A stretch of 64,000 nt of DNA, taken from contig NZ_JACIEZ010000003.1 of the NCBI RefSeq assembly GCF_014197145.1, positions 372,001-436,000 of the forward strand. Reading direction: 5' to 3'. The notes under the pieces are model-generated. The model was not told the DNA's origin and searched no databases. It was given only the letters and a program-made list of their open reading frames with translations. The stretch is from Gellertiella hungarica (GTDB taxonomy: Bacteria; Pseudomonadota; Alphaproteobacteria; Rhizobiales; Rhizobiaceae). The translations under genes and the position numbers were made by a program. This document shows positions 1 to 64,000 of the stretch, one piece after another (positions within the stretch are counted from its first letter, which is position 1; the number at the start of each line of letters is the position of its first letter).

Positions 1-2
1 AA

Positions 3-104
3 AGCAAGGGCTATAACGCTGCCTTCAGGCCAAAGGACCGTTCCCGCTTCCTTGAAACACTCGACAGGCTTTGCCGCCGGGCCAAGTCCCCGTCGCCGCA
101 CTGA
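3..104 (+). CDS. C-terminal fragment of an unidentified gene (cut by window edge)
   Basis: An open frame enters from the left edge and stops at the TGA at 102-104, giving 33 residues rich in Arg, Lys and Leu. Third codon positions are mostly G or C, as in the real genes here, so this is probably the tail of a gene upstream of fghA, separated from it by 21 bases. The fragment is too short to name a family. Confidence 0.4.
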   Translation, partial: SKGYNAAFRPKDRSRFLETLDRLCRRAKSPSPH

Positions 105-125
105 ATCACCATCCGGAGACATTCG

Positions 126-962
126 ATGAAAGTTCTTTCCCAGAACACCGCCTTTGGCGGCATGCAGGGCGTGTTCGCCCACGAGTCCGAGGCCACGAAA
201 TGCGAGATGACCTTTGCCGTCTTCGTGCCGCCGCAGGCGATTGCCGAAAAGCGGCCCGTTCTGTGGTATCTGTCCGGCCTCACCTGCACCCACGCCAATG
301 TCATGGAAAAGGGCGAGTACCGCCGCATGGCGGCCGAACTCGGCCTCATCATCGTGTGCCCGGATGTCAGCCCGCGCGGCAACGACGTGCCGGACGAGCT
401 CACCAACTGGCAAATGGGCAAAGGCGCCGGCTTCTATCTGGACGCCACGCAGGAGCCCTGGGCGGAAAACTACCGCATGTACTCCTACATCACCGAGGAG
501 CTGCCCGATTTCGTCAGCCAGCACTTCCGCATGGACATGGACCGCCAAGGGATCTTTGGCCATTCCATGGGCGGCCATGGCGCGATGACCATCGCGCTCA
601 AGCATCCGGACCGTTTCCGCAGCTGCTCCGCCTTTGCACCGATCGTGGAGCCTTCGACCGCCCACTGGTCGGTGGATGCCTTCGAGAAATACCTCGGTCC
701 GGACCGTGCCGCCTGGCGCCAGTACGATGCCTGTGCGCTCGTCAAGGACGGCCATCGTTTCCCCGAGTTCCTGATCGACCAGGGCAAGGCAGACAGCTTC
801 CTGGATAACGGTCTGCGCCCCTGGCTGTTCGAGGAAGCGGTGAAGGACACCGACATCAAGCTGACGCTGCGGATGCACGAGCGCTACGATCACTCCTACT
901 ACTTCATCTCCACATTCATGGACGACCACCTGCGCTGGCACGCCGAACGGCTCGGCGCATAA
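126..962 (+). CDS. fghA: S-formylglutathione hydrolase
   Basis: Hydrolyses S-formylglutathione to formate and glutathione, the second step of glutathione-dependent formaldehyde detoxification in the cytoplasm. The 278-residue length is normal for the esterase D family. The nucleophile elbow GHSMGG puts Ser147 as nucleophile; Asp223 and His256 (in YDHSYY) fit the remaining triad positions. Cys54 in the GLTCTHAN segment is the conserved cysteine of this family. GGAG lies 7 bases before the ATG. The partner formaldehyde dehydrogenase is not in the window. Confidence 0.95.
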   Translation: MKVLSQNTAFGGMQGVFAHESEATKCEMTFAVFVPPQAIAEKRPVLWYLSGLTCTHANVMEKGEYRRMAAELGLIIVCPDVSPRGNDVPDELTNWQMGKGAGFYLDATQEPWAENYRMYSYITEELPDFVSQHFRMDMDRQGIFGHSMGGHGAMTIALKHPDRFRSCSAFAPIVEPSTAHWSVDAFEKYLGPDRAAWRQYDACALVKDGHRFPEFLIDQGKADSFLDNGLRPWLFEEAVKDTDIKLTLRMHERYDHSYYFISTFMDDHLRWHAERLGA

Positions 963-1284
963 GGCACCGGTACCAGGGCCTCGGCCCGCGTGCTGCAGGG
1001 GCGCGCGGGCGGGGCCGATACCATCCGCAGGGTATTTCCGGGCCCTCATGCACCCGCCGCGCCGTTGGCGGTCCGGCCAGCGGCGTTTGGCGGACATCGC
1101 CCCGGGCCTGCCGCGCCGGCCTGGCAGCCACGCGCTGCGGGCATGACACATCCTCTTTCCGCCTCTTGCCTTCCACGGTCCGCTTTGCCAGATTTGTTGC
1201 ACCGCAGACGGCTGCGGCGGTGGATTCGCCATCGACCATTCGCGTGGGACGGCCCCGCATTTCGCAGAAAATGAGGAGTCACCC
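963..1284. other. Intergenic region holding a riboswitch
   Basis: This 322-base gap separates fghA from sugE. Open frames on both strands here are GC-driven shadows with no recognisable protein and poor start sites. The only structured element found is the pair of ACGG hairpins at 1202-1258. No clear terminator for fghA with a T-run was seen. Confidence 0.7.
1202..1258 (+). ncRNA. Guanidine-II (mini-ykkC) riboswitch candidate
   Basis: Two hairpins each present an ACGG tetraloop. P1 is CCGCAG-ACGG-CTGCGG at 1202-1217, a perfect 6-bp stem. P2 at 1242-1258 has a 6-bp stem with one bulged T around ACGG at 1249-1252. They are 24 bases apart, and P2 ends about 13 bases before the GAGGAG of sugE. 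Guanidine-II riboswitches are defined by two hairpins with ACGR loops upstream of SMR-type guanidine exporters, and the downstream gene is exactly such an exporter. The position next to the ribosome binding site suggests control of translation, with guanidine turning expression on. The call rests on structure and context; no covariance-model search was run. Confidence 0.85.
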
Positions 1285-1599
1285 ATGGCATGGGTCTATC
1301 TGTTCATCGCCGGCATATCCGAAATCGGCTGGGCCATCGGCATGAAATACACCGACGGCTTCAGCCGTCCCGTTCCCACGATTCTCACGCTCGCCGTCAT
1401 GGCCGTCAGCGTGGTTTTCCTCGCCCTCGCGGTCAAGCATCTGCCCCTGGGCACCGCCTACGCGATCTGGACCGGGATCGGCACGCTGGGCACGGTCATT
1501 CTCGGCATCTGGTTGTTCAACGAGCCGGCCGACCTTTTGCGCCTTCTCTGCATCGGGTTGATCGTGGTCGGCATCGTGGGACTGAAACTGGTCGGCTGA
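1285..1599 (+). CDS. sugE: SMR-family guanidinium/H+ exporter (SugE/Gdx)
   Basis: A 104-residue inner-membrane protein with four predicted helices (about 3-20, 29-49, 57-77, 84-103), the standard size for small multidrug resistance proteins. Glu13 in the first helix is the conserved proton/substrate-binding glutamate. The segment YAIWTGIG (59-66) is characteristic of the family. SugE-type members are known to export guanidinium in exchange for protons, and the ACGG-loop hairpins immediately upstream support that role over general drug resistance. GAGGAG precedes the ATG by 8 bases. Monocistronic; it converges with eno. Confidence 0.92.
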   Translation: MAWVYLFIAGISEIGWAIGMKYTDGFSRPVPTILTLAVMAVSVVFLALAVKHLPLGTAYAIWTGIGTLGTVILGIWLFNEPADLLRLLCIGLIVVGIVGLKLVG

Positions 1600-1696
1600 G
1601 TGGCTGACGACTGCCGCTCAAGCCCCTGATTTCAGGAAGACGCAATAACGCCCGCAACCCGCGCCCTTGGGTATGTGCGGCCTTCCTTTATGCAAG

Positions 1697-1728
1697 AAAA
1701 AACCCCTGCCCGCGCGAGCGGACAGGGG
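1697..1728 (-). terminator. Rho-independent terminator of eno
   Basis: On the minus strand an 11-bp stem (CCCCTGTCCGC pairing with GCGGGCAGGGG, one U-G pair) closes a TCGC loop and is followed by six T residues. It begins about 30 bases past the eno stop codon. Confidence 0.88.
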
Positions 1729-1760
1729 CCGAGCCTATGGCATCGTCAGATGTGGCGGGA

Positions 1761-3996
<2,236 letters not shown>

Positions 3997-4162
3997 GGCT
4001 GTCTCCATCGTCGGTCTGCGGGCGGCAAGGGAAATAGGCGGCGCGCCCGGCGGTCGCATCTGCCTGTCCGACAAAGGGGCGGCGCTGTCAAGGCAGGCGC
4101 ACGCACGGGTTTTTTCACAGCCTGTTGGGCAGAGGAGCGCACAGGCCATTTACATCGGAAGC

Positions 4163-4194
4163 TAAACGTTTATATTGACCGATATAAACGTTTA
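4163..4194. promoter_or_regulatory. Paired LacI-family operator heading the carbohydrate operon
   Basis: A 13-bp perfect inverted repeat with a 6-base centre contains two copies of the self-complementary decamer TAAACGTTTA at 4163-4172 and 4185-4194, 22 bp apart centre to centre, about two helical turns. A palindrome with a central CG flanked by AAA/TTT is the usual LacI-family operator form, and a LacI-type gene is in the operon. TTGACC at 4175-4180 could serve as a -35 element, so a bound repressor would occlude it. No convincing -10 was identified. The site lies between kdsA and the ATPase gene, so an effect on kdsA is possible but unproven. Confidence 0.8.
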
Positions 4195-4254
4195 ACATTT
4201 CGCATCTGCACAAATGCTGCGGCATTGCGAAGGCGCATGGGGAGGTGCCGCGCA

Positions 4255-5432
4255 TTGGCTCCGGTTCAGATTAAGGGATTGAAGAAGGCGTTCGGGTCGC
4301 ACCCGGTCTTGAAGGGCATCGATCTCGATATCCGCGACGGGGAATTCGTATCGTTCCTCGGTCCGTCTGGTTGCGGCAAGAGTACCTGCTCCGGCTGATC
4401 GCCGGGCTTGAGGAGCCCACGGACGGGCAGATCCTGCTCGGGGGACGGGACGTTACGGATCTGCCTTCCGCCAAGCGCAACATCGCGATGGTCTTCCAGT
4501 CCTACGCGCTCTATCCGCATATGTCGGTGCGCAAGAACATGGCCTTCGGCCTGTCCTTGAATGGCATGCCACGGGCCGAGATCGAACGTCGCGTGGCGGC
4601 AGCGGCGCAGATCCTGCAGATCACGGAGTTGCTGGAGCGGAAGCCCAAGCAGCTCTCCGGCGGCCAGCGCCAGCGGGTGGCCATCGGCCGCGCGATTGTG
4701 CGCGAACCCGTGCTCTTCCTTCTCGACGAGCCGCTTTCCAACCTGGATGCCGGCTTGCGCGTCAGCATGCGGGTGGAACTGGCCGCACTGCACGAGCGGC
4801 TGAAGACGACAATGATCTACGTTACCCACGACCAGGTGGAGGCGATGACGCTCTCCTCGCGCGTGGTGGTGCTGGACAGGGGTACGGTGAGCCAGTTCGG
4901 AACGCCGCTGGAACTCTTCTACCGGCCAGCGAACCTCTTCGTGGCCGGGTTCATCGGCTCGCCGAAAATGAACTTCTTCGAGACCGCCTCCCGGGGCGCG
5001 GACGGGCAGGACATCACCGTATCGGGCGAAGGCTTCGGCCGTCCCGTGACGGTGGGGCTCGAGCGGCCGGTGCCCTGCCCGTCCGGCACCCGGCTGACGC
5101 TCGGCATCCGGCCCGATGCCCTGGAGATCGTGGCCGCCGGCAGCGGTCACGTGGCAGCATCGGTCGATCTGGTGGAACGGCTCGGCACGGAAAGCCATGT
5201 GCATCTGCATCTTCAGGCCAGCGGGCAGCGGGTCACGGCCATCGTCCGCGGCAATCATCCCGTCCAGTCCGGCGATCGGGTCGACCTCTCTTTCGATCCT
5301 GCCCGGTGCCACCTTTTCGACGCCGGCGGAGAGGCCTTGCCGCGCGCGCTCGATGCCGAAACCCGGAGCCTGATCGACCGGGAGAAACAGATCAGGACCA
5401 GCCTTTCAACCGAGGAGGAAACCCATGCATAA
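4255..5432 (+). pseudogene. Frameshifted sugar ABC transporter ATP-binding protein (UgpC/MalK type)
   Basis: ATPase of a carbohydrate importer. The likely start is TTG at 4255, 9 bases after GGGGAGG. The frame reads through GPSGCGKST and then falls into a stop at 4396-4398, while the expected continuation LLRLIAGLEEP is in the next frame. Restoring one C at about 4386 (ACC-CTG-CTC instead of ACC-TGC-TCC) repairs the frame and gives about 392 residues. The rest is intact: Q-loop (MVFQSYALYP), signature LSGGQRQRVAIGRA, Walker B LLLDEPLSNLDA-like segment, H-loop (YVTHDQ) and a C-terminal TOBE-type regulatory region. A TTG at 4371 could start a fragment lacking the P-loop, which could not hydrolyse ATP. 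Either a true inactivating mutation or a sequencing error. It overlaps the next gene by 8 bases. Confidence 0.85.
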
Positions 5433-6657
5433 CGCCTTCAAGAGAACAGCCGGAGCGCTTCTGGCCCTTGCGCTTGCCAGCTCGGCCGCATTCGCCGAAC
5501 AGGTGCTGCGCTTTGCCACCTGGGACAGCGACGAAAGCCTCGCCATCCAGCAGGCCATTGCCAAGAAATTCGAGGAAGCCCATCCGGGCGTAAAGGTACA
5601 GGTCGAAGCCTATGGCGGCGACGGCTACGACCAGAAGCTGGCGGCCGGCTTCGGGGCGGGCAACCCGCCCGACGTGATGTACATGTGGAACTTCCCGCAG
5701 TACCACAGCTCGCTGATGCCTCTCGACGATCTGATCGCGAAGGATGCCGCCGCCCTCGACATAAAGGACATTCCGGAAGGCCTGCTCAACGCTTCCCGTA
5801 TCGATGGCAAGACCTATGGCATGCCGGCCGGCTTCACCACCCATGTGATCTTCTACAACAAGGACATGTTCGCGAAGGCGGGCGTCGAGGAGCCCAAGGA
5901 AGGCTGGACCTGGGACGACCTGCGCGCCAAGGCGGCAAAGTTCCGCAACGAGGCCGACAAGACTTACGGCTTTGCGGTCGATGCAAAACCCGATCCCTTC
6001 GATTTCGAACAGTTCCTCTGGTCGAACGGCACCAAGTACATCTCCGACGACGGCAAGACGCTCGACGGCTACATGAACAGCAAGGAAGCCGCCGAAGTGC
6101 TGGACATGTTCGGCGCCATGGCGAAGAACCAGGAGGCCGCGACGGTCAATGTCGGCGAAGTCACCTCCGCAAGCGCGCTCTTCAAGGGCGGCAAGATAGC
6201 AATGCTGGAAGGCGCGATGTGGAACAAGTCCGGCATCGACGAATCCGGCGTCAAGTACGGTGTTGCCTATCTCCCGGCCTTCAAGGGCAAGCCGGTGCAA
6301 TCGGCGATTTCCATCTCGGCCATGTCGATCGCCAAGGATGCCAAGGAGCCGGACCTCGCCTGGGAGTTCGTCAAGTTCTACACCTCGCCCGAAGCCATCG
6401 CGATGCGCAAGAACGACCTGCCGGTCCGCACCAGCGTGGCCGAAAGCCAGGGGATGACGAAGGATCCGGTTTACAAGCCCTTCTTCGACGTGCTGGCGGT
6501 TTCCAACAAGGAGCGTCCCGCCTTCCTCAAGAACCTGAAGTGGGCGCAGATCCAGGAAAACCTCGCCCTCGCGATCGAGGCCGCGATTACCGAACAGGGC
6601 AATGCGCAGGCCCATCTCGATGAAGCCGTGAAGCGCTCGCAGCGCTTCCTGAAGTAA
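5425..6657 (+). CDS. ABC transporter extracellular sugar-binding protein
   Basis: A 410-residue family-1 (MalE-like) solute-binding protein that delivers an oligosaccharide or related sugar to the permeases encoded next. The N-terminus is a signal peptide with a Lys/Arg start, an Ala/Leu core and a probable cut after AFA (residue 24). The mature start VLRFATWDSDES and the NPPDVMYMWN segment near residue 80 are typical of the cluster 1 sugar binders. GAGGAG precedes the ATG, which lies inside the 3' end of the ATPase gene. The exact substrate cannot be read from the sequence. Confidence 0.9.
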   Translation: MHNAFKRTAGALLALALASSAAFAEQVLRFATWDSDESLAIQQAIAKKFEEAHPGVKVQVEAYGGDGYDQKLAAGFGAGNPPDVMYMWNFPQYHSSLMPLDDLIAKDAAALDIKDIPEGLLNASRIDGKTYGMPAGFTTHVIFYNKDMFAKAGVEEPKEGWTWDDLRAKAAKFRNEADKTYGFAVDAKPDPFDFEQFLWSNGTKYISDDGKTLDGYMNSKEAAEVLDMFGAMAKNQEAATVNVGEVTSASALFKGGKIAMLEGAMWNKSGIDESGVKYGVAYLPAFKGKPVQSAISISAMSIAKDAKEPDLAWEFVKFYTSPEAIAMRKNDLPVRTSVAESQGMTKDPVYKPFFDVLAVSNKERPAFLKNLKWAQIQENLALAIEAAITEQGNAQAHLDEAVKRSQRFLK

Positions 6658-6693
6658 TCCCGCACAACCTGACCCCGGGGAGGATCTACCGAT

Positions 6694-7623
6694 ATGGCCG
6701 CAATGCAGGCGGGCAAGCGCAGGGCGCGCTTCTCCATCACCCCTTATCTGTTCATCTCTCCCTGGGCTCTGGGTTTCCTGTTCTTCACCCTCGGGCCGCT
6801 CGTCTTCTCGCTGACGATGAGTTTCTACGACTGGCCGGTCGTGGGCGAGCGCACCTTCGTGGGCCTCGACAATTACCGCACGATGCTGATGGACGACCCG
6901 ATGTTCTGGGAAAGCCTCGGCATTACCTCGCGATTTGCGCTGATCTACGTACCCTTCAACATCGTGCTGTCGTTCCTGCTGGCGCTTCTGCTCCATCATG
7001 CAAGGTTCGGCGTCGGCTTCTTCCGCACCGCCTTCTATCTGCCGAGCGTGATATCGGGCGTGGCGCTGGTGATGATCTGGAACTGGATCTACAGCAGCGA
7101 ATACGGCCTCCTGAACTACATGCTCTCCTTTGCCGGCATCGGCCCCGTCAACTGGCTGGGCGACAAGAACCTGGCGGTGGTGGCGATCATCGTCGCTTCG
7201 CTGTGGGGCCTCGGCGGCACGATGCTCATCCTGCTCACCGGTCTCAAGGGCATACCGCGCGAGCTTTACGAAGCCGCAACCGTTTCGGGCGTTCCGGGAT
7301 GGGCGCAGATGCTCTTCATCACGCTTCCCATGCTGGGGCCGATGCTTGTGTTCACCTTCATCACGTCGATCATTGCCGCCTTCCAGCAGCTCACCATCGC
7401 GCTGCTTCTCACCAAGGGCGGCCCCCAGAACGCCACCTATTTCTTCGCCATGTACATCTACGACAACGCCTTCAAGTTCTACGAGATGGGTTATGCCGCC
7501 GCCGGATCATGGATCATGTTCCTGATCGTGCTGGCGCTGTCCATGCTGGTCATGCGCTGGTCTGCAGCGTGGTCCTACTACGAGGGAGAACTGAAATCGA
7601 AGGACGGAGGCCACGATGCGTAA
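6694..7623 (+). CDS. ABC sugar permease, MalF/UgpA type
   Basis: A 309-residue inner-membrane permease with six predicted helices; the first follows a basic N-terminus and reads PYLFISPWALGFLFF. The EAA loop that contacts the ATPase is present in the form PRELYEAATVSGVPGW around residues 188-203. A GGGGAGG lies about 9 bases before the ATG. The last 8 bases overlap the second permease, a sign of translational coupling. It should pair with the 7616-8428 product to form the channel. Confidence 0.92.
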   Translation: MAAMQAGKRRARFSITPYLFISPWALGFLFFTLGPLVFSLTMSFYDWPVVGERTFVGLDNYRTMLMDDPMFWESLGITSRFALIYVPFNIVLSFLLALLLHHARFGVGFFRTAFYLPSVISGVALVMIWNWIYSSEYGLLNYMLSFAGIGPVNWLGDKNLAVVAIIVASLWGLGGTMLILLTGLKGIPRELYEAATVSGVPGWAQMLFITLPMLGPMLVFTFITSIIAAFQQLTIALLLTKGGPQNATYFFAMYIYDNAFKFYEMGYAAAGSWIMFLIVLALSMLVMRWSAAWSYYEGELKSKDGGHDA

Positions 7624-8428
7624 GCTCTTCATTCACTCCGCCCTCACCTTCCTTGCCGTTCTCTTCATCCTGCCCTTCTACTGGACGTTCCTCTCCGCAG
7701 TGAAGAGCACGGCGGAGCTCTACCAGTTTCCTCCCGTCTTCTGGCCGGCGGAGTGGCATTTCGAGAACTTCCTGACGTCCTGGAACAAGCTGCCGTTCAA
7801 CACCTTCCTCTGGAATTCCACCGTCGTGGTGGTGCTGTCGACCATCGGACAGCTGATCTCCTCGTCCCTGGTCGCCTTCGGCTTTGCGCGCTTCCGCTTT
7901 CCCGGCCGCGACGCGCTGTTCATCCTGCTGCTCGCGACCATGATGATCCCGTGGGACGTGAAGATGATCCCGCTCTACATGGAGTTCAACTATCTCGGCT
8001 GGATCAACACGCTGAAGCCGCTTATCGTGCCTTCCTGGTTCGCGGATGCCTTCTTCGTCTTCATGCTGCGGCAGTTCATCATGACGATCCCGCTGGAGAT
8101 CGACGAGGCTGCGCGCATGGACGGCGCATCGAGCTTCGATATCTTCTGGCGCATCCACCTGCCGCTGATGACCCCTGCGCTGATCCTTGTCGGCACCTTC
8201 CACTTCATGAATGCCTGGAACGACTATCTGGGGCCGCTGATCTTCCTGAACGACCAGTCGAAATACACGCTGACACTCGGCCTCGCCCTCTTCAAGGACC
8301 CGCATGACATCGACATCACGGCCGTGGCGTCCATCACCACGCTGCTGTGCGTGCCGCCGCTGGTGCTGTTCTTCTTCGCGCAGCGCTACATCATGGAAGG
8401 CGCTGTCGGCTCGGCGGTGAAGGGATAG
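7616..8428 (+). CDS. ABC sugar permease, MalG/UgpE type
   Basis: A 270-residue partner permease with six predicted helices and the EAA loop PLEIDEAARMDGASSF. The start overlaps the previous permease by 8 bases and is preceded by GGAGG. Members of this family form heterodimers with the MalF-type partner. The next gene starts 3 bases after its stop, so all these genes are probably one transcript. Confidence 0.92.
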   Translation: MRKLFIHSALTFLAVLFILPFYWTFLSAVKSTAELYQFPPVFWPAEWHFENFLTSWNKLPFNTFLWNSTVVVVLSTIGQLISSSLVAFGFARFRFPGRDALFILLLATMMIPWDVKMIPLYMEFNYLGWINTLKPLIVPSWFADAFFVFMLRQFIMTIPLEIDEAARMDGASSFDIFWRIHLPLMTPALILVGTFHFMNAWNDYLGPLIFLNDQSKYTLTLGLALFKDPHDIDITAVASITTLLCVPPLVLFFFAQRYIMEGAVGSAVKG

Positions 8429-8431
8429 GCC

Positions 8432-10129
8432 ATGCTTTTCGACTTCGAACGCATTCCCTTCAGCCGCGCAGACCGGTTCCTGACGCTCTCGCGGATGACG
8501 GAAGGCGATGGCACCCGCGCCACATGGCTTCGCCACGTCTCGGGCGGCGACGAGCGGCCCTCGCTGGGGCGGCTCTGCGAGATGATTTTCCTGGGCGCCC
8601 AGGGTGTGTCGGTCGAGCCCCGCTTTACGCTCGAGCCCTCGCGGCTCGTGGCGGAGGCGGATGGCAACCGGATCGAATTCGTCATCGGCAGGGGCGAGAC
8701 GCTGCACATGAAGGGGCGTGGCCTGGGCTTGCTGCTGAAGCTCAAGGGATCGCGATACGACTACGCCTTTCGCACGCCGGCCGGAGAGCACTGCGTTGTC
8801 GCTTCAGGCGAAAATCTGAAGATACGCCCGCTGGCTTCGGGAACCGCCCTCGATGTGTCCGGCCAGTGGCGCCGCGACCATGCAGAGGATGTGTCGATCA
8901 GCTTTGCTCCTTCGGCTGCCTGGGAGGGCTCGCTGGAGCTGTTCGAGGTCATGCCCCCGCCAGAGCACCCGCTCCCCTTCGCCGATGCCCGGGCGGATGC
9001 GGAAGCGGATTTCGCCGGCTGGTTTGCCCGCATGCCCCTTGCCCGCGCGGGGGAGGAGGAGGTGCATCGGCTAGCGGCCACGCTTTTGTGGGCCAACCGC
9101 GTTCCGCCACGGGGGCTTCTCACCCGACCCTCGATCTTCATGTCCAAGAACTGGATGATCAACATCTGGAGCTGGGACAACGCGTTCTCGGCGCTGGGCG
9201 TCCATCGGGCCGATCCCGCTCTGGCCTTCGACCAGTTTGCAGCAATCTTCGATCACCAGCACGAGAGTGGCTGCCTGCCCGACTTCGTCAATGACCGGCA
9301 CATGCTCTTCGCCTTTACCAAACCGCCGGTTCACGGCTGGGCGGTCCGGCTCATTCACGACAGCAACCCGCAATTCCTGACACCCGAGCGGCGTGCCTAT
9401 CTCGCCCGCACCATCGGGGCGCAGGTGGAATACTGGCTCGAGCACACCCGCGCCGATACGGATAGCCTGCCCACCTATTTCCACGGCAATGATAGCGGCT
9501 GGGACAACGCCACATTCTTCGCCGAGGGGGGACCGGTAATGTCGCCCGACCTCCCGGTCTTTCTCATCCTCGCCTGCGAGACGCTCTGCGATCTCCTGCT
9601 TGAGGATGCCGCAGCGATTGCCCGCTATCGCAGGACAGCGGACAAGCTGTTCACGCTGCTGGTGGAGTGGCTGTGGGACGGAAACCGCTTCCGTGCCCGG
9701 CTTGTTGCCGATCCGGACCGGCGACTCCCGCAGCAGAGCCTCGTGCAGTTCATGCCGCTGCTTCTGGGAAGCCGGCTGACCGGAGCGATCAGGCAGAAGA
9801 TGCTGGACGCGCTGAAGGGCGACGGGTTTGTCACCGAATGGGGACTGGCAACCGAGAGCACAGGCAGCTCGCTCTACGAGGCGGACGGCTACTGGCGCGG
9901 TCCGATCTGGGCGCCGACGACGCTGCTGGTCTGGGACGGACTGCGACGGCAGGGCGAGACGCAGCTAGCCGAGGAAATCGCGCGCCGCTTCTGCCGCATG
10001 GCTGCCCTGAACGGTCTCGCCGAAAATTTTGACGCCCTGACCGGGCGCGGTCTCAGGGATCCGGCATTTGCATGGACCTCGGCGGCCTATCTCCTGCTCT
10101 CGGACAGCCTCGGAGACAGCGGCCAATGA
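8432..10129 (+). CDS. GH63/trehalase-like glycoside hydrolase
   Basis: A 565-residue protein with no evident signal peptide, so probably cytoplasmic and acting on the imported sugar. The first 200 residues look beta-rich. From about 215 to the end it resembles an (alpha/alpha)6 barrel of the GH63/MGH1-like group, with the diagnostic segment YWRGPIWAPT at 487-496. By analogy with GH63 enzymes, Asp358 in SGWDN is a candidate general acid and Glu531 in AENFD a candidate base. Families of this kind cleave alpha-glucosidic bonds, mannosylglycerate or glucosylglycerate; the substrate here is unknown. Its stop overlaps the regulator start (ATGA). Confidence 0.78.
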   Translation: MLFDFERIPFSRADRFLTLSRMTEGDGTRATWLRHVSGGDERPSLGRLCEMIFLGAQGVSVEPRFTLEPSRLVAEADGNRIEFVIGRGETLHMKGRGLGLLLKLKGSRYDYAFRTPAGEHCVVASGENLKIRPLASGTALDVSGQWRRDHAEDVSISFAPSAAWEGSLELFEVMPPPEHPLPFADARADAEADFAGWFARMPLARAGEEEVHRLAATLLWANRVPPRGLLTRPSIFMSKNWMINIWSWDNAFSALGVHRADPALAFDQFAAIFDHQHESGCLPDFVNDRHMLFAFTKPPVHGWAVRLIHDSNPQFLTPERRAYLARTIGAQVEYWLEHTRADTDSLPTYFHGNDSGWDNATFFAEGGPVMSPDLPVFLILACETLCDLLLEDAAAIARYRRTADKLFTLLVEWLWDGNRFRARLVADPDRRLPQQSLVQFMPLLLGSRLTGAIRQKMLDALKGDGFVTEWGLATESTGSSLYEADGYWRGPIWAPTTLLVWDGLRRQGETQLAEEIARRFCRMAALNGLAENFDALTGRGLRDPAFAWTSAAYLLLSDSLGDSGQ

Positions 10130-11190
10130 CCACGAATGCCGATGAGTCCCGGCCCACCATCAAGACGATCGCCTTCGAGACGGGCCTTTCCATCGCCACG
10201 GTTTCCAAGGCGCTCAAGGATTCGCCCCAGGTGCGCCCCGAAACCCGCGATCTCGTGCAAGAGGCAGCGCGCCGCATCGGCTATCAGCGCAACCTGCATG
10301 GTGTCAGGCTGAGGACCGGGAAGACCTATCAGGTCGCCGCCATCATGACGGCGCCCGGTTCCCGGCAGGACGAATGGGAGGGCGTGGAATACGCCCAGCT
10401 TCTTTCCGGTATTTCCTTCGCGCTCGAGGGAACGCCCTATCGCATCGTGCCCTACACCGTACGCGACTTTGCCGAGAGTCAGGAAATGGTGCGCCAGATT
10501 GCGGAACAGCGAAAGGCAGACGGGATCATCATCTCCGGCATCCGTTGCGACGACCCGCGAATCCGCACGCTGCAGCAGGCTAAGATGCCCTTCGTCGCCT
10601 ATGGGGTCGGGCTTTCCAACGCGCCGCATGCCTCTGTCGACACGGACAATGACTGGGTCATGCGTGATGCAATCGAGCGCCTGTCTGCCCGTGGCCACCG
10701 CCGCATCGCGCTGCTCAACCCGCTGCGGGAATACAGCTGGGGCATGACGCGCCTGGTCGCCTACCGCAATGCCCTGGCAGAACGCGGCTTGCCCTTCTCC
10801 GACGCTTTCGTCGCGGAGGGTCGGCTTACGCCGGCCTTCGGGCGGGAAGCGGTGCTCGGCATGTGCCGGGAGGCCAGCCGGCCGACGGCCTTCATCGCCG
10901 CAAACGAGGCGGCGGCCCTGGGCGCGGTCTCCGCACTCCACGAGATCGGGCTTGTGCCCGGACGGGATGCGGTGGTGATCGCCACCGACGATCTGAACGT
11001 CAGCCGTTACTTCGTGCCGCCCATCACCACCTACTACCTGCCGATTTCAGAGCCGAGCACCATGCTCGGCCAGTTCATCCTGCGCCGCATGGCGGGCGAG
11101 CCGGTAGACCGGCTTCAGGCCCTGCTGCGCCCCACCCTCATCGAACGCAATGACGATGCCTGCCCGGAGGCAGGCGCCGCCCAAGCCTGA
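10126..11190 (+). CDS. LacI-family transcriptional regulator of the carbohydrate operon
   Basis: A 354-residue regulator starting at the ATG that overlaps the hydrolase stop. An N-terminal LacI helix-turn-helix covers about residues 10-55 (TIKTIAFETGLSIATVSKAL), followed by a periplasmic-binding-protein-like sensor domain. It is encoded inside the operon, so if it binds the paired operator at 4163-4194 it would control its own expression. Such regulators are usually released from DNA by a sugar related to the transported substrate; some members instead activate. The ligand is not deducible from the sequence. Confidence 0.93.
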   Translation: MTTNADESRPTIKTIAFETGLSIATVSKALKDSPQVRPETRDLVQEAARRIGYQRNLHGVRLRTGKTYQVAAIMTAPGSRQDEWEGVEYAQLLSGISFALEGTPYRIVPYTVRDFAESQEMVRQIAEQRKADGIIISGIRCDDPRIRTLQQAKMPFVAYGVGLSNAPHASVDTDNDWVMRDAIERLSARGHRRIALLNPLREYSWGMTRLVAYRNALAERGLPFSDAFVAEGRLTPAFGREAVLGMCREASRPTAFIAANEAAALGAVSALHEIGLVPGRDAVVIATDDLNVSRYFVPPITTYYLPISEPSTMLGQFILRRMAGEPVDRLQALLRPTLIERNDDACPEAGAAQA

Positions 11191-11220
11191 CATCATCACA
11201 ACTTTCCAAGGAGCTTGCCC

Positions 11221-13236
11221 GTGTCCTCCACCGTGCAAAGCCGGGTCGATGCGACCTCGACTGATCTCACCCCCGCAATGCTGGAGCTCGGGGTCTGTTA
11301 TTATCCCGAGCAATGGCCGCGGGAGAAGTGGCCGGAAGACGCCGCCCGCATGGTCGAACTCGGCCTCGACTGGGTCCGCATAGGCGAATTCAGCTGGTCT
11401 GCCGTGGAACCCGAGCCGGGCCAGTTCGACTGGAGCTTCATGGACGAGGCGATCGACGTTCTCGGCAAGGCCGGCCTGAAGGTCATTCTCGGCACGCCGA
11501 CGGCAGCGCCGCCAAAATGGCTGATCGACCGTCATCCGGACATTCTGGCGGTTGGACCAGACGGCCACGTCCGACGCTTCGGCGCCCGGCGTCATTACTG
11601 CTTTTCCAGCAGGACCTATTTCCGCGAGGCGGCCCGCATTACCCGCGCCTTCGTGGAGCGCTACGGCCATCATCCCTTCGTCAGGGCCTGGCAGACCGAT
11701 AACGAATATGGCGATCACGATACGATCTACAGCTACTCCGCCGAGGCAGAGCGCGCTTTCCGGCTGTGGCTCGAAAACCGGTACGGGACGATCGATGCCC
11801 TGAACGAGGCCTGGGGTACCCGCTTCTGGTCGATGCGCTATCGCCATTTTGACGAGGTGGACCTGCCGCTGCATGTGGTGGAAGAGCCGAGCCCGACGCA
11901 TCTCGTGGATTTCGTCCGCTTCTCTTCCGATCAGGTGGTGCAGTTCAACCGCCAGCAGGTGGAGATCATCCGGGCCGGTTCCCCGGGAAGGCCCGTGACC
12001 CACAACTTCATGTCTCACAACATCGATTTCGATCATTTCAAGCTGTCCGAGGATCTCGATGTGGCTTCCTGGGACGTCTATCCGATGGGCGGACTCATCA
12101 ACGGGCGGCTTCCCGACGAGGAAAAGGCGCGGCTGCTGAGAACCGGCGACCCGGACCAGGTGGCCTTCAACCACGATCTCTACCGGGCAGCAGGAAGGGG
12201 CCGCGTGTGGGTGATGGAACAGCAACCGGGACCGGTGAACTGGGCCGCTCACAACCAGGCACCCGCCGACGGCATGGTGCGGCTGTGGACATGGCTGGCT
12301 TATGCTCACGGCGTGGACATGGTGGCCTATTTCCGGTGGCGGCAGGCGCCCTTCGCGCAGGAACAGTTCCATGCGGGCTTGCTTCTGCCGGACTCCACGC
12401 CGGATCAGGCCTTCCATGAGACGGCAACCGTCGCGGCGGAGCGGGAACGCCTGCCGAAAAACCGGCAAAGGGAACGGGCAAAGGTGGCACTCGTCATGGA
12501 TTACGAGTCCCGCTGGGCTAGCCGGGCCTTGCCGCAGGGACGCACCTATCAGGCCTCTGCCATCTGCCTCGACTGGTATGCCGCGCTCTCCCGCCACGGC
12601 GTCGACATCGACATCGTGAGCCAGGAGAGCGATCTCGAGGGCTATGCGCTCGTCATCTGCCCCGATCTCCTCATTCCCAACACCGGCTTCATCGAAAGGC
12701 TGAAGGCATCGCAGGCAAAAGTGCTCTTCGGGCCCCGTTCCGGCAGCAAGACGCCCGACATGCATATCCCGGACGGCTTGCCTCCGGGACCGCTCCGCGA
12801 TCTGATCGACATCCGGGTGACGCGCGTGGAAAGCCTGCCTTCCCCCGAAAGCGAAACCGTGCTTCACGGCAACCGCAGCTTCGCCGCGGGAACGTGGAGG
12901 GAAACGATCGAGACCGGCGAATCGGTACTGGCCACCTTCACGGGAGCCTATCGTCCCGGCAGTCCGGCGCTGGTCGGCAATGCGGGGGTGCGGTATCTGA
13001 CGGCGCTTCCCTCTCGTGAGTGGCTCGACGCCCTCATGCGCGATTGTCTGGACTGGGCAGGCATCTCATGGCTGCCGGACCTTGGCGACATCCGGCTGGC
13101 GCGGCGCGGCGACCTCACCTTCGCCTTCAACTTCGGGACAGAGGCAAAAGAGCTGCCAATCCCTGCAAATGCGGGGATTCTGGTAGGGGAAAGCTATCTT
13201 GAACCGGCGGGCGTCACCATCTGGAGACACATCTGA
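11221..13236 (+). CDS. GH42 beta-galactosidase
   Basis: A 671-residue enzyme of glycoside hydrolase family 42, which releases terminal galactose (sometimes arabinose) from beta-linked oligosaccharides. Domain order is catalytic TIM barrel (about 20-390), trimerisation domain (about 400-600) and a small C-terminal beta domain. The acid/base is Glu162 in TDNEYG and the nucleophile Glu333 in VMEQQPGP. There is no signal peptide, so it is intracellular. GTG at 11221 is preferred because AAGGAG lies 7 bases upstream; an in-frame TTG at 11215 is too close to that site. It is the last gene of the operon. Confidence 0.93.
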   Translation: MSSTVQSRVDATSTDLTPAMLELGVCYYPEQWPREKWPEDAARMVELGLDWVRIGEFSWSAVEPEPGQFDWSFMDEAIDVLGKAGLKVILGTPTAAPPKWLIDRHPDILAVGPDGHVRRFGARRHYCFSSRTYFREAARITRAFVERYGHHPFVRAWQTDNEYGDHDTIYSYSAEAERAFRLWLENRYGTIDALNEAWGTRFWSMRYRHFDEVDLPLHVVEEPSPTHLVDFVRFSSDQVVQFNRQQVEIIRAGSPGRPVTHNFMSHNIDFDHFKLSEDLDVASWDVYPMGGLINGRLPDEEKARLLRTGDPDQVAFNHDLYRAAGRGRVWVMEQQPGPVNWAAHNQAPADGMVRLWTWLAYAHGVDMVAYFRWRQAPFAQEQFHAGLLLPDSTPDQAFHETATVAAERERLPKNRQRERAKVALVMDYESRWASRALPQGRTYQASAICLDWYAALSRHGVDIDIVSQESDLEGYALVICPDLLIPNTGFIERLKASQAKVLFGPRSGSKTPDMHIPDGLPPGPLRDLIDIRVTRVESLPSPESETVLHGNRSFAAGTWRETIETGESVLATFTGAYRPGSPALVGNAGVRYLTALPSREWLDALMRDCLDWAGISWLPDLGDIRLARRGDLTFAFNFGTEAKELPIPANAGILVGESYLEPAGVTIWRHI

Positions 13237-13248
13237 CGACACTTCTCC

Positions 13249-13270
13249 GGCCGCCTCCCCCGGGGCGGCC
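13249..13270 (+). terminator. GC hairpin after the carbohydrate operon
   Basis: A 7-bp stem (GGCCGCC with GGCGGCC) starts 13 bases past the GH42 stop. It has no following T-run, so it may be a weak or factor-assisted terminator or only an mRNA-stabilising hairpin. Confidence 0.4.
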
Positions 13271-13367
13271 GCACGCCTGCGTCCACGCCGCGCAATGCTC
13301 CCGAGCCTCTCCGCTTCCATGTGAAAAAATCATCGTTCGGGCTGGAACGTTAATCGATTTTTTGCCA

Positions 13368-13395
13368 CTTGCGGAACACAACTGGAACATATAGG
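13368..13395 (+). promoter_or_regulatory. lexA promoter with SOS box
   Basis: GAAC at 13374-13377 and GAAC at 13385-13388 are separated by exactly 7 bases, the alphaproteobacterial LexA-binding direct repeat. They fall between a possible -35 (CTTGCG, 13368-13373) and -10 (TATAGG, 13390-13395) spaced by 16 bases. LexA would thus block its own promoter. Confidence 0.85.
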
Positions 13396-13434
13396 GTCCG
13401 TTCTGGCTTTGTTTCACGAATCTGGGGATAGGCG

Positions 13435-14157
13435 ATGCTGACGCGCAAACAACAGGAGCTGCTGCTCTTCATTCACGAGCGAATGAAGGAATCCGGCATT
13501 CCGCCATCTTTCGACGAGATGAAGGACGCGCTGGACCTCGCCTCGAAGTCCGGCATTCACCGATTGATCACGGCGCTTGAGGAGCGCGGCTTCATCCGTC
13601 GCCTGCCGAACCGGGCACGTGCCCTCGAGGTGATCAAGCTGCCCGAGGCCTACACGCCGAGCCTGCAGCCGCGGCGCGGCTTCTCGCCCAGTGTCATCGA
13701 GGGAAGCCTGGGCAAGCCGCAGCCCGCTCCGGCGCCCGCCAAACCGGCACCGGTTGCCGCCAATGAATCCAATTCGGTTCCCGTTCCCGTCATGGGCCGC
13801 ATCGCCGCAGGTGTGCCGATTTCCGCGATCCAGAACAACACCCATGAGATTTCGGTGCCCGCCGAAATGCTCTCCGGCGGCGACCACTACGCCCTCGAGG
13901 TGAAGGGCGACTCGATGATCGACGCCGGCATTCTTGACGGCGATACGGTCATCATTCGCAACACCGCGAGCGCCACGCCCGGTGACATCGTGGTTGCCCT
14001 TGTCGACGACGAGGAAGCCACGCTCAAGCGCTTCCGCCGCAAGGGGGCATCCATCGCGCTCGAAGCCGCAAACCCCGCTTACGAGACCCGCATTTTTGCC
14101 GCCGACCGCGTGAAAGTGCAGGGAAAGCTGGTCGGTCTCATTCGCCGCTATCACTAG
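13435..14157 (+). CDS. lexA: SOS-response repressor/protease LexA
   Basis: Represses DNA-damage genes and cleaves itself when RecA filaments form. The 240 residues comprise an N-terminal winged helix-turn-helix (1-68), a Pro/Ala-rich linker (about 75-112) and a C-terminal S24 peptidase domain. The self-cleavage bond is Ala125-Gly126 in IAAGVP; the catalytic dyad is Ser160 (GDSM) and Lys198 (ATLKRF). The linker is longer than in E. coli LexA, as is usual in rhizobia. The gene carries an SOS box just upstream. Its 3' end overlaps convergent comEC by 20 bases. Confidence 0.98.
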
Positions 14158-16657
14158 GCAGCAGCGTTTGCGGCACCGTGTCCCCTGACGCAGGCTTCTC
14201 TTGTGGCGCGATGAGATCTGCGATCGGGGCCGGAAGGTCTGTTCGGAACTCGCCCGTCCGCCAGTCATGGGCACGGTGGATCATCCAGGGCCGGTCGAGA
14301 TCCTGAAAGCTGGCAACGATTTCGGGTCTTTGCGGATCGCGTGTCAGGTAGAGGGCGAGCGACCCAGTCCTTTGCAGCGTATCGCGCGAAACAAGCAAGG
14401 CGCCCGAGCGGCAGGTGGGGAACCCTTTCCCCGTGCGACTTACAACAACATCGGCCATGTCGCAGGCAAGGCCCGCATAGATGCCGTTCCTCAGCACGGC
14501 GATCCGGGTCCCGTTCCGGGACCCGAGGCACCATGCCCCGGCCTTGCAGGCAAAGGTGCCATCGCGAAGCGCGTCGAGCACCTCCGCCATGAAGGCCCGT
14601 TCGGCAATCTCCTCTTCGTCCGTCAGCGGCCGGTAGCGGTCCCGCGCCGCATCCGCTCTTCCACCTTCAGCCGGCTTAACGCCAACAGGAGCTGCGCCTT
14701 TTTCCAGTCCCAGCGCCCGTTGCCACTGATCGGTGACAAAGCTGCTGCCGCCCTTTGTGGTGAGAGCAATTTGACCGCCGGCGACGATGCCCGCCACCTC
14801 CCCGTCTTCCGCAATCAGGATATCCGGAAGCCGTGGTGGAGATGTGGTTGCATAGCCGAGGCCGGCAACCGCAAGCAAGGGCAGGCCGAGCAGCCTCAGC
14901 CGCGTCTTGAGCAGACAGAGGAGGAGGAATCCGGCGGTTGCAACGATAAAGCACCAGGCCGGCAGCGGCAGCATCTGCCGCTCGCTTTCCCACCCGGCGA
15001 CCATGGCGCCTATCCCCATCACGGCCCTGAGACCAGCCCCCATGACCTGCAACGGCATGTAATCGAGCCCAGCCGGCATGAGCAGCATCGCAAGCAGCGC
15101 CATGGGCATCACCAGGAAGTCGATCAGCGGCGCGACCATCATGTTCGCGGCAAAACCGAAGAGCGGCATGCGCTGGAAATGCGCGACCGAAAAAAGCGCG
15201 GTGGATAGTCCGCCGATCAGGGCAGTCGCGACGATGCCCACCGTTCCGCCCGCGAGCGCACGTGCGCCGACGATGACCGGGTGACGGCTGCGCGGCCGGG
15301 GCAAAGCCCCTCGCCTCGCCCAGGCTTCGAAGGCGGCTACGAGGCCCAGGGTTCCCGAAAAGGAAAGCTGAAAGCTGGGAGACAGCAGTGACTCCGGGTT
15401 CTTGACCAGCACGATCAGTGCCGAAAGCGCAAGCGTGCGCAAGCTGATGCCCGATCGGCCGATGAGGACGGCGGCAAGAGCGACCAGCATCATGATGAAG
15501 GCCCGCTCGGCCGAAAGGGCAAAGCCGGATACGAGGTAGTATGCGGCAGTCGCCAGCGCGGCACCCATTGCCGCAACCTTCTTCAGTGACAGTGCCTGTG
15601 AGAATCCTACGGACAGGCTGAGCAGGGAGCGAAGGCCGACGAAAAAGACGCCGGCGGCAAGCACCATGTTCATGCCGGAGATGGCAATGATATGGGCCAG
15701 TCCGGAGCGCCTCAGGTTTTCCACCGTCGCAGCGGAAATGGCCCGTTGCTCGTTGGTGATGAGTGCTGCGGCAAGCGCCCCTTCGTCCCCACCAATCCTG
15801 GCACGAATGCGGTCGCCGATGGCGGAGCGCCAGGAAGAAAAGGTTTCGGCGATCCGATCCATGAGACCGATGTCGGACCGCGGGAATGGTCCGGCGACGG
15901 CGCGGGGCGCGCCGAGGAAATAGCCGTTTGCACCCTGCCCCGCGAAATAGGCCGGAAAGGCGAAATCCGTGAGGCCGGGCATGGCCGGTCCCGAAGGTGG
16001 CGACAGATGGACCGGGCCTGAAATGACCGATCCGATGGGCAGCCCTTCTTCGGTTCGCGCGGTCAGCATCACGAAAGTCGGTTCACGGGTCAGTTTGGGC
16101 TGGCGCGTATTGAGGATGCGTATTCCGTATCGCCAGCGCCCGGGTCCAGCCGCCTCCCTTGAAGTGACCCGAGCCGTGATGTGCGTGGTCACGGGATGCT
16201 CGAGAATGACGGTTTCCAGTCTTGCGGTCTGGATGGCCGCCAGTCCGGCGCCGGTGAACACCAGCACAGCCGCGAGCAGAATACGCGCCGCCAACCGCTG
16301 CCAATGACCGAGAAGAAGGGCAACCGGCAGAGCGAGGCAGGTGGCAATGGCGATTTCAGTGCCGGATGGCGGCGCAGGCGACAGAAACCATGCGGCGACC
16401 CCGGCACCGACAAGCAGCGGCGCCAGCAGAAACAACCCTCCATGATCCGCTTCTTCGCGGAGCTTTTCCAAAAGACCGGCGTTCACCGACCGGAGGGTTG
16501 GAAGGCGGTGGAAAAGGCCCGCCCTGCGTCCGGAAATCGGGCCGCCGCTCGGCACGGGTTCGGTGCTGTTCGAATTGGCAGCCGAAACCGGCGCACCGCG
16601 GGCCTGCGGGCGACTGCGGAAATCCAGAACCTGCCTTGCCGCCGTGCTCAATTTCAT
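14138..16657 (-). CDS. comEC: ComEC/Rec2-family inner-membrane DNA-uptake channel protein
   Basis: A large polytopic protein related to the ComEC channel that moves single-stranded DNA across the inner membrane during transformation. A long polar N-terminus (about 80 residues) precedes two helices, a soluble DUF4131/OB-like region (about 150-250) and the Competence domain, a helix-rich block (about 300-590) with [11 protein letters not shown] near residue 327. The C-terminal 200 residues occupy the place of the metallo-beta-lactamase domain, but no HxHxDH metal motif is visible. The 839-residue start at 16657 may be too long; internal starts exist. No other competence genes are nearby, so function in DNA uptake is inferred. 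Confidence 0.88.
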
Positions 16658-17029
16658 GGCAGCATCAAGCCCGATATTTTAGCATTTTACAATGCTCATC
16701 CCGCGGGCGCGTCTTGCCTTTCAGCATTAACGGGATTCGAAACTATTCGACTTAAGATTCATCCAAAGCGCGGGACAAGGCTATGATTTTTGTGGATTTT
16801 GCATTGCAGAAGGGTCTACCATGCGCTGCACAATTCGCGATGCAGAGACCATGACCTGTTCGGCATTCGATCAAGACGGGTCCGCCTTCCCGAAAGGGTT
16901 GGGCAAGGGCCTGCAAAAGGAATAGGCAGGGGCGCGTTCCGCCGGCTCTGACGGGACGCGTTCCGGGCTGCACGTTTATCAGACTAACCCATATGGCGCC
17001 GGGCGGCGCCCGGGCATTCGGAGGACAGC
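16658..17029. other. Intergenic region between comEC and gltA
   Basis: This 372-base gap contains divergent promoter space for comEC and gltA; the first 100 bases are AT-richer than the surroundings. A possible 34-codon frame at 16821-16925 has no recognisable family or convincing start site and was not called. A GC-only hairpin (GGCGCC-GGGC-GGCGCC, 16995-17010) lies 9 bases before the gltA ribosome binding site and could affect translation. Confidence 0.6.
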
Positions 17030-18319
17030 ATGACTGATAAGAACGCTTCTTTGGCGCTGGGTAGCAAATCCGTGGACCTGCCGGTCAAGCAGGGCACGAT
17101 CGGCCCGAGCGTGATCGACATCGGGACGCTCTACAAGAACACCGGTGCCTTTACCTACGACCCGGGCTTCACCTCGACCGCGTCCTGCGAATCGAAGATC
17201 ACCTATATCGACGGCGACGAAGGCATTCTTCTGCATCGCGGCTACCCGATCGAACAGCTGGCAGAGAACGGCGACTTTCTCGAAGTCTGCTACCTGCTGC
17301 TTTACGGCGAGCTGCCGACCGCTGCCCAGAAGAAGGACTTCGACTACCGCGTGACCCATCACACGATGGTGCACGAGCAGATGTCGCGCTTCTTCACCGG
17401 CTTCCGCCGCGACGCCCATCCCATGGCCGTCATGGTGGGCACCGTCGGCGCGCTTTCCGCCTTTTATCACGACTCCACCGACATCACCGATCCGCACCAG
17501 CGCATGGTCGCATCGCTGCGCATGATCGCGAAGATGCCGACGATCGCCGCGATGGCCTACAAGTACCACGTCGGCCAGCCCTTCGTTTATCCGAAGAACG
17601 ACCTGGATTATGCCGCGAACTTCCTGCGCATGTGCTTTGCCGTTCCCTGCGAGGAATATGTGGTGAACCCGGTTCTGGCCCGCGCCATGGATCGCATCTT
17701 CATCCTCCATGCCGACCACGAGCAGAACGCCTCCACCTCGACGGTCCGCCTCGCGGGTTCCTCGGGTGCAAACCCGTTCGCCTGCATTGCAGCCGGTATT
17801 GCCTGCCTCTGGGGTCCTGCCCATGGCGGCGCGAACGAGGCGGCGCTCAACATGCTGCAGGAAATCGGTTCGGTCGACCGCATTCCGGAATACATCGCCC
17901 GCGCCAAGGACAAGAACGATCCGTTCCGCCTGATGGGCTTCGGCCACCGCGTCTACAAGAACTACGATCCGCGCGCCCGCATCATGCAGAAGACCATGTA
18001 TGAAGTGCTGGAAGCCACCGGCCATTCCGATGACCCGCTGATGCAGGTTGCCCTCGAGCTGGAAAAGATCGCGCTCAACGACGAATACTTCAAGGAAAAG
18101 AAGCTCTACCCGAACGTGGACTTCTACTCCGGCATCACGCTGCGCGCGCTCGGCTTCCCCACCACCATGTTCACCGTGCTCTTTGCCCTTGCCCGTACGG
18201 TCGGCTGGATCGCCCAGTGGAACGAGATGATCGAGGACCCGCAGCAGCGCATCGGCCGCCCGCGCCAGCTTTACACCGGCGCTCCGCAGCGCGATTACGT
18301 GCCGCTCGCCAAGCGCTGA
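17030..18319 (+). CDS. gltA: Type II citrate synthase
   Basis: Condenses acetyl-CoA and oxaloacetate to citrate at the entry of the TCA cycle. The 429-residue length and N-terminal beta-strand domain fit the hexameric NADH-regulated Gram-negative type. Catalytic residues are His265 (GPAHGGANE), His306 in the signature [13 protein letters not shown], and Asp364 (NVDFYSG). GGAGG lies 5 bases before the ATG, and a GC hairpin sits just above it. A terminator shared with the end of lpxB follows. Confidence 0.98.
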
Positions 18320-18340
18320 GCGGCGGCAAGACCAGACAAG

Positions 18341-18372
18341 AAAAAACCCGGTCAGTGATGGCCGGGTTTTTT
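18341..18372 (+). terminator. Terminator of gltA, overlapping the end of lpxB
   Basis: AAAAAACCCGG and CCGGGTTTTTT pair around a 10-base loop, starting 22 bases past the gltA stop. It is symmetrical enough to work for both strands. Its right arm encodes the last codons of lpxB, so the lpxB transcript would carry a hairpin at its stop codon. Confidence 0.9.
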
Positions 18373-19521
18373 GTTTGCGAGATCGAGCAGAATGCGGGCA
18401 CCGGTCACCCCGGGGGGCTCGGGCCTATCCATGCGCCTCCAGACCTCGGCAAACCCTTCCAGCATGGCGGCCCGCTCCGGCGTGTCGTTCGAAAGGCGTT
18501 CCATCCAGCGCACGAGGCTGCCGGCGCGGATCTGTTCGTTGAAGTATTCCGGCACGATCACATAGTCGGCAATCAGGTTCGGCAGAGCGCCGCTCCAGAT
18601 CTTGATCCGGTCCGTGACGAGCTTGATCAGCCAGTCGGTCTTGTAGACGGACACGGCGGGAACCCCTGCAAGGCCAAGCTCGAGGATGACGGTTCCCGAT
18701 GCGGCGAGTGCCGCATCCGCCCGTCCAAAGGCATCCCACTTGAAGGCGGGATCGGCGCTGATTTCAGGACGGATCGCCCAGTCTTCCGTGATCTCGCGCA
18801 CGGTCGATTCCATGCGCGGCACGGTCGGCAGCAGGAAGCGTACCGGTCCGTTGCGTTCCACGAGGCTATCCACCACATCGCGGAAGAGTGGCAGCAGGCG
18901 CCTGACCTCCGATCCACGGGAACCGGGTAGCAGCAGGATGGTCTTTTCAGCACCGATTGTCGCACGGTTGGCTCGCGCTTCCCGCACGCCAAGGAGATTG
19001 GCATCCGCCGTCAGCCGATGCCCGACGAAGGTCGTTGGCGGACCTTCAAGCCGTTGCATGACGGCGGGCTCGAAGGGCAGCAGCGCCAGGACATGGTCGA
19101 CGAAGGCGCGCATGGCCGGGGCCCGGTGCTCTTTCCAGGCCCAGACGCTCGGGCATACGTATTTCATGACCGGCGTTCCCGGCCGCACCTTCCGGAAGCG
19201 CTTGGCCACGCGGTGGGTGAAATCAGGGCTGTCGATGACGAGCAGCAGATCGGGGTTTGCCGCGGCGAGGCGATCGGCGGTTTCCCTTATGCGCTTGAGG
19301 AGCTGCGGCAGACGCTGGATCACCTGGGTAAAGCCCATGATCGAGAGTTCGGCGTGATCGAAGAAGGAGATAAGGCCCTCCGCCTTCAACCCGTCGCCGC
19401 CGACGCCGACGAGCTCCACGGGCCGGTCCGTCATGGTCTTAAGGGCAGAAATGAGATCGGCGCCCAGCAGATCGCCCGAGACTTCGCCGGCGACGACGCC
19501 GATTTTCAGCGGTTTCGTCAT
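18352..19521 (-). CDS. lpxB: Lipid-A-disaccharide synthase
   Basis: Joins lipid X and UDP-2,3-diacylglucosamine to form the beta-1,6 disaccharide of lipid A, at the inner face of the membrane. The 389 residues are normal for this GT-B glycosyltransferase (GT19). Motifs AGEVSGD (11-17), IDSPDF (96-101) and YVCPSVWAW (121-129) are intact. Its ATG overlaps the lpxI stop by 3 bases, so it is coupled to LpxI, which makes lipid X. It is the last gene of the 13-gene cluster. Confidence 0.97.
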   Translation of the reverse strand: MTKPLKIGVVAGEVSGDLLGADLISALKTMTDRPVELVGVGGDGLKAEGLISFFDHAELSIMGFTQVIQRLPQLLKRIRETADRLAAANPDLLLVIDSPDFTHRVAKRFRKVRPGTPVMKYVCPSVWAWKEHRAPAMRAFVDHVLALLPFEPAVMQRLEGPPTTFVGHRLTADANLLGVREARANRATIGAEKTILLLPGSRGSEVRRLLPLFRDVVDSLVERNGPVRFLLPTVPRMESTVREITEDWAIRPEISADPAFKWDAFGRADAALAASGTVILELGLAGVPAVSVYKTDWLIKLVTDRIKIWSGALPNLIADYVIVPEYFNEQIRAGSLVRWMERLSNDTPERAAMLEGFAEVWRRMDRPEPPGVTGARILLDLANKKPGHH

Positions 19522-20396
19522 AGGCCAAGCCCCTCCAGGCCACGGTCGATTCCACAGATGAAGAGCCCGGTCTCATCCGCCGCGGCCATCATCGCCTCCC
19601 GTTCGAGTACCAGGGCCCGACCTGCTTCGACCGCAACGCCGGCAAGCCCGGCGCGTGCAGCATTGAGTATGGTGGAACGCCCGACAGTCGGCAGGTCGGC
19701 CCGCATGTCCTGCGTCGGCTTGCACATCTTCACGAGGACGCCCTTCCTGCGAGCGGAAATGCGGCCTTCGTCCCTGAGCTCGGCCACGCGGGCGAGCATG
19801 CGATCGGTGCCTTCGACGCCTTCCAGCGCGACGATGCGCCCGCCGACGGAGACGGCGCCCTGCCCCACATCCAGTGCGCCGAGCGCTGTCGCTGCCTCTG
19901 CCGCGCGGACAATATCCCTGACATCCTCGTCCGATGGCCTGACCCTGCCCATCGGCCCGAGATCGGAAACCAGATCGGGCGCAACCTGATGGGCGCCGAT
20001 GACGGTAGCCCCGTGGGCCTCGATCAGGCGGATCACCATTTGCAGGACCGTATCGTCGCCGCCCGAGAGAAGCGTGCGGACCACGGCCGGCACCTTCAGG
20101 AGCGTTGCGAAGGTCGGCTTGATCTCGCGCCACTCCGGCCGGCGCTTGACCCCGCCCGAGAGTACGACCCGGTCCACCGGCCCGCGCGCCAGTGCCGCTC
20201 TCAGCCCCGCCATGTCGCCCACGCCGATCTCGACGCGCTCGAAGCCCTCGAAGCGGCTGTCGCTCTCGTTCTTGAGGGCAATGATCAGTGGTTTCTCACC
20301 CGCGCGGCGGGCAGCATCGGCCACATAGACAGGCAAAAGGCCGCTCCCGGCTATGATGCCGAGGCGGCCTTTGGCGATATCGGCGCCCGTGCCCAC
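19518..20396 (-). CDS. lpxI: UDP-2,3-diacylglucosamine diphosphatase LpxI
   Basis: Hydrolyses UDP-2,3-diacylglucosamine to lipid X and UMP; LpxI replaces LpxH in most alphaproteobacteria. The protein (DUF1009 family) begins with the glycine-rich segment GRLGIIAGSGLLP. The start chosen is GTG at 20396, 5 bases past the lpxA stop, giving 292 residues, close to known LpxI proteins; the longer open frame reads about 55 non-conserved residues back through lpxA. The C-terminal catalytic domain ends with a run resembling GLAGVAVEAGRALVLER. Confidence 0.93.
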   Translation of the reverse strand: MGTGADIAKGRLGIIAGSGLLPVYVADAARRAGEKPLIIALKNESDSRFEGFERVEIGVGDMAGLRAALARGPVDRVVLSGGVKRRPEWREIKPTFATLLKVPAVVRTLLSGGDDTVLQMVIRLIEAHGATVIGAHQVAPDLVSDLGPMGRVRPSDEDVRDIVRAAEAATALGALDVGQGAVSVGGRIVALEGVEGTDRMLARVAELRDEGRISARRKGVLVKMCKPTQDMRADLPTVGRSTILNAARAGLAGVAVEAGRALVLEREAMMAAADETGLFICGIDRGLEGLGL

Positions 20397-20400
20397 CGGC

Positions 20401-21216
20401 TCAGACCTTGCCCCGGTTGGGCGAGGAAAGTGCGCGGTCGCTCTCGGCTGCGATGAAATCGAAGATCTCCAGCGCCTGCGGGCAATCAAGATAGTCGTCG
20501 CGAACTGCGGCGGCATTGGCGCGTACGGATTCCGGACCCTCGAAGATGGCCTTGTAGGCACGGCGAACGGTGTGGATCACCGAGCGTTCGATACCTGCGC
20601 GGGTCATGCCAACGACATTGAGGCCGCTCAGCACGCCCGGGTTGCCATTCAGCATGCCATAGGGGATGACGTCGTAGCTGACCGCCGAAAGGCCGCCGAT
20701 GAAGGCCTGGCGCCCTATGCGGGTGAACTGGTGGACGGCAGAGCCGCCGCCCATGATCACCCTGTCCTCGACGATCACATGGCCGGCGAGCATCACGTTG
20801 TTGGACATGATGATATGGTTGCCGAGGATGCAATCATGGGCCACATGGGAGTTGGCCAGGAAGAGGTTGTTGTTGCCGATGACCGTCTTGCCACCGCCGC
20901 CGGTCGTGCCGGTGTTGACCGTCACGCCCTCGCGGAAGGTGCAGTTGTCGCCAACGGTGAGCGTCGTTTCCTCGCCCTCGTGATGCACGCTCTGGGGATC
21001 GCCACCGATCACGGCATTCGGGAACATGCGACAGCCAGAGCCGATCACGGTGCGGCCGGTGACGACCACATGGGTCATCAGTTCCACCCGATCCTTCAGC
21101 ACCACCTTCGGGCCGACATGGCAGAACGGGCCGATGACGCAGTTCTCGCTGATCACCGCGCCGTCCTCGATGACGGATAGCGGGTGGATCCGGGCGCTTG
21201 CAGCTATCGTGCTCAT
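20401..21216 (-). CDS. lpxA: UDP-N-acetylglucosamine acyltransferase
   Basis: Transfers a 3-hydroxyacyl chain from ACP to the 3-OH of UDP-GlcNAc, the first step of lipid A synthesis. The 271-residue protein has the left-handed beta-helix of hexapeptide repeats over about residues 1-190 and a helical C-terminus. The catalytic His127 lies in SHVAHDC. The start overlaps fabZ by 4 bases. The order lpxD-fabZ-lpxA is the conserved arrangement. Confidence 0.97.
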
Positions 21217-21686
21217 GCCTTGTCCTTGTCCTGGCGGACGATCATCGCGCCGATGTCAGCCTCCGCGACGAGCGCACCGTCGACCTTGGCGTCACAATGG
21301 AATTTCCAGATATTGCCGCGCTGCTTCTGCTTGGTCACATGGTACTCCACGCGGTCGCCCGGGACCACGGGCTTGCGGAAGCGCGCGTTGTCGATCGTCA
21401 TGAAATAGACGAGGTTACCGCCCTGCCCCTGCTTGCGGGCGCAGATGGCGCCGGCTGTCTGGGCCATGCCCTCGATCAGCAGCACGCCCGGCATGATCGG
21501 CGATTCCGGGAAGTGGCCGGTGAAATGCGGCTCGTTGGCAGTAACGTTCTTGATGCCGACTGCGCTTTCGTCGCCGTCGATATCCACGATCTTGTCGACC
21601 AGAAGGAAGGGATAGCGGTGCGGCAGGAGCTTCATGATCTCCAGGATATCGGCCGCGCCCAGCTGGGCCTTGCTCTCGTCAGTCAT
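21213..21686 (-). CDS. fabZ: 3-hydroxyacyl-ACP dehydratase FabZ
   Basis: Dehydrates 3-hydroxyacyl-ACP in fatty-acid elongation, competing with LpxA and LpxD for the same hydroxyacyl substrates. The 157-residue hot-dog-fold protein has catalytic His58 in HFTGHFP and Glu72 in LLIEGMAQ, 14 residues apart as in characterised FabZ. It overlaps lpxD by 8 and lpxA by 4 bases, so the three are co-translated, which may keep fatty-acid and lipid A synthesis in balance. Confidence 0.97.
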
Positions 21687-22740
21687 TCTTTTCCCCCGTC
21701 TTCTTGTTGCGGCTTGCGGAACGGGCTGTCATCTCCGCCACATCCCGCAGGAAGTCCTTCATCGGCCGGGCCGGCACGCCGCCATAGCGCTCGCCCGGCG
21801 GCACATCCGCCACCACACCGCTCATGGCCGCGATCTGTGCGCCATCGCCGATGGTGATATGTCCATTGATGCCGACCGCGCCGCCGATCATGACGCCATC
21901 GCCGATCTTCGTGCTGCCGGCGATACCCACCTTGCTGACAATGCCGCAATGACGGCCGATGCGGACGTTGTGCCCGATCTGGACCTGGTTATCGATCTTC
22001 GTGCCCTCGCCGATCACCGTATCATCCATGGTGCCGCGGTCGACTGTCGTGTTCGCACCGATCTCGACGTGGTCCTGGATGATGACCCGGCCGATCTGGA
22101 CGATCTTGATCATGCCCCGCGGGCCGGGTGCATAACCGAAGCCGTCCTGGCCGATGCGCGCGCCGTTATGGATAATCACGTGGTTGCCGATATAGGCGCA
22201 CAGAACGCTGGCGCCTGCGGCGATGGTGCAATCGCGCCCGATCTTTACGCCGGCGCCGATGACGGCGCCTGCACCAATACGGGTTCCTGAGCCAATTTCT
22301 GCGTTCGCTCCGATCACGGCCAGCGCTTCGACATGCACATTGTCCTCGAGCCGGGCCGAAGGATCGACAACGGCGCGCTCGGAAATCCCGGACTCGCAAA
22401 GAACCGGATCAGGACGCATGGCATTCGGGTGAAGCAGCGCACCAGCCACCGCAAAGGCGGTCTGGGGCTTCGGCGCCAGCAAAACGGGTATGTGCGGGGG
22501 AACGAGCGATTGAAGCGCCTTGTCGCAGAGGATGGCGGAAGCCTGACAGGTTTCCAGCTCGTCCTTGTGCCGGCGGGACAGCAGGTAGCAGAGATCGCCG
22601 TCTCTGCCCCGGCTTACCGGAGCGACGCTCCGGATCATGCGATCACCCTGAGAGGGATCCAAGAGTTCCGCCCCGATCCGGGAGGCCAGCTCTGAAAGAG
22701 TGACCCCCGCATGGGGCGGAAAGAATGGCGAAAATTCCAT
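21679..22740 (-). CDS. lpxD: UDP-3-O-acylglucosamine N-acyltransferase
   Basis: Adds the second hydroxyacyl chain (N-2) in lipid A synthesis. The 353 residues have an N-terminal uridine-binding domain (about 1-105) and a hexapeptide-repeat beta-helix (about 110-320). Catalytic His257 is in QIGHNV. The ATG at 22740 is preferred over one two codons upstream because GGAG is better placed. It lies 51 bases downstream of bamA. Confidence 0.96.
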
Positions 22741-22791
22741 CAGCAATTGCTCCAGTACGGATATGATGCCCGCAAGTCTGGAATGCCGATA

Positions 22792-25137
22792 TCAGAACTG
22801 GTTCGAAATGCCAAAGCGGAAACGCTGTTCCTTGTCGAATTCTTCCTTCACGACCGGAACACCGTAATCGACGCGGAGCGGACCGAAGGGCGAAGCCCAG
22901 ACGATACTTGCGCCGACCGATGCACGCATGGCCGAGTCGGTACCGACGACGGCGTTAGCGCCATTGGCGACTTCGTTGCCATAGAGCGTGCCGGCATCTG
23001 CGAACAGCACGCCGCGCAGGCCGAGGTCCTGCGGGATGCCCGGCAGCGGGAACGACGCTTCAGCCGAGGCGGTGAAGTAGGTCGTGCCACCGAGCGAGTC
23101 GCCCGTGCGGCTGTCGCGCGGACCGATGCCGGCGGATTCGAAGCCGCGGATTTCACGGCCACCGATGCGGAACTGGTCGAAGACGTTCAGCGAGTCACCC
23201 GTCGCGATCACGTGGCCGGCGGCGAGCGTGATCGAGCCGATCAGATCCATCTCGTCGGAGAGGGTCTGGTAGTAACGGAACTTGCCGTAGAGCTTGTAGT
23301 AGTCGGAGTCGCCGCCGAGACCCGCATATTCATGCGTGAACTGGGCATAGATGCCTTCATGCGGAATGTTCTGCTCGTCCAGCGAGTTGTAGGTGAGCGT
23401 CTGGGAGATCGAAGACTGGGTCCACGGGCTGCCATCGATCAGATCCTGATAGGCAGGGGCCAGGTTGCCGTCGTTGTTCCAGTCGCCGCGACCGCCGTAG
23501 TCGAATTCCTTGTAATTGTAGCGGAAGGTCGTTGCCAGCTCTTCCGTGATCGGCGCCGTCACACGCAGCGTCACGCCCTGCTCCGAATAATCGTAGTAGG
23601 TGTTGCGCGAGGTGTTGTTCTTGAAGATGTCGAAGCCGGCAGCCAGTCGGTAGCCGAGGAAGTAGGGCTCGGTGAACGACAGGCTGTAGCTGCGGGCGTT
23701 GTCCGCGCCACCACCGGCGGCAATGCGGATGAACTGGCCGCGGCCGAGGAAGTTCTTCTCTTCGACAGATGCTTCGACGGTGAAGCCGCCATCGTCACCG
23801 GTGGTGTAACCGGCACCGACGCCGAACGAACCGGTCGGCTGGTCGGCGACGTCGACAACGATCACGACGCGGTCGGGGGCGCTGCCCTGCTGCGTGCTGA
23901 CGTTGACCGACGAGAAGTAACCCAGAGCCTCGAGGCGGCGCTTGGCGCGCGAAATCATTTCCTGGTTGAATGCATCGCCTTCGGAAAGATCGAACTCGCG
24001 GCGGATCACGTAATCGCGGCTGCGGGTGTTGCCGCGGATTTCGATGCGCTCGACATAGGCGCGCTCACCCTGATCCACCAGGTAGTCAACGCCGATGGTG
24101 TTGTTCTGGAAGTCGCGGTTGCCGCGCGGCGTGACGCGGGCAAAGGGATAGCCGGCGGAAGCGACGCGCTTGGAGATCGCGTCCATCGTCTTCTGGACAT
24201 CCTTGGCGCTGTAGTTGGCGCCCGAGCGGGTTTCGACGAGACCCTGCAGGTCTTCGGCGTTCACGCCTTCAACCGTCGATTCGACATTGATGTTGCCGAA
24301 GGTATAGCGCGGGCCTTCATCGACGACGAAGTTGATGGTGTACTGGTTGGTAGCCGGATCGAGGACGGCCTCGGAGGACACGACCTTGAAGTCGGCATAG
24401 CCGTGGTTGAAGTAGAACTGGCGCAGCGCATCCTCGTCGGCACGCAGCTTGTCTTCGCCATAAACGTCACGGCGGGTCAGCCACGAGAGGAAGTTCGATT
24501 CCTTCGTGTTGATGACCGACTGCAGGCGACCGTCGCTATAGGCGTTGTTGCCTTCGAAATTGATGGCGTTGATCTTGGTGCGCTCACCCTCGTTGATCAC
24601 GAAGGCCAGGTTCACGCGGCCGTCGCCGACCGGATAGGTCTGGGTGGTGACGGTGACGTCGGAACGGCCGATGGCAGCATAGGCGTCCTTGATCGTCTGG
24701 ATATCGGACTGGATCGTCGCCTCGTTCATCGGACCCATGGAGCGGGTCTGCACGATGCCCTGAAGCTTTTCATCCTTGATCTTGCGGTTGCCGTTGAACA
24801 CGACTTCGTTGATCAGGCCGTTCTCGGCCACGGTCACGTTGAGCGTGCCACCGGAAACGCTGATCTTCACGTCGGAGAAGAAGCCGGTTGCGTAAAGGCG
24901 GCGGACAGACGAGTCGACATCCGCGCTCGTGAAGCTCTTGCCGGGGACGATATCGATATTCGCACGAACCGTATCGGCACCGGCGCGCGTTGCGCCCTGT
25001 ACGTTGATCCGCTTGACCACGGCCGCCTCGGCAGCGGTTGCGGAAGCCAGCGTAGCCACACCTGCACCGGAAGCAACAACACTTGCAGACAGCGCGACCG
25101 CCGATACTGCGTTCAAGAACTTTGAACCAGCCTTCAT
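22792..25137 (-). CDS. bamA: Outer-membrane protein assembly factor BamA
   Basis: Core of the BAM complex, which folds beta-barrel proteins into the outer membrane. The 781-residue precursor has a signal peptide with a likely cut after AEA (residue 38), five POTRA domains (about 40-440) and a 16-strand barrel. The barrel includes the lid-loop motif EIRGFES and ends in Phe781, the normal outer-membrane targeting residue. A 199-base spacer before it suggests its own promoter in addition to read-through from rseP. bamA next to lpxD and rseP is the standard envelope-biogenesis order. Confidence 0.97.
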   Translation of the reverse strand: MKAGSKFLNAVSAVALSASVVASGAGVATLASATAAEAAVVKRINVQGATRAGADTVRANIDIVPGKSFTSADVDSSVRRLYATGFFSDVKISVSGGTLNVTVAENGLINEVVFNGNRKIKDEKLQGIVQTRSMGPMNEATIQSDIQTIKDAYAAIGRSDVTVTTQTYPVGDGRVNLAFVINEGERTKINAINFEGNNAYSDGRLQSVINTKESNFLSWLTRRDVYGEDKLRADEDALRQFYFNHGYADFKVVSSEAVLDPATNQYTINFVVDEGPRYTFGNINVESTVEGVNAEDLQGLVETRSGANYSAKDVQKTMDAISKRVASAGYPFARVTPRGNRDFQNNTIGVDYLVDQGERAYVERIEIRGNTRSRDYVIRREFDLSEGDAFNQEMISRAKRRLEALGYFSSVNVSTQQGSAPDRVVIVVDVADQPTGSFGVGAGYTTGDDGGFTVEASVEEKNFLGRGQFIRIAAGGGADNARSYSLSFTEPYFLGYRLAAGFDIFKNNTSRNTYYDYSEQGVTLRVTAPITEELATTFRYNYKEFDYGGRGDWNNDGNLAPAYQDLIDGSPWTQSSISQTLTYNSLDEQNIPHEGIYAQFTHEYAGLGGDSDYYKLYGKFRYYQTLSDEMDLIGSITLAAGHVIATGDSLNVFDQFRIGGREIRGFESAGIGPRDSRTGDSLGGTTYFTASAEASFPLPGIPQDLGLRGVLFADAGTLYGNEVANGANAVVGTDSAMRASVGASIVWASPFGPLRVDYGVPVVKEEFDKEQRFRFGISNQF

Positions 25138-25336
25138 TTCACTTCTTACCTTTTTTACGTTGCCCCTGAGCCCGTCACCCGACTCCGGTCACGTGTGCCG
25201 TTTTACCCGCTTTTCCCATACAAGCAAGGGCGGGCGTTAATTTCTGTTTACTTCATCCCGAAGCGTGACGGATCGGCCACGCAAGCTTCTCTTTATCGTA
25301 AATGAACGGTTAAAGCGAAGCAATCATCTTCCCGCT

Positions 25337-26470
25337 TTATCCAAAGCGGGCAGTAATGTCGTTCCATGTGGTAAAGACCATCAAAGTCAATACGATAGCG
25401 AAGCCGATGCGGAAGGCGATCTCCTGCGTCCGGGGGCCGAGCGGGCGTCCCCGCACCGCCTCCACCGCGTAGAAAAACAGGTGGCCTCCGTCGAGCACCG
25501 GAATGGGCATCAGGTTCAGAAGACCGATGGACACGGACAGAACGGCTGCAAGCTGAAGTAGAGCGGATACGCCGATCGAGGCCATCTGTCCCGATGCCTG
25601 GGCCACCCGGATCGGACCTCCCAGCTGGTCGGCCTTCATGTGGCCCGTAATCACGCTGCCGAGATAGCTGAAGGTGCTCGTCACGATATTCCAGCACTCG
25701 CGGGTGCCCTGAACCACCGCTTCCGGTACCGAATACTGCACCATGCGGAACTTGCCGGCCTTGTCGTCGGTCAGGATGCCGATCTGTCCGACCTCGGTCT
25801 TGTTTCCAAAGCCGTCGGTGATTTCCTTCCGCTCGGGCGTGATGGCGACATCGACAGTCGCGCCGTCCCGCCTGAGGGAGATCGTCATCGGGATTTCCGG
25901 CCGGACGCTCACGTAACGGCGCACGTCCTCGAAGGTCTGGACGGGATTGCCGTCTATGGCGAGCAGCAGGTCACCCGGCTTTACCCCTGCCCGCTCTGCG
26001 GCACTGGCCGGAGCGACGCTGGCCACCACAGGATCGGCGACCGGTCGGCCGTAGATGGAGAAGAGCGTGGCGAAGATGACGATGGCGAGCAGGAAATTCG
26101 CGATCGGCCCTGCGGCAACCGTTGCCGCACGGCGGCCAAGCGTTGCGCCGGCGAATGTGCGCCCCCGCTCCTCGGGCGAAAGCCCCTCGATTTTCTGAAG
26201 ATCGGGCCGGCTTGCGGCGTCCTCGTCACCGTAGAACTTCACGTAACCGCCCAGCGGAATGAGCGATATCTTCCATCGCGTGCCATGGCGATCCGTCCGG
26301 CCGATCAGCTCGGGACCGAAGCCGATGGAGAAGACCGACACGCCGATCCCCGACCAGCGGCCAACGAGGTAGTGACCCATTTCGTGAACGAAGACGAGCA
26401 GCGACAGAATCAGGATGAACGGCACGATCTCGCCAGTCACGGAGCCAAAGAGTCCTGCCAAAGCCGTCAT
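25337..26470 (-). CDS. rseP: Site-2 intramembrane metalloprotease RseP/MmpA
   Basis: Cleaves membrane-bound substrates such as anti-sigma factors within the bilayer; MmpA is the Caulobacter name. The 377 residues show the zinc motif HEMGH (29-33) in the first helix, a periplasmic PDZ region around residues 130-210 and the second active-site motif LDG (326-328) in NLMPIPVLDGG. One clear PDZ domain is seen, whereas E. coli RseP has two. It follows cdsA by 17 bases. Confidence 0.95.
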   Translation of the reverse strand: MTALAGLFGSVTGEIVPFILILSLLVFVHEMGHYLVGRWSGIGVSVFSIGFGPELIGRTDRHGTRWKISLIPLGGYVKFYGDEDAASRPDLQKIEGLSPEERGRTFAGATLGRRAATVAAGPIANFLLAIVIFATLFSIYGRPVADPVVASVAPASAAERAGVKPGDLLLAIDGNPVQTFEDVRRYVSVRPEIPMTISLRRDGATVDVAITPERKEITDGFGNKTEVGQIGILTDDKAGKFRMVQYSVPEAVVQGTRECWNIVTSTFSYLGSVITGHMKADQLGGPIRVAQASGQMASIGVSALLQLAAVLSVSIGLLNLMPIPVLDGGHLFFYAVEAVRGRPLGPRTQEIAFRIGFAIVLTLMVFTTWNDITARFG

Positions 26471-26487
26471 TCTCTGTTATCCCTAAA

Positions 26488-27333
26488 TTAGAGAGGGCTC
26501 AATCCGAGAAGGAATGTGCCGACCGAACATTGCGCGCAGCTTGAGAAGGCATGGGCCACGCTGGAAAGAAGAAACGCCGCAAAGCAGGCGAAAACAAGCC
26601 CGTCGACCCGGTCCATAACGCCGCCATGCCCGGGGATGAGCCTGCTGGAGTCCTTCACGCCGAATCGCCGCTTGATGAAGCTCTCGAAGAGGTCGCCCAC
26701 CTGGCTGAATACGGACAGCACGACGATCAGGGCCCCGGTATGGAGATTGGCCGAACCGCCCGCAAGAGAAACGGCCAAAAGGCCGAGAACGAGGGCGGCG
26801 GCGGTTCCGCCGGCTGCACCGGACCAGGTCTTGCCCGGCGAAATGCGCGGCGCAAGCTTGGGCCCGCCGATGGCGCGTCCCACGAAATAGGCAAGAATGT
26901 CCGTGGCCCAGACGATGGTGAAGAGAACGAGCATCGCCTTCAGCCCGGTTCCGTCACTGCCCCGGATGGAGGCCAGCGACAGAGCGGAAAGTCCGGCATA
27001 CACCACGCCGCCGGGAAGCCAGCCCGTCCCCTTGCGCATCGCCATGTAGGCAACGGCAAGCAGCGTGAAGGCAAGAAGCAGTGCGCTTGCGAAGGAGAGA
27101 AAGCCGAAGAGGATCGCAACTGCCAGGATGGCCTGGGAGGCCCATGCCAAGGCAAAACCCACCCGGTCCGCCTCCCGGAGGCGCGTCATGGTGGACCACT
27201 CCCAGAAGACGAGAAGTCCGATGGCCACTGCCAGCAGCCGGAAGGCGAAGCCGCCGAGCCAGGTGGCCAACAGCACGCCAGCCGCCATCACGATGCCCGA
27301 CTGGATCCGCAGACGCAGTTCTTCACTCATCAC
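26488..27333 (-). CDS. cdsA: Phosphatidate cytidylyltransferase
   Basis: Makes CDP-diacylglycerol from CTP and phosphatidate, the branch point for all phospholipids, in the inner membrane. The 281-residue protein has about eight predicted helices and ends with the CdsA signature region [18 protein letters not shown] followed by MDRVD. ATG is present at both 27333 and 27330; the latter exactly overlaps the uppS stop. Co-translation with uppS is likely. Confidence 0.95.
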
Positions 27334-28073
27334 TCACCCGCAAGGATCGAGGCCGGCGTCAGGCCGCCGAAACGGCGCTCCCTGCCCGCAAATTTTTCAA
27401 GCGTTTTCAGGAAAAGGTCCCGGTCGAAATCCGGCCAGTACTCGGGAACGAAGACAAGCTCCGAATAGGCGGCCTGCCACAGCAGGAAGTTGGACAGGCG
27501 CTCCTCGCCGCTGGTGCGGATGATGAGATCGGGATCCGGAATGCCGGCGGTATCCAGATGAGCGTCGATCAGCTCGGGCGTCACCGCTTCCGGTGCTATC
27601 TCCCCGGCCGCGATACGCCGGCCGATCGCACGCATGGCACGGGAAATTTCATCGCGCGAGCCATAGTTGAAGGCGATCACCAGCGTCAGCGCGGTATTCG
27701 CCTTCGTGGTTTCCTCCGCCTCGAGCAGAAGCGGGAGGATGTCGCTGCGCAGGTTTTCGCGCTCGCCGATGATGCGGATGCGGACGTTCTCGCGATGCAG
27801 GTCGGCAAGGTCGCGCCGGATGAAGGCCTTCAGCAGGCCCATCAGGTCCGTTACCTCCGCTTCCGGACGACGCCAGTTCTCCGAGGAGAAGGCAAAGAGC
27901 GTGAGGTAGGAAATGCCGATGTCGCCAGCAGCCCGCACGACCTCGCGGACTGCCTCCACGCCCTTCTTGTGCCCCATGGTGCGCGGCAGGCCACGCGCAC
28001 GTGCCCAGCGGCCGTTGCCATCCATGATGATTGCAACATGCCGGGGCACGTTGGTGTTGCTAGGGTCGGCCAT
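27330..28073 (-). CDS. uppS: Undecaprenyl (polyprenyl) diphosphate synthase
   Basis: Cis-prenyltransferase that makes the C55 carrier for peptidoglycan and O-antigen. The 247 residues contain IMDGNGRWA with catalytic Asp18, His35 in TMGHKKG and SSENWRRP near residue 76. No dxr gene lies between frr, uppS and cdsA, unlike E. coli, so isoprenoid supply is encoded elsewhere. It follows frr by 45 bases. Confidence 0.97.
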
Positions 28074-28118
28074 GGGGTATCCGTCATGATACAGCAGGAT
28101 GATTCCGGAAAACCGAAA

Positions 28119-28679
28119 TCAGACCTGCATGATTTCCTTTTCCTTGTCCGCAAGCAAGCGATCGATGTCGGCAATCGACTCGTCGGTCATCTTCTGCACC
28201 TTTTCCGAGAGGCTGCGGCTGTCGTCCTGGCCGATCACGCCGTCCTTTTCGGACTTCTTCAGCGTGTCCATGCCATCGCGGCGCACGTGGCGAATCGCAA
28301 CCTTGGCCTTTTCGGAGTATTCATGCGCAACCTTGACCAGCGACTTGCGGCGCTCCTCGTTGAGCTCCGGCAGCGGAATGCGCAGGTTCTGGCCGTCGAC
28401 GATCGGGTTCAGCCCGAGGTGGGATTCGCGGATGGCGCGCTCGACGGCGGAGACCATCGACTTGTCCCAGATCGATACGGAAAGCATGCGGGCTTCCGGC
28501 ACGCTGATGTTCGATACCTGGTTCAGCGGAACGCGCGAACCGTAGGCTTCGACCGTGATCGGATCGAGAATGTTGGCCGAGGCGCGGCCGGTACGCAGCG
28601 ACGCGATATCGCTCTTGAAGGCGGAAATGGCGCCATCCATGCGGCGCTTCAGTTCCTTGAGGTCAACACCATCACTCAT
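28119..28679 (-). CDS. frr: Ribosome recycling factor
   Basis: Splits post-termination ribosomes together with EF-G. The 186 residues match the usual length. The start of domain I ([20 protein letters not shown]) and the C-terminal helix rich in Lys, Asp and Glu ([14 protein letters not shown]) are typical. GGAG precedes the ATG by 7 bases. A hairpin separates it from pyrH. Confidence 0.98.
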
Positions 28680-28738
28680 TGGTCAACTCCGTGCTTGATC
28701 TGTCCTTGGCCCGGACGGGCGCTGCCTTGCGGCGGGTT

Positions 28739-28757
28739 GGGCGATTATGCATCGCCC
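28739..28757 (-). other. Intercistronic hairpin between pyrH and frr
   Basis: GGGCGAT and ATCGCCC form a perfect 7-bp stem with a 5-base loop, about 20 bases past the pyrH stop. There is no T-run, so it is more likely an mRNA-processing or stability element, or a partial attenuator, than a terminator. Confidence 0.5.
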
Positions 28758-28776
28758 GGAATGGTCATCGAGAGGC

Positions 28777-29499
28777 TCAGTTATCCGTAACGATCGTCTT
28801 GCGTCCACCGCCATTGAGGATATCGACGAAGCCGCCCTCCTCGTGGATGGAGAAAACGATGATCGGAATGGCGTTTTCGCGGGCGAGCGCGACGGCAGCG
28901 ACGTCCATCACAGCCAGGCCCTTCTCGAGCACCTCGCTGTGGGTCAGCTTGTCGAAGCGGGTGGCATCCGGCACCTTCTTCGGGTCGGCGGAATAGATGC
29001 CGTCGACCTGGGTACCCTTGAAGATCGCCTCGGCGCCCATTTCGGCGGCGCGAAGCGCTGCGGCGGAATCCGTCGTGAAGAAGGGATTGCCCGTGCCGCC
29101 GGCAAAGATCACCACGCGGCCGAGAGAAAGATGATGCAGCGTGGCGCGCTGGGAAAAGCTTTCGCAGATTTCCGGCATGGCGATTGCCGAGAGCACCACC
29201 GTGTCGATGTCGAGCTTGCGCAGCGATGTGGCAAGCGCAAGCGCATTGATCACGGTCGCCAGCATGCCCATGTGGTCGCCGGTCACCCGATCGCCGCCCT
29301 TGGATGCGACGGCCACGCCGCGAAAGATGTTCCCGCCGCCCACGACGACGCCCACTTCGACACCCATACGCCGCGCCCTGGCGATATCGGAGGCAATCCT
29401 GTCCGCAACCGCCACATCGATCCCGAAACCCTGGCTGCCCATCAGAGCTTCGCCGGAAGCCTTCAGAAGAACGCGCTTGTATACAGGTTGGGCCGTCAT
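28777..29499 (-). CDS. pyrH: UMP kinase
   Basis: Phosphorylates UMP to UDP, feeding nucleotide and UDP-sugar pools used by LpxA. Bacterial UMP kinases belong to the amino-acid-kinase fold, shown by KASGEALMG near residues 13-21 and by GGGNIFRG near 60. The start at 29499 follows AAGGAG and gives 240 residues, the usual size; a longer frame adds 15 unsupported residues. GTP activation and UTP inhibition are known for the family. Confidence 0.97.
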   Translation of the reverse strand: MTAQPVYKRVLLKASGEALMGSQGFGIDVAVADRIASDIARARRMGVEVGVVVGGGNIFRGVAVASKGGDRVTGDHMGMLATVINALALATSLRKLDIDTVVLSAIAMPEICESFSQRATLHHLSLGRVVIFAGGTGNPFFTTDSAAALRAAEMGAEAIFKGTQVDGIYSADPKKVPDATRFDKLTHSEVLEKGLAVMDVAAVALARENAIPIIVFSIHEEGGFVDILNGGGRKTIVTDN

Positions 29500-29538
29500 G
29501 GTTTCTCCTTGTGGTTCATCGAATGCCCGATACACGAA

Positions 29539-29564
29539 GGGCACCGCGTTGTCACGCGATGCCC
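29539..29564 (-). other. Intercistronic hairpin between tsf and pyrH
   Basis: On the minus strand GGGCATCGCG pairs with CGCGGTGCCC (10 bp, one G-U) around a TGACAA loop, about 55 bases past the tsf stop. No T-run follows. It may modulate read-through or decay between tsf and pyrH. Confidence 0.5.
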
Positions 29565-29619
29565 CCTGTTTTTCCAGCGTCCGGTTAAGGCATTCGCCTC
29601 ATCCGGCCCATGCCATGCA

Positions 29620-30546
29620 TCAGCCCTTGGCGGCTGCGGCAACTTCGGCTGCGAAGTCGGTTTCTTCCTTTTCGATGCCGTCGCCGAGAAGCAGGCGGGC
29701 CATGCCGACAACCTCGATCGGTGCGCCGACAGACTTTTCAGCTTCCTTGACGGCAGCAGCAACGGTCAGGTCGGGGTTCATGACGAAGGCCTGCGACAGC
29801 AGGGCGACTTCCTCGAAGAACTTGCGCATGCGGCCTTCGACCATCTTCTCGATGATGTTGTCCGGCTTGCCCGAAGCGCGGGACTGCTCGATGAACACGT
29901 TGCGCTCGCGCTCGGCAACGGCGGCGTCGACGTCTTCCGGACGCAGGGCGAGCGGGCTGGTTGCTGCAACGTGCATGGCAACCTGGCGGCCGATGGCGTT
30001 CAGGGCTTCCTTGTCGCCGGTGGACTTCAGCGCGACGAGAACGCCGAGCTTGCCGAGGCCGTCTGCAACGCCGTTGTGGATGTAGGTGGCGACCACGCCT
30101 TCATCGACCGAAAGAGCGGCAGAGCGGCGCAGGTTCATGTTTTCGCCGATATGGGCGATGGCGTCCTTGATGGTGTCGGCAACGGACTTGCCGGAGGACG
30201 GGTAGGTCGCAGCCGAGATGGCGTCGACGGTGCCGTCAGTGCCGAGAGCAACGTTTGCAACGCCGCGGACGAGGTCCTGGAAGGCATCGTTACGGGCAAC
30301 GAAGTCGGTTTCGGAATTGACTTCGACGACAACGGCCTTGTTGCCGGCGGAAGCAATGCCGATCAGGCCTTCGGCAGCGGTGCGGCCGGACTTCTTGTCA
30401 GCCTTGGCGATGCCCTTGGCGCGCAGCCAGTCGATGGCGGCTTCCATGTCGCCATTGGTCTCGGCCAGCGCCTTCTTGCAGTCCATCATGCCTGCGCCGG
30501 TCTTTTCGCGCAGGTCCTTTACCATTGCCGCAGTTACGTTGCTCAT
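29620..30546 (-). CDS. tsf: Elongation factor Ts
   Basis: Nucleotide exchange factor for EF-Tu. The 308 residues begin with a UBA-like domain (1-55) containing [12 protein letters not shown] (16-27), the EF-Ts signature, followed by the core with [12 protein letters not shown] near residue 75. AGAGG precedes the ATG. It is paired with rpsB as in nearly all bacteria, separated by a 249-base spacer with hairpins. Confidence 0.98.
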
Positions 30547-30635
30547 TGTCTGCCTCTTGTCGGTTCAAACGGCGCCGGCCTCAAGCGGAGCGGGCACCTC
30601 GAAGGATGGGGAGCTATCCCCCTGAATTGTAACAT

Positions 30636-30780
30636 CGTGATGAAACATCACGGGAACTGGAGCCCGGAGCGCTCCCGGGTGCGGGAAAGGCCCGCCCCTG
30701 AAATGGCGAAGGCCGCTGAACTCATCTGTCGCAACGGCCCCAACCACATTCCGTTCTGAACCGGGCGGTTGCCCGCCCGG
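30636..30780 (-). other. Hairpins in the rpsB-tsf spacer
   Basis: Two stem-loops lie in the 249-base spacer. CCGGGCGG-GCAA-CCGCCCGG (30761-30780), an 8-bp perfect stem, begins 15 bases past the rpsB stop. CGTGATG-TTT-CATCACG (30636-30652) lies closer to tsf. Neither has a T-run. They could adjust the ratio of S2 to EF-Ts or mark RNA processing sites. Confidence 0.5.
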
Positions 30781-30795
30781 CCAGGATCACGCCGA

Positions 30796-31560
30796 TCAGG
30801 CGTTTGCTTCTTCCAGAGCCGGCTCGACCGGAGCTTCGGCGGAGGCGCCGATGTCACGGCCTGCAGCGCCCTGCTGGCGTGCGATACCGTCGATGGCCGC
30901 GCGGGCGATCAGGTCGCAGTAGAGCGAGATGGCGCGCGAAGCGTCGTCGTTGCCGGGGATCGGGAAGTCGATCGCATCGGGATCGCAGTTCGAGTCGATG
31001 ATGGCGACGACCGGGATGCCGAGGCGCTTGGCTTCGTCGATCGCGATCTTTTCCTTGTTGGTGTCGATGATGAACATCAGGTCCGGGGTGCCGCCCATGT
31101 CGCGGATACCGCCGAGAGCCTTTTCCAGCTTCTCGCGCTCGCGCTCCAGGTTCAGACGCTCCTTCTTGGTGAAGCCGGAGGCTTCGGAGTTCAGGATCTC
31201 GTCGAGCTTGCGCAGGCGCTGGATCGAGTTCGAGATCGTCTTCCAGTTGGTCATCATGCCGCCGAGCCAGCGGGAGTTGACGTAGTACTGGGCCGAACGC
31301 TTGGCAGCGTCAGCGATGATGTCGGAAGCCTGACGCTTCGTGCCGACGAACAGAACGCGGCCGCCACGGGCAACGGTGTCGGATACGACCTGCAGGGCGC
31401 GCGACAGCATCGGAACCGTCTGGGCGAGGTCGATGATGTGGATATTGTTGCGGTCGCCGAAGATGTACGGCTTCATCTTCGGGTTCCAGCGGTGCGTCTG
31501 GTGGCCGAAGTGGACGCCTGCTTCGAGCAGCTGGCGCATGGTGAAATCGGGCAATGCCAT
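30796..31560 (-). CDS. rpsB: 30S ribosomal protein S2
   Basis: Small-subunit protein that binds late and recruits S1. The ATG at 31560, 8 bases after AAGGAG, gives 254 residues beginning [19 protein letters not shown], the conserved S2 N-terminus; the 35-residue upstream extension is not conserved. [12 protein letters not shown] near residue 100 is an S2 signature. It heads the 13-gene cluster and has its own promoter. Confidence 0.98.
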
Positions 31561-31688
31561 GCCTCTAACTCCTTTTTCCGGTTGAACCTCCACGGGGTGA
31601 ACAGTCCTGCCCTTCCGGACCGGACCACCGGCGGAAACATCAGGATTTCTCCCTGACATCCCCAACCCCGCGTGTGGAATGCGCTGCC

Positions 31689-31716
31689 CTTATCGCCGAA
31701 CTGCCCAAATTGCAAG
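31689..31716 (-). promoter_or_regulatory. Candidate rpsB promoter
   Basis: On the minus strand CTTGCA and GATAAG are 16 bases apart, resembling the alphaproteobacterial CTTGAC/CTATAT pattern. The site is about 130 bases before the rpsB ATG, which leaves a long leader that could hold S2 autoregulation. Not verified by any transcript data. Confidence 0.4.
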
Positions 31717-31748
31717 GGCCGGTGCCGATTTTTACGGCGCCGCGCTGC

Positions 31749-32567
31749 CTACTTGCAGGCGTCCGGCGGCAGGATGTCGAGCTTCGTGAGCTTCCCGTTC
31801 AGCACATAGTCGCTGTAATCCATGGTCAGGTCGCGAATGACGCCATTGCCGTAGAGCTTGAAGGCCATGCGGTATATAGGCGGTGCGTCGGCGGCCTTGC
31901 CCTCGTTGAAATAGGCGATCGTCACCGGCCAGAACTCGCTGCCGGCGAGCGGGCTAGCATGGGCCAGCTCCGGATCGTCCCCCGCAGCCTTGCCGGGCTT
32001 CCCGATCACGGTTGTGGCCAGGAGTGTCTGATCGGCAGTGTCGCTGCCATCGAAAATGCGCGATTCGAACAGGAACTTCCCCTCGCGGGCGCTTTTCAGC
32101 ACATCCATCATGTGCTCTGTCGGAAAGCGTCCGCCATCGAGGTCAACCTCGCGCTTGTCCGGCCGCTCCAGCGAGACCTTGATGCGCCCTGCCCGCTCGA
32201 CCGCATCGCCGGACACTTCCTTGTCCAGCTGCTGGTCGGTGAAGGACTTGGTGTTGAAGCGAAAGGTGCGGCTGTTGAGGTCTTCGTAGGTGGTCGTCTG
32301 CTGGTCCGAGAGGCGCTTTTCCTCGCCCGTATCGATCTGCGTCACGAAGCGGAAATTGGTGGTGTAGCCGGCGCAGGCCGATCCCCTGAACTCATAGACC
32401 ATCCGGCCATAGATGCCCGCAATACCGGCGCGCTCGTTGGCTTCCCTGAGTGTCAGATCGTAGACGGCACGGTGCGGCACCAGGTCTTCGGGCTGCCCGG
32501 CGGCTGCGGCAACAGGCGATGCCATCGCGGTGACGATCAGTACGGCGGCGAGGCGCGACCGGAACAT
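31749..32567 (-). CDS. eipB: Envelope integrity protein EipB (DUF1849)
   Basis: Periplasmic protein of the DUF1849 family. In Brucella, EipB is known to be a beta-spiral protein with a structural disulfide that is needed for envelope integrity. The start at 32567 (after GGGAGAGAG) gives 272 residues with a signal peptide ending near AAAAG (residues 20-24). The mature protein has two cysteines, Cys65 and Cys271 (second from the end), matching the wide spacing of the conserved pair. The 26-residue longer frame lacks a signal peptide and is less likely. The neighbour rpsB is on the same strand but behind its own promoter. Confidence 0.88.
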   Translation of the reverse strand: MFRSRLAAVLIVTAMASPVAAAAGQPEDLVPHRAVYDLTLREANERAGIAGIYGRMVYEFRGSACAGYTTNFRFVTQIDTGEEKRLSDQQTTTYEDLNSRTFRFNTKSFTDQQLDKEVSGDAVERAGRIKVSLERPDKREVDLDGGRFPTEHMMDVLKSAREGKFLFESRIFDGSDTADQTLLATTVIGKPGKAAGDDPELAHASPLAGSEFWPVTIAYFNEGKAADAPPIYRMAFKLYGNGVIRDLTMDYSDYVLNGKLTKLDILPPDACK

Positions 32568-32788
32568 ACACTCTCTCCCGTTCCGCAGGGCGGGCCCTGC
32601 GCATGCAAGCGCCGGCTCGGCCAGCAGCGGTTCAGGGCATTCCATATCACTTTATGACGCGCCGTGAACGCCCTGACACTTGAAGCGCGTCATAATCTCT
32701 TCTTTAAATCGAATCCGAATTGCAAGCCCCATGCGGGCAGGCGGCATCCGCCGCTCCCTGCCATGGACCACTCAACAGGAGCCTTTTC

Positions 32789-33253
32789 ATGTCCGATTCC
32801 ATCCAGGCGCGCCTCAAGGAGCTGGGGATCACGCTGCCCCAGGCCGCGGCACCGGCAGCGAACTACGTCCCCTACGTCATATCGGGCAACATGCTCTATC
32901 TCTCCGGCCAGCTGCCGATCGAGAACGGCGCCGTTGCCGTGACGGGGCTTCTCGGTCGCGACGTCGACGTGGCACGCGGACAGCGTGCAGCCGAGCTGTG
33001 CGCCATCAACATCCTCGCGCAGGCGCAGGCGGCGCTCGGCGATCTCTCGCGCATCAAGCGCATCGTGAAGCTGAACGGCTTCGTGGCGTCCATGCCGAAC
33101 TTCGTCGAACAGCATCTCGTCATGAACGGCGCGTCCAACCTGATCGCCAGTGTTCTTGGCGAGCCGGGCAAGCATGCGCGCGCCGCTGTCGGCATGGCTT
33201 CCCTGCCACTGAACGCCGCTGTCGAAATCGATGCCGTGATTGAAATCGCATGA
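32789..33253 (+). CDS. RidA/YjgF-family protein
   Basis: A 154-residue member of the Rid family, many of which hydrolyse reactive enamines and imines released by PLP enzymes. Arg131 in HARAAVG is at the position of the catalytic arginine of RidA, and Glu146 follows in AAVEID. The chain is longer at the N-terminus than classic RidA (about 128), so a sister subfamily is possible. AGGAG lies 7 bases before the ATG. Its stop overlaps the GDPD start (ATGA). It heads a four-gene operon. Confidence 0.9.
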   Translation: MSDSIQARLKELGITLPQAAAPAANYVPYVISGNMLYLSGQLPIENGAVAVTGLLGRDVDVARGQRAAELCAINILAQAQAALGDLSRIKRIVKLNGFVASMPNFVEQHLVMNGASNLIASVLGEPGKHARAAVGMASLPLNAAVEIDAVIEIA

Positions 33254-33978
33254 GCAAGAACATCGCCTGGCTGACCGCGACCCCCATTGCCCATCGGGGC
33301 CTGCACGATTCGAACCGGGAGGTGTGGGAAAACACCCTGTCCGCCTTCCGGCGGGCAATCGATGGCGGCTTTGCCATCGAATGCGACCTTCAATACGCTT
33401 CCGATGGCGTGCCCGTCGTATTCCATGACGACGACATGGAGCGGCTTTGCAAGATCCGGGGCGATGTGCGCCAGCGGACCTCCGCCGAGCTTGCACTGCT
33501 TTCGGTGGGCGGCACGGCCGACCGGGTGCCGACGCTGAAGCAGCTTCTGGATCTGACCGCCGGCAGGGTTCCGCTGGTTCTCGAGCTCAAGGGTCGCAAG
33601 GATGACGACGACGGCTTCGCAGCTTCCGTGCTCGAGGTGCTCGAAGGCTACGAAGGGCCGGTCGCGCTGATGAGCTTCGACGTTTGGCTGCTCAAGGACC
33701 TGAAGGAGCTGGACGCGCCCTATCCCGTGGGACTGACGGCCGAGGGGACCAGGCCGGAGGAGTTCTTCGCTCACGACGAAGCGATGCATCTGGGTCTGGA
33801 TTTCATTTCCTACGCCTATGAGCACCTGCCGAACAGCTTTGTCACCGCACAGAGACAAAGGGGCATTCCCGTGATCACCTGGACGGTGCGAAATGACACG
33901 GGCGCCAGCCATAGTTATGCCCATGCGGATCAGATAACATTCGAGGGATTCGATCCACGGGCGACCGCCACTGCATGA
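33250..33978 (+). CDS. Glycerophosphodiester phosphodiesterase family protein
   Basis: A 242-residue TIM-barrel enzyme predicted to hydrolyse glycerophosphodiesters to glycerol 3-phosphate and an alcohol. Catalytic and metal residues are in place: His15-Arg16 (AHRG), Glu27-Asn28-Thr29, Glu44/Asp46 (ECDLQ) and His59 (FHDDD). There is no signal peptide, so it is cytoplasmic. It overlaps both neighbours by 4 bases (ATGA at each end), so it is tightly coupled to the Rid and GNAT proteins. Confidence 0.93.
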   Translation: MSKNIAWLTATPIAHRGLHDSNREVWENTLSAFRRAIDGGFAIECDLQYASDGVPVVFHDDDMERLCKIRGDVRQRTSAELALLSVGGTADRVPTLKQLLDLTAGRVPLVLELKGRKDDDDGFAASVLEVLEGYEGPVALMSFDVWLLKDLKELDAPYPVGLTAEGTRPEEFFAHDEAMHLGLDFISYAYEHLPNSFVTAQRQRGIPVITWTVRNDTGASHSYAHADQITFEGFDPRATATA

Positions 33979-35162
33979 GCGAAGACTATACCATCCGCGC
34001 CATCCGTTCTTTTTCCGAAGTCGACCCCGAGGGCTGGGGCCGACTTTCGGGAGCGATGCGCGGTGGGGATGGTGCCTATAATCCTTTTGTCTCTCACGCC
34101 TTTCTGTCTGCACTGGAGGAATCGGGTTCGGCGACGGCCCGAACGGGCTGGATGCCCCATCACCTGCTGCTCGAAAATGACAGGGGCGACCTTCTCGGTG
34201 CCCTGCCCTGCTACCTGAAAAGCCACAGCCAGGGCGAATATGTATTCGATCACGGTTGGGCAGATGCCTTTGAGCGGGCCGGCGGACGCTACTATCCCAA
34301 GCTGCAGGTGTCTGTGCCCTTCACGCCCGCGACCGGGCCGCGTCTTCTGGTTCGCCCCGGGGAAACGGCTGTGGCCGGCCGGCATGCACTGGCCGCCGGG
34401 CTGAAGGAGATTGCCCGCAAGCTCGGCGTTTCCTCCGCCCATGCCACCTTCGTCAACGAGGAGGACCTCGCCGTCTTTCTCGACGAGGGCTATCTTCACC
34501 GGACAGACCAGCAGTTCCATTTCCTGAACGAGGGCTACGAGAACCACGACGCCTTCCTCGAGACACTGGCCTCGCGCAAGCGCAAGGCACTGAAGAAGGA
34601 ACGGCGCGCCGCGCTGGAAAACGGCATCACGATCGACTGGCTCACCGGAAAGGACCTCACGGAGGATATCTGGGACCAGTTCTTCGCCTTCTACATGGAT
34701 ACCGGCAGCCGGAAGTGGGGCCGCCCCTATCTCACCCGCCAGTTCTATTCGCTGATCGGCGAGCGGATGGCAGACGATATCCTGCTGGTCATGGCCAAGC
34801 GGGGCGGTCGCTACATCGCCGGCGCGATCAATTTCATCGGCGAGGAGGCACTTTACGGCCGGCACTGGGGCTGCATCGAGGATCACCCCTTCCTGCATTT
34901 CGAGGTGTGCTATCATCAGGCGATCGATTTCGCCCTCTCAAAGGGCCTGAAGCGGGTCGAGGCCGGAGCGCAGGGCGAGCATAAGCTCGCGCGCGGCTAC
35001 GTTCCCGTGACCACCCATTCAGTACATGACCTGACCCATCCCGGACTTCGCCGCGCCGTTGCGGATTATCTCGAGCAGGAGCGGGAACAGGTGGCCGAGA
35101 TGGCAGAGATTCTCAGCGAACATACGCCCTTCCGCAAGGGAGAGCGGCAACAGGAAGACTGA
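33975..35162 (+). CDS. GNAT-family protein, DUF482 (COG3146)
   Basis: A 395-residue protein of the DUF482 family, whose fold resembles two GNAT domains as in FemA/B peptidoglycan-bridge enzymes. Visible landmarks are GWMPHHLLLE near residue 58, a basic stretch RKRKALKKERR around 197-207 and GRHWGC near 295. The substrate is unknown; annotation as an N-acetyltransferase is by fold only. It overlaps the GDPD gene by 4 bases and is followed by the HIT gene. Confidence 0.85.
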   Translation: MSEDYTIRAIRSFSEVDPEGWGRLSGAMRGGDGAYNPFVSHAFLSALEESGSATARTGWMPHHLLLENDRGDLLGALPCYLKSHSQGEYVFDHGWADAFERAGGRYYPKLQVSVPFTPATGPRLLVRPGETAVAGRHALAAGLKEIARKLGVSSAHATFVNEEDLAVFLDEGYLHRTDQQFHFLNEGYENHDAFLETLASRKRKALKKERRAALENGITIDWLTGKDLTEDIWDQFFAFYMDTGSRKWGRPYLTRQFYSLIGERMADDILLVMAKRGGRYIAGAINFIGEEALYGRHWGCIEDHPFLHFEVCYHQAIDFALSKGLKRVEAGAQGEHKLARGYVPVTTHSVHDLTHPGLRRAVADYLEQEREQVAEMAEILSEHTPFRKGERQQED

Positions 35163-35200
35163 TGTCACCGGCAGGTGACCGCGCGAACAAGGAGAGGCCG

Positions 35201-35635
35201 ATGCCGAGCCCGGATTACGACAAGAACAACATTTTTGCGAAGATCCTGAGGGGCGAGATTCCTTCGGTGCGTGTCTACGAGGACGAGCACACCATTGCCT
35301 TCATGGATGTCATGCCACAGGCGCCCGGCCACGTGCTGGTCATTCCGCGCGAGGGATCGCGCAATCTGCTGGATGCCGATCCGGCGGTTCTCTCCCGCAC
35401 CATCCCCGTCGTCCAGAAGCTCGCCAATGCCGTGAAGGAAGCCTTCGAGGCGGATGGCGTGTTCATTGCGCAGTTCAACGAGCCTGCGGCAGGCCAGACG
35501 GTGTTTCACCTGCATTTCCATGTCATTCCACGCCACGAGGGAGCTGGGCTGAAGCCGCATGGCGGCAAGATGGAAGACGGCGCCGTGCTTGCCGCCCATG
35601 CGGAAAAGATCCGCGCTGCCCTTGGCAATTCCTGA
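35201..35635 (+). CDS. HIT-family nucleotide hydrolase/transferase
   Basis: A 144-residue histidine-triad protein with HLHFH at 103-107 followed by VIPRH; the central His is the nucleophile that attacks the alpha-phosphate of nucleotide substrates. Most bacterial homologues are Hint-like purine nucleoside phosphoramidases. ATG at 35201 has AAGGAG upstream; an earlier ATG at 35162 overlaps the GNAT stop but would add 13 unconserved residues. It is the last gene of the four-gene operon and converges with azlD. Confidence 0.93.
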   Translation: MPSPDYDKNNIFAKILRGEIPSVRVYEDEHTIAFMDVMPQAPGHVLVIPREGSRNLLDADPAVLSRTIPVVQKLANAVKEAFEADGVFIAQFNEPAAGQTVFHLHFHVIPRHEGAGLKPHGGKMEDGAVLAAHAEKIRAALGNS

Positions 35636-35686
35636 CCGCCACCGCCACCTCTGCCCCGCGCCCCAGGGCGCGGGCGCTCTTCCGCG

Positions 35687-36043
35687 TCAGACCTGGCCCA
35701 TCCACCAGAGGCCACCGACCAGAAGCGCCTCCCCGGCAATGACGCCGCGATAGACCTTCCGCCCCGCCTTCAGATAGACCGCGAAGCCAAGCACCATGGC
35801 CGCAATGCGCAACCCGATGGGCGATGCCGCCAGCACGCCTTCCGGGTAGAGCACGAGCTTGGCGATGACCGCTGCCACCAGCGCGGTCGCCAGGGTTCGG
35901 GCGAAGACGAGGAACGGGCTTTCCTCGCTGATGTGGCCTGCGAGCCAGACGCCCATGAAGCGCCAGATATCCGTCGGCAGCCACCCTGCCAGCAGGATGA
36001 AGACGAAGGGCCACCAGGGGTGATCGATGGAGGTGAAGCTCAT
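35687..36043 (-). CDS. azlD: AzlD-family branched-chain amino acid transport subunit
   Basis: A 118-residue membrane protein with four predicted helices (about 10-30, 45-65, 72-92, 100-116). AzlD is the small partner of AzlC in a family that exports branched-chain amino acids or related compounds (YgaH/YgaZ in E. coli). Its start overlaps the azlC stop by 4 bases, as expected for subunits of one exporter. The substrate is inferred from the family. Confidence 0.88.
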   Translation of the reverse strand: MSFTSIDHPWWPFVFILLAGWLPTDIWRFMGVWLAGHISEESPFLVFARTLATALVAAVIAKLVLYPEGVLAASPIGLRIAAMVLGFAVYLKAGRKVYRGVIAGEALLVGGLWWMGQV

Positions 36044-36771
36044 GTCCTGCCCCTCCGCGCCAGCCAGCCCGCGCCATAGGCGAGAATGCCGCCGGTTATG
36101 CCCGTCAGCAGGATGTCCATCTCCGGTGCCAGCCAGTGGAAGACGGGGGTCAGCGCCAGCCCGATGCCCATGGCGAAGTGGCTTTCACGCTCCCGCGCGG
36201 AGCCCCACAGGGAGAACAGGAAGTAGAGTGGCGTGATGAAGATAAGCGCCGCCGCAAGCAGTGGCGGCAGCCGGTCCGCGATCTCGAAGGTAACAGCCAC
36301 CAGCACGAGGTTGACCACCAGAAATGTCCCGCCCATGCCGCCGAAAAATGCGGTCCGGCAGGTTTTCGGGATGACCCGGAACCGTTCGAGCGCCATGACC
36401 CAGGCAGTGATCGCCACGAAATGGGAGAGCAGGTACAGCGTCAGCTTGCGCGTCTTCGGGGTGCGCATCTCGGGCAGGATCGCCACCGCCATGGGCAGCA
36501 GCCGGATGGAGGACAACGCCACCGACAGCGCCGCCGTGACGATCGACGCCTTCGACAGAACCGCGCCCACCAGCACCACATTCGCCGGCAGCGCCCATAT
36601 CGTTCCGGCCATGAAAACGGTCTCGGCCAGGGTGAAGCCGGCATCGCGGCAAAGCCCGGCAAAGCCGACAAAGGCAAACATCAGGATGAGCGACGGGATG
36701 GTAGCGACCTGCGCCACACCCCGCCAGAACCAGCGCCATGCTTCGGCGCGATCATGCATGTCTTCGGTCAT
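36040..36771 (-). CDS. azlC: AzlC-family branched-chain amino acid exporter
   Basis: A 243-residue polytopic protein with about seven helices, the large subunit of the AzlCD exporter. Early residues read FWRGVAQVATIPSLILMFAF, and RLLPMAVAILPEMR near 95 is a conserved intracellular loop of the family. It precedes azlD with a 4-base overlap. Known relatives export valine or azaleucine. Confidence 0.9.
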   Translation of the reverse strand: MTEDMHDRAEAWRWFWRGVAQVATIPSLILMFAFVGFAGLCRDAGFTLAETVFMAGTIWALPANVVLVGAVLSKASIVTAALSVALSSIRLLPMAVAILPEMRTPKTRKLTLYLLSHFVAITAWVMALERFRVIPKTCRTAFFGGMGGTFLVVNLVLVAVTFEIADRLPPLLAAALIFITPLYFLFSLWGSARERESHFAMGIGLALTPVFHWLAPEMDILLTGITGGILAYGAGWLARRGRT

Positions 36772-37022
36772 GGCTGCGGGGGATTGTGCTTCTCTGGATT
36801 GGGTGTCGCCGGACCCTACGCTCCGGTGTTTCGCATCGCAACAGGGAATGTGCGGAGCCGTGTGGGCGATGCCGGGCGTGTGGTCGACTGTGATGGACTG
36901 CCCTTTGCCCGGGGAGATGTCCCGGCATCATTTCGGCGAGAGGGAACCACACACCCAAAAGCTCGCCTGCCAACAGAGGAGCTGGCCGCGCGCTACCCGG
37001 CAGACAGTGTCGCCGCCAATGA

Positions 37023-37048
37023 AAAAGGCGGCCCCGGAGGGCCGCCTT
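37023..37048 (-). terminator. Terminator of clpA
   Basis: AAGGCGGCCC and GGGCCGCCTT form a 10-bp stem, followed on the minus strand by TTTTT, just past the clpA stop. The 281-base gap 36772-37052 holds nothing else recognisable besides the azlC upstream region. Confidence 0.88.
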
Positions 37049-37052
37049 GAGG

Positions 37053-39518
37053 TCATTTCTTCTTGGGCACCTTCGGCACCGAACTGCGCTTCGCCTTGGG
37101 TGACGGCTCTTCCGTAACGGAAGGCGCCTCGGCGGTGACGAGTTCGGCCTGCTTCTTGCGGGCGCGGGCCGATTTCGGGCTTGCCACCTCGGCTTCGGGC
37201 TTCGGCTTGACGGGGGCCGTGTCGGGTTCGGAAACCAGAACAAGGCCGGTCTTGCCATCCGAATCGGGACCGGTGGAGACATGCACGACGCCGCCCTTCT
37301 TGAGCTTGCCGAAAAGGATTTCCTCGGCGAGCGGCTTCTTGATGTGCTCCTGGATGACGCGAGCCAGAGGCCGGGCGCCCATTTTCTCGTCGTAGCCGCG
37401 GGTAGCCAGCCATTCGACCGCATCCGGCTTCACGTCGAAGGTGACGTTGCGCTCGGAGAGCTGGGTTTCCAGCTGCATGACGAACTTGTGGACCACCTTG
37501 TGGATCACTTCCGTCGGCAGCGGCGCGAAGGCGATGGTTGCATCGAGACGGTTGCGGAATTCCGGCGTGAACAGCCGGTTGAGTGCTTCCGTATCTTCGC
37601 CGGTTCGCTTGGACGAACCGAAGCCGATGGCAGCCTTCTGCATTTCCGACGCGCCCGCATTCGTGGTCATGATCAGGATCACGTTGCGGAAATCGATCTT
37701 CTTGCCGTTGTGGTCCGTCAGCGAGCCATGATCCATGACCTGCAGCAGGATGTTGAAGATGTCGGGATGCGCCTTCTCGATTTCGTCCAGCAGAACCACG
37801 CTGTGCGGATGCTGGTCGACACCATCGGTAAGCAGGCCGCCCTGATCGAAGCCGACATAGCCGGGAGGCGCCCCGAGCAGGCGGGAAACCGTGTGCCGCT
37901 CCATGTATTCAGACATGTCGAAGCGGAGCAGTTCCACGCCGAGCGAGCTTGCAAGCTGCTTGGCGACTTCCGTCTTGCCGACGCCCGTGGGGCCGGAGAA
38001 GACGTAGCAGCCGATGGGCTTGTTCGGTTCGCGCAGGCCCGCACGGGCAAGCTTGATCGAGGTCGCGAGCGCCTCGATGGCCTTGTCCTGACCGTAGACC
38101 ACCGAGCGCAGGTCCTTCTCGAGGTTGGCGAGCACCTGCTCGTCATCCTTGGAGACGGTCTTCGGCGGAATGCGAGCCATGGTGGCGATCGTGGCCTCGA
38201 TTTCCTTCTCGGTGATCAGCTTGCGCCGCTTGGAGGCGGGCAGCAGCATCTGTGCGGCACCGGTTTCGTCGATCACGTCGATCGCCTTGTCGGGCAGCTT
38301 CCGATCGGAGATGTAGCGGGCCGAGAGTTCCACCGCGGTCTTGATCGCCTCGTTCGAATAGCGGAGCTTGTGATACTCCTCGAAGTAGGGCTTGAGCCCC
38401 TTCATGATTTCGATGGCATCGGGAATCGAAGGCTCGTTGACGTCGATCTTCTGGAAGCGCCGGACAAGCGCCCGGTCCTTCTCGAAGAACTGGCGGTATT
38501 CCTTGTAGGTGGTCGAACCGATGCAGCGGATCGCTCCTGACGAGAGCGCCGGCTTCAGCAGGTTCGAAGCGTCCATGGCGCCGCCGGAGGTGGCACCGGC
38601 ACCGATGACGGTATGGATCTCGTCGATGAAGAGCACGGCGCCCGGATATTCCTCGAGTTCCTTCACCACCTGCTTGAGCCGCTCTTCGAAGTCGCCGCGA
38701 TAGCGGGTACCGGCCAGCAGCGTGCCCATGTCGAGCGAGAAGATCGTGGCGTCCTGAAGGGCCTCGGGCACCTTCTTTTCGATGATGCGCTTGGCCAGAC
38801 CCTCGGCAATCGCCGTCTTGCCCACGCCCGGATCGCCCACATAGAGCGGGTTGTTCTTCGAGCGGCGGCACAGCACCTGGATCGTACGGTTTACCTCGTC
38901 GTGACGGCCGATGAGCGGATCGATCTTGCCGTTCTTGGCCTTCTCGTTGAGGTTGACGCAGTAGGCCTTGAGCGCCTCGGATGTCTTCTTGGCGCTTCCT
39001 TCGTCCTGCTCGCGGCTCGGCTTGGATTCGCTCTCGCCCTCTTCCGCCCCGCGCGGGGTGCGGACCTGGGACGAGCCCGGACGCTTGCCGATGCCGTGGG
39101 AGATGAAATTCACCGCATCGTAGCGGGTCATTTCCTGCTCCTGCAGGAAATAGGCCGCATGGCTTTCACGCTCCGCGAAGATGGCAACCAGGACATTGGC
39201 CCCGGTCACTTCTTCCCGGCCCGACGACTGCACGTGAATGACGGCACGCTGGATGACGCGCTGGAAACCGGATGTGGGCTTGGAATCCTCGTCGTATCCC
39301 GTCACCAGGTTGGAAAGCTCGTTGTCCACATAGGCAGTCAGCGTTTTCCGCAGCGCGTCGAAATCGACATTGCAGGCTCCCATGACGGCGGCCGCGTCGG
39401 GATCGTCCATCAGCGCCAGCAGCAAATGCTCGAGAGTGGCATATTCGTGGTGCCGCTCGTTTGCATAGGTCAGGGCCTGGTGCAGCGCCTTTTCCAGACT
39501 AGGAGAAAATGTTGGCAC
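37053..39518 (-). CDS. clpA: ATP-dependent Clp protease ATP-binding subunit ClpA
   Basis: AAA+ unfoldase that feeds substrates to ClpP and, with ClpS, degrades N-degron proteins. The start is GTG at 39518 after GAGG, 10 bases past the clpS stop, giving 821 residues; the open frame continues upstream through clpS out of context. Domains: ClpN repeats (1-150), acidic linker (155-180), AAA1 with Walker A GDPGVGKT (228-235), AAA2 with GPTGVGKT (509-516) and the ClpP-docking IGF loop (631-633). The last 50 residues are Pro/Lys/Ala-rich and look disordered, longer than in E. coli ClpA. Confidence 0.97.
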   Translation of the reverse strand: MPTFSPSLEKALHQALTYANERHHEYATLEHLLLALMDDPDAAAVMGACNVDFDALRKTLTAYVDNELSNLVTGYDEDSKPTSGFQRVIQRAVIHVQSSGREEVTGANVLVAIFAERESHAAYFLQEQEMTRYDAVNFISHGIGKRPGSSQVRTPRGAEEGESESKPSREQDEGSAKKTSEALKAYCVNLNEKAKNGKIDPLIGRHDEVNRTIQVLCRRSKNNPLYVGDPGVGKTAIAEGLAKRIIEKKVPEALQDATIFSLDMGTLLAGTRYRGDFEERLKQVVKELEEYPGAVLFIDEIHTVIGAGATSGGAMDASNLLKPALSSGAIRCIGSTTYKEYRQFFEKDRALVRRFQKIDVNEPSIPDAIEIMKGLKPYFEEYHKLRYSNEAIKTAVELSARYISDRKLPDKAIDVIDETGAAQMLLPASKRRKLITEKEIEATIATMARIPPKTVSKDDEQVLANLEKDLRSVVYGQDKAIEALATSIKLARAGLREPNKPIGCYVFSGPTGVGKTEVAKQLASSLGVELLRFDMSEYMERHTVSRLLGAPPGYVGFDQGGLLTDGVDQHPHSVVLLDEIEKAHPDIFNILLQVMDHGSLTDHNGKKIDFRNVILIMTTNAGASEMQKAAIGFGSSKRTGEDTEALNRLFTPEFRNRLDATIAFAPLPTEVIHKVVHKFVMQLETQLSERNVTFDVKPDAVEWLATRGYDEKMGARPLARVIQEHIKKPLAEEILFGKLKKGGVVHVSTGPDSDGKTGLVLVSEPDTAPVKPKPEAEVASPKSARARKKQAELVTAEAPSVTEEPSPKAKRSSVPKVPKKK

Positions 39519-39528
39519 GTTCAGATCC

Positions 39529-39882
39529 TCACTTCTTTTCCATGACACACTGCAAAGGATGTTGATGCTGCCGGGCGAAGTCCATGACCTGGCTGACCTT
39601 CGTTTCGGCCACCTCGTAGGTATAGACCCCGCATTCGCCAACACCGTGGTTATGCACGAGAAGCATGATCCGTGTCGCCGCCTCGCGGTCCTTCTGGAAA
39701 AAGCGTTCCAGGATGTGGATGACGAATTCCATGGGGGTGTAGTCGTCATTCAGGAGCAGAACGCGATAGAGATTCGGCTTTCTGGTCTTCGGTTTCGTTC
39801 GGGTGATGACCGAAGTTCCGCGGCCGGGAACATCCCCGTCGCCCTCGGAGTCGCCCTGCATCAGGACCTCATGCACCTTCAT
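39529..39882 (-). CDS. clpS: ClpA adaptor protein ClpS
   Basis: Delivers proteins with destabilising N-terminal residues to ClpAP. The core contains [18 protein letters not shown] and [19 protein letters not shown], which form the N-degron pocket and the ClpA contact face. The start is uncertain: ATG at 39882 gives 117 residues, similar to rhizobial ClpS1; ATG at 39861 has the best ribosome site (GAGG, 5 bases); ATG at 39903 is also open. It precedes clpA by 10 bases, so adaptor and unfoldase are co-expressed. Confidence 0.95.
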
Positions 39883-40050
39883 CGTCTTCAATTCCCACTT
39901 CATGGCTGCTCGCAATCCTCAGCCACCTATACTTAGTATTGTCGGGACTGATTTTAAGCCCCCTGCTCCACACTGCAACGACTATTCATCCTGCCTCATC
40001 AGAATTGAAGCATGAAGCCTGCGTGAAGGTGGCGTGACGAACGGAACGGT

Positions 40051-40088
40051 CAAAAAACAAACGGCCGCGCATGGGTGTGCGCAGCCGT
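40051..40088 (-). terminator. Terminator of the phasin gene
   Basis: On the minus strand ACGGC-TGCGC pairs with GCGCG-GCCGT (10 pairs with one mismatch) around a short loop, followed by TTTGTTTTTTG. It begins about 30 bases past the phasin stop. Confidence 0.8.
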
Positions 40089-40117
40089 TCGAAACGAAAT
40101 GGATGGCGAGAAGACCG

Positions 40118-40507
40118 TCAGGCAGCGTTGACCGCCTGGGCCGGAACCGGGGTAACCGGTGCAGCCTGGGCCGGCTTGCCCGCGGGCTTCTTGGCCACCG
40201 GGGCCTCGAAAGGCTTGTAGGCCGTACGGGCGAGATCGACATAGAGCTCGCCAAGCCGGGTCATGCTGGCAACGGCAGCCTCGTAGGACGTGCGCATGTA
40301 GGACATGTTGAGGTCCAGCGCGGCCTCCGGCGTCTTGACCGAGGACAGCGCCTCGACATGCGCAACGCCGTCCATGTAGGCCTTCTTCGAAAGATCGGCT
40401 GCCTCGGTCGCAAGCGTCTGGTATGCCTTGGTGATATCGGCGTAGCTCTTCAGCATGCCGTCCATGACTTCCTTGCCCTTGAGACTGGCTTCATCGAAAT
40501 TGAACAT
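40118..40507 (-). CDS. Phasin-family protein
   Basis: A 129-residue amphipathic helical protein of the phasin family that coats polyhydroxyalkanoate granules or acts as a stress-related helper. The ATG at 40507 lies 7 bases after GGAGG; the open frame upstream is not conserved. Residues 1-100 are mostly helical with a regular hydrophobic pattern, and the C-terminus is a Pro/Ala/Lys-rich tail (PVAKKPAGKPAQAAP). A dedicated terminator follows. No PHA synthase is in the window. Confidence 0.88.
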   Translation of the reverse strand: MFNFDEASLKGKEVMDGMLKSYADITKAYQTLATEAADLSKKAYMDGVAHVEALSSVKTPEAALDLNMSYMRTSYEAAVASMTRLGELYVDLARTAYKPFEAPVAKKPAGKPAQAAPVTPVPAQAVNAA

Positions 40508-40610
40508 GTCGGCACCTCCTACGGTCGATCTGGATGGATACCCGAGGATAATGCGCCGCAGCAAATCGGTCAATGCCTGTTGTGCAATGCACAAGTCCGC
40601 TTCGGCTGAC

Positions 40611-40817
40611 TCAGTCGAGATCGACGTCGAGGATTGCCATCGAGAAATTGTAGGAGACGTCGCCGTCTTCGTCGTCGCGGTAGATGACGCCCAGGAACTC
40701 TTCACCGAGATAGACTTCACCGCTGTCGTTCTTGCGCGGGCGCGCCTTGACGACGAGGTTCGGGTTGAGCGTGCGCTTCATGTAGGCGTCGAGCTTCTTG
40801 ATTTCGTCGGGTTTCAC
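40611..40817 (-). CDS. DUF3126 family protein
   Basis: A 68-residue protein of unknown function, conserved in alphaproteobacteria. The start is GTG at 40817 with GGAG 6 bases upstream; the longer frame adds 28 residues that do not look conserved. The sequence is basic in the middle (VVKARPRKND) and ends in an acidic patch (DDEDGD, then ILDVDLD). It lies between cysE and the phasin gene on the same strand. Confidence 0.82.
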   Translation of the reverse strand: MKPDEIKKLDAYMKRTLNPNLVVKARPRKNDSGEVYLGEEFLGVIYRDDEDGDVSYNFSMAILDVDLD

Positions 40818-40961
40818 CGGGTTCTCCGTTGCTGTTTTACCTGAAAGTGCGCTGCTTGTGGCAGGCCGGGAAGCGGCTGTAAAGCCGCAAGGCATGGCCA
40901 TAACAGCAAAAGGCCGGTGTTGCGCACAGGCGCCACCGGCCCGATCTCTGTGTGGCGGAGG

Positions 40962-41786
40962 TCAGTCCGCTGCGTTGATAACGTGATCCATGGAGCGTGC
41001 GGGCTCCGAGCAGCCGGCCTCGCCGACCACCTTCGCAGGAACACCGGCCACCGTTGTTTTCGGCGGAACCGGCTTCAGCACCACCGAACCGGCGGCGATG
41101 CGCGAGCAATGGCCGATCTCGATGTTGCCGAGGATCTTGGCGCCGGCACCGATCAGCACGCCATCGCCAATCTTGGGATGACGATCGCCGGATTCCTTGC
41201 CCGTGCCACCGAGTGTCACGCCCTGGAGGATCGAAACGTTGTCGCCGATCACGGCCGTGCTGCCGACCACGAGGCCCGTCGCATGGTCGAGGAACAGGCC
41301 GCGACCGACGCGGGCCGCGGGGTTGATGTCCGTCTGGAACACGCTCGAGGCGCGGCTCTGGAGATAGAGCGCGAAGTCCTGGCGTCCGCGCTTCCACAGC
41401 CAGTGGGCCAGCCGATGGGTCTGGATGGCATGGAAACCCTTGAAATAGAGAACCGGCTCCATGAAGCGGGTGCAGGCCGGGTCGCGGTCGTAGACCGCCT
41501 GGATGTCGACGCGCAGGATGGCGCCCCATTCCGGCCAGTCGGACAGCATCTCCTCGAAGGTCTGGCGCAACAGCACCGCCTGCATGTCCGGATGATCGAG
41601 CCTCTCGCAGATGCGATAGATGACACTGTCTTCAAGAGACCGGTGATTGAGAACGGTGGAATAGAGGAAGGCTGCGAGGATCGGGTCATTCTCGGCAGCG
41701 GCGCGCGCCTCGTGCAGCATCGTGTCCCAGATGGGATCGATGACCTTCACCTGCTCCTTATGTCGGATATCGCCAACGAAACCCAT
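40962..41786 (-). CDS. cysE: Serine O-acetyltransferase
   Basis: Acetylates serine to O-acetylserine, the carbon acceptor for sulfide in cysteine synthesis. The ATG at 41786 follows GAGGAG and gives 274 residues. An N-terminal helical domain (1-145) precedes a hexapeptide beta-helix. Asp153 (TDINP) and His168 (LDHATG) are the catalytic pair, spaced 15 as in E. coli CysE. The C-terminus ends in NAAD rather than in the isoleucine used by E. coli CysE to bind O-acetylserine sulfhydrylase, although an Ile lies four residues before the end. Confidence 0.96.
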   Translation of the reverse strand: MGFVGDIRHKEQVKVIDPIWDTMLHEARAAAENDPILAAFLYSTVLNHRSLEDSVIYRICERLDHPDMQAVLLRQTFEEMLSDWPEWGAILRVDIQAVYDRDPACTRFMEPVLYFKGFHAIQTHRLAHWLWKRGRQDFALYLQSRASSVFQTDINPAARVGRGLFLDHATGLVVGSTAVIGDNVSILQGVTLGGTGKESGDRHPKIGDGVLIGAGAKILGNIEIGHCSRIAAGSVVLKPVPPKTTVAGVPAKVVGEAGCSEPARSMDHVINAAD

Positions 41787-41879
41787 GGTCGGACTCCTCT
41801 TCAAACGGCCGGCCGGAACGACTAGAAGGCTCAAGTATAGGACAGTTCGCGCCTGACTTAAATGGGGGATCGACGGATC

Positions 41880-42677
41880 ATGGCAAGCGAGTTCGCATCC
41901 GGCATGCTGAAAGCATCGGTCGAGGACCATATCGGAACACTGTTTCTCGACAATCCACGGCGAAAGAACGCGGTGACCAAGGCCATGTGGCAGGCCATTC
42001 CGACGGCCGTCACCTGGCTTTGCGCGGAGGCCGGCGCCCGGGTGATCCTCGTCAGGGGTGCCGGCGCAACCGACTTCTCTGCAGGCGCCGACATATCCGA
42101 ATTCGGCGAGGTGCGCCGCGATGCCGCAACGGCTCGCCTGTACGAGGCGGAAAACTCCGCTGCCTTTGCCGCCCTGCGCAATGCCCCCGTTCCCGTCATC
42201 GCCGTCATTCGCGGGATCTGCTACGGCGGTGGCTTCGGCCTTGCCGCCGCAGCCGATATCCGGCTTGCCGATACCACGGCGCGTTTCTGCGTTCCGCCGG
42301 CAAAGCTGGGGCTGGCCTATCCAGCCGATGCGGTGGGCGACATCGTGCGCGCGCTCGGCGACCAGATTGCCCGCTTCGCGCTCTTTACCGGCGAGGTGCT
42401 GCTGCCCGAAAGGCTGGTGATGAGCGGCTTCCTGCTCGAGTGCCTCGGGCCGGAACGGCTGGAGGAAACGGCCTTCTCCATCGCCGCGACAATCGCCACG
42501 AATGCCCCGCTCTCCGTGCGGGCATCGAAGCTTGCCGTGCGCGGCACCGGCGATCCCTCCGGCATGCTGCTTTCGGAGGCAGCCGCGCTTGGGGCTGCGA
42601 CCTTCGACAGCAAGGACTATGCGGAGGGAAGGCAGGCCTTTGCAGAAAAGAGAAAGCCGCAATTCACCGGCCGGTGA
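41880..42677 (+). CDS. Crotonase-fold protein (enoyl-CoA hydratase/isomerase family), atypical active site
   Basis: A 265-residue crotonase-superfamily protein that probably acts on a CoA thioester. The oxyanion-hole elements are present: FSAGADISEF (67-76) and GICYGGGFGLA (112-122). The two glutamates that perform hydration in enoyl-CoA hydratase are not at their positions; by my alignment they are Gly120 and Ala141. The protein is therefore unlikely to be a standard hydratase and could be an isomerase, decarboxylase or thioesterase-like member. ATG at 41880 is preferred to 41862, but neither has a strong ribosome site. It is divergent from cysE across 93 bases. Confidence 0.85.
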   Translation: MASEFASGMLKASVEDHIGTLFLDNPRRKNAVTKAMWQAIPTAVTWLCAEAGARVILVRGAGATDFSAGADISEFGEVRRDAATARLYEAENSAAFAALRNAPVPVIAVIRGICYGGGFGLAAAADIRLADTTARFCVPPAKLGLAYPADAVGDIVRALGDQIARFALFTGEVLLPERLVMSGFLLECLGPERLEETAFSIAATIATNAPLSVRASKLAVRGTGDPSGMLLSEAAALGAATFDSKDYAEGRQAFAEKRKPQFTGR

Positions 42678-42695
42678 CAAGCTGGGCTTAAGGTC

Positions 42696-43472
42696 TCAGT
42701 GCTGGCCGTAGAACTCCAGCACGGCATGCTTGAAGACCTTGTCTCCGACAGCGAGCATGTGGTCGCGCCCCGGAATGTCCACGGCGGTCGCATGGGGCAT
42801 CAGCGCAGCAAGCTCGTGCGGGGAGCCGGCAATATCGTCCTTTGTGCCGACAGCGATGAGCGTCGGCATGTCCAGTCGCGCCGCCGCCTCGCGGGTCACC
42901 AGTTCGCGGGACGTCTCGATGCAGGCGGCAAGCGCCTGCCGGTCGCTCTTCGTCTGTTCGGCGAATGCGCGGAACATGCGGCCGCGGGCATGGGTGACAT
43001 CGTCGAGCGAGGGTGCGCGCAGCGCATCGGCAATCGGATCCCAGTCGCCGACGCCGTCGACCATGCCTATCCCGAGACCGCCGAAGACCAGCGTGCGCAC
43101 CCGCTCCGGACGGGCGAGCGCCAGGAAGGCCGAGATGCGCGCGCCCATGGAATATCCCATCACATGCGCCTGGGATATGCCGAGATGATCGAGGAGCGCC
43201 ACCGCGTCGGAGGCCATGACGGCCGGGTGATAGGCGGCGGGATCATGCGGCTTGTCGCTGCGCCCATGGCCGCGATTGTCGATGGCGATGACCCGGTAGC
43301 CGGCGTCGCCGAGCGTCTTCAGCCAGCCGGGATGCACCCAGTTGACGAGCGCGCTCGAGGCAAAGCCATGAATGAGCAGCACCGGCTCGCCGGAAGGATC
43401 GCCCTCGTCGAAGAAGGCGAGCTTCAGCCCGTCATGGCTGAAATCGAGGAAGTGCGGCGCGTTGAGATGCAT
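42696..43472 (-). CDS. Alpha/beta-fold hydrolase
   Basis: A 258-residue cytoplasmic alpha/beta hydrolase. Ser108 in GYSMG is the nucleophile, HGF (35-37) forms the oxyanion hole, Asp212 or Asp213 (GTKDD) the acid and His238 (GRDHML) the base. The order and spacing resemble 3-oxoadipate enol-lactonase and haloperoxidase-like esterases, but the substrate is unknown. ATG at 43472 is chosen because the 23-residue extension is Arg/Gly-rich and unconserved. It converges with the crotonase gene. Confidence 0.88.
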   Translation of the reverse strand: MHLNAPHFLDFSHDGLKLAFFDEGDPSGEPVLLIHGFASSALVNWVHPGWLKTLGDAGYRVIAIDNRGHGRSDKPHDPAAYHPAVMASDAVALLDHLGISQAHVMGYSMGARISAFLALARPERVRTLVFGGLGIGMVDGVGDWDPIADALRAPSLDDVTHARGRMFRAFAEQTKSDRQALAACIETSRELVTREAAARLDMPTLIAVGTKDDIAGSPHELAALMPHATAVDIPGRDHMLAVGDKVFKHAVLEFYGQH

Positions 43473-43660
43473 GCATTCGATTCCCTGGAAGAAAACCCCT
43501 GCCCTCCCATAACCCGAACGGCGAGTTTGGAAAACCGCCACGGAAGAAACCCGTTCATCCGCTGTCGAAAAGGCCGTATCTGCGTCGACATGGCTCTACC
43601 CTTTCGCCACAAAGCGGATTAAAGAGAAGCCAAGAAAGTCAACTGATCGCGGAGAGTCCC

Positions 43661-43906
43661 ATGGCTGGCCATCACATTCCTCACTTCCAGAACGACGGCG
43701 GGCACCGCCAGATCGAAGTGGGCGTGAAGGAATTCATGTGCACCGGCGCCTCCGCTCCCTTCGACCATCCGCACATCTACATCGACATGGGCGACGAGCA
43801 GGACAAGATCTGCCCCTACTGCTCGACCATGTATCGCTACAACCCGGCCCTGAAGGCGAACCAGACCAACCCTCCGGGCTGCGTCTTCCACGTCAAGGCC
43901 GCCTGA
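43661..43906 (+). CDS. Zinc-finger domain protein, NDUFS6/CHCC type
   Basis: An 81-residue protein of the zf-CHCC family, related to the mitochondrial complex I subunit NDUFS6. The zinc ligands are Cys27, His36, Cys51 and Cys54 (CPYC). In alphaproteobacteria this small protein is often annotated as zinc-finger domain-containing and may be an accessory of NADH dehydrogenase. GGAG lies a few bases before the ATG. It stands 31 bases before the FAD monooxygenase gene, so they may share a transcript. Confidence 0.9.
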   Translation: MAGHHIPHFQNDGGHRQIEVGVKEFMCTGASAPFDHPHIYIDMGDEQDKICPYCSTMYRYNPALKANQTNPPGCVFHVKAA

Positions 43907-43937
43907 AGACGCGCCTTCGGGCGCTGACGAGGCCAAC

Positions 43938-45101
43938 ATGCCTGTACAATCGGTTGCCATCGTGGGCGCCGGCATTGCCGGACTTGCCCTTGCGCTTTCG
44001 CTTGCCCGCCGGGGCATTTCCTCAGAAATCCTCGAACAGGCGGAGGAATTGAGGGAAGTGGGCGCGGGGTTGCAGCTCTCTCCGAACGCAACCCGGGTCC
44101 TCGAAGCCATAGGCCTTCTCGACGACCTGCGCCGCAAATGGACCGAGCCGCAATCCGTCGACCTAGCCTCCGGGCTTTCCATGAAGCGGCTGGTCAACAT
44201 TCCCCTCGGCGAGGCTGCCGTAGCCCGCTGGGGTGCACCTTACGCGGTCGTCCATCGAGCGACGCTTCAGGGCGCCCTCTTGCAGGCCGTACGCCGCGAG
44301 CCCCTGTGCCGATTGCATCTTGCCACCCGCCTTCAGCCGAAGACTCCCGCCGACATCGCCCGCCATTGCCTGACCAAACCCGATGTCGTGGTCGGCGCGG
44401 ACGGCGTTTGGTCGCAGACCCGCAATCTGGTTCCCGGCGCGCCGAAGAGCCGCTTTTCCGGCAATGTGGCATGGCGGATCGTGGTGCCGTTCGCCAAGGC
44501 CCCGGCAGAACTTCCTAGGGAGCGTGTGACGGCCTTCATGGGACCGGGCGCGCATCTCGTCTGCTATCCTCTTGCCGATGCGGGCGGTTTCAATCTCGTG
44601 GCGATCACCGGCGGTTTCGATCCCGGCGAGACATGGGAGGCGCGCGCGGAAAGCGGCCGGGCGATCGCGCTGCGCGATCTCTTCGGCCGTTGGCATCCGG
44701 TGCTGTCGTCGCTGATGGGCCGCGGCGAAAACCTGCTCTACTGGCCGCTCTGCCAGGCGACGGACGGTGCCTGGCACAACGGCCGCGACACGGTTCTCCT
44801 TGGCGATGCAGCGCATGCCATGATGCCGTTCATGGCCCAGGGCGCTGCGAGCGCGCTGGAGGATGCGCTCGTACTGGCGGAGGCTCTTGCCACCCTGCCC
44901 GCGCCGGAAGCACTGCGCGCCTTCGAGGAAAACCGCAAGCCTCGTGCCATGCGTCTGAAGGAAAGGGCTGAGTTCAACCGCCGGGTCTACCATGCGGCAG
45001 GTCCGCTGCGGCTCGGCCGCGATCTCGCGCTGTCGCTCAGGCCGGCGAGCGCCTTCGTCCGGGATCTCGACTGGATCTACGGCTACCGCGCCGGCCTTTG
45101 A
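43938..45101 (+). CDS. FAD-dependent monooxygenase (salicylate hydroxylase/UbiH-like)
   Basis: A 387-residue class A flavoprotein hydroxylase. The N-terminal Rossmann motif is GAGIAG (10-15) with the family acid ILEQAE, a DG-type segment (VGADGVWS) lies near residue 153 and the FAD-ribityl motif GDAAHAMMPFMAQGA near 288. Relatives hydroxylate aromatic acids using NAD(P)H and oxygen. The substrate is unknown; no aromatic pathway genes are adjacent. It ends 6 bases before the convergent metC stop. Confidence 0.88.
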   Translation: MPVQSVAIVGAGIAGLALALSLARRGISSEILEQAEELREVGAGLQLSPNATRVLEAIGLLDDLRRKWTEPQSVDLASGLSMKRLVNIPLGEAAVARWGAPYAVVHRATLQGALLQAVRREPLCRLHLATRLQPKTPADIARHCLTKPDVVVGADGVWSQTRNLVPGAPKSRFSGNVAWRIVVPFAKAPAELPRERVTAFMGPGAHLVCYPLADAGGFNLVAITGGFDPGETWEARAESGRAIALRDLFGRWHPVLSSLMGRGENLLYWPLCQATDGAWHNGRDTVLLGDAAHAMMPFMAQGAASALEDALVLAEALATLPAPEALRAFEENRKPRAMRLKERAEFNRRVYHAAGPLRLGRDLALSLRPASAFVRDLDWIYGYRAGL

Positions 45102-45107
45102 GCCGTC

Positions 45108-46289
45108 TCAGGCCGCGCGGGCGGCGGCAAAACCCTTTTCGAGGTCCGCCTTGAGGTCCTTCACGTCCTCAAGCCCGATCTGGAGGCGGATGAGCGGCCC
45201 ATCGGTCGGGCCTTTGCAGATGCGGCGATCGCCCAGATAGACATGCACCGCCAGGCTTTCGTAGCCGCCCCAGGAATAGCCGAGCCCGAAATAGGTCAGC
45301 GCATCCAGGAAGGCCTGTGCCTTGCGGGTATGGTCCTCCGGCTTGTCGGCCTTCAGCACGAAGGAAAAGACGCCGCTCGCTCCCTTGAAATCCCGCTTCC
45401 AGATGTCGTGACCGGGGAAGGACGCGAGCGCCGGATGCAGAACACGGGCCACGTCTTCGCGCTGTTCGAGCCACTCGGCCACGGCAATCGCACTTTCCAT
45501 GTGGTGTGCCAGGCGCACCCCCATGGTGCGCAGCCCGCGCAGGATCTGGTAGGCATCGTCAGGCGAACCGCAAAGGCCGAGGTCGCGGTTTGCCGCCTCG
45601 ATCCGCCCCCAGGTCTCGGCGTTGGCCGAAACCGTGCCCATCAGGATGTCGGAATGACCGGACGGATACTTTGTTGCGGCATGGATCGAGATATCGACAC
45701 CGTGGTCGAGCGGACGGAAGAACAGCGGTGTCGCCCACGTGTTGTCCATGGTCACAACGCAGCCATGCTTCTTGGCAGCCGCGGCGGTTGCTCCGATATC
45801 CTGCATTTCGAAGGTATTGGAGGCCGGGGCTTCCAGATGCACCAGCTTCGTGTTGGGCCGGATGAGTCCCTCGATGCCCGCGCCGATGGCCGGGTCGTAG
45901 TACTCGGTCTCGATTCCCATCCGCTTCAGCACGTTCTCGCAGAACCGGCGGGCCGGCGCATAGACCGAATCGACCATCAGCATGTGGTCGCCGGCGGAAA
46001 GGCAGGCGAGGAACGGCAGCGTCACGGCCGCGAGGCCGGAGGGCAGGATGAGCGTGCCTGCCGAGCCTTCCAGCTCGTTCAGCGCATCGCAAAGCGCATC
46101 GGTGGTCGGCGTGCCATGGGTTCCGTAGGTGTATTTCTGCCCCTCGCTGCGCATGGTCTGCGCTGTCGGAAACAGGACCGTGGAACCGCGCTGTATGGGA
46201 GGATTGACGAAGCCGTGGCGCTCCGAAGGCTGCGGCCCGATATGCGCCAGCCGCGTATTGATGCCGATATCCTGTCCCTTTTCAGCCAT
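45108..46289 (-). CDS. metC: Cystathionine beta-lyase
   Basis: PLP enzyme that splits cystathionine to homocysteine, pyruvate and ammonia in methionine synthesis. The 393 residues match the MetC family. The Schiff-base lysine is Lys207 in AATKYPSGHSD; Asp182 (MDNTWATP) binds the pyridine nitrogen, and YGTHGTP near 55 forms part of the cofactor site. No SAM riboswitch was found upstream. The other trans-sulfuration-type enzyme at 57471-58778 is clearly a different subfamily. Confidence 0.93.
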   Translation of the reverse strand: MAEKGQDIGINTRLAHIGPQPSERHGFVNPPIQRGSTVLFPTAQTMRSEGQKYTYGTHGTPTTDALCDALNELEGSAGTLILPSGLAAVTLPFLACLSAGDHMLMVDSVYAPARRFCENVLKRMGIETEYYDPAIGAGIEGLIRPNTKLVHLEAPASNTFEMQDIGATAAAAKKHGCVVTMDNTWATPLFFRPLDHGVDISIHAATKYPSGHSDILMGTVSANAETWGRIEAANRDLGLCGSPDDAYQILRGLRTMGVRLAHHMESAIAVAEWLEQREDVARVLHPALASFPGHDIWKRDFKGASGVFSFVLKADKPEDHTRKAQAFLDALTYFGLGYSWGGYESLAVHVYLGDRRICKGPTDGPLIRLQIGLEDVKDLKADLEKGFAAARAA

Positions 46290-46649
46290 GTGCTAACCCC
46301 TTGTCTTTCCGGATAGGAGGTTGTGGCAAGTCGCGCGGCCCGCGGTCAACCCATCCGCGCCCGGTCTGTCCCCAAATATTGTGATGGGAGAAGCAGCATC
46401 TTTGATGTTTTGTTAACCTGCGACCGGGCGTGGTTCGATGCTGAAATTCGCAAAAATTACAAGGAGATGACAGGGAATACAGCTAGGAACGCCTGTTCCC
46501 TGTGCGTCATTTGCGGGGTTTCGCCCGTCACACGAGACTTGACCCAGACTGCATTTCTGAATGTGATAGCCATTCCCGCACCGTACCAGAAGCGGTGCGC
46601 CGCCTCCGGGCAACCCATGACGACAACAACAATATCAGAGGGATGGAAC
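46290..46649. other. Intergenic region upstream of aapJ
   Basis: A 360-base gap between divergent metC and aapJ. It has an AT-rich tract around 46380-46410 and an inverted repeat ACAGGGAA/TTCCCTGT (about 46470-46503). TTGACC near 46541 followed 17 bases later by TGTGAT is a possible aap promoter. An in-frame extension of aapJ starts at 46467 but has no signal peptide and is not called. Confidence 0.5.
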
Positions 46650-47672
46650 ATGAAGAAAACGCTCCTTACCGTCGCGCTTGCCGCCGCTGCCGGGTTCGGC
46701 GCTTCGGCCGCGTCTGCGGACACGCTTGATAACGTCAAGCAGAAGGGCTTCGTCCAGTGCGGCGTGAACAACGGTCTCGCCGGTTTCGGCTCGCAGGACA
46801 GCGCCGGCAACTGGGCCGGTCTCGACGTGGACTTCTGCAAGGCCGTTGCGGCTGCCGTTTTCGGCGATGCCACCAAGGTGAAGTACACCCCCCTTTCCGC
46901 GAAGGACCGTTTCCCGGCGCTGCAGTCCGGCGAAGTGGATCTTCTGGCCCGCAACACCACCTGGACCATCAGCCGCGACACGCAGCTGGGCTTCAACTTC
47001 CGCCCGATCAACTACTATGACGGTCAGGGCTTCATGGTGAAGAAGAGCCTGGGCGTGAAGTCCGCGCTGGAACTTTCCGGCGCCGCCGTCTGCGTGCAGA
47101 CCGGCACCACCACCGAGCTCAACCTCGCCGACTACTTCAAGTCCAACAAGATGGAATACAAGCCCGTCGTGTTCGAGAAGCAGGAAGAGGTCGACGCAGC
47201 CTATGACGCAGGTCGTTGCGACGTCTACACCACCGACCAGTCCGGCCTTTACGCGATCCGCCTGACGCTGAAGCAGCCCGACGAGCATGAGATCCTGCCG
47301 GAAATCATCTCCAAGGAACCGCTTGGCCCGGCCGTCCGTCAGGGTGACGACAAGTGGTTCGATATCGTTTCCTTCACCCATTACGCCATGGTGACCGCCG
47401 AGGAATTCGGCATCACCCAGGCCAACCTCGACGAAATGCTGAAGTCGGAAAACCCGGACATCAAGCGCTTCCTGGGTGAAGAAGCCGAGTCCACCATCGG
47501 CAAGGATCTGGGGCTCGACAACAAGTGGGCCTACAACGTGATCAAGGCTGTCGGCAATTACGGCGAGTCCTTCGAGCGCAATGTCGGCCAGGGCAGCCCG
47601 CTCAAGATCGCCCGTGGCCTGAACAACCTCTGGAGCAAGGGCGGCCTGCAGTACGCCCCTCCGATCCGCTGA
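46650..47672 (+). CDS. aapJ: General L-amino acid-binding periplasmic protein AapJ
   Basis: Binding protein of the Aap transporter, a broad-range L-amino-acid ABC system studied in Rhizobium leguminosarum, where it also feeds bacteroids. The 340-residue precursor has a signal peptide with a probable cut after ASA (residue 23). The mature protein is a family-3 solute-binding protein with VQCGVNNGLAGF at its start and AKDRFPALQSGEVDLLARN around 90-108. The ATG follows GAGGG. A stable hairpin separates it from aapQ, fitting higher expression of the binding protein. Confidence 0.95.
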   Translation: MKKTLLTVALAAAAGFGASAASADTLDNVKQKGFVQCGVNNGLAGFGSQDSAGNWAGLDVDFCKAVAAAVFGDATKVKYTPLSAKDRFPALQSGEVDLLARNTTWTISRDTQLGFNFRPINYYDGQGFMVKKSLGVKSALELSGAAVCVQTGTTTELNLADYFKSNKMEYKPVVFEKQEEVDAAYDAGRCDVYTTDQSGLYAIRLTLKQPDEHEILPEIISKEPLGPAVRQGDDKWFDIVSFTHYAMVTAEEFGITQANLDEMLKSENPDIKRFLGEEAESTIGKDLGLDNKWAYNVIKAVGNYGESFERNVGQGSPLKIARGLNNLWSKGGLQYAPPIR

Positions 47673-47696
47673 TCCGTCGGCAACGGCTGACAACAG

Positions 47697-47722
47697 GGCA
47701 TCCGGCGCATGCGCCGGGTGCC
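47697..47722 (+). other. Hairpin between aapJ and aapQ
   Basis: GGCATCCGGCG and CGCCGGGTGCC pair over 11 bp (one G-U) around CATG, 25 bases past the aapJ stop. No T-run follows. Such hairpins after binding-protein genes commonly protect the upstream mRNA and reduce permease expression. Confidence 0.65.
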
Positions 47723-47790
47723 GACCCTGAAGAAGAACAACCCGCAAAAGGGTTCAAAGGGGGCCTGTCAAGGCAAACGGGGGAACCAAC

Positions 47791-48984
47791 ATGACCATGG
47801 AAGAGGCGGAGCTTTCCGCACGCCGGCCCGACCGTCCGGTATTCTACAACGATCCCTTCTGGCGCAGTCTTGCATATCAGCTCCTCACGATCCTCGTCCT
47901 TGCCGGCGCGATCGTGTGGATGTGGACGAACACGCTCGAGAACCTGAAGCGCGCCAATCTCTCGTCAGGTTTCGGCTTCCTGCAAAGCCGCGCGGGCTTC
48001 GACCTCGCGCAGGCGCTCATCCCCTACTCCAGCGATTCGAGCTATTTCCGCGCGCTCGAAGTGGGGCTTCTCAACACGCTTGCCGTGGCAGCGCTCGGCA
48101 TCGTGACGACGACGATACTCGGACTTCTGATCGGTATCGGGCGGCTGTCGAGCAACTGGCTCGTGCGGAAGCTGGCAACCGTCTATGTCGAGGCGTTCCG
48201 CAACATCCCGCTGCTGGTGATCATCTTCTTCTGGTACAAGGGCGTGCTGAATGCGCTCCCGAACGTACGGGAATCCATCGTCATGCCATTCGGCATGATC
48301 CTGAACAATCGCGGCTTCTATTTCCCCGCCCCGATCTTCGGAGAGGGTTCGATCCTCATCCTGGTGGCGCTCGCGGTCGGCATCCTGGCGGCATTCCTCT
48401 GGTCGCGCCGCGCGAAGGCGCAGCAGATGGCCACCGGCAAGCGTCCGCCCGTTTTCTGGGTCAATGTCGCCCTCGTCCTCGGACTGCCGATCCTCACCTT
48501 CCTGGTACTCGGCGCTCCCCTCACCTTCGACATGCCCGTCGCCGGCAAGTTCAACATCTCCGGCGGCAACATCGTCGGACCGGAATTCATGTCGCTCTAC
48601 CTCGCGCTCTCCTTCTACACGGCGGCCTTCATCGCGGAGATCGTTCGGGCGGGCATCCGCGGGGTTGCCAAGGGCCAGACTGAAGCTGCCTATGCGCTCG
48701 GCATCCAGCCTGGCCGTACCATGCGGCTGGTCATCCTGCCGCAGGCGCTCCGCATCATCATTCCGCCGATGACGAGCCAATATCTGAACCTGACGAAAAA
48801 CTCCTCGCTGGCCGTCGCCATCGGCTATGCCGATCTCGTGGCCGTGGGCGGCACGATCCTCAACCAGACGGGCCGGGCCATCGAGGTGGTGGCTATCTGG
48901 CTGCTGATCTACGTCTCGATCAGTCTGGCGACCTCGCTGTTCATGAACTGGTTCAATCGCAAGATGGCATTGGTGGAGCGTTGA
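47791..48984 (+). CDS. aapQ: General L-amino acid ABC permease AapQ
   Basis: A 397-residue inner-membrane permease of the His/Glu/Gln class, longer than the usual 220-residue members because it has extra N-terminal helices, as known for AapQ. The EAA loop region reads [19 protein letters not shown], and the end [16 protein letters not shown] is typical. GGGGG precedes the ATG. Its TGA overlaps a TTG that could start aapM. Confidence 0.95.
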
Positions 48985-48986
48985 TC

Positions 48987-50153
48987 ATGGCAGATAACAC
49001 CAACACCTCCCTCCAGTTCGTCCGACGGGAGCTGGTCGCAGCGCAGAAGCCGCCCTCTCAGGAGATCGGCCTGCTTGCCTGGGCCAGGAAAAACCTCTTC
49101 GGCAGCATCTTCGACAGCGTCCTGACGATCCTTGCACTCCTCACGCTCCTGTGGATCCTGCCGGGGCTGATCGACTGGCTGTTCATCGATGCAATCTGGC
49201 GAGGCACCGATCGCACCTTCTGCGCGACGGTGGCGCAGGGCGGCATCCAGCCCGACGGCTGGAGCGGAGCCTGCTGGGCCTTCGTCGCCGACAAGTTCCA
49301 GCTCTACATGTTCGGCAGCTACCCGGTGGACGAGCGCTGGCGGCCAATGCTGGTCTTCGTCATCTTCGCGGCAACCCTCGCCCCGCTGCTGATGCCGCGG
49401 GTGCCCTACAAGGTGCCCAATGCCATCGCCGCGCTCGTAGTCATGCCGGTCATTTCGTTTTTCCTGCTCCACGGCGGCGTCTTCGGCCTGTCCGTGGTCG
49501 AAACCTCGCTCTGGGGCGGGCTCCTGGTCACGCTCATCATCTCCTATGTCGGGATCGTGGTCTCGCTGCCCGTGGGCATCCTGCTGGCACTTGGCCGCCG
49601 CTCGGAGATGGGCATCATCCGCATGCTGTGCGTCGCCTTCATCGAGCTCATCCGCGGTGTTCCGCTGATCACGGTGCTGTTCCTCGCCAGCTTCATGCTG
49701 CCGCTCTTCCTGCCGCCGGGCACCTCGATCGACAAGTTCCTGCGCGCGGTCATCGGCGTTTCCATGTTCGCCTCTGCCTACATGGCGGAAGTGATCCGCG
49801 GCGGGCTCCAGGCCATTCCGAAAGGCCAGTTCGAGGGCGCAGATTCGCTCGGTCTCTCCTACTGGCAGAAGATGGGCCTCATCGTCATGCCGCAGGCCAT
49901 CAAGCTCGTGATCCCGGGCATAGTGAACACCTTCATCGGCATGTTCAAGGACACCTCGCTCGTGTCGATCATCAGCATGTACGATTTGTTGGGTATTGTG
50001 CGGTCCAGCTTTGCGGACGCTAACTGGGTTTCGGCCGTCACGCCGCTCACAGGATTGATCTTTGCGGGATTTGTCTTTTGGCTATTTTGCTTTAGCATGT
50101 CTCGCTACTCGAACTTCATCGAGCGTCATCTCGATACAGGCCACAAACGATAA
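48987..50153 (+). CDS. aapM: General L-amino acid ABC permease AapM
   Basis: A 388-residue permease that partners AapQ. It has the long N-terminal region of AapM, several helices and the EAA loop [22 protein letters not shown] at 48987 is chosen because GGTGGAG lies 8 bases upstream; a TTG at 48981 overlapping aapQ is possible. It is followed by aapP after 21 bases. Confidence 0.95.
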
Positions 50154-50174
50154 AACGAAGGGGGACTACCACCC

Positions 50175-50948
50175 ATGGCGCAAGCCCAGACCAAAGAACT
50201 CAAGGTTTCCGAAACCGAGGTTGCCGTCGACATCATCAACATGAACAAGTGGTACGGCGAGTTCCACGTTCTGCGCGACATCAATCTGCGCGTGATGAAG
50301 GGAGAGCGCATCGTCATCGCCGGTCCGTCAGGCTCCGGCAAATCGACGATGATTCGCTGCATCAACCGGCTGGAAGAACACCAGCAGGGCAAGATCATCG
50401 TGGACGGCACGGAACTGACGAGCGACCTGAAGAAGATCGACGAAGTGCGCCGGGAAGTGGGCATGGTGTTCCAGCACTTCAACCTGTTCCCGCACCTGAC
50501 CATTCTGGAAAACTGCACGCTGGCCCCCATCTGGGTGCGCAAGATGCCGAAGAAGCAGGCGGAAGAAGTCGCGATGCACTTCCTGAAGCGCGTGAAGATT
50601 CCGGAGCAGGCGCACAAGTATCCGGGCCAGCTTTCCGGCGGCCAGCAGCAGCGCGTGGCGATTGCCCGCTCGCTGTGCATGAACCCGAAGATCATGCTGT
50701 TCGACGAGCCCACCTCGGCGCTCGACCCGGAAATGATCAAGGAAGTGCTCGACACCATGGTCGGTCTCGCCGAAGAAGGCATGACCATGCTCTGCGTGAC
50801 CCACGAAATGGGCTTTGCTCGACAGGTCGCCAACCGGGTCATCTTCATGGACCAGGGTCAGATCGTCGAGCAGAATTCGCCGGCAGAATTCTTCGACAAC
50901 CCGCAGCATGAGCGCACCAAGCTGTTCCTCAGCCAGATCCTGCACTAA
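50175..50948 (+). CDS. aapP: General L-amino acid ABC ATP-binding protein AapP
   Basis: A 257-residue ATPase that energises AapQM. Walker [10 protein letters not shown] (50-58), signature [14 protein letters not shown] and Walker [12 protein letters not shown] are intact, as is the H-loop in VTHEMG. GGGGG precedes the ATG. The gene order JQMP and the terminator after it define a complete operon. In contrast to the carbohydrate ATPase at 4255-5432, its frame is unbroken. Confidence 0.97.
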
Positions 50949-50967
50949 ATCCTCCACCAGAACATGG

Positions 50968-51002
50968 AAAAGGCCTCCCGGCACCGCCGCGGAGGCCTTT
51001 TT
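50968..51002 (+). terminator. Terminator of the aap operon
   Basis: AAAAGGCCTCC and GGAGGCCTTTT form an 11-bp stem with a 12-base GC-rich loop and a T-run, starting 20 bases past the aapP stop. Confidence 0.92.
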
Positions 51003-51052
51003 CATGTCCGGAGGACATCCGCACCGCCGAAGGGACGGCGGTGCGGCCTTTA

Positions 51053-52954
51053 TCAGCTCGAGGCAAGCACCACGATCCGATCCTGCGGCTCGTAAACGAG
51101 CTTGTCGGACTTGGTGGGGTTGATGACGACGCCACCGAGATTGCGCGCATCTGCCTCGCCGGTGCGCAGACGACGGTAACCGATGGCGACCTCGCCCCGG
51201 CTGCGGGCTGCAAGCACGACAGTGGCGAAATCCACGGGCTTTCCGGTCACCACATAGTCCTCGACCGGGCGGAGATAGATTTCAGAACCGTTCTCATCCA
51301 GCAGGCTGCCGAAGATGGCGGACATGAACTCGTTCTCCGAAGCCTGGGAAAGCATGAGACTGACCAGCTTGTTGCTGACGACGTAGTCATCGGCCTTCGA
51401 GACTTCGGCAAGCTCGCGGTTTCTGACGTCGATCATTTCGCTGACGACGCTGATATGCTTTCCGGCCTTCTCCGCAATCTTCCGCAGGTGCAGGAGGGTA
51501 ACCAGCGTGCGCGTATCGGCCGCCTGTGCGGGAAGCTCTTCGTTGTAACCGAGCACCATGACGTGATCGTACTGCTGGATGTCGAGGCTATCGAGAACCG
51601 TGCGGCTGGAGCTATCTTCGGAGACCACCTCCACCCGGAGCCGGTCTTGCGGAAACTCCATGGGAAGTAGGCGCTCGGGGAGCCCCGGCGAGCTGGCGCA
51701 GATGGTGAGACGCGAGCCCGGCTCGACATAGCGCGCAAGCTCTCGTGCCACCATCGGCCCGCGGCGGTTCCAGCCCAGGATAAGCGTGTTCTCCGGGCGT
51801 TTTTCGACGGCGGCCGGCATGGACAGCAGTGCACGGTTGAACTCGCGCTTGACCTGCGCCAGCTTGATGGCGTCGTCATCCTCCGCGATGATGATGAGCT
51901 TCATGCCGTCTTCGAGCACCGTTTCCATGGGCGGATTGAGCAGCACCTGGCCTTCGCGGGTTACCAAACCGATCAGGGTGGAGGCCTCGTATGCCATCAG
52001 CGCGCTGCCAAAGGGCCTGCCGACAAGCTCCTTCTGTTCCACGGTGTAGATTTCGCAGCCGTCGAAATCGAGCAGCTCGGAATAGACGGCGCTGAGGCCC
52101 GACTGGCGGCAGGACTGAACCATGATGCGGGCGATCAGGTCATCGGCCAGAACCAACTGAACCTCGTCGCCGCCGACGGCGTGCCCCAGCTCGCGGCTTT
52201 CCATGTCCCGCAGCTCGGCAACGATCTGGTAGCGCTCCTGACGGCGATTGGGATCGTTGGTGATCGCCAGCACCGACTTGATGACGCTGGAATCGGGATC
52301 CTCGTCTTCAGGCGAAAGCACGATGATGGAACGGGAGGTCTGCGGGTTGACGATGCCCAGATCGTAGAGATCGGTCGGATCGCCGCTGCGGCAGATGATG
52401 CGGGTATTCTTGAGATTCGCGATCTTGTCTGCGATCTCGTCTTCCATCTCGACCTTGTCGCGGTTCGCCATGATGACGATGCGCGGCTTCTTGCGGCTCT
52501 CGTTGGCGATGACAAGTTCGGAGATGATGTCGAAGATGGAGGAAGACCAGTTGAGGATGATCGTGTGGTCTTCCTCGAGAACCTTCGAGCGGCCCTTGCG
52601 CAGAACCTCGAGCTGGGCGTCCAGACCGGAGCTGAGAACACCGATCAGCGCGGACACGACGAAGATGCCGGCCAGCGTGACGAGCAGCATGACGAAGCGG
52701 AATCCCCAGCCGGAGTCCCCGCCCATCGTTCCGGCGTCGAGCGTACGCATGAGCGATGCCCATGCCGCCTCGACGAAGCCCATGGGCTCGGCCCCTTCTG
52801 GCGCCACGCCGAGCGTGGCGACGACGGCGCCGAAGAAGAAGATGATGATGATGGATACGAGGCCGAGCCAGCCGATCAGCGCGCCCGTACCGGCGGCCAT
52901 GGTCTTGTCGAACTCGTAGCGGAGCTTGTCCCGCAACCTTACATTCTGTTTCAT
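51053..52954 (-). CDS. CASTOR/POLLUX-type ion channel with RCK-like domains
   Basis: A 633-residue membrane protein of the CASTOR/POLLUX/SYM8 family. Plant members are ion channels of the nuclear envelope needed for symbiotic calcium signals; the bacterial role is not established. The start at 52954 follows GGGGG; the 90-residue extension upstream is unconserved. Two N-terminal helices (about 21-48 and 86-107) flank a pore-like segment with LDAGTMGGDSG (71-81). The rest is soluble, with two Rossmann/RCK-like halves beginning near EEDHTIILNWS (128) and ENTLILGWNRRG (about 390). It probably gates on a cytoplasmic ligand or calcium. Confidence 0.9.
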   Translation of the reverse strand: MKQNVRLRDKLRYEFDKTMAAGTGALIGWLGLVSIIIIFFFGAVVATLGVAPEGAEPMGFVEAAWASLMRTLDAGTMGGDSGWGFRFVMLLVTLAGIFVVSALIGVLSSGLDAQLEVLRKGRSKVLEEDHTIILNWSSSIFDIISELVIANESRKKPRIVIMANRDKVEMEDEIADKIANLKNTRIICRSGDPTDLYDLGIVNPQTSRSIIVLSPEDEDPDSSVIKSVLAITNDPNRRQERYQIVAELRDMESRELGHAVGGDEVQLVLADDLIARIMVQSCRQSGLSAVYSELLDFDGCEIYTVEQKELVGRPFGSALMAYEASTLIGLVTREGQVLLNPPMETVLEDGMKLIIIAEDDDAIKLAQVKREFNRALLSMPAAVEKRPENTLILGWNRRGPMVARELARYVEPGSRLTICASSPGLPERLLPMEFPQDRLRVEVVSEDSSSRTVLDSLDIQQYDHVMVLGYNEELPAQAADTRTLVTLLHLRKIAEKAGKHISVVSEMIDVRNRELAEVSKADDYVVSNKLVSLMLSQASENEFMSAIFGSLLDENGSEIYLRPVEDYVVTGKPVDFATVVLAARSRGEVAIGYRRLRTGEADARNLGGVVINPTKSDKLVYEPQDRIVVLASS

Positions 52955-53233
52955 GATGCCCCCGCATCGAGATGGTTTGCTTCGCCCTCGCCCGTCCGGA
53001 GAATCCGAAGCCGGCGATGGACGCCTTTGGCCACGACAATAGGTCGCAAATGCCAAGTTGGCGTAAATAACGGCAAAAAATGATTCTTGGCGAATCATTC
53101 CCCACAGATTGCATTTCGCGCAGCGAGAGGCGCGGACCAACATTGGACCATTAGGGTACCGAAGGCCTTGGAAACGCAATTTTAGGAGTTGCGGGAACAG
53201 GTTATACCGTGTATCTCCGCCCAATCGGGGTCA

Positions 53234-53310
<77 letters not shown>

Positions 53311-53387
53311 CCCCCGGAACCGCGCAGCTGCGGGTACCAAGACGTTCGATGCGGGCGCTGCCCGCGGCATGGGAGCGATGTGAGAGC

Positions 53388-53693
53388 ATGTCTGCCAAGA
53401 TTTATCGTCCAGCCAAGACCGCCATGCAGTCCGGCAAGGCAAAGACGCACCGCTGGATTCTGGAATTCGACCAGGAAAAGCCGCGCAAGATCGATCCGAT
53501 GATGGGCTACACGTCCAGCGCCGATACCCAGCAGCAGGTGCGCCTGAGCTTCGAGACGCAGGAGCAGGCTGAAGCCTATGCCCAGCGCAAGGGGATCGAA
53601 TACCGGGTGATCGAACCCAAGGAATCGACCCGCAAGCAGGTCTCCTACACCGACAATTTCCGTTTCAATCGCACCCAGCCCTGGACGCATTGA
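53388..53693 (+). CDS. ETC complex I subunit, NDUFS4-like
   Basis: A 101-residue protein related to the mitochondrial NDUFS4 (18-kDa) accessory subunit of NADH dehydrogenase, typical of alphaproteobacteria. ARIYRPA-like start (AKIYRPAKTAMQSG), WILEF at 30-34 and the FRFNRTQPWTH end are family landmarks. ATG at 53388 is used; a longer frame runs in from the tRNA side. The gene sits between two tRNA genes and may share their promoter. Confidence 0.93.
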   Translation: MSAKIYRPAKTAMQSGKAKTHRWILEFDQEKPRKIDPMMGYTSSADTQQQVRLSFETQEQAEAYAQRKGIEYRVIEPKESTRKQVSYTDNFRFNRTQPWTH

Positions 53694-53750
53694 AACCGAG
53701 GGCGCGACACGCGCCCTCTTCGTCATCCGAGCCTTCCATCAAGGCCATCC

Positions 53751-53827
<77 letters not shown>

Positions 53828-54033
53828 CTTCCGTTTTGTCCATACCGAAGACACAGGAACGAGTTTTGTAGCTGAGACATGGGGTGACAATCCCCGCGTC
53901 CCGCAGATCGATTAGCGTCCAGGGTGCCGTCTGGCCTGGCCGATGGATCCTCTTCAGCACCGTGTGCGTGCAGAATGAGACGAGAGGCCGAACCGGCGTA
54001 TCTTTGAGGCGGATTGTCGGGGTCTGGATCCGT

Positions 54034-54519
54034 TCAGGGCCCTTTGCCGACCGTATGGCTGGAAGCCATGTCGCCCTTCGAAAGGTTGAGACGCTTGACC
54101 GTCCCTGCCCCGACTTCAAGCACATAGCGCACAGGTTCCACGGAGGGAATGATCGTCTCCGAAAAGGGAACCGCATTCTCGTGAATATGGACCACCTTGC
54201 CTGCGGGATCGAGGAACAGCATGTCGAGCGGGAGCACGGTGTTCTTCATCCACATATAGACCATCCGCGTCTCGCCGAAATCGAAGAGCATGCCCTCGTT
54301 CTCGCCGATCGAACGACGAAACATCAGGCCCTGCTCCCTTTGCGCTTCGGTCAATGCCAGTTCCACGTTCAGCGTGACCGGTTCGCCCAGCTGCCGGGTG
54401 AGTGTCAGCGGTTCGCGGGAAAAGATCTCGCCGCCGATGGCCTGCGCCGCCAGCAGCGGCACAAACAGAAAGAGCGCCACGAGGGCGCTGCTCAATGTCC
54501 GGACGGGGCCAGAGCGCAT
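54034..54519 (-). CDS. DUF192 family secreted protein
   Basis: A 161-residue protein of the DUF192 family, function unknown. The start at 54519 directly overlaps the stop of the upstream cold-shock gene (TGATG) and gives a signal peptide with a Leu/Ala/Phe core ending near AQAIGG (residues 25-30). The conserved family region includes REQGLMFRR, ENEGMLFDFG and MWMKNTVLPLDMLF. It is probably periplasmic. The neighbour is a two-domain cold-shock protein on the same transcript. Confidence 0.92.
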   Translation of the reverse strand: MRSGPVRTLSSALVALFLFVPLLAAQAIGGEIFSREPLTLTRQLGEPVTLNVELALTEAQREQGLMFRRSIGENEGMLFDFGETRMVYMWMKNTVLPLDMLFLDPAGKVVHIHENAVPFSETIIPSVEPVRYVLEVGAGTVKRLNLSKGDMASSHTVGKGP

Positions 54520-55097
54520 CAGTGGGAGCGGGCCACGCCGGTCGGCATGTCCGGATGGATTTCGGCCGCCATCAGGCCCTTGTCCCCATCGCCGAAACGC
54601 ACGAGAACCACCTGGCCGGGACGCAGCTCGGTCAACCCGAAGCGGCGCAGCGTTTCCATGTGAATGAAGATATCTTCGGTGCCTTCGCCACGGGTCAGGA
54701 AGCCGAAGCCCTTGGTGCGGTTGAACCACTTGACGATCGCGCGCTCCAGCCCGCTCGTCGGCACCACCTGGACATGGGTGCGGACCGGTGGAAGCTGCGA
54801 GGGGTGCACCGCCGTGGACTGATCCATGGAGAGGATGCGGAATGCCTGGTAACCGCGATCCCGCTTCTGGACGAGCGCAACGATGCGCGTGCCTTCGAGG
54901 ATCGTCTGATACCCGTCGCGGCGGAGGCAGGTGACGTGCAGCAGCACATCCTGCATGCCGTTATCCGGAACGATGAAGCCGAAGCCCTTGGCGACGTCGA
55001 ACCACTTGACGACCCCGGTGATCTCGATCAGCTCGACCGGCTCGCCCTGAAGCTCCTCGAAATATGCAAGCCCTTTCGATGAAACCCTATCCGCCAT
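54519..55097 (-). CDS. Two-domain cold-shock (CSD) protein
   Basis: A 192-residue protein with two cold-shock domains, unlike the single-domain 70-residue Csp proteins. Domain 1 has KGFGFI (37-42) and VLLHV (51-55); domain 2 has KGFGFL (129-134) and IFIHM (143-147), the RNP1 and RNP2 RNA-binding motifs. A linker of about 30 residues separates them. Tandem CSD proteins are common in rhizobia and probably bind RNA. It is translationally coupled to the DUF192 gene by a 1-base overlap. Confidence 0.93.
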   Translation of the reverse strand: MADRVSSKGLAYFEELQGEPVELIEITGVVKWFDVAKGFGFIVPDNGMQDVLLHVTCLRRDGYQTILEGTRIVALVQKRDRGYQAFRILSMDQSTAVHPSQLPPVRTHVQVVPTSGLERAIVKWFNRTKGFGFLTRGEGTEDIFIHMETLRRFGLTELRPGQVVLVRFGDGDKGLMAAEIHPDMPTGVARSH

Positions 55098-55291
55098 TTC
55101 CCGCCAGCCTCTCGATTACGCTTCACATGGTTACGGTTAACTGATTCTTGAACATCAGATTAACATCCGGAGATCGCATCCGCGCAAGACCCATGGGTCC
55201 ATTACACATACGGATTTTTAACCATCTTGGCTTGCTTGAAGCTTGATGTGGCCTATCTTGGCGCCAACCTCACCAGCACAGGAAAGATCCG

Positions 55292-55732
55292 ATGCGCTAT
55301 CTCCACACCATGGTTCGCGTGAAAGACGTCGAACAGTCGCTGAACTTCTACTGCAACCTGCTCGGGATGACCGAGGTGCGTCGCATGGACAACGAGAAGG
55401 GCCGCTTCACGCTGATCTTCCTCGCCGCCTCCGACGATCTCGAAATGGCACGCAAGAACATGGCCCCCTGCGTCGAGCTCACCTACAACTGGGACCCGGA
55501 GGAGTATTCGGGCGGCCGCAACTTCGGGCACCTCGCCTATGAGGTGGACGACATTTATGCCCTTTGCCAGAAGCTGATGGACAACGGCGTGACCATCAAT
55601 CGCCCGCCGCGCGACGGTCATATGGCCTTCGTCCGGTCGCCCGATGGCATTTCCATCGAAATCCTGCAGAAGGGCGAGAGCAAGGCGCCGGCCGAGCCCT
55701 GGGCTTCCATGCCGAACACGGGCGCCTGGTAA
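55292..55732 (+). CDS. gloA: Lactoylglutathione lyase (glyoxalase I)
   Basis: Converts the methylglyoxal-glutathione adduct to S-lactoylglutathione. The 146 residues are normal, and the four metal ligands are all present: His5, Glu62, His80 and Glu123. The length and lack of inserts resemble the nickel-dependent E. coli type. Together with fghA at the other end of the window it shows glutathione-based aldehyde detoxification. It is followed by a large hairpin. Confidence 0.97.
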   Translation: MRYLHTMVRVKDVEQSLNFYCNLLGMTEVRRMDNEKGRFTLIFLAASDDLEMARKNMAPCVELTYNWDPEEYSGGRNFGHLAYEVDDIYALCQKLMDNGVTINRPPRDGHMAFVRSPDGISIEILQKGESKAPAEPWASMPNTGAW

Positions 55733-55744
55733 AGCCGGGTCGCG

Positions 55745-55774
55745 GCCTTGCCCGAAGACGGCTTCGGGCAAGGC
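55745..55774 (+). terminator. Perfect 13-bp hairpin after gloA
   Basis: GCCTTGCCCGAAG and CTTCGGGCAAGGC pair fully around an ACGG tetraloop, 12 bases past the gloA stop. The stem is unusually strong, but no T-run follows, so termination is plausible but not certain. Confidence 0.55.
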
Positions 55775-55867
55775 TTGCATGCCATCTTCGCCCTGAGGGA
55801 CATGATGTCGCTAGCGCTTTCTTGAGAAGCAGCCGCGTGTCTGTCCGGTACGGCCATAGGATGGATC

Positions 55868-56875
55868 ATGCCTTTTCAGCACCTCGACCACGGACAAGGG
55901 CGGCGAAAGCCGCTTTTTTCGTCGCTCGCCCTCCTCCTTGCGGGAAGCATCGCCCTCACGGGCTGCGTTTCCTCCAAGGGCAAGGACCCCATGGCGGATC
56001 TGCTGACACCCGATGCCGAATCGATTGCCGCCGCCGACGATCCCGCCCGGCAGAGCCCGGCCAAGGCTGATCCCGCCAGCCCGACCGCGGAATATGCCGC
56101 TGCGCCGGGCCAGGCCCCGGAAGGATCGCAGCCAGGCGCTGCGGCAAATCAGGACAGGCCCGACATGGCGGCCAGCGTGATGCAGGCCACGGGAATCAAT
56201 GCCAACCGGTCCAGCATCTTTGCGAGCGCGCCCCAGCCGACAGCCATTGCGCCCGGGGAAGCGCCCGTAGAGCAGGCCAGTGGCGCCACTGGCTTCAATG
56301 CGACGAACGCCTCCTTCTTTTCGGCCTCCGGCAAGAACCCGCTGCTTGCCTCCGCCGATACCGGCGAGACCGGCTCCGCAGACGACATGGAAGCAGACGA
56401 CGTTCCGCTGATTCTGCGCGGCAAGCTCTATTCCTCGCGCGATCTCGGCCCCGATCCCAATGATACGGCCACAGACATGGTCACCATGGCCTCGCTTCCC
56501 AGCATGACACGCCAAGCGGTGACCGGGCTGCTGGTACAGAATCCCAGCGTGCAGACCTCCTGCTTCAAGCCGCAGCTGCTCAACATGCTGCATGAGGCGG
56601 AAGCGCATTTCGGCAAGAGGATCGTCGTCACCTCAGGCTTCCGCGATCCGGAACACAATGCACGGGTCGGCGGCGCCAAGCGTTCGCAGCACCTGCACTG
56701 CAATGCGGCCGACATCCAGATGGTGGGCGTGAGCAAGTGGGATCTGGCCCGCTACTTCCGCGGTCGTCCGGATATCGGCGGCGTCGGAACCTATTGCAGC
56801 ACCAATTCCATCCATGTGGACATCGGTCCCCGCCGCGACTGGAACTGGAAATGCCGGCCCGATACGGAGCTCTGA
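55868..56875 (+). CDS. M15-type (D-Ala-D-Ala carboxypeptidase-like) lipoprotein
   Basis: A 335-residue lipoprotein: basic N-terminus, hydrophobic core and lipobox ALTGC with Cys33. Residues 40-200 are a Pro/Ala/Ser/Asp-rich linker that would reach from the membrane to peptidoglycan. The C-terminal 120 residues are a YcbK/M15A peptidase domain with zinc ligands His275, Asp282 and His316 (SQHLHCNAAD and SIHVDIG). The family cleaves or binds peptidoglycan stem peptides. An ATG at 55868 is used. Whether the enzyme is active cannot be told. Confidence 0.88.
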   Translation: MPFQHLDHGQGRRKPLFSSLALLLAGSIALTGCVSSKGKDPMADLLTPDAESIAAADDPARQSPAKADPASPTAEYAAAPGQAPEGSQPGAAANQDRPDMAASVMQATGINANRSSIFASAPQPTAIAPGEAPVEQASGATGFNATNASFFSASGKNPLLASADTGETGSADDMEADDVPLILRGKLYSSRDLGPDPNDTATDMVTMASLPSMTRQAVTGLLVQNPSVQTSCFKPQLLNMLHEAEAHFGKRIVVTSGFRDPEHNARVGGAKRSQHLHCNAADIQMVGVSKWDLARYFRGRPDIGGVGTYCSTNSIHVDIGPRRDWNWKCRPDTEL

Positions 56876-56978
56876 GCCCTTGTCCCCCGCCCCCGGGCAG
56901 GCGGCAAGTGCTTGATTGCATTGCGTAGCCGCTCTTTTCCACAAGCCGAATTTTTTCTCGATTTTTTTCAAAAACCCG

Positions 56979-57007
56979 CTTGCGGGAATCCGGCACCCCG
57001 CCTATAA
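56979..57007 (+). promoter_or_regulatory. Promoter of the first tRNA-Glu
   Basis: CTTGCG (56979-56984) and CTATAA (57002-57007) are 17 bases apart, close to the alphaproteobacterial sigma-70 consensus. The tRNA begins 15 bases later. The same elements recur before the second tRNA-Glu. Confidence 0.8.
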
Positions 57008-57021
57008 GGGCGCCACGGCAC

Positions 57022-57096
57022 GCGCCCTTCGTCTATCGGTTAGGACGGCACCCTTTCACGGTGCAGAGAGGGGTTCGATTCCCCTAGGGCGTGCCA
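57022..57096 (+). tRNA. tRNA-Glu (anticodon TTC), copy 1
   Basis: A 75-base cloverleaf with acceptor GCGCCCT pairing AGGGCGT (first pair G-U), an anticodon stem GCACC/GGTGC around CTTTCAC (anticodon TTC), T-loop GTTCGATTC and encoded CCA. The identical gene follows 250 bases downstream. Confidence 0.97.
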
Positions 57097-57228
57097 CCCC
57101 CTCCCCCTTTAATTGCTGACAGCATGAGCCTCTAAGGCTTTGATGGTGCTTGTGTTTCCCGCAGGCACCCATGGCGGGACAGCCTCTCCGAAAAACAGAT
57201 TTTTTTGACATGAAAATGCAATTTCCCG

Positions 57229-57257
57229 CTTGCGCGCTTCGGCGACCCCGCCTATAA
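57229..57257 (+). promoter_or_regulatory. Promoter of the second tRNA-Glu
   Basis: CTTGCG (57229-57234) and CTATAA (57252-57257), 17 bases apart, are placed exactly 250 bases after the copy-1 elements. The spacer sequence differs while the boxes and the 57251-57346 block are the same. Confidence 0.8.
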
Positions 57258-57271
57258 GGGCGCCACGGCAC

Positions 57272-57346
57272 GCGCCCTTCGTCTATCGGTTAGGACGGCA
57301 CCCTTTCACGGTGCAGAGAGGGGTTCGATTCCCCTAGGGCGTGCCA
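57272..57346 (+). tRNA. tRNA-Glu (anticodon TTC), copy 2
   Basis: Identical in sequence to copy 1 over all 75 bases, including the encoded CCA. It has its own promoter and is followed by a terminator, so the copies are independently transcribed. Confidence 0.97.
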
Positions 57347-57372
57347 CCCTTTCTCCTCACAATCTGAATGAA

Positions 57373-57396
57373 AAAACCGCCACAAGGCGCGGTTTT
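57373..57396 (+). terminator. Terminator of tRNA-Glu copy 2
   Basis: AAAACCGC and GCGGTTTT form an 8-bp stem with an 8-base loop, 26 bases after the tRNA, with T residues in the right arm. Confidence 0.75.
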
Positions 57397-57420
57397 GCCT
57401 GTGATATCCTGGCAAAAGCG

Positions 57421-57443
57421 AAAAGGCGCGGTTTCCCGCGCCT
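57421..57443 (-). terminator. Terminator of the trans-sulfuration gene
   Basis: On the minus strand AGGCGCGG-GAAA-CCGCGCCT is followed by TTT, a compact terminator about 27 bases past the stop of the 57471-58778 gene. Confidence 0.78.
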
Positions 57444-57470
57444 CTGTAGTTCATTTCTGGCAAAGGCTCT

Positions 57471-58778
57471 TCAGGCAGCCTTGTTTCCTGCCTGTCGGGC
57501 GTTGCGGAAGGCTTGAGAAAGATCCCGCACGAGATCGTCGGGATGTTCAAGGCCAACCGAAATCCGGATCAACCCGTCATGCACGCCCGCCGAATCGCGC
57601 GCCTCCTTCGGCACACCGGAATGGGTGGTGGATGCCGGATGGCAGACGAGCGATTCCGTGCCGCCGAGGCTGACCGCCAGCTTGAAAAGCTGGAGGCCGT
57701 TCAGGATGCGAAACGCAAGCGCCCGGTCGTCTTCCACCACGAAGGAGAAGGTACTGCCGGGACCGGTGCACTGCTCTTGGTACAGGCGGCGATTCTCTTC
57801 GTTGCCGATGAACTCGGGATGCAGGACCTGGCAGGGGATGAGGGTGTTTTCCTGAAGCCAGCGAGCCACGATCCGCCCGCTCTCCGCGGCACGCTCCATG
57901 CGCAGCGAAAGCGTTTCCATGGATCGGGAGAGCATCCAGCAGGAATGGGGATCGAGTTGGAAGCCGAAGGCGCTGCGCGTCTGCCGGACCGGCTTCATCA
58001 GCTCCTTGCGGCCCGTGATCCCACCCGCGACCAGGTCCGAATGGCCGCCGACATACTTGGTCAGCGAGTAGACGCAGATATCCGCTCCGATTTCGAGCGG
58101 GCGCTGAAAGATCGGCCCCAGCATGGTGTTGTCGCAGACGACCAGCGGCCGCGTGCCGGTGCGGGCTGCCCACTGATCCACCACCCGCCGCACCATGCGG
58201 ATGTCGGTCATCGCATTGGTGGGGTTTGCCGGCGTTTCGAGATAAACCATCTTGACCGGGCCGTGACGGGCCGCCTTCTCCAGCGCATAGAGCAGCATGG
58301 GCTCGGATTGCCCGTCGGTGAACGGAATGGGCTTGATGCCCCACTGGGTGAGAACCTTGCCGAAGAGCGTTTCGGTGCCGCCGTAGAGCGGCGTGTACTG
58401 CACCACCGCATCGCCGGGGCGCAGGAAGGTGAGCGCAACCGCGCTGATCGCGGACATGCCCGACGACGTGACGAGGGCCGATTCGGCGCTATCCAGCAGG
58501 GCCAGCCGGTCTTCCACGATTTCCGTATTGGGATGATTGAAGCGGCTGTAGACGAGGCCGCCCGCCCCCATGCCCTCGGGCGCCGGCTTGCGGCCGGCCA
58601 CGACGTCGAAGAAGGCCGCGCCCTCTTCCGCGCTGGAAAAGGCGAAGGTGGAGGTCAGGAAGACCGGCGGCTTGACCGACCCCTCCGACAGGCTCGCATC
58701 GTAACCATAGGACATCATCTGGGTGCTGGGGTGAAGCGGGGCGCCGTCCAGCGTGGTGCGGCGATAGTTCCGGGCCAT
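57471..58778 (-). CDS. Cystathionine gamma-synthase/methionine gamma-lyase family PLP enzyme
   Basis: A 435-residue PLP enzyme of the Cys/Met metabolism family. Lys241 in SLTKYVGGHSD binds PLP; YSRFNHPN near 77 and PLYGGT (Tyr132) form the active site. Family members carry out gamma-synthase, gamma-lyase or related reactions, which cannot be told apart by these motifs. The start at 58778 follows GAGGAG. It is divergently transcribed from an Lrp-type regulator 108 bases away, which probably controls it; this pairing suggests amino-acid catabolism such as methionine gamma-lyase activity. Confidence 0.88.
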   Translation of the reverse strand: MARNYRRTTLDGAPLHPSTQMMSYGYDASLSEGSVKPPVFLTSTFAFSSAEEGAAFFDVVAGRKPAPEGMGAGGLVYSRFNHPNTEIVEDRLALLDSAESALVTSSGMSAISAVALTFLRPGDAVVQYTPLYGGTETLFGKVLTQWGIKPIPFTDGQSEPMLLYALEKAARHGPVKMVYLETPANPTNAMTDIRMVRRVVDQWAARTGTRPLVVCDNTMLGPIFQRPLEIGADICVYSLTKYVGGHSDLVAGGITGRKELMKPVRQTRSAFGFQLDPHSCWMLSRSMETLSLRMERAAESGRIVARWLQENTLIPCQVLHPEFIGNEENRRLYQEQCTGPGSTFSFVVEDDRALAFRILNGLQLFKLAVSLGGTESLVCHPASTTHSGVPKEARDSAGVHDGLIRISVGLEHPDDLVRDLSQAFRNARQAGNKAA

Positions 58779-58886
58779 AAGGATCTCCTCATGAATTGAC
58801 CGCAACGATCTTTCCGCTTTCAGATCAGATGTTTCCACGCTATTTCAATGGGTATTTTCCACCAGGCTGGAGGTTATCCGCTCACG

Positions 58887-59339
58887 ATGGACCAGATCGA
58901 CAAGAAAATCCTCCAATGCCTATATGAGGACGGCCGCGCCAGCGTGGAGACGGTGGCCGCGCGCGTGGATCTGTCGCCCACCCCGGTGCGCAGACGGATA
59001 CGGCAGATGGAGGATGGCGGCATCATTCGTGGATACAGGGCCGATGTGGACCTGACCGCCTGCGGCCTGCCGCTCACCCTTCTGGTCTTCGTGAAGCTGC
59101 AAAGCCGGGACAGGGCGACCATCGCCCAGTTCGAATCGCGCGTGCGCAGCCTGCGCGAGGTGCTGACCTGCACCCTCATCACCGGCTCGGCGGATTATCT
59201 GCTGACGCTCAGGGTCGCAGACATGACGGCCTACAACGATTATCTGCGGGGTGTGCTGGCAGAGCTTCCCGGAGTTTTCGGCATCGAAACGAGCGTCGTC
59301 ATCAGCGAGGTGAAGGCGGCAAGCCACCTGCCCTTCTGA
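58887..59339 (+). CDS. Lrp/AsnC-family transcriptional regulator
   Basis: A 150-residue regulator with an N-terminal helix-turn-helix (about 1-60; DGRASVETVAARVDLSPTPV) and a C-terminal amino-acid-binding RAM domain. The start at ATG 58887 is chosen because MDQIDKKILQCL is the typical Lrp beginning; the better GGAGG is 13 bases away, and an ATG at 58848 is open. It lies divergent from the PLP enzyme and convergent with recJ. Local control of the PLP enzyme in response to an amino acid is the likely job. Confidence 0.92.
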   Translation: MDQIDKKILQCLYEDGRASVETVAARVDLSPTPVRRRIRQMEDGGIIRGYRADVDLTACGLPLTLLVFVKLQSRDRATIAQFESRVRSLREVLTCTLITGSADYLLTLRVADMTAYNDYLRGVLAELPGVFGIETSVVISEVKAASHLPF

Positions 59340-59342
59340 GAT

Positions 59343-61148
59343 TTACGGCGCCGGCGCGGCATCCAGCACGCGAAGCTGCACGCGCCGGGTTCCCTGCCAG
59401 AAATCCGCGCCGAGCGTTCCGGCGACATGCAGATTGCGCCCCCTTCCGTTGATCAGCAGATCGCCGAGCGGGGTCTCCATGGCACGGAAGGCGATCCCGT
59501 CGATTCGGCTGCCATCCATGGCTTCGAGCGTGATCTTGATGTGGTTGGCCCCGACCATCCGCGCATCCCGCAGCCGATGGGAAGGAAGTGCCAGCACGGG
59601 TTGCGGATGACCGGCACCATAGGGACCGGCGGCTTCCAGCTGGTCGATGAGCTCGAGCGTCGCGCCGGAAGCACCGATTGCGCCATCGATCTTCAGCGTG
59701 TGGGCCGAGACCAGGGCTGGAACCGTGCGCCCTGCCTTTTCCTCGAAGAAGGCGCGGAGGCGCCCCAGATTCGCCCGCTCGACAGTCAGGCCGGCGGCCA
59801 TGGCGTGCCCGCCACCCTTGGCGAGAATGCCCTCCTCCACCGCTGCGCGCACCATCCGGCCCATGTCGAAGCCTGAGATCGAACGGCCGGAGCCCGTTCC
59901 GCGCCCGTTCGGGTCGAAGGCAATCGCGAAGGCCGGACGGCGATAGCGCTCCTTGAGGCGCGAGGCGAGCAGTCCGGCGATGCCGGGATGCCAGTTTTCG
60001 CGGGCGGTTATGATGACGCTCGCCTCCTCTCCGTCACCGTATTCGGCCATCACTTCGGCTTCCGCCTCCTGCAGCATGGCGGCTTCCATGGCCTGGCGCT
60101 CGCGGTTCTGTTCGTCCAGGCGGGCAGCGATTTCCTCGGCCATGTTGGGATCGGTAAGGGTCAGCAGGCGGCTTCCAAGGGCTGCATCGCCGATGCGCCC
60201 GCCGGCATTGATCCGCGGGCCGATCAGGAATCCCAGGTGATAGGCGGTGACGGGCCCACCCAGGCCCGCCTTCCGGAACAGCGCGGCCAGCCCCACATTG
60301 CCCATCTGCCGAGCCGCCAGGAGACCCTTGACCACATAGGCACGGTTCAGCCCCTTGAGAGGGACCACGTCGCAAACGGTGGCGAGCGCGACAATGTCCA
60401 GCCAGGCGAGAAGATCGAGCGTGAAGGCGCGCGTATCCTTCGCCTCGCGCAGCACCCGGGCGGTTGCCACCAGAACGAGATAGACGACGCCCGCGGCACA
60501 GAGATGCCCCTGCCCCGAAAGATCGTCATCCCGGTTCGGATTGACGATGGCAACCGCCGGCGGATAGGGCTGCGCAATCTGGTGATGGTCGATCACGACG
60601 ACATCGATGCCGCGCTCTGCCGCAACGGCGAGCGATTCATGGCTGGTAGAGCCGCAATCGACAGTGACGATCAGCTGTGCGCCGCGATCGATCAACTGGT
60701 TGATGGCAGCGGGGTTGGGTCCGTAGCCCTCGAATATGCGGTCGGGAATGTAGATCTCGGCGCCGATCCCGAAATGGGCGAGAAAGCGGCTGAGGAGCGC
60801 CGAAGACGAGGCGCCATCGACATCGTAGTCGCCGAAAATGGCCACCTTTTCCCGGCGTTGCACGGCGCGGGCAATCCGTTCCGCAGCCCGCACGCAATCG
60901 GTGAGCGTCGCCGGATCGGGCATCAGTCCGCGAATGGTCGGATCGAGAAAGGCCTTGGCACCTTCGACCGGCACGTCCCGGCCGGCAAGCACCCGCGCCA
61001 CGATGTCGGGCAGTCCGTGCACCTGGCTGATGGCCATGGCGCGGTTCAGCCCGGCCTGATCGAGCCGCGAAACCCAGCGCTGATTGCTTGCCGATCGCTC
61101 GACACTCAGAAAGGCGCGCTGCACGGGATCGGCGGGTTCGATGGTCAT
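59343..61148 (-). CDS. recJ: Single-stranded-DNA-specific exonuclease RecJ
   Basis: A 5'-3' exonuclease for single-stranded DNA in mismatch repair and recombination. The 601 residues contain DYDVDG (107-112), DCGS (164-167), the DHH motif (187-189) and DHHA1 features including GGGHAMAAG near 440. This is near the typical length for RecJ. It is convergent with the Lrp gene, with only 3 bases between them. Confidence 0.97.
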   Translation of the reverse strand: MTIEPADPVQRAFLSVERSASNQRWVSRLDQAGLNRAMAISQVHGLPDIVARVLAGRDVPVEGAKAFLDPTIRGLMPDPATLTDCVRAAERIARAVQRREKVAIFGDYDVDGASSSALLSRFLAHFGIGAEIYIPDRIFEGYGPNPAAINQLIDRGAQLIVTVDCGSTSHESLAVAAERGIDVVVIDHHQIAQPYPPAVAIVNPNRDDDLSGQGHLCAAGVVYLVLVATARVLREAKDTRAFTLDLLAWLDIVALATVCDVVPLKGLNRAYVVKGLLAARQMGNVGLAALFRKAGLGGPVTAYHLGFLIGPRINAGGRIGDAALGSRLLTLTDPNMAEEIAARLDEQNRERQAMEAAMLQEAEAEVMAEYGDGEEASVIITARENWHPGIAGLLASRLKERYRRPAFAIAFDPNGRGTGSGRSISGFDMGRMVRAAVEEGILAKGGGHAMAAGLTVERANLGRLRAFFEEKAGRTVPALVSAHTLKIDGAIGASGATLELIDQLEAAGPYGAGHPQPVLALPSHRLRDARMVGANHIKITLEAMDGSRIDGIAFRAMETPLGDLLINGRGRNLHVAGTLGADFWQGTRRVQLRVLDAAPAP

Positions 61149-61266
61149 GATTAAGGGAACTCGGGGTATGACGGTATCTACCGCCTATATAAGGAGTTCC
61201 GGCCAGGATGCAAAACGGCTGGCAAGAGGTTTGCGGTGGCGCAGCAGGGCCGCGCCACCTTGAGCC

Positions 61267-62589
61267 TCACGCGTCCTTCGGACGCTCGATGCGGATCACC
61301 TGCGGCTCGCCGATGAGATAGCCCTCGCCCTTGATGGCGTCGATGGCCTTGCGGACCGAGTCCTCGCGGGTCGCATGGGTGACGAGGATGATGGTCTGCG
61401 GCTTGCCCGCCTCGACCTGCTGCTTGGAGTGCTGCACGATCGATTCCAGCGATATCCTGTTCTCCGCCATGCGCGTGGCGATGCTGGCGAAGACGCCGGT
61501 CCGGTCTTCCACCGTCAGACGGATGAAATATCCGCCCTCGTGGCTCTGGATCTGGGCCCTGCGGTAGGGCTCCAGCGTCCTGGCCGGACGGCCGAGGACG
61601 GGAACCAGCTGTGCCCCCGGCCGGCTCTTGGCGATGTCGGCGATGTCACCGAGCACCGCGGATGCGGTTGCATTGCCGCCGGCACCGGGCCCGACCATCA
61701 GAAGTTCGCCGAGGATGTCCGATTCGATGGCAACCGCATTGGTCACGCCATCAACCTGGGCAATCACCGATGCGAGCGGCACCATCGTCGGATGCACGCG
61801 CTGCTCGATGCCGGTCTCGGTGCGCTGGGCGACGCCCAGAAGCTTGATGCGGTAGCCGAGTTCCGCGGCCGCATGGATGTCCTCGATGGAGATGTTGGTG
61901 ATCCCCTCGAGATAGATGTCGTCTGCGGCGATCTGCGAGCCGAAGGCGAGGGTCGTGAGGATCGACAGCTTGTGGGCGGTATCGTTGCCCTCGATGTCGA
62001 AGGCCGGATCCGCTTCGGCATAGCCGAGACGCTGGGCTTCCTTCAGGCAGGCCTCGAAGGAAAGCCCTTCCTTCTCCATCTTGGTGAGGATGTAATTGCA
62101 GGTCCCGTTCATGATGCCATAGACGCGGGAAACGGTGTTGCCCGTCAGCGACTCGCGCAGCGCCTTGATGACCGGAATGCCGCCGGCGACGGCCGCCTCG
62201 TAGTTCAGGAGAACGCCCTTCTCTTCGGCAAGGGCGGCGAGGTTCACGCCGTCACGGGCCAGAAGGGCCTTGTTGGCGGTCACCACATGGAGACCGCGGT
62301 TCAGGGCGGCGCGCACGGCATCGCTTGCCGCGCCCTCGGCACCACCCATCAGCTCGACGAACACGTCGATATCAGCCGTCTCCGCCATGGCAATGGGGTT
62401 GTCGAACCACATCATGCCCGTCATGTCGAAGCCGCGGTCACGCATGCGGTCACGCGCGCTGACGGCCACGACGTCGATCGTGCGGCCGCAGGAGACGGCC
62501 AGTTCGTTACGGCGCTGCTGAAGGATCCGGACAAGCGAGGCACCGACCGTGCCGAGACCCGCTATGCCAATTTTGAGGGCATCTGCCAT
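61267..62589 (-). CDS. hom: Homoserine dehydrogenase
   Basis: Reduces aspartate semialdehyde to homoserine, the branch point to threonine and methionine. The 440 residues contain the NAD motif GLGTVG (11-16), the catalytic domain with NGTCNYILTKM near 165 and a C-terminal ACT domain (about 355-430) for threonine feedback. It supplies homoserine for methionine synthesis, where MetC acts later. The upstream aminotransferase is on the same strand, 97 bases away. Confidence 0.97.
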   Translation of the reverse strand: MADALKIGIAGLGTVGASLVRILQQRRNELAVSCGRTIDVVAVSARDRMRDRGFDMTGMMWFDNPIAMAETADIDVFVELMGGAEGAASDAVRAALNRGLHVVTANKALLARDGVNLAALAEEKGVLLNYEAAVAGGIPVIKALRESLTGNTVSRVYGIMNGTCNYILTKMEKEGLSFEACLKEAQRLGYAEADPAFDIEGNDTAHKLSILTTLAFGSQIAADDIYLEGITNISIEDIHAAAELGYRIKLLGVAQRTETGIEQRVHPTMVPLASVIAQVDGVTNAVAIESDILGELLMVGPGAGGNATASAVLGDIADIAKSRPGAQLVPVLGRPARTLEPYRRAQIQSHEGGYFIRLTVEDRTGVFASIATRMAENRISLESIVQHSKQQVEAGKPQTIILVTHATREDSVRKAIDAIKGEGYLIGEPQVIRIERPKDA

Positions 62590-62685
62590 GTGCTATTCCC
62601 GATTGAGGCTGCTCTGACGAGCAGGACGTTATGCCGTCCGCCAGCCGAACGGCAGCGGACGGAGGTTTTCGCAACGCGACCGGTC

Positions 62686-63906
<1,221 letters not shown>

Positions 63907-64000
63907 GGTGATGACCCTCTCTCTCGTCCTGTCCGCAGCGGCCCGGCTGCAGCGATCCAAAAGGCGACATTCCGGCTGGACGGGGCAGTTCTCCGAAACG

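Follow-up and report, generated by a model that had tools for sequence, protein, structure and literature searches.

An apparent one-base deletion directly after Walker A in the ATPase gene of a sugar-uptake operon of Gellertiella hungarica

The ATPase gene at the front of a sugar-uptake operon of Gellertiella hungarica appears one base short in the 64,000-nucleotide stretch analysed here (the window), which raises the question of whether the gene has been broken by mutation, misread by the sequencer or is translated across the break. The frame that opens at TTG 4255 on the + strand encodes 47 residues, with the C-terminal end GPSGCGKSTCSG, before a premature TGA at 4396–4398; Walker A (GPSGCGKST) occupies its codons 36–44, upstream of the break. 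The −1 frame of the same strand (4380–5432) continues as LLRLIAGLEEP to its own stop with no internal stop codon. Placed against intact relatives, the missing base falls at 4385–4386, within a short run of Cs immediately past Walker A, leaving a 5' piece at 4255–4398 and a 3' piece at 4387–5432; from 4255 to 5429 the gene is 392 codons minus one base. A preliminary description, made from the letters alone, had read the locus as an otherwise intact 392-residue ATPase, open through GPSGCGKST and then shifted by a one-base deletion. Translation bears this out, and the two pieces and the frames of the relatives agree on the position, direction and length of the change. An alternative in-frame ATG lies upstream at 4237, and TTG 4255 is the likelier start on our inference because the ribosome-site-like GGGAGGTG (4240–4247) sits between the two.

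The pairing of the two pieces is not a matter of chance, because they align to adjoining parts of the Pfam ABC_tran profile (1–26 for the 5' piece, 27–136 for the 3' piece) and because 67 protein queries in a homology scan gave the identical −1 switch at this site; an additional antisense row in that scan, from nine queries, reports the same lesion. Jointly, though not in one frame, the pieces form an ABC_tran domain with Walker A and, in the −1 frame on the + strand, the Q-loop (4488–4502), LSGGQ (4653–4667), Walker B (4713–4733) and the switch His (4818–4832). The regulatory TOBE/OB region is represented in the C-terminal part by TOBE_2 (PF08402; 52.9 bits, cut-off 21), and OB_MalK scores 23.5, below its cut-off of 27. 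With the two pieces scored apart, the best NCBIfam model for the 3' piece alone is UgpC at 388.3 bits, under the cut-off of 432, and MalK reaches 381 bits, under 568; we do not claim either name for the protein. Its motifs, together with the sugar-binding protein and the two permeases encoded beside it, mark the gene as coding for an ordinary sugar ABC importer ATPase of the MalK/UgpC type, the class named CUT1. It differs from that class in the base missing after Walker A, which puts its pieces in two frames. The closest named match is from Ensifer adhaerens, at 66% identity.

The rest of the operon, which ends at 13236, lies on the + strand and is intact. Downstream of the ATPase gene follow the sugar-binding protein (SBP_bac_1, 5425–6657), two permeases (BPD_transp_1, 6694–7623 and 7616–8428), an MGH1-like glycoside hydrolase (8432–10129), a LacI-family regulator (10072–11190, longest-ORF coordinates, so that its real start may lie further downstream) and a GH42 beta-galactosidase (11215–13236). 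The earlier statement that the neighbouring genes are open holds for these downstream ORFs, which match the expected families. Upstream of the operon, a perfect operator-like palindrome at 4164–4193 has 12-base arms and a 6-base centre (AAACGTTTATAT, six bases, ATATAAACGTTT); it was the one match in the 64-kb window, against none in 100 shuffles, and is conserved upstream of the orthologous operon of the same-genus genome G003. The palindrome probably serves as operator for the LacI-type regulator, which would be expected to bind it.

A LacI-type gene stands between the glycosidase and GH42 in the operons of G001 and E. adhaerens. The operon of G003 (contig C50, L115:10903–10991) has none at that place and keeps the operator-like site; the closest LacI-type protein of G003, on C14, is 66% identical to the operon's regulator. 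A second LacI-type regulator in the G. hungarica assembly, at C8:9942–10964, is 67% identical to it.

The preliminary description had proposed comparison with close relatives as a check, and this was run. The genus of the assembly (G000; 4.77 Mb, 36 contigs) is represented by four other species, and orthologous operons were compared from G001, G002 and G003; that of G003 is the nearest, at 81% DNA identity. At the break point the ATPase is in frame in all four orthologous operons (G001, G002, G003 and E. adhaerens). A motif check of 111 loci, relatives and paralogues together, found 93 in frame and none only out of frame, the strict pattern giving no match at the remaining 18. A 29-base junction spanning the site, allowed up to three mismatches, was found in one of the 394 family genomes searched, namely G. 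hungarica itself. The lesion is thus private to this genome. When 510 plasmid records were searched for a second strain, the 20 matches listed were 75–79% identical and started at least 1294 bases into the query, and none of these 20 covers the lesion.

No second lesion was found in the ATPase gene in comparison with G003. Its 3' part has a dN of 0.10 and a dS of 0.71 against that genome, next to 0.04 and 0.62 for the sugar-binding protein, 0.06 and 0.72 and 0.04 and 0.63 for the permeases, and about 0.13–0.14 and about 1.1 for the two glycosidases. The dN/dS of the ATPase is the highest among the operon genes compared, by a small margin, and clearly below 1. The gene was under purifying selection up to the break. 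On this ground, and for want of a second lesion, an old pseudogene is rejected, and a single lesion private to one genome is what a recent pseudogene presents.

A homology scan for frame breaks covered 1.656 Mb of the 4.77-Mb assembly and 1376 called ORFs, with 971 ORFs from 1.17 Mb of G003, the genome's own ORFs and 829 ORFs from 81 further loci as queries; an ORF was testable when a non-self homologue covered at least 60% of it, as held for 1037. After inspection four breaks stand, the ATPase and three other private one-base losses, in genes for a solute-binding protein (SBP_bac_6; C1:677690, L248:17690), an EamA permease (C1:735195, L251:15195) and an ABC ATPase (C1:260518, L208:518) whose branched-chain amino acid type rests on a weak BCA_ABC_TP_C match below cut-off. 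By net length, which shows the direction of a change and not its exact position, the matches are longer by one base, or by an equivalent number modulo 3, in all three comparisons at the sugar ATPase (G003, G001 and G002), in 18 of 18 long matches at C1:677690 (one of them an own paralogue), in the single match at C1:260518 and in five of six at the EamA gene, where the sixth, from G007, is off by two bases and does not fit. Neither insertions nor confirmed nonsense changes were seen in the scanned 1.656 Mb.

Several other candidates fell away. The ORFs of G003 against the assembly gave 351 testable cases and 24 flags, of which two are frame changes (the sugar ATPase and the binding-protein gene at C1:677690) and the others stops inside alignments; three stops left after the filter all fall in the opening 45 residues of ORFs taken from their furthest-upstream start, and were read as upstream or antisense sequence. 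Frame switches at C2:55203 and C2:97350 were dropped on reading the DNA, as they appear at or just upstream of the starts of opposite-strand genes (hrcA-like and small-heat-shock-like), and one at C1:438480 because it pairs implausible ORFs at low identity. A TGA inside a LacI-type gene at C6:31010 disappeared when a closer query was used. Run on G003 as a control, the scan gave six sites; DNA was read at one of them, which makes the comparison of rates a weak one. At that site, C3:34795 (L150:14795), an A run has gained one base, and a gene for an FMN oxidoreductase is broken by it.

We lean slightly towards a real, recent and private loss-of-function deletion in the ATPase gene over a sequencing error, as a matter of judgement and not of calculation. 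The privacy of the lesion, the lack of a second one, the dN and dS of the 3' part and the sparseness of breaks (four in 1.656 Mb) count in favour of a real deletion. A sequencing platform limited by homopolymers would be expected to go wrong at long runs before anywhere else. The tested stretches hold 259 homopolymers of six bases or more and 1360 of five; none of the 259 coincides with any of the four breaks, and the break at C1:260518 falls where four G run into three C. Real mutations are favoured because the breaks avoid long homopolymers and because all four genes serve transport, when errors should strike genes at random. This bias was noticed after the fact and is partly a search bias, because two of the four breaks were detected only via paralogues; as a crude count that leaves solute-binding proteins uncounted, the 1037 tested ORFs include 34 ABC-ATPase-like and 125 multi-pass membrane proteins.

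An error of sequencing or assembly, in which a base of the short run went uncalled and the true ATPase gene is intact, is a serious competitor that we place somewhat short of even. An ATPase with no other lesion, held under purifying selection, is what it predicts, and the slightly elevated dN/dS of the 3' part was itself counted against a real deletion. A single G or C is missing at each of the four private breaks, a uniformity that fits undercalled bases. According to PMC3711429, homology-validated singleton frameshifts are expected to reflect errors of sequencing rather than true indels, and it is this expectation, together with the uniform direction of loss, that favours an error. The ATPase break shares with the singletons described there a homology-validated frame transition that is present in one genome only and unconserved, and nothing evident sets it apart; the break is an ordinary case of a known kind, the singleton frameshift.

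Recoding, in which ribosomes would slip by −1 after Walker A and so make the full ATPase, has the attraction that the −1 frame continues directly and that the normal protein would result from slippage at the right codon. It also agrees in direction with programmed −1 ribosomal frameshifting, for which the bacterial slippage motif is given in PMC4066793 as Z_ZZN or X_XXZ_ZZN; the ATPase site differs from such frameshifting in having no slippery motif at a useful place and in being unconserved. A useful shift would have to come after codon 44. No X_XXZ_ZZN heptamer occurs in 4255–4398, and the three in-frame Z_ZZN tetramers (4275, 4302 and 4314) all precede Walker A, which a slip there would lose; after Walker A neither motif was found in this stretch, where GGGG at 4339 is the sole homopolymer of at least four bases. 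Because there is no slippage motif after Walker A and the frame change is unconserved, the relatives being in frame, recoding at this site is very unlikely. Of the three origins offered at the outset it is the one that falls, on the missing motif and the frames of relatives, while recent mutation and sequencing error both stand. Re-initiation at TTG 4371, from which the −1 frame is open to 5432, would give a shorter ATPase beginning MRQEYLLRLIAG, and we reject it as highly improbable: the product lacks the Walker A lysine and threonine, and an ATPase product without them should not hydrolyse ATP.

Under a real deletion, then, the ATPase of this sugar ABC importer would have been hit very recently by a private one-base loss just after Walker A that is present in the cell. 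Translation of the sequence as read stops at codon 48, and this copy would yield no working protein. If the importer nonetheless works, an intact paralogous sugar ATPase might energise its two permeases; if it is not so powered, uptake through it would be lost. Seven paralogues from the same genome share 38–52% identity with the 3' part of the ATPase, and five of the seven carry GPSGCGKST in an open frame. Genes for intact paralogous ATPases lie near C1:88319, C8:61438, C6:27084, C1:920772 and C2:136326. A search of the genome with ABC_tran, in which 150 of 202 candidates were scored, gave 129 rows, among which several others are partial. Borrowing of a shared ATPase is plausible because intact paralogues exist and because multitask sugar ATPases have been published (PMC7658222, with sharing also reported in PMC4519317). 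As with the MsmX and MsmK of those accounts, several related sugar ATPases coexist here; the examples given there come from Bacillus and Streptococcus, whereas in G. hungarica a paralogue is only a candidate for the role. That the deletion is real and that the importer also runs on a paralogous shared ATPase is, as a joint proposition, improbable.

The significance of the finding beyond annotation is little. The gene should carry a frameshift flag, and it should not serve as a basis for claims about sugar uptake in this strain. Were the deletion real, ATPase sharing among the sugar importers of the group could be tested in a simple way with this strain; and if the importer were indeed running on a paralogue, the locus would capture a Gram-negative bacterium in the course of losing a dedicated ATPase, with the binding protein, permeases and glycosidases still intact.
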